A stretch of 13,506 nucleotides of DNA from Promethearchaeota archaeon (lineage in GTDB: Archaea; Asgardarchaeota; Lokiarchaeia; Sigynarchaeales; SOKP01), in contig JAHLWJ010000109.1 in NCBI GenBank assembly GCA_019057975.1, forward strand, positions 1 through 13,506, read 5' to 3'. The stretch's first letter is position 1, and each line of letters starts with the position of its first letter. The notes under the pieces are model-generated. The model had not been told where the DNA came from. It saw nothing but the letters and a program-made list of their open reading frames with translations, and ran no database searches. The translations under genes were made by a program, and so were the position numbers. Shown one piece after another: positions 1 to 13,506 of this stretch.

Positions 1-242
1 GCTAAAAAGATGTATTCAATCATAGTTTTTCACTAAAGAGATGTGTAATATAGTACTATCAAAATAATTAAAAAATAGTTAAAAAATTTCTTATTTTTCA
101 ATTTCTAATTATTGGAATATTGAGTTGAGAAAAAATAACACTAGATAATAGGACAATGTAGTTTTATTATAATTTAATTGTCTTATAAGTAAATACTCTT
201 GCTGGGTTCATCAAACCTAACAACTTTTAAAAATGTAATAAG
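1..242. other. AT-rich intergenic stretch at left edge
   Basis: No convincing gene is seen. It holds a two-copy direct repeat of CTAAARAGATGTRT (2-15 and 33-46), a 10-bp palindrome ATAGTACTAT (50-59), and one arm of an inverted repeat that straddles the stop of the following minus-strand gene. It is probably 3' flanking DNA. Confidence 0.5.
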
Positions 243-277
243 TTAGAATTCGTCAAAGCTGATAATTTTTAAAAGTT
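222..277 (-). repeat. Perfect 13-bp inverted repeat around the LRR gene stop codon
   Basis: AACTTTTAAAAAT at 222-234 and its exact reverse complement at 265-277 bracket the stop codon at 243-245, with a 30-base loop. In the minus-strand mRNA this would be an AU-only hairpin at the 3' end. It could help define the transcript end or its stability. The arms are low-complexity A/T, so chance is possible. Confidence 0.4.
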
Positions 278-1091
278 CAGGAACTTGTGCTATGTTAGTA
301 CCCCTAACATAAATATGCCTTAATTTCCTCAAGTTTCTTAATGATTTGGGAAGATAGGAAATATTATTATATATTATGGACAAGCTTTTTAATGATGAGA
401 TCCTTCCAATAGACTCGGGAAGTACTTCAAGTAAATTATAATCTAAGTATAGATGTTTTAATGAAGTTAGATTTGAGATCTCATCTGGTATCTCTGTTAA
501 TTCGTTAAACTCTAAGCTCAATGATTTTATATTGGAAAGGTTGAAAACTTCTTGCGGAATTGATTTTAAGCCCCATCCGTCTAAGTTTACATGTTTTATC
601 TCTTGAATTTTCCCATAGTCGCAGTAATCTCGAAATTGATTAATGCCGACCACCACTTTCGATTCCATGAAATCCTTTTCGTAATATTTAAATCGTGCAG
701 CATGCAACTTTTGACCTGCTTTATGGATTTGGATTTTCTCTCGAAAGTCTTCAAGATATACCTGTCTCTTGAGGGCAAATCCCTCATCTCTCCAGTACCC
801 CTCCTCATGCTCCCACTTCGCAGCTTCCCGTATTCCCTGCCGCAGTTTTTCTGATATTTTAGCCCCTGTTAATAACGCAAAGTAACCAATAACAAAATAT
901 GGTGTTCTATCAGGATGCCGTGCTTGTACCATTTTCTCGAGCATGTCATAATTTTTCTCGAAGTTTTCTCTTGTTAGAACTCTTTCATTTTTATAAAAAT
1001 CAGGAGAAAATATGCCACAAGCCTCCAGCATAAATCCTGCTACATCAGCCTCTCCATCATCATCGAGAATTTCAACATCCATTCTAGCCAT
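243..1091 (-). CDS. Leucine-rich-repeat protein with helical N-terminal domain
   Basis: This is a 282-aa protein. Residues 163-278 hold five consecutive 23-residue leucine-rich repeats of the form LxxLxLxxNxLxxIPxxIxxL, with core strands such as LKHLYLDYN and LKSLSIIYN. LRRs form a curved solenoid and usually bind other proteins. Residues 1-160 are mostly helical and charged, with aromatic-rich stretches near 64-75 and 92-112. I do not recognise this domain. There is no signal peptide or membrane segment, so the protein is likely cytoplasmic. The first ATG (1091) is chosen; a second in-frame ATG lies three codons in. The gene stands alone, divergent from the flavin-reductase unit. LRR proteins are common in Asgard genomes and the role here is unknown; a signalling or scaffolding part is only an inference. 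Confidence 0.85.
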   Translation of the reverse strand: MARMDVEILDDDGEADVAGFMLEACGIFSPDFYKNERVLTRENFEKNYDMLEKMVQARHPDRTPYFVIGYFALLTGAKISEKLRQGIREAAKWEHEEGYWRDEGFALKRQVYLEDFREKIQIHKAGQKLHAARFKYYEKDFMESKVVVGINQFRDYCDYGKIQEIKHVNLDGWGLKSIPQEVFNLSNIKSLSLEFNELTEIPDEISNLTSLKHLYLDYNLLEVLPESIGRISSLKSLSIIYNNISYLPKSLRNLRKLRHIYVRGTNIAQVPELLKIISFDEF

Positions 1092-1138
1092 AGTTTATTG
1101 TGGTTTCATATTTTATTTTTAGCAAATACTTCTTTTAT

Positions 1139-1148
1139 AATATTTAAA
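1139..1148 (-). promoter_or_regulatory. TATA box for the LRR gene
   Basis: Read on the minus strand this is TTTAAATATT, about 48 bases before the ATG. A start site about 25 bases downstream would leave a short leader of roughly 20 nt. Confidence 0.45.
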
Positions 1149-1210
1149 GAAAATTCTCCTTTATATTTCGTTATGGATGAATAACTTTTTAATTTGTAGA
1201 AAAGAGAAGA

Positions 1211-1219
1211 TTTAAATAT
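1211..1219 (+). promoter_or_regulatory. TATA box for the flavin reductase/MarR unit
   Basis: TTTAAATAT is followed by the TCGAAC operator cluster at the distance where archaeal transcription starts (about 1238-1242). The first start codon with a good ribosome site is at 1293. Confidence 0.5.
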
Positions 1220-1230
1220 TTTGTTTTATT

Positions 1231-1257
1231 TCGAACAAATATCGTTCGATCTCGAAC
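1231..1257. promoter_or_regulatory. Probable MarR operator: three TCGAAC half-sites
   Basis: TCGAAC (1231-1236), its inverse GTTCGA (1244-1249) and TCGAAC again (1252-1257) form two overlapping inverted repeats with spacers of 7 and 2 bases. They sit just after the TATA box, over the predicted transcription start. A repressor bound there could block RNA polymerase. The MarR protein encoded in the same unit (2548-2994) is the obvious candidate binder, but no direct link is visible. Confidence 0.5.
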
Positions 1258-1292
1258 AATAAAAAAAAAATTAAAAATAAAAGGAGAGAAGT

Positions 1293-1439
1293 ATGGATAC
1301 AATATCTTTCTATTTCGAAATTGTTGATATTAGATGTAGAAATCATTCAAACCTTAAAAAAAGGGAAGAAGATAAAGAAAAGAGTACTTCGGAAATAATT
1401 CATTTGAAACTAAATAAACTAGGTGAAAAAAATGAATAA
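1293..1439 (+). CDS. Small 48-aa reading frame at head of flavin reductase unit
   Basis: ATG at 1293 follows a strong Shine-Dalgarno site (AAGGAGAG, 1281-1288) at 4 bases. The frame runs 48 codons to TAA (1437-1439) and overlaps the flavin-reductase ATG (1432) by 8 bases. The product starts MDTISFYFEIVDIR and turns lysine/glutamate-rich; it has one Cys (residue 15) and no membrane segment. No family is recognised. It could be a real microprotein or a leader frame that couples translation to the next gene. The ribosome site and overlap argue that it is translated. Composition is AT-driven, so coding status is uncertain. Confidence 0.45.
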   Translation: MDTISFYFEIVDIRCRNHSNLKKREEDKEKSTSEIIHLKLNKLGEKNE

Positions 1440-2001
1440 AGTTAAAACAGGTTGGAAATTGCCGTTATTGCCTCTACCAGTATGTTTATTAGGTGCTCAT
1501 GTTAATGGGAAACCCAATTTCAATACTATTGTGTGGTTTAACATGTTACATGATAACCCACCTTTAATTGGCGTTGCTATGTCAAAAAAGCATTATACAA
1601 ATCAAGGTATTAAGGAAAATAAGGTATTTAGTATCAATATACCCACTAGTGATATGGTACTCGTGACAGATTATTGTGGGCTACATTCTGGCTTAAAAGT
1701 TGACAAATCTAAAGAATTCGAACTTTTTTATGGAGATCTTCAAACAGCTCCAATGATAAAAGAATGTAGTATAAATGTAGAATGTAAGTTAGTCAATACT
1801 ATAGAATTCAAGAACACAGAGTTATTTATTGGAGAAATTGTTGAGATATATTCAGATGAGAAATATATAAAAGATAAAAAACCTGATGTGAAGAAATTTG
1901 ACTCATTTATTTTTTTAATGCCTAATGGTCCATATTGGAAAATTGGGGATTATTTAGCCGAAGCATATGAAGTGGGAACAAAATATAAACCCAAAAACTA
2001 A
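1432..2001 (+). CDS. Flavin reductase-like (flavoredoxin family) FMN-binding protein
   Basis: This 189-aa protein has the flavin-reductase-like split-barrel fold (DIM6/NTAB, flavoredoxin type), which binds FMN and passes electrons to or from it. Family hallmarks are visible: HVNGKPNFNTIVWFN (23-37), NPPLIGVAMSKKHYT (42-56), FSINIP (66-71), and TDYCGLHSGLKVDKS (79-93), which is typical of flavoredoxins. The C-terminal YWKIGDYLAEAY also fits. Length matches the usual 180-200 aa. The ATG at 1432 is preferred over an in-frame GTG at 1423, because AGGTGA (1421-1426) is a ribosome site for the ATG. The protein is cytoplasmic. It heads a unit with a second flavoprotein and a MarR regulator, suggesting a regulated redox or detoxification role. 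The actual electron donor and substrate cannot be read from the sequence. Confidence 0.9.
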   Translation: MNKVKTGWKLPLLPLPVCLLGAHVNGKPNFNTIVWFNMLHDNPPLIGVAMSKKHYTNQGIKENKVFSINIPTSDMVLVTDYCGLHSGLKVDKSKEFELFYGDLQTAPMIKECSINVECKLVNTIEFKNTELFIGEIVEIYSDEKYIKDKKPDVKKFDSFIFLMPNGPYWKIGDYLAEAYEVGTKYKPKN

Positions 2002-2068
2002 TAAAATTTTTTTATACTTAAAAATAAAAAGAAAATAAATTTAAGACAAGTTAAAATTAAAAGAAGAG

Positions 2069-2548
2069 ATGAGAAATATGGAAGTAGAAGAAGCAAAAAA
2101 ATTAAGTTTGGAATTAATAGAGTCATCTAAAGCCGCTTACTTAACAACTATTGACTCTGAAGGTTATCCCATAACAAGAGCAATATTTAATTTAAGAAAT
2201 AAGGAACAGTTTCCAGAATTTTCTGAGTTTTTCACTGAACAAGATAATGAATTCATTATATATATCTCAACAAATACATCATCATCGAAAATTGATCATA
2301 TCAAGAATAATCCCAAAATTTCTGTTTATTTCTGCGATCCTGAAGAATTTAAAGGAGTTATGTTTGGAGGTGAGGCAGTAATTGTAGATGATATGAAAAT
2401 GAAACAAAAAGTATGGTTAGATTGGTGGACAAGGTATTATCCAAAAGGGTTAGAAGATCCTGATTATACTTTACTAAAATTGAATCCTAAAAATGCAAGA
2501 TTTTATTATAAACTAAATAAAGTCAAATTCAATCCAAGAGAAAAATAA
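2069..2548 (+). CDS. Pyridoxamine 5'-phosphate oxidase-like FMN-binding protein
   Basis: This 159-aa protein belongs to the PNPOx-like split-barrel group (general stress protein 26 type). Visible family segments are AAYLTTIDSEGYPITRAIF (22-40), SSSKIDHIKNNPKISVYF (71-88), MFGGEAVIVDD (98-108), and the C-terminal YYPKGLEDPDY (123-133) followed by LKLNPKNARFYY (136-147). Such proteins bind FMN, or sometimes F420 or heme; true vitamin B6 oxidase activity is not implied. Start choice is open: ATG 2069 follows AGAAGAG, and an in-frame ATG at 2078 (MEVEEAKK) is also reasonable. The stop codon overlaps the MarR start by one base, so the two are translationally coupled. A T-tract and a possible weak TATA (about 2034-2043) in the 67-base gap before it could give separate transcription. 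Confidence 0.88.
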   Translation: MRNMEVEEAKKLSLELIESSKAAYLTTIDSEGYPITRAIFNLRNKEQFPEFSEFFTEQDNEFIIYISTNTSSSKIDHIKNNPKISVYFCDPEEFKGVMFGGEAVIVDDMKMKQKVWLDWWTRYYPKGLEDPDYTLLKLNPKNARFYYKLNKVKFNPREK

Positions 2549-2994
2549 TGGAAGAATTGAGAGAAGGAGGATTTTTAATCTCAAAGATCCGTCAATTATC
2601 GGAAAGGATTTTTGCTAAATTGCTTCGTGATTATCAAGCTATTGAGATAAATCCAGCCCAAGGTAGAGTTATATTTCCACTTTGGAAGAAAGATAACATT
2701 TCTTTTCATGAACTTAAAGAAAAGACTTTATTGAGTAAAGCAACATTATCTCACTCGTTGGATAATCTTGAAGAAGCGGGTTACATAAAACGGGTGCCTT
2801 CTCCAAAAGATAAACGAACTATAAATATAAAACTGACGGAAAAAAACAAAGAGTTACAGGATAAATTTATTCAAGTTTCTAATCAAATGAAAGATATATA
2901 TTACGAAGATTTCACTGAAGGGGATATAGATGAGTTTGAAGGCTATTTAAGACGACTTTTAAACAATTTAACAAACTTTAGTGAAAAAAAGTAA
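2548..2994 (+). CDS. MarR-family winged-helix transcriptional regulator
   Basis: This 148-aa protein has classic MarR layout. An N-terminal dimerisation helix begins GFLISKIRQLSERIF. A helix-turn-helix follows at about 51-80 (ISFHELKEKT, LSKATLSHSLDNLEEAGYI), then a wing with the family D-x-R signature (SPKDKRTINIKLTEK, 85-99). Long C-terminal helices complete the dimer. MarR proteins usually repress their own operon and release DNA on binding a small ligand or on oxidation. This one has no cysteine, so a ligand is likelier than a thiol switch. ATG 2548 overlaps the previous stop (TAATG). An AGGAGG inside codons 6-8 has no start codon after it. The TCGAAC cluster at 1231-1257 is its likely operator. 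Confidence 0.93.
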   Translation: MEELREGGFLISKIRQLSERIFAKLLRDYQAIEINPAQGRVIFPLWKKDNISFHELKEKTLLSKATLSHSLDNLEEAGYIKRVPSPKDKRTINIKLTEKNKELQDKFIQVSNQMKDIYYEDFTEGDIDEFEGYLRRLLNNLTNFSEKK

Positions 2995-2997
2995 GCC

Positions 2998-3050
2998 GTA
3001 AAAAGAAAATAATTCAACTATCATTTCTTTTTATTTTTTATTTTTTTAAT
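2998..3050. terminator. Back-to-back oligo-T transcript ends of convergent units
   Basis: On the plus strand the T-rich run at 3021-3050 follows the MarR stop. On the minus strand the complement of 2998-3012 gives a T-rich run after the last zinc-protein gene. Archaeal termination commonly uses such oligo-T tracts. The plus-strand tract lies inside the 3' end of the opposing gene (its Lys-rich tail). Confidence 0.5.
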
Positions 3051-3242
3051 AATTTCTAAAAAATAACAATACGAACAATAAAATCTTATCTCTTGATTTT
3101 GCCATATTTTTATAATTTTATCATGTTGTGGTTCAGGATAGTTCTGAATAAAAGTATTAAAGCTATATTCCCTTTTACAATTTCCACAATATCTGATTGA
3201 AGTATGACGAAGTTCGGGTGATAACTCTTTTAATTTTGACAT
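3021..3242 (-). CDS. Small two-CxxC zinc-binding protein (last gene of SPFH operon)
   Basis: This 73-aa protein has paired CxxC motifs at C19-G-N-C22 and C56-S-Y-C59, enough to bind one zinc as a zinc ribbon with a long 33-residue insert. It ends in a basic helix rich in Lys/Ile (KKIKNKKK). No family is recognised. It starts at ATG 3242 behind a purine-rich AAGAGAA and lies 28 bases after the carbonic anhydrase gene, so it should share its transcript. The spacing and basic tail are compatible with nucleic-acid or protein binding; nothing more specific can be said. Its C-terminal codons make up the T-tract used as terminator by the opposing unit. Confidence 0.7.
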   Translation of the reverse strand: MSKLKELSPELRHTSIRYCGNCKREYSFNTFIQNYPEPQHDKIIKIWQNQEIRFYCSYCYFLEIIKKIKNKKK

Positions 3243-3270
3243 TCTATTCTCTTAAGTATCAGTTAATAGT

Positions 3271-4206
3271 CTAATTTTCATCTTTCTTTCTAGATATTTT
3301 AGGTATATGTATTTTAACTCCTGGAAAATGAATTTTAGGAACTTGAATTTTTGGCATAATCATTTGGGTGTTAAAACTTTCATCCAATTCAATTTTTTGA
3401 TTTTGAATCTTAACAGGAGTTACATCTTTTTCATTATTTTCAGTATAAATAAGAAATTCTTCCTCCTTATCAACCAATTGGTCCAAATCGCCTTCTTTTT
3501 CTGCATCCAAATCTTTTTTTAACATAATTTCCTCAAGTTCGTCATTATTGATAATTTCATTTTCAATTGTTTTGATGAAATCTATAAACTGGTATTTTTT
3601 CTCTCTAAGTACTGTTTTATAATACTTTCTAAAATTCTCAATAAAAGCAAATTCTTTAAATTTATCATACTCAAACACCCATCCAGTTTCTACATCATAT
3701 AACATTCCTGTAATTTTCACTTCTGGTTTATGCATATGTAATCTTTGCAAATTTTCTACTTGCTGTTTGATATTTCTCAATACATCTATAAATGGTTTGA
3801 AAAAATTTCTAACTTCAGAAAAGAGATCTAAATTCTCCCCTGACTGATAAGAAAGAAATTCATATGGTATTTTCTGTTTTAATTCTAATAATTTAATTTT
3901 TGTCATACAGCAGTCTAAATGACCTAAAATTATAATATATTTAATCTTATATTGATAAACAGTAAGTAAAATTGATCTCAGAGTATCTTGAGTATAAAGA
4001 TTTCCTGCATTTCTTAGGACAAAGATATCTCCAGGATTTAGTTGAAATATTCGGTGAACATCTATTCTAGGGTCAAAACAAGTAAGAATTAAAACAGGAT
4101 ATTTTGGAATTTTATTATTAACTTCAATATTTTCTAAGCCCTGCGATATCTTCCATTGATACCGTAAATTTCCATTTATTAGTACATTTTCAATATTATC
4201 AATCAT
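3271..4206 (-). CDS. Beta-class (Cab-type) carbonic anhydrase with long C-terminal extension
   Basis: This is a 311-aa protein. Residues about 30-185 are a beta-carbonic anhydrase domain, which hydrates CO2 to bicarbonate using zinc. Zinc ligands are visible: C43 in CFDPR (with the Asp45/Arg47 dyad), H96 and C99 in GHLDCCM. The RNAGNLYTQDTLRS stretch and the closing ITGMLYDVETGWVFEY strand are also typical. The short form without a long N-terminal helix resembles the archaeal/bacterial Cab type, normally 165-190 aa. Residues 186-311 are extra: a charged, acidic helical region, then a basic tail (282-308) with Pro-Lys-Ile units recurring at residues 285, 290 and 302. There is no signal peptide, so it is cytoplasmic. 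It lies 76 bases downstream of the SPFH gene. Activity is likely, since all key residues are present; the extension is unexplained. Confidence 0.88.
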   Translation of the reverse strand: MIDNIENVLINGNLRYQWKISQGLENIEVNNKIPKYPVLILTCFDPRIDVHRIFQLNPGDIFVLRNAGNLYTQDTLRSILLTVYQYKIKYIIILGHLDCCMTKIKLLELKQKIPYEFLSYQSGENLDLFSEVRNFFKPFIDVLRNIKQQVENLQRLHMHKPEVKITGMLYDVETGWVFEYDKFKEFAFIENFRKYYKTVLREKKYQFIDFIKTIENEIINNDELEEIMLKKDLDAEKEGDLDQLVDKEEEFLIYTENNEKDVTPVKIQNQKIELDESFNTQMIMPKIQVPKIHFPGVKIHIPKISRKKDEN

Positions 4207-4282
4207 GCTTTCTATATCTCGTTTTTAATCTCCCTTTAAATTCCTAAAGAATTTTAATAAAAATATTAAAATGAAAAAAAAA

Positions 4283-5452
4283 TTATTTTTTAACTAAAAT
4301 TTCCTTAATTTTCTCAGATCCACCATTACCAAAAAATTCTTTAATTTTATCAGAATACTCCGGTAAAAGCTGTAAGAATGGCATAATAGCTTTTGAAAGT
4401 GATGAAAATGCGTCATTGCCATCACCCATGATAAACATTTTATCAGGTTTTATATGTTTAAATATTTCAGGTAAGATGTTTGTCAATTGAACAGCTAAGA
4501 ATCTTTCATCTGCGCTTCCCATAGCTTCTACTTGTTTCTTAAAACCTTCGGCCTGAGCTAGCATTTGTTGCTTAATATTCTCAGATTCACCTTCTGCTTG
4601 GGCTATTAACCTTCGTTTTATTTGTTGAGCGTCAGCATCGGCTTCAATAATTTTCTTCTGTCTATCACCATCAGCCTCGATTTTTTTACGTTCTCTCTCT
4701 TGTTCTGCAATTGCGATTTCTTTATCTTTTCTTCGTATCTCAATTTCTCTTTCTACGATTTGTTCTTGTATACCTACCTCATTTTTTACTTCTAATTCTC
4801 TCATTTTTGAATCTCTTTCAGCTTCAGCTTTAGCAATTCTAGCTTTTCGAAATTCTTCTGCTTGTTTAGTTGCCTCCATGTTTTTTTTTAGTTCCGGTTC
4901 TCCAATAATGACTTCTAAAATTTCTAAAGATTCAATGACTATTCCCCAATCAGATGTTAATTCATGTAGATCCTTTTCAATTGGATCAATAATCTCCCTT
5001 CTTTCTCTAATGATCTTTTCCAATGGCATGTTAGCACAAGTAGTACGAATAATCGCTTCTGTTGCGCCTTTTAATATTTTTTCAACAAAATTCTCATCTC
5101 TCATATTCCATGATACTGCACTAAACGCTTTTTCTGGATCAATGACTTTCCAAATCAACAAACCTTCGATTTCGATATTTTGATACTCATTTGAAACTAC
5201 TTGTTCATGTGCTTCAACCACAGTTTGAATACTAGTAGTTGGAATGACAATATATTCATCTATTAATGGGAGAAGGAATAGACTTCCTCCCAACCCTGCA
5301 TGTTTGACTTTACCATTACGTAAATGTATTACAAATTGGTTTGTTTTGAACTTTCTATATCGAGCAGCTAGGAATATTACAAACAGAAATACAACAATCC
5401 CTACTGTGACGCCTATCCCTACAAATAAAGGATTTAATTCTTCATATATCAA
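4283..5452 (-). CDS. Flotillin-like SPFH/band 7 membrane protein
   Basis: This is a 389-aa protein. An N-terminal membrane helix (about 9-30) is followed by a basic flank (RYRKFK). An SPFH/band 7 domain spans about 31-190. A long charged coiled coil follows at about 190-310, with Ala/Glu repeats such as KAEAERDSK, IEADGDRQKK and AQAEGE. The flotillin-type tail contains LTNILPEIFKHIKPDKMFIMGDG. Such proteins form large oligomeric cages or scaffolds on the inner face of membranes. The start is TTG at 5452: no in-frame ATG occurs before codon 117, and a strong GGAGG (5466-5470) lies 13 bases upstream, a longer gap than usual. It follows the NfeD-like gene by 81 bases, the known flotillin partner arrangement (compare yuaF-floT in Bacillus and yqiJ-yqiK in E. 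coli). Confidence 0.92.
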   Translation of the reverse strand: MIYEELNPLFVGIGVTVGIVVFLFVIFLAARYRKFKTNQFVIHLRNGKVKHAGLGGSLFLLPLIDEYIVIPTTSIQTVVEAHEQVVSNEYQNIEIEGLLIWKVIDPEKAFSAVSWNMRDENFVEKILKGATEAIIRTTCANMPLEKIIRERREIIDPIEKDLHELTSDWGIVIESLEILEVIIGEPELKKNMEATKQAEEFRKARIAKAEAERDSKMRELEVKNEVGIQEQIVEREIEIRRKDKEIAIAEQERERKKIEADGDRQKKIIEADADAQQIKRRLIAQAEGESENIKQQMLAQAEGFKKQVEAMGSADERFLAVQLTNILPEIFKHIKPDKMFIMGDGNDAFSSLSKAIMPFLQLLPEYSDKIKEFFGNGGSEKIKEILVKK

Positions 5453-5533
5453 CTTTTTTTTAAAACCTCCTTTTTTATTTTTAATTGAAAATTTATAATT
5501 TTTTGTTTAAATCTCGAAAAATCATAATTCATT

Positions 5534-6433
5534 TCATCCTCTCCTTTTTTTAATTGACCTCTTAGAATTATCAACTAATAAGTAACCGTTTTTTACATCA
5601 CAAATGTAAACTCTATCACCTCTTTCAAAAATCGATTCTTCTATTATAGGTTTAACATGCAATCGTTCAAACTTTAATGGTGTCTTTGAAGGAATTTTAA
5701 TTACTCCCCCTCTGTCATCAACTTTTAATGTTACCTCCCCTTCTTTGCCAATTAAATTCATTGTAGATGAAATTCTATAATAGCGCGATTTTGCCAGAAT
5801 TTTCCAAAGAGAATTTATTAATTTTATAGATAAAAATGAAATTGTAGGGGTGGCAAAGAATATTAAATACCTGAAATTTACTCCTACAAGGTAATAAAAA
5901 GATAAACCTGAAATTCCATAAACTAGAAATGCGGTTGAAAACAAAAGCATAATGGGAGCAGGAGTAATAGTGGGTATTAAACCTGAATCAAACTCGCCCT
6001 CCATTTCTACGTCTAAGTCAGAATCCACATCTAATTCTGCTTCGACATCTAAATCCGCTTCAACTTCAACAGCATCTACATCGATTTCTGCCTCTATGTC
6101 ATAATCAACATCTACATCAGTGTCGATATCTATATCGCCATCAATATCAATATCAGCATCAACATCTATTTCGGCATCAACGTCTACATCCACTTCGGCA
6201 TCTATTTCACCAGCCCCTGTTATATTTGACTCCATTTGAGCTAAGAACGTGGAAATAATCGATAATAAAAATCCTCCTATAAAAAATCCCAAACACAGGC
6301 TTAAAAAAATACTATAAAAATTATTATAGAGAAGGCCAATTGATGTCATTAATAGACCAACAACTATAATCAGAAATATAGCAATATTATCCTTCCTTTT
6401 CCAGCGAAAGTACATAAATCCCTTATTTCGCAT
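5534..6433 (-). CDS. NfeD/YuaF-type membrane protein with Asp-x-Asp repeat loop
   Basis: This is a 299-aa protein. Two membrane helices (about 16-36 and 39-63) are followed by an extraordinary acidic loop (76-150) in which Asp or Glu alternates with Val, Ile, Ala or Leu. Two further hydrophobic segments (about 159-178 and 183-208) precede a C-terminal OB-fold of the NfeD kind (about 222-290: LIGKEGEVTLKV, GDRVYICDVKNGYLLVDN). The positive-inside rule (basic 1-15 and 211-220) places the acidic loop and OB-fold in the cytoplasm. NfeD-type proteins partner with flotillins, and the SPFH gene follows directly. Start ATG 6433 lacks a ribosome site; ATG at codon 7, behind AAGGGA, is an alternative. 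It is 48 bases from the previous gene. The exact biochemical role of NfeD OB-folds is unsettled. Confidence 0.85.
   Translation of the reverse strand: MRNKGFMYFRWKRKDNIAIFLIIVVGLLMTSIGLLYNNFYSIFLSLCLGFFIGGFLLSIISTFLAQMESNITGAGEIDAEVDVDVDAEIDVDADIDIDGDIDIDTDVDVDYDIEAEIDVDAVEVEADLDVEAELDVDSDLDVEMEGEFDSGLIPTITPAPIMLLFSTAFLVYGISGLSFYYLVGVNFRYLIFFATPTISFLSIKLINSLWKILAKSRYYRISSTMNLIGKEGEVTLKVDDRGGVIKIPSKTPLKFERLHVKPIIEESIFERGDRVYICDVKNGYLLVDNSKRSIKKRRG
5984..6208 (-). repeat. Coding repeat for alternating Asp/hydrophobic residues
   Basis: About 75 codons of the NfeD-like gene encode a near-regular two-residue pattern (acidic, then V/I/A/L). The DNA is a degenerate GAT/GAY-rich tandem repeat. Codons vary between units, so the amino-acid pattern seems kept by selection rather than by recent slippage. 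Confidence 0.8.
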
Positions 6434-6481
6434 TGAGCGTCTAATTTTTTATTTTTTTTATTTTTTTAAGTTTTTTTTTCA

Positions 6482-6679
6482 TTAAATTCTATATATTAAA
6501 TTACAATACTTACATCTAAAAAAACGGTGTCTGACTCGTGGTATGGCATGGAAATCGGTAAAGATTCTAATACATCCATACATTTTATCTATTGGAGATA
6601 TTGTATCAATAACAGAGTCAGTTTCTCTCATTTTTCTATTACATTGTCTACAACGCTTTCTTATTCTCATTCTATTCAT
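6482..6679 (-). CDS. Small basic zinc-ribbon protein, 65 aa
   Basis: The product has CxxC pairs at C10-R-Q-C13 and C56-K-Y-C59, so it probably binds one zinc. It is rich in Arg and His (RMRIRKR at the start, RVRHRFFR before the second pair). The zinc-knuckle spacing of 42 residues is long for a classic ribbon, much like the 73-aa protein at the other end of the operon. No family is recognised. It starts at ATG 6679, 22 bases after the preceding gene, without a clear ribosome site, and lies 48 bases before the NfeD-like gene. Co-transcription with the membrane-microdomain genes is likely. Nucleic-acid binding is possible given the charge, but unproven. Confidence 0.65.
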   Translation of the reverse strand: MNRMRIRKRCRQCNRKMRETDSVIDTISPIDKMYGCIRIFTDFHAIPRVRHRFFRCKYCNLIYRI

Positions 6680-6701
6680 TTTAAATCAAATAAATATAAA
6701 A

Positions 6702-7175
6702 CTATAATTTAATTCCACACATATGACAAAATATTGCATTTTTATCTCGTTTCGCTCCACAGTACCGACAATAATTGATTACATCTACAACAGGAATATC
6801 TCTATTATTAACTTCTCTGAATATTTCTTTATTTTGCCCTTCAGTAGATCTTGGTACTTTATATGGATTTAATATATTGGCTTGTTTTTGAGGAATTCTA
6901 TAGTGTTCATTAAAAGTTCTATTTCTAGGGGGCTTATATGTCTTACTCGTCGCTACAACAGCAAAACTAACTACTATAATAATCATAAAAAACACCGAAA
7001 ACCCACCAATTATGAGTATAACATTAAATTGAAATCCGAATACCCCAGAACGATTGAAAAATAGGAAAAACATAATTCCAAAAATTAAAAAGATAATTAA
7101 GCCTGCTATAACCGCACCAGTACTAGATCTACCATATCTTCTTCTATTTGCTATAATTGGAACTACAAATGTCAT
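6702..7175 (-). CDS. Two-TM membrane protein with C-terminal zinc ribbon (first gene of SPFH operon)
   Basis: This is a 157-aa protein. A basic N-terminus (NRRRYGR) precedes two membrane helices (about 19-40 and 50-76). A polar Pro/Arg/Asn-rich linker follows, and the protein ends in a clean zinc ribbon, YCRYCGAKRDKNAIFCHMCG (C136, C139, C150, C153). The positive-inside rule puts both ends in the cytoplasm. Zinc-ribbon membrane proteins of this layout are common in archaea and generally lack an assigned role. It begins at ATG 7175 behind AAGAGA and is the first gene after the divergent promoter region, so it probably leads the six-gene unit. Its position beside NfeD and flotillin suggests a microdomain component or adaptor (inference). 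Confidence 0.75.
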   Translation of the reverse strand: MTFVVPIIANRRRYGRSSTGAVIAGLIIFLIFGIMFFLFFNRSGVFGFQFNVILIIGGFSVFFMIIIVVSFAVVATSKTYKPPRNRTFNEHYRIPQKQANILNPYKVPRSTEGQNKEIFREVNNRDIPVVDVINYCRYCGAKRDKNAIFCHMCGIKL

Positions 7176-7507
7176 TTTTTTCTCTTATTATATTTTAATA
7201 TATATCTTTATATTTTTTTTTATTCCCAATATATATTCATATACTTATATATTTAAATGTTATGATCTAGAAAAAAACTCCGACAATACATATGAGAACC
7301 TTTTTAATAAATGTAACGTGATATATATATGTATATATAGAATGAACTGAAAAGCTTAAAAATATGGAGAATATTTAGTATATATCCTTATATATGAATA
7401 GAACCATTTTTTAATGCCATTTATGCCTTTAATAAATAAAATCAAAGTTTATTAATATAAAGATATATATTCAAATTGAGACGCTAATAAAAATTATAAT
7501 TTCGGGG
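7176..7507. promoter_or_regulatory. Divergent promoter region with mirrored 18-bp elements
   Basis: This 332-base gap separates the minus-strand SPFH operon from the plus-strand RHH gene. AATATAAAGATATATATT occurs at 7454-7471 facing the RHH gene and, as an exact reverse complement, at 7197-7214 facing the operon. A third copy with one mismatch over 15 bases (TATATATCCTTATAT) lies at 7379-7393. The AATATAAAG part could serve as TATA box in each promoter, about 35 and 50 bases before the start codons. No gene is seen in the gap. The extreme AT content makes chance similarity a real concern. Confidence 0.5.
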
Positions 7508-8248
7508 ATGATTCTAATCGCAAAAGGAAATGATAATTCCAAAGACAAAAATAACCTTAAAGAGATAGAACATAAAGATAAACCAATATATGTCAAAGTA
7601 AGTGATGAAACAAGAGGTTTGATTGATAAATATAAGTTACACGGAACTACGATATCTGACCTAATAAGAAATGCGGTTAAATGTTATGACGATTTCAACT
7701 CAATCTCACCTGAAATTCATGCTACTATTGAGAAATATAGAGAGAATGATGAATCTGATATTTCTTTTATCGAACGTGCTATTAAATATTTTGGAGAACA
7801 AAAAAATTTAGATAGAGATCTTTGGGTTCGTACTAGAGATGAAATGAAAATGATGTTGATTGGAAAAACTACTTTCAATCAATTAATTGCTGCCGCAGAA
7901 GCACCAAAAGAAAGTTTGGAAAAACCATGGCATAAAAATGTAGCATTTGATCTAATTTTATGGTATACTGGCAAACCCCTAAAAAGTCTTGATATTGAAG
8001 AAATAATTAATACTATTGCGAAAATCTGGGTAGTCGCAAATTACTTCTATGCCATTGACGTACATAAGGAAAATGATGAATTCCATGTTCTTTTCAAACA
8101 TAGGCAGAATAGAAGGTATTCAGAATATTGGTTAGGTTATTTCTCAACATTATTTGCCGCAGAAGAATTACCCTTTAAATGTGAAGTTGAAGGACAGACC
8201 TTTGAGGAGTCTTTATCATTAATAATAAAAATGGGGTATAAAAAATAA
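7508..8248 (+). CDS. Ribbon-helix-helix regulator with unknown C-terminal domain
   Basis: This is a 246-aa protein. Residues about 25-62 look like a ribbon-helix-helix DNA-binding domain: strand PIYVKVS, helix DETRGLIDKYKL, turn HGTT, helix ISDLIRNAVKCYDDF. The usual RHH protein is only 50-100 aa. Here a helical linker (64-140) and an alpha/beta C-terminal domain (about 140-245) are added, the latter with IINTIAKIWVVANYFYAIDV, EFHVLFKHRQ and PFKCEVEG segments. I do not recognise that domain; a ligand- or heme-sensing role is only a guess. ATG 7508 has GGGG directly against it, too close for a normal ribosome site, so a short or absent leader may be used. It diverges from the SPFH operon and shares the mirrored 18-bp element, so it could control both units. 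Confidence 0.75.
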   Translation: MILIAKGNDNSKDKNNLKEIEHKDKPIYVKVSDETRGLIDKYKLHGTTISDLIRNAVKCYDDFNSISPEIHATIEKYRENDESDISFIERAIKYFGEQKNLDRDLWVRTRDEMKMMLIGKTTFNQLIAAAEAPKESLEKPWHKNVAFDLILWYTGKPLKSLDIEEIINTIAKIWVVANYFYAIDVHKENDEFHVLFKHRQNRRYSEYWLGYFSTLFAAEELPFKCEVEGQTFEESLSLIIKMGYKK

Positions 8249-8295
8249 AACTCCGATTTAAAATTTTATTTAAAGAATAAGGTTACATAATGGAT

Positions 8296-10860
8296 TTATG
8301 ATTCTTTCTCTAAATCCCCTAACTTCTTCAGATGGTATTCAATTTCTTCTACCCATTCTTTCTTATTTTTAATGTGACAAAAGCAATAACGCACTATTTT
8401 TCTTGCTTCTTGAAAATGGGCTTTTGCTTCCTTATAGTTTCCAAGCTGTTCATAGCATTTTCCTAAACCAACATGAGATGAGGGTATAAACCAACCATTA
8501 GGCTCAACTTTAATACCTTGTTCATATTTTTTTATTGCATTTTCGTAATCTTCTGTTATCATTAGTATTTCACCATATGAATCAAAATAATTCCCTTCAT
8601 CTGGCATTTTTTCAGTCAAGAATTTAATGGTCTCAATGGCAGCAATCTTATTTTTTTCATCTTCAATTCCATTCTCCTTTTTCTGTCCATAAATGTACAC
8701 ATGCCAGTATGCCTTATTGTTGAAAAAGTCTACATCTTCGGGATATGTTTCTGTTAACTCTGTAACTATATCTAATCCAGATTCAAAATCACCTAACATC
8801 TTTAATACATATGCTTTTTGCATTAACAGATGTTTTCTGCTCTCAGGAAACCGTTTCATAGTTTCTTCTAAAACAACAAAAGCTTCATCATATTTTTCTA
8901 ATTCCATAAGAATCTTTGATTTACTGTAATAGAGATCTACAACCTCCTCTGTTAAACCTATAGCAGCATCAATTCCCTCAAGCGCTTCTTCATTTTTATC
9001 CATTTGTTCTAACATTGTACTTTTAAATTGATAGTATCTAGCTTTGTTTGATGCTTTAGAATCAATACTAATTACTTCATCAATTAAATCCAACACATAA
9101 TCCTCATTAACATCTCCAACATCAAAATCATAAATAACGCTATGTCCAAAGACTAATGCTTTTGCCGCAAGTGCTATTGGATGATCCGGATAAATTTCAA
9201 ACATACTATCAATAATTTCCAATGCCTCTCTAGCAGAACCTAAAGCTGTGTATGAAAAAACAAGAATAAATGAAGATGCAATATATATTCCCTCATCATC
9301 CCTAAACTGCTCAAAATCTATTTCCTCTTCTATTAACTTTATTGCTTCAACATATTTATTTATATGACAGAGGACCCTTGCTTTAAATAACTTAAATTCA
9401 ATATCATTTAAGCCTTTTTTAATCCTGGAATTTACGATATCTATGGCTTTTTTATATTTCTGCTTGTCTTTTAGTACCTCTTTTACTTCTTTAACAATTG
9501 ATGAAATGCTAGGGACTACATAATAATCCTCTATTATATCAAAAATATTAGGGGAAATGTAATAATTCTCTTGACTTTCATCAAATTCTTTTGGAGCATT
9601 ACTTGCCGCGCTATAGTACTGAAATTCTTGCCAAATTGTTCCCTCCAATTTATCAGTAATCTCCTCTAATTTTTTCCTTGTCTCCATCTTGTATGCCAAA
9701 TAATTTATATATTCTGGTAAAAATCCTTTCAATGCTTCCCTTAAACCAACATCAAATAAATGATCACAAATTTCGTTTAAGATAACATCAACGACAGACT
9801 CTAAAGTAAATGGCAGTACTCCACTCGGAATTTTTTCATACAATTTATTTAAATAAGTAAACTGAGTAATATTATCCTCTGTAATAGCACTAAGTACTTT
9901 TTCGATCTTTTCATTTGCTTTAAAATAATATGTTTTATCACTATCAACTTCTAATTTAAAGAATTTTGTGGAGTAAATGTTTTTTTCAACTATTTTGCGA
10001 ATATTAAACTCTAAGTCTAATTTATCAATCTCATATTTTTTTGAGAATTCTGTAGGTGAAATGTAAACAGGATACTGATCTGGATGATTAATTGAAAAGA
10101 ATAACAATATTTTGTTAAAATCGTCTTCATTATCTAATGATCCTTTCAATTTTTCAAAAGGTAATGTCAATATATAGTCTAAAAGTCGAAATTTAACCCC
10201 CATCTTCTTAATATTATGTCTCTCAAAAAATTGGATCGTCTTTTTGGTAATCTCCTCAATCCTTTTACTCTCTTCATTTAATATCGATTGTCTATCTAAA
10301 TCATAAAACCTTAACATTAATGCATATTCTGCCTTACCGGCTCGAGTTATCCTGTATTCTTTATTATCATCTTTTCTTAGAAGCTCTTTCTTTAATAAGA
10401 TATTTATGTTTTTAGATAACGCAGATTGATTAATAAACACAGGAGCATTATCATCAAGAAAATCTGACCATTTTAAATAGTTGTTATTATATGCCATCCA
10501 CAGGATTATATGGTCGTAGTTCCTTTTTTCACCAATCGCTTTAGGAGGATAATTCAATTTCCTTTTTCCTTTCTTGGCTTTTGATAATTCATTGAACCTT
10601 TCCTCGCCCCTAACAGTGATCCTATACTCTCCCCTTCTTACCTTTTTAATATATCCATCGACAAATAATGTTTTTAAATAATTTGATAAGGTAGATTGAG
10701 GAATACTAATAGGCTCTTCTAAAAAATTTGCCCATTCAACGACTTCATTGTTCTTTAAAAGCCAAAGTATAATGTGTTCAACATTTTTTCGTGTACCCCA
10801 TATCTTCCTGTAAATCTCTTCTGGGGGTAAGTTTAATTCTGATTCTGATACTCTACTCAT
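8296..10860 (-). CDS. Large regulator: tandem winged helices plus TPR array
   Basis: This is an 854-aa protein. Two homologous winged-helix domains lie at about 25-92 and 113-182. Both contain HIILW, (E/K)W(A/S)(N/D)FL, QS(T/A)LS and EYRIT, so they arose by duplication. A possible degenerate third unit spans about 245-325. A helical region without clear family follows to about 450. From about 455 to 825 there are TPR-like helix pairs, for example LYYSKSKILMELEKYDEAFVVLEE, and VGLGKCYEQLGNYKEAKAHFQEA near the end. The first part should bind DNA; the TPRs should bind a partner protein or peptide. There are no membrane segments. A TATA-like AAAATATAAG lies about 35 bases before ATG 10860. The divergent gene at 11079 and the three near-palindromes between them suggest autoregulation. 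Its target is unknown. Confidence 0.85.
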   Translation of the reverse strand: MSRVSESELNLPPEEIYRKIWGTRKNVEHIILWLLKNNEVVEWANFLEEPISIPQSTLSNYLKTLFVDGYIKKVRRGEYRITVRGEERFNELSKAKKGKRKLNYPPKAIGEKRNYDHIILWMAYNNNYLKWSDFLDDNAPVFINQSALSKNINILLKKELLRKDDNKEYRITRAGKAEYALMLRFYDLDRQSILNEESKRIEEITKKTIQFFERHNIKKMGVKFRLLDYILTLPFEKLKGSLDNEDDFNKILLFFSINHPDQYPVYISPTEFSKKYEIDKLDLEFNIRKIVEKNIYSTKFFKLEVDSDKTYYFKANEKIEKVLSAITEDNITQFTYLNKLYEKIPSGVLPFTLESVVDVILNEICDHLFDVGLREALKGFLPEYINYLAYKMETRKKLEEITDKLEGTIWQEFQYYSAASNAPKEFDESQENYYISPNIFDIIEDYYVVPSISSIVKEVKEVLKDKQKYKKAIDIVNSRIKKGLNDIEFKLFKARVLCHINKYVEAIKLIEEEIDFEQFRDDEGIYIASSFILVFSYTALGSAREALEIIDSMFEIYPDHPIALAAKALVFGHSVIYDFDVGDVNEDYVLDLIDEVISIDSKASNKARYYQFKSTMLEQMDKNEEALEGIDAAIGLTEEVVDLYYSKSKILMELEKYDEAFVVLEETMKRFPESRKHLLMQKAYVLKMLGDFESGLDIVTELTETYPEDVDFFNNKAYWHVYIYGQKKENGIEDEKNKIAAIETIKFLTEKMPDEGNYFDSYGEILMITEDYENAIKKYEQGIKVEPNGWFIPSSHVGLGKCYEQLGNYKEAKAHFQEARKIVRYCFCHIKNKKEWVEEIEYHLKKLGDLEKES

Positions 10861-10890
10861 GAAATTTTCACTAAGAATTTTTCTATACTA

Positions 10891-10903
10891 CTTATATTTT
10901 ATG
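10891..10903 (-). promoter_or_regulatory. TATA box for the HTH-TPR regulator
   Basis: The minus strand reads ATAAAATATAAG here, 31-43 bases before the ATG at 10860. That leaves a leader of only about 10 nt or so. Confidence 0.45.
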
Positions 10904-10968
10904 AATAATCCTACAATTAATGTATAATCCAATTCTTATTTAAAGTTTCTCGTTCAGATTGGTGTTTG

Positions 10969-11028
10969 AACTACATCTGAAGTATAAACTACAATTGAAG
11001 TTTTAGAATTAAAACTATATATTGAAGT
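10969..11028. promoter_or_regulatory. Three copies of a near-palindromic operator-like repeat
   Basis: AACTACATCTGAAGT (10969-10983), AACTACAATTGAAGT (10987-11001) and AACTATATATTGAAGT (11013-11028) share AACTA...TGAAGT. The middle copy, extended by one T, is palindromic except at one mirrored base pair. Starts are spaced 18 and 26 bases. They lie between the divergent HTH-TPR regulator and the 83-aa gene, just upstream of the latter's TATA box, as expected for a regulator's binding sites. Confidence 0.55.
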
Positions 11029-11039
11029 GTGTATATTAA

Positions 11040-11049
11040 CTATTTAAGA
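11040..11049 (+). promoter_or_regulatory. TATA box for the 83-aa gene
   Basis: CTATTTAAGA lies 30-39 bases before ATG 11079. GTGAG at 11066-11070 could serve as ribosome site at 8 bases. Confidence 0.4.
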
Positions 11050-11078
11050 AAAAAAAGAAAAAAAAGTGAGAAAATAAA

Positions 11079-11330
11079 ATGGAACAATTAGAGCAAATAG
11101 ATTTGAATTGCGTAAATGTGCCAGAATGCGCAAAAATTGAAGTATGTGTGGAAGAAGTCGATGATAAAATTGAATTAATTGAAAATTTCAAGGATCATAA
11201 AAAACCAGTCAGATCTCGATTATCAAAACTATTTAAAAAATCAAAGTTAAACGCAAAGTATGCTGAACATGTAATTCCCATTGAGAGATTAGAGCGTCAG
11301 CGAGTATATAGGAATTACGGAATATATTAG
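11079..11330 (+). CDS. Small protein of unknown function with CX5C-X5-C
   Basis: This 83-aa protein is not recognised. Its acidic N-terminal half carries three evenly spaced cysteines (C11, C17, C23, six residues apart). Its basic C-terminal half is rich in Lys and Arg (RSRLSKLFKKSKL, IERLERQRVYR). It has no membrane segment. It has its own TATA box and a modest ribosome site and lies behind the three operator-like repeats, divergent from the HTH-TPR regulator. It may therefore be that regulator's target. The three Cys could bind a metal in a dimer, but a fourth ligand is missing in one chain. Coding status is supported by promoter, ribosome site and terminator, not by homology. Confidence 0.6.
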   Translation: MEQLEQIDLNCVNVPECAKIEVCVEEVDDKIELIENFKDHKKPVRSRLSKLFKKSKLNAKYAEHVIPIERLERQRVYRNYGIY

Positions 11331-11343
11331 AAGTTTAAATAAA

Positions 11344-11351
11344 TTTTTTTT
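11344..11351 (+). terminator. Oligo-T tract after the 83-aa gene
   Basis: Eight T residues lie 14 bases after the stop codon, with no strong stem before them. This fits an archaeal T-tract end. Confidence 0.4.
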
Positions 11352-11418
11352 AAAAATTAAGTAAGAAACCAAAAAAACAAAACCCCAAAAAGAAAAAACC
11401 AAAAAGAGGTCAAAAAAA

Positions 11419-11487
11419 ATGATCAAAAAAAAGTTAGAGAGAAGAGAGTTAATAATTATACATAATATGATTTACCGAATGAGGTAA
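11419..11487 (+). CDS. 22-codon mini-frame ending inside a hairpin
   Basis: ATG 11419 follows AGAGGT (11405-11410) at 8 bases. The frame encodes 22 mostly basic and hydrophobic residues (MIKKKLERRELII...). Its stop codon (11485-11487) lies in the 3' arm of the hairpin at 11471-11488. It may be a chance frame; a leader peptide whose translation affects the hairpin is the alternative. Confidence 0.25.
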   Translation: MIKKKLERRELIIIHNMIYRMR

Positions 11488-11509
11488 ACAATTTTTTTCC
11501 TTTTTTAAT
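11471..11509 (+). terminator. Hairpin plus T-tract terminator-like element
   Basis: TTTACC (11471-11476) pairs with GGTAAA (11483-11488) around a GAATGA loop. It is followed by T-rich runs at 11492-11498 and 11501-11506. This looks like an intrinsic terminator, though the stem is short (6 bp). Confidence 0.45.
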
Positions 11510-11586
11510 TTTTTAATAACGTTCATAATTTTTATCAACTCATAGAAGTCGAATAAAAGGAATCTTTCCATTTCATATCCACATCA

Positions 11587-11614
11587 GGAGCTGGGGCGGG
11601 GCTCTGATCCGCCC
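11587..11614 (+). ncRNA. GC-rich H-type pseudoknot candidate (5' leader or small RNA)
   Basis: Stem 1 pairs GGAGC (11587-11591) with GCTCT (11601-11605), 5 bp with one G-U. Stem 2 pairs GGGCGG (11594-11599) with CCGCCC (11609-11614), 6 bp. The stems interleave, with loops of 2 (TG), 1 (G) and 3 (GAT) bases, the usual geometry of a compact H-type pseudoknot. GC-rich islands in AT-rich archaeal DNA often mark structured RNA. It ends 26 bases before the GGTGA ribosome site of the zinc-ribbon gene, so a leader-located regulatory element is possible. No known riboswitch class is recognised. Confidence 0.45.
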
Positions 11615-11650
11615 AAAACTTCAAACAAATAGAGGAGAGGGGTGAAATGC

Positions 11651-11821
11651 ATGAGTTTTGAAAAATTTCATTTTGTTGAGTATTGTCATTGTCCTCATTG
11701 TAGGACGAGTTTAATCATAATGGATAATAAAGTAACCTATTGTCCCAAGTGCGAATTGAAGAGACGTGAGAAAGCTCAAAGGTTCGGGAGAGAGAAACAC
11801 ATCTCTCAAGAGATTTTTTAA
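11651..11821 (+). CDS. Small zinc-ribbon protein, 56 aa
   Basis: The frame starts at ATG 11651 behind AGGGGTGA (ribosome site ending 5 bases before the ATG). It encodes a zinc ribbon: YCHCPHC (C12, C14, C17), then YCPKC (C31, C34) 14 residues later, so C14/C17 with C31/C34 give the standard four ligands and C12 is extra. The rest is basic (ELKRREKAQRFGREKH). Such tiny zinc ribbons are widespread in archaea and are often linked to nucleic acid or protein binding. A GC-rich pseudoknot lies in its presumed leader, and a 6-bp hairpin with T-tracts closes it. A good ribosome site plus the intact CPxC motifs make this a real gene despite its size. The upstream ATG at 11647 is in another frame and stops at once. 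Confidence 0.75.
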   Translation: MSFEKFHFVEYCHCPHCRTSLIIMDNKVTYCPKCELKRREKAQRFGREKHISQEIF

Positions 11822-11836
11822 TAATTTATTTTTTTA
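11788..11836 (+). terminator. Hairpin/T-tract at end of the zinc-ribbon gene
   Basis: GAGAGA (11788-11793) pairs with TCTCTC (11802-11807) around an 8-base loop. T-runs at 11814-11819 and 11830-11836 follow. The stem lies within the last codons of the gene. Confidence 0.45.
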
Positions 11837-11945
11837 AATTATCTATTCTTAAGATTTTCTTATATTGAGGAACTAACAAATTAAGAGTGATTAACCCTCG
11901 TAAAAAAAGATCAAAGTTTGCAAAATTTGTAAATTTAGTCATGAT

Positions 11946-11980
11946 GGGTATAAATACAACAGCATCTAAATATTTTATAA
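11946..11980 (+). promoter_or_regulatory. Promoter of the collagen-like protein gene
   Basis: Two TATA candidates occur: GGTATAAATAC (11946-11956) and CTAAATATTTTATAA (11966-11980), about 58 and 34-48 bases before ATG 12014. A 10-bp inverted match (TTTGTAAATT near 11926-11935; AATTTACAAA at 11988-11997) brackets them. Confidence 0.4.
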
Positions 11981-12013
11981 TCACTTTAATTTACAAAATA
12001 GAGATATGAAATT

Positions 12014-12886
12014 ATGGTAGAAAATAGAAGTTCGGTATTTGGGATTATCGCAATTATTATTGGAGCATCTGGATTAGGGCTCGGAGCATTTTCGTTTGTG
12101 AATTCTCAGGTTGTTGAAGGGCCAGAAGGGATACCAGGAGACGATGGGCAAGATGGAATTGATGGGGAAGATGGTATAGACGGTGAGGATGCTCCTGGAG
12201 GACTTATCGTGGGGATTTTAGAACCAGATCACGGAGAGACAGTTCAGGGTCTTATTATAATAAAAGCTATAATCTATGGAACGTGGAATTATTCTATATC
12301 AGTATTACGAGATGGAACTGAAATTGGAACATCTTTACCATTAGTATGGGATACAACCCTTGAATCTAAAGGTTGGTATAATATTACTGTAAAGATTACA
12401 GATTTAGAATCTAACAATAGCACTAGTGATGAAGCAATTGTATACGTAGATAACAGTCTCGCTCCAGGTTATACTTGGACAGTTTACATGAGTCAAACAA
12501 GTCCATTTTCGTGGATAGGATTATCAACGGTCTGGCATAATGTTTATGAGGATGTAGGTGGTATGTTTGCAATAAATATAGTGGTGGGCCCAGGAGAGGC
12601 TGTGCATTTGACATTCACTTGTTACGTCTATGGAATTCCAGACACTGATTTTTATTATGCTTTCTTTGATAATCCTGGTCAACCAACTGAGAGCCAAATT
12701 GGTCTAGTCACGAGAGTTACTCACACATCAGATTATGACACATTTCATTTTGAAAGAATTATGGATTTAAGCACTGGATCGCATAATATTGGTATACTAG
12801 TAAGGACAGTTTCAGGGACTGGATCTATATTTTTTGACAATAGGTTGCTTATCATTCAAGGGTTAGTAGGTACAATTCAATATTGA
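12014..12886 (+). CDS. Membrane-anchored collagen-like/Ig-like surface protein
   Basis: This is a 290-aa protein. A short N-terminus with Arg5 precedes a membrane anchor (about 8-29). Eight Gly-X-Y triplets follow (36-59), rich in Asp and Glu (GDDGQDGIDGEDGIDGEDAP). An Ig-like beta-sandwich spans about 62-147, of the type that spans GILEPDHGETVQG...VYVDN. A second beta-rich domain (about 150-290) contains WTVYMSQTSPFSW and repeated aromatic/Gly strands. Possible N-glycosylation sequons occur at N92 (NYS), N123 (NIT), N134 (NNS) and N135 (NST), consistent with an extracellular location. Membrane-anchored proteins of this layout occur in Asgard archaea. The triplet run is short, so a stable triple helix is unlikely without trimerising domains. 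It stands alone; adhesion or surface binding is an inference. Confidence 0.8.
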   Translation: MVENRSSVFGIIAIIIGASGLGLGAFSFVNSQVVEGPEGIPGDDGQDGIDGEDGIDGEDAPGGLIVGILEPDHGETVQGLIIIKAIIYGTWNYSISVLRDGTEIGTSLPLVWDTTLESKGWYNITVKITDLESNNSTSDEAIVYVDNSLAPGYTWTVYMSQTSPFSWIGLSTVWHNVYEDVGGMFAINIVVGPGEAVHLTFTCYVYGIPDTDFYYAFFDNPGQPTESQIGLVTRVTHTSDYDTFHFERIMDLSTGSHNIGILVRTVSGTGSIFFDNRLLIIQGLVGTIQY

Positions 12887-12927
12887 TATAATGCAATTTG
12901 TTTCATTTATAAAGATTAAATAGTAAA

Positions 12928-12941
12928 TTTTTTTTTTTTTT
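12928..12941 (+). terminator. 14-base oligo-T terminator
   Basis: An unbroken run of 14 T residues lies about 40 bases after the collagen-like gene and ends 11 bases before the stop of the convergent [4Fe-4S] gene. It fits the archaeal T-tract signal on the plus strand. Confidence 0.6.
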
Positions 12942-12952
12942 ATTCTAATTAG

Positions 12953-13506
12953 TTAGATGGAGCTACTTCTTAATTCTTTCGCTTTTATTTTAGCTTTTGC
13001 TTGAGTGATCTCATTATATAATTCTGTCCCTGTAATTGGTGGTACATGTTGTTTATCTTTTTTATTAAGTAGGATGGCATTATCTAGACAAACAAAAATG
13101 CAATTTCCGCAACCTATGCAGCGTTTTCGATTTACTATAGAAATATCGTCTCCCTGTGATATTGCCTCCATTTGGCAACGGTCAATACATGTTCCACAAC
13201 CAGTACATAAGTCAGGGTTAATTTCCGCATAATAATTCGAGGTTACAAAATCTGCAGGATTTGGTAGTTGTTTTAAACTTCTCAATCCTCCACAACAACA
13301 ACTACAACATGAACATACAAAATCAGCCTTCTGTGAGTTTCCAGGTCGGAAAATTAAACCCTCTTCTTCATTCTTTTTTAAAACTTCAAGAGCTTCTTCT
13401 CTAGTAATTTCACGCCCCCAACCTGCGTCAATATATGATTTAGCCATATGACCAAATCCCATGCATGTTTCTGATCGTGAAGTAGCATGACATGGATTAC
13501 CTAAGA
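12953..13506 (-). CDS. Cys-rich double [4Fe-4S] ferredoxin-type protein (5' end cut by window)
   Basis: The frame stays open beyond the internal ATG at 13462 to the window edge, adding 14 codons that read LGNPCHATSRSETC. The ATG is therefore internal and the gene is partial. Numbered from that Met, residues 11-57 contain GWGREITREEALEVLKKNEEEGL and then an unusual CSCCSCCC cluster (C50-C57). Two [4Fe-4S] motifs follow: CTGCGTCIDRC (C86, C89, C92, C96) and CIGCGNCIFVC (C115, C118, C121, C125). The second motif is followed by Leu where ferredoxins usually have Pro. I recall this order (HPxETC segment, GREI helix, Cys cluster, two clusters) from larger iron-sulfur proteins of anaerobic archaea and bacteria, about 300-400 aa. 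They probably carry electrons for an anaerobic redox enzyme; partner and reaction are unknown. Confidence 0.85.
   Translation of the reverse strand, partial: LGNPCHATSRSETCMGFGHMAKSYIDAGWGREITREEALEVLKKNEEEGLIFRPGNSQKADFVCSCCSCCCGGLRSLKQLPNPADFVTSNYYAEINPDLCTGCGTCIDRCQMEAISQGDDISIVNRKRCIGCGNCIFVCLDNAILLNKKDKQHVPPITGTELYNEITQAKAKIKAKELRSSSI

Follow-up and report, generated by a model that had tools for sequence, protein, structure and literature searches.

The stretch of DNA analysed here, which we call the window, comprises 13,506 nucleotides of a Promethearchaeota archaeon contig (JAHLWJ010000109.1) and encodes a protein of the beta-carbonic anhydrase fold (CA) next to SPFH and NfeD-type proteins. 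We asked whether this CA is a dedicated partner of the SPFH-NfeD scaffold or an enzyme encoded next door by chance.

Organization of the locus

The six same-strand genes of the preliminary description and their spacing, with gaps of 22-81 bases, were borne out by an ORF check. The features of the region are the following:

7508..8248, plus strand: divergent 246-aa gene, whose orthologue is found next to 26 of 35 loci
6702..7175, minus strand: protein of 157 aa read as a membrane protein, with a C-terminal zinc ribbon (Zn_Ribbon_1 profile)
6482..6679, minus strand: 65-aa ORF with two CxxC motifs, of doubtful coding status (1 of 35 loci)
5534..6433, minus strand: NfeD-type protein, 299 aa (structure model and gene position)
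4283..5452, minus strand: SPFH (Band 7) protein, 389 aa, TTG start (Band_7 profile)
4274..4282, minus strand: oligo-T tract (T9 on the coding strand) directly 3' of the SPFH stop, conserved and terminator-like
3271..4206, minus strand: CA, 311 aa, with an acidic linker and a C-terminal tail (Pfam and fold)
3274..3354, minus strand: basic C-terminal tail of the CA, residues 285-311, with P-K-I repeats (conservation)
3021..3242, minus strand: lineage-specific two-CxxC protein, 73 aa (8 of 35 loci)

The core of the locus is NfeD-SPFH-CA. The start of the 246-aa divergent gene product looks ribbon-helix-helix-like, which is a reading only.

The SPFH protein carries a Band_7 domain (PF01145, E 3.2e-28 in a Pfam search) and is 75-98% identical across the compared loci (72% in L036, a fragment). 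The flotillin label previously given to it agrees with the presence of NfeD beside SPFH, as in YuaF/YuaG and YqiJ/YqiK, but not with the profiles: the flotillin subfamily profile NF058507 gave 39.7 bits against a cut-off of 700, and stomatin and flotillin-1 chains scored about equally when the SPFH profile was compared with solved structures. Pfam Flot was absent among the profile matches of the window protein and was matched in the Helarchaeal genome G084. An NfeD gene lies upstream of SPFH in all 31 loci having upstream DNA. In the structure model, the NfeD-type protein shows the NfeD architecture, with four long helices, read as membrane helices, a C-terminal OB-like domain, and a disordered acidic loop of D-V-D repeats at residues 72-156. 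The Pfam NfeD profile reached E 0.05 or better in 3 of 17 orthologues and gave no match to the window protein; an identification of the latter as bactofilin was discarded, the match being below the cut-off and inside the repeat loop.

The zinc theme proposed for the locus, with three zinc proteins as parts of the system, did not hold. The 157-aa protein matches Zn_Ribbon_1 with E 1.5e-5 (25 bits at a cut-off of 25), and its orthologue occurs in 27 of 35 related loci, upstream of SPFH in 25 and downstream in 2, but the small two-CxxC proteins are found in only 8 (73 aa) and 1 (65 aa) of the 35.

A single six-gene transcript is doubtful because 32 of 38 loci have a run of at least seven T behind the SPFH stop, and 0 of 35 have one after NfeD; such runs were present in 48 of 1050 random 60-mers. 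The spacing of the genes does fit the proposed operon. No terminator hairpins were found (0; shuffles gave a mean of 1.3), and a sigma-70 promoter scan, which excludes archaeal promoters, gave 25 hits against a shuffle mean of 27.7, that is, no excess.

The carbonic anhydrase domain and its tail

The CA belongs to the Pfam family Pro_CA (PF00484, 73.6 bits; cut-off 25.7), and carbonic anhydrases were its closest folds in a Foldseek structure search (3las, E 3.4e-9; 1g5c_A, E 1.7e-8), with a loose superposition on 3las (rmsd 11.4) and a better one on 1g5c_B (rmsd 3.2, TMt 0.76). The COS hydrolase 3vqj and the CS2 hydrolase 3ten/3teo are also among its closest structures by sequence and fold; by both measures, 3las and the Cab-type 1g5c score at least as well. 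The organism-named relatives among the 120 of 451 CA relatives listed are Asgard, save one "subsurface metagenome". Two mentions of carbonic anhydrase in an Asgard ESCRT paper turned out to be size standards and were set aside.

The CA exceeds the Cab-type core by a C-terminal helix, the acidic linker and the P-K-I tail. This basic tail ends all 28 Lokiarchaeal CAs aligned, and its core is about as conserved as that of the enzyme domain (mean majority residue 0.66 in the tail core, 0.68 in the CA core and 0.29 in the linker). The last 45 residues hold 2.8 PKI-like motifs, against 0.12 after shuffling, and the rest of the protein about one. When the tail was searched for in the genomes of 21 relatives, all nine hits under E 0.05 were the CA gene. 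The model shows the tail as unstructured and gives it no fold; the tail is missing from the CA of genome G162 and changed in an extra CA copy in L027/L081, and the end of the unlinked CA of G081 bears a vague resemblance to it. The net charges of the NfeD acidic loop (-37) and the CA tail (+5) could invite the idea of a specific pairing. We do not sustain it, because the D-V-D loop persists in L012, where the CA is lost, and turns into a D/H repeat in both L027 and L029 without much change in the tail.

Conservation of the CA beside SPFH and NfeD

The preliminary description called for a search of Asgard genomes for this adjacency and took its occurrence in a single genome as the outcome that would speak against it. 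The adjacency is not unique to one genome: it is conserved across Lokiarchaeia, where 28 of 34 testable loci have the CA on the strand of SPFH and downstream of it, and 6 lack it. Within family f1, 30 of the 37 SPFH-bearing genomes encode both proteins and 7 encode SPFH without CA; 3 genomes have CA without SPFH, the CA of each being located at a contig end, and several high-completeness genomes, such as G096 and G098, have neither. Family f4, probably Sigynarchaeota, keeps NfeD-SPFH-CA in three genomes (G158, G159 and G161), and in a fourth, G162, the CA adjoins SPFH in divergent orientation. A CA-NfeD-SPFH cluster with gaps of 3 and 18 bases is present in G084, with a CA of another clade (grouping support 99/86 in the tree); the clade uniting the f1 and f4 CAs has a support of only 94/59.

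In the 21 other Asgard genomes with a CA, the DNA fetched around the CA gene showed neither SPFH nor NfeD, and the CAs of these genomes are all short (145-219 aa). NfeD-SPFH without CA occurs in other Asgard groups (L084-L086). A MarR neighbour is missing from 13 loci with at least 3.4 kb of downstream DNA, and 11 of these retain the CA. Among the genes staying with the locus no transporter or carboxylase was seen, and the neighbours' Pfam hits included nothing pointing to sulfur chemistry. Weak sequence traces in two CA-less loci may be remnants of the CA C-terminus, lying immediately 3' of SPFH and correctly oriented (L019, 11 residues, 91%, E 0.047; L032, 14 residues, 71%, E 0.008); the same search gave better scores that we read as chance, on the opposite strand of L012 and of L015 (E about 1e-4) and at another place in L032 (E 0.004), and it showed no remnant in L012, L015, L022 or L023.

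Changes in the active site

The CA had been described as catalytically intact, which is true of the window protein, whose zinc ligands and Asp-Arg pair (C43, D45, R47, H96 and C99) are all in place, as they are in 123 of 164 rows, the window included. As a reason for the link with SPFH, however, intactness finds no support: one or more of the five residues are missing in 41 rows, 40 of the 164 sequences have a changed Asp-Arg pair (31 of 117 clusters, with a minimum of 17 changes), including f4 proteins encoded at the locus, and the G162 CA has lost both Cys ligands. Asp to Asn alone accounts for 15 of the 31 altered clusters; it is a one-base change in metagenomic data and may leave activity. 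The reading frames are nevertheless open, and dN/dS between two f4 CAs is 0.28. The CA evolves faster than SPFH (dN/dS 0.25 versus 0.03 between the window and L008), and its dN/dS is 0.53-0.58 when the window is compared with its closest relatives. Since fold and linkage persist without the Asp-Arg pair, and once without the Cys ligands, the CA would also serve in a way that does not depend on full catalysis; because it stays at the locus in lineages with decayed catalytic residues, the data suggest a dedicated scaffold partner, more than an enzyme encoded next door by chance.

Discussion

The reading that we favour, with somewhat better than even confidence, is a YuaF/YqiJ-like NfeD-SPFH scaffold with a CA-fold protein as a third component, docked through its tail, mostly active, and with a non-catalytic role as well. 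The acidic flexible linker and the basic P-K-I tail would carry the CA domain, and the tail would dock it on the scaffold, be it the SPFH cage, the NfeD acidic loop or the adjacent membrane. The CA is probably active in the window and most Lokiarchaea and might interconvert CO2 and bicarbonate at the scaffold, shifting the pH; its non-catalytic role could be structural, or that of a sensor binding bicarbonate or CO2. Several points count against a tail-docked partner: the oligo-T between SPFH and CA, the loci and other groups in which NfeD-SPFH does without CA, the high-completeness f1 genomes with neither gene, the unstructured tail, the faster evolution of the CA, the modest f1-f4 support, the share of Asp to Asn changes, the tails gone or altered in G162 and the L027/L081 copy, the similar end in G081, and the NfeD loop kept in L012. 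A bolder version, in which the CA fold has become a scaffold subunit or a bicarbonate/CO2 sensor, held by the P-K-I tail and gating or reporting the state of the microdomain with catalysis optional, is less likely than not, and we entertain it tentatively.

A purely catalytic CO2/bicarbonate unit, close to the main idea of the preliminary description, would have an active CA at the scaffold that feeds or relieves a transporter or carboxylase, comparable with the vectorial CO2 hydration by DabA/DabB. It draws on the majority of intact active sites, on the carbonic anhydrases as nearest folds and on the CA profile, which matches once in 32 of the 33 f1 genomes with a CA (no more than 10 candidates scored in each), but we find it rather doubtful, given the repeated changes of the Asp-Arg pair, also at f4 loci, and the lack of a transporter or carboxylase among the genes staying with the locus. 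In the excerpts of PMC13144422, moreover, alanine at the zinc ligands and Asp-Arg pair of DabA2 impaired growth under CO2 limitation. The lack of pointers to sulfur chemistry among the neighbours' Pfam hits bears on another proposal, that the enzyme acts on a different small molecule such as COS or CS2. Known members of the beta-CA fold do act on both, and their structures are among the closest to our protein; true carbonic anhydrases score no worse, and this activity seems unlikely.

Adjacency by inheritance alone, with functionally unlinked genes, would accommodate the oligo-T tract and the loss of the CA from 6 of 34 loci; it is quite improbable in view of the retention of the CA where MarR is lost, the clustering of an other-clade CA with NfeD-SPFH in G084, and the short form of all 21 CAs away from SPFH and NfeD. 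Least credible by far is a zinc-handling unit of zinc proteins and a zinc enzyme: the zinc-ribbon gene is conserved, but the small two-CxxC proteins are sparse and the G162 CA lacks its Cys ligands.

The tail-docked CA has partial parallels among known systems. The YuaF-YuaG and YqiJ-YqiK operons, which pair NfeD with an SPFH2 flotillin, share with the locus an NfeD gene beside an SPFH gene, whereas the locus has a third conserved gene, whose product combines the CA fold with a tail of its own; the word "carbonic" is absent from the main text of the paper on these operons. Searches with both the SPFH and NfeD proteins retrieved the SPFH-NfeD complex QmcA-YbbJ (8z5g). Small beta-CAs, Cab-type and others (1g5c, 3las), are alike in the sequence and fold of the core, but the locus CA differs in its C-terminal extensions and its SPFH/NfeD neighbours. 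In DAB2, as excerpts of PMC13144422 describe it, the beta-CA-like cytosolic protein DabA2 works with the membrane partner DabB2; however, DabB resembles proton-conducting complex I subunits, SPFH and NfeD are not part of the system, and DabA is a different, larger family. Excerpts of PMC5383999 report that stomatin, an SPFH protein, affects bicarbonate exchange by AE1 in red cells; the partner there is an anion exchanger and not a CA, so that this is an analogy only. The gene for flotillin-associated rhodopsin lies in tandem with flotillin and is co-transcribed with it (excerpts of PMC10308929), the partner being a rhodopsin instead of the CA-fold protein found here.

New in this work are the conserved CA tail, the alteration of the Asp-Arg pair, the sparseness of the two-CxxC proteins and the oligo-T after SPFH. 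SPFH cages are widespread, but few of their clients are known; in eukaryotes, to whose ancestry the Asgard archaea are close, scaffolds of flotillin and stomatin have a central place. A CA-fold partner that is conserved and seems to have been recruited on more than one occasion offers a testable SPFH client in archaea, and the natural series from intact to degenerate active sites, along which the tail is mostly retained, allows a direct test between a catalytic and a structural role. Annotations of "carbonic anhydrase" in Asgard genomes, above all in f4, need not imply CO2 hydration.

Conservation of the CA gene beside NfeD and SPFH

The preliminary description had placed a beta-carbonic-anhydrase-fold gene (CA) in one operon with the NfeD and SPFH (Band 7) genes and proposed looking for the same adjacency in further Asgard genomes, where it was indeed found, in Lokiarchaeal loci, in genomes G158, G159 and G161 and, in another gene order, in G084. 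An SPFH scan returned 35 related loci (L002-L036), and the closest named relatives were Lokiarchaeal MAGs. NfeD lies 5' of SPFH on the same strand in all 31 loci with upstream DNA, and a same-strand CA follows SPFH in 28 of the 34 testable loci, L036 being excluded because its contig stops within SPFH; no CA was found downstream of SPFH in L012, L015, L019, L022, L023 and L032. The SPFH-CA distance is 61-900 bases except in L027, with a single additional gene in between in L004 and L016 and a pair of small ORFs (the zinc-ribbon gene and another) in L025. On the contig of L027 (shared with L081) CA occurs in two copies, the closer about 1.1 kb from SPFH; there (L081, 8290-12218) the two CA genes are interleaved, 3' of SPFH, with two long proteins without Pfam matches. 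L023, a Lokiarchaeal-type NfeD-SPFH locus (76% identity), sits on a contig titled Bathyarchaeota, probably a binning error.

As a control for mere shared descent we used the MarR neighbour, which is gone from 13 loci with at least 3.4 kb of downstream sequence, 11 of which keep CA. The zinc-ribbon gene is present in 27/35 loci, the 73-aa protein in 8/35 and the 65-aa protein in 1/35. One further neighbour recurs:

Window 7508-8248, divergent from the locus: gene for a 246-aa protein, adjoining 26/35 loci, with shorter relatives elsewhere

A Pfam search gave no confident family for this protein, which is possibly a regulator. Window positions 8296-10860 encode an 854-aa protein with TPR repeats and a winged-helix-like N-terminus (relatives in 9/35 loci), and the protein encoded at 12014-12886 has a hydrophobic N-terminus followed by a collagen-like G-I-D-G-E-D run. 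The NfeD loop (window 5983-6218; compared also in L027, L029, L069, L071 and L084) consists of a D-V-D repeat in the majority of Lokiarchaea seen and elsewhere of a D/H-rich one, such that a low-complexity acidic loop is retained while its composition shifts.

Profile searches across 227 Asgard genomes matched CA in 59 (E 1e-3) and SPFH in 93 (E 1e-60). Among the 65 genomes of the window's family, f1, SPFH was found in 37, CA in 33 and both in 30, and all 30 have CA no more than about 1.2 kb 3' of SPFH on the same contig and strand. In the three with CA only (G138, G142, G148) the gene sits at a contig end, and seven have SPFH without CA (G097, G102, G113, G117, G128, G135, G145). Directly 3' of SPFH in the CA-less loci L074, L075 and L077 lies a YhhN-family gene, called by Pfam for L074 (E 6.2e-36) and by eye for the other two.

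Other Asgard lineages

Family f4 has CA in four of five genomes; its assignment to Sigynarchaeota follows the name of one relative (P0125), and G158's own protein P0122 is recorded as Lokiarchaeota. NfeD-SPFH-CA occurs in the window's gene order in G158, G159 and G161. In the f4 genome G162, CA and a Band_7 gene (E 2.4e-16) are divergently oriented, and this CA is a pseudo-CA without the Cys ligands. In this genome (L070, contig C321, 8090-10028) a gene of the EAP30/Vps36 (ESCRT-II) family (27.5 bits against a cut-off of 26.8) lies 28 bases after SPFH, an SPFH-ESCRT link in f4. A survey of ESCRT systems describes some archaeal ESCRT loci linked with SPFH genes, and its main text contains neither 'carbonic' nor 'NfeD' (PMC10936438). 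A different arrangement is found in the Helarchaeal genome G084 (f7):

L071 (G084, contig C77) 7288-11207: CA-NfeD-flotillin-Ras-family GTPase gene run, its CA-NfeD-SPFH part spaced by 3 and 18 bases

Its CA, a 100% match to P0132 (named Helarchaeota), has a long N-terminal extension, the CA domain beginning at residue 195. Its SPFH differs from the window type and is flotillin-like (Pfam Flot 1.7e-8), with a further relative at E 1e-40 in G083 only among the 83 genomes of the class searched. A CA tree, for which the program warns of long branches including G084's, places this CA among the short ones of f15/f16 (support 99/86), apart from the tailed CAs. We read this single genome as a separate joining of CA with NfeD-SPFH. 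Support is 99/97 for f1 and 100/99 for f4; as the node uniting them has only 94/59, these two linkages need not have one common origin. No SPFH or NfeD was found at E 1e-3 in the fetched CA flanks of the other 21 CA-bearing genomes (L073, L082, L083, L087-L104; CAs of 145-219 aa), L097 and L100, with CA at a contig end, being covered on one side and L101 with 0.6 kb on one side.

Fold, tail and active site of the CA

Among the Foldseek matches of the window CA model (mean pLDDT 64.2) are 3las (E 3.4e-9 at an rmsd of 11.4), Cab 1g5c, whose chain B superposes with rmsd 3.2 (TMt 0.76), and the COS hydrolase 3vqj, in agreement with sequence searches. C-terminal to the core lie a helix, an acidic linker of net charge -13 and a basic tail of net charge +5. 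Over 28 sequences the mean majority-residue frequency is 0.68 in the CA core, 0.66 in the tail core and 0.29 in the linker, and P290 and P302 are invariant (28/28). The last 45 residues hold on average 2.8 PKI-like motifs, compared with a mean of 0.12 for shuffled sequences; the whole remainder of each CA has about one. Searched against 21 relatives' genomes, the tail matched only the CA gene at E < 0.05 (9/9), with three more matches at E 0.47-0.88; this search missed the f4 tails, which have a shortened form. The tail is absent from the G162 CA and altered in the extra copy of L027/L081; G081 has an unlinked CA whose C-terminus vaguely resembles the tail.

The active-site alignment comprised 164 rows after identical sequences were dropped: the window, 32 locus ORFs longer than 250 aa and 131 database proteins (the 120 listed out of 451 CA relatives, plus 11 relatives in the f4 set). 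The Asp-Arg pair and three zinc ligands are complete in 123 rows. The pair is altered in 40, of which 19 have Asp to Asn with Arg kept, a change after which part of the activity may remain, and the others Ser, Trp, Tyr, Lys and so on. Some of the rows duplicate a single gene almost exactly; of 117 clusters at 95% identity, 31 are altered, 15 by Asp to Asn with Arg kept, and a quick tree leaving out the active-site columns requires at least 17 changes of the pair. All 11 relatives in the f4 set are altered, P0121 retaining Asp. Two rows differ in the zinc ligands, L028 with Asp for His and G162 with Ser for both Cys, and in two others the first Cys falls in a gap. For DabA2, replacing the zinc ligands and the Asp-Arg pair with alanine hampered growth when CO2 was limiting (PMC13144422). 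The altered CAs do not resemble decaying genes: they retain open reading frames, with dN/dS near 0.28 between the L067 and L068 CAs and 0.34 between those of L013 and L014.

Transcription

Oligo-T is the usual terminator signal of archaea. We scored runs of at least seven T within 60 bases 3' of each stop, with 1050 random 60-mers as control (48 positive). Such runs follow SPFH in 32/38 loci, NfeD in 0/35, CA in 11/32, the zinc-ribbon gene in 6/27, the 73-aa gene in 3/8, MarR in 7/14, the TPR gene in 2/9 and the 246-aa gene in 1/26. The NfeD-SPFH unit may thus stop after SPFH, CA being transcribed separately or by read-through past this tract. In G084, co-transcription of CA and NfeD is likely, because CA comes first and almost abuts NfeD.

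A proposed partner for the NfeD-SPFH scaffold

Bacterial SPFH genes are paired with NfeD homologues (PMC2636767), and flotillin assembles into a membrane-bound cage (PMC11260169). We found no joint treatment of Asgard archaea, carbonic anhydrase and flotillin in the open-access literature, to which the search was confined, and there NfeD, flotillin and carbonic anhydrase were co-mentioned in a single paper, on picocyanobacteria. Carbonic anhydrase is mentioned together with Lokiarchaea in six papers of this literature and together with SPFH in nine, among them one on stomatin and AE1. The CA is a real, conserved extension of NfeD-SPFH systems, undescribed as far as we searched. Our confidence is strong for this linkage at the level of genes and moderate for the mechanism we propose, by which the CA-fold protein would be a dedicated partner of the NfeD-SPFH scaffold, tethered by its tail. 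The window CA is probably catalytic, and the altered active sites of f4, where the fold, the linkage and mostly the tail are kept, speak for a second role, perhaps in sensing.
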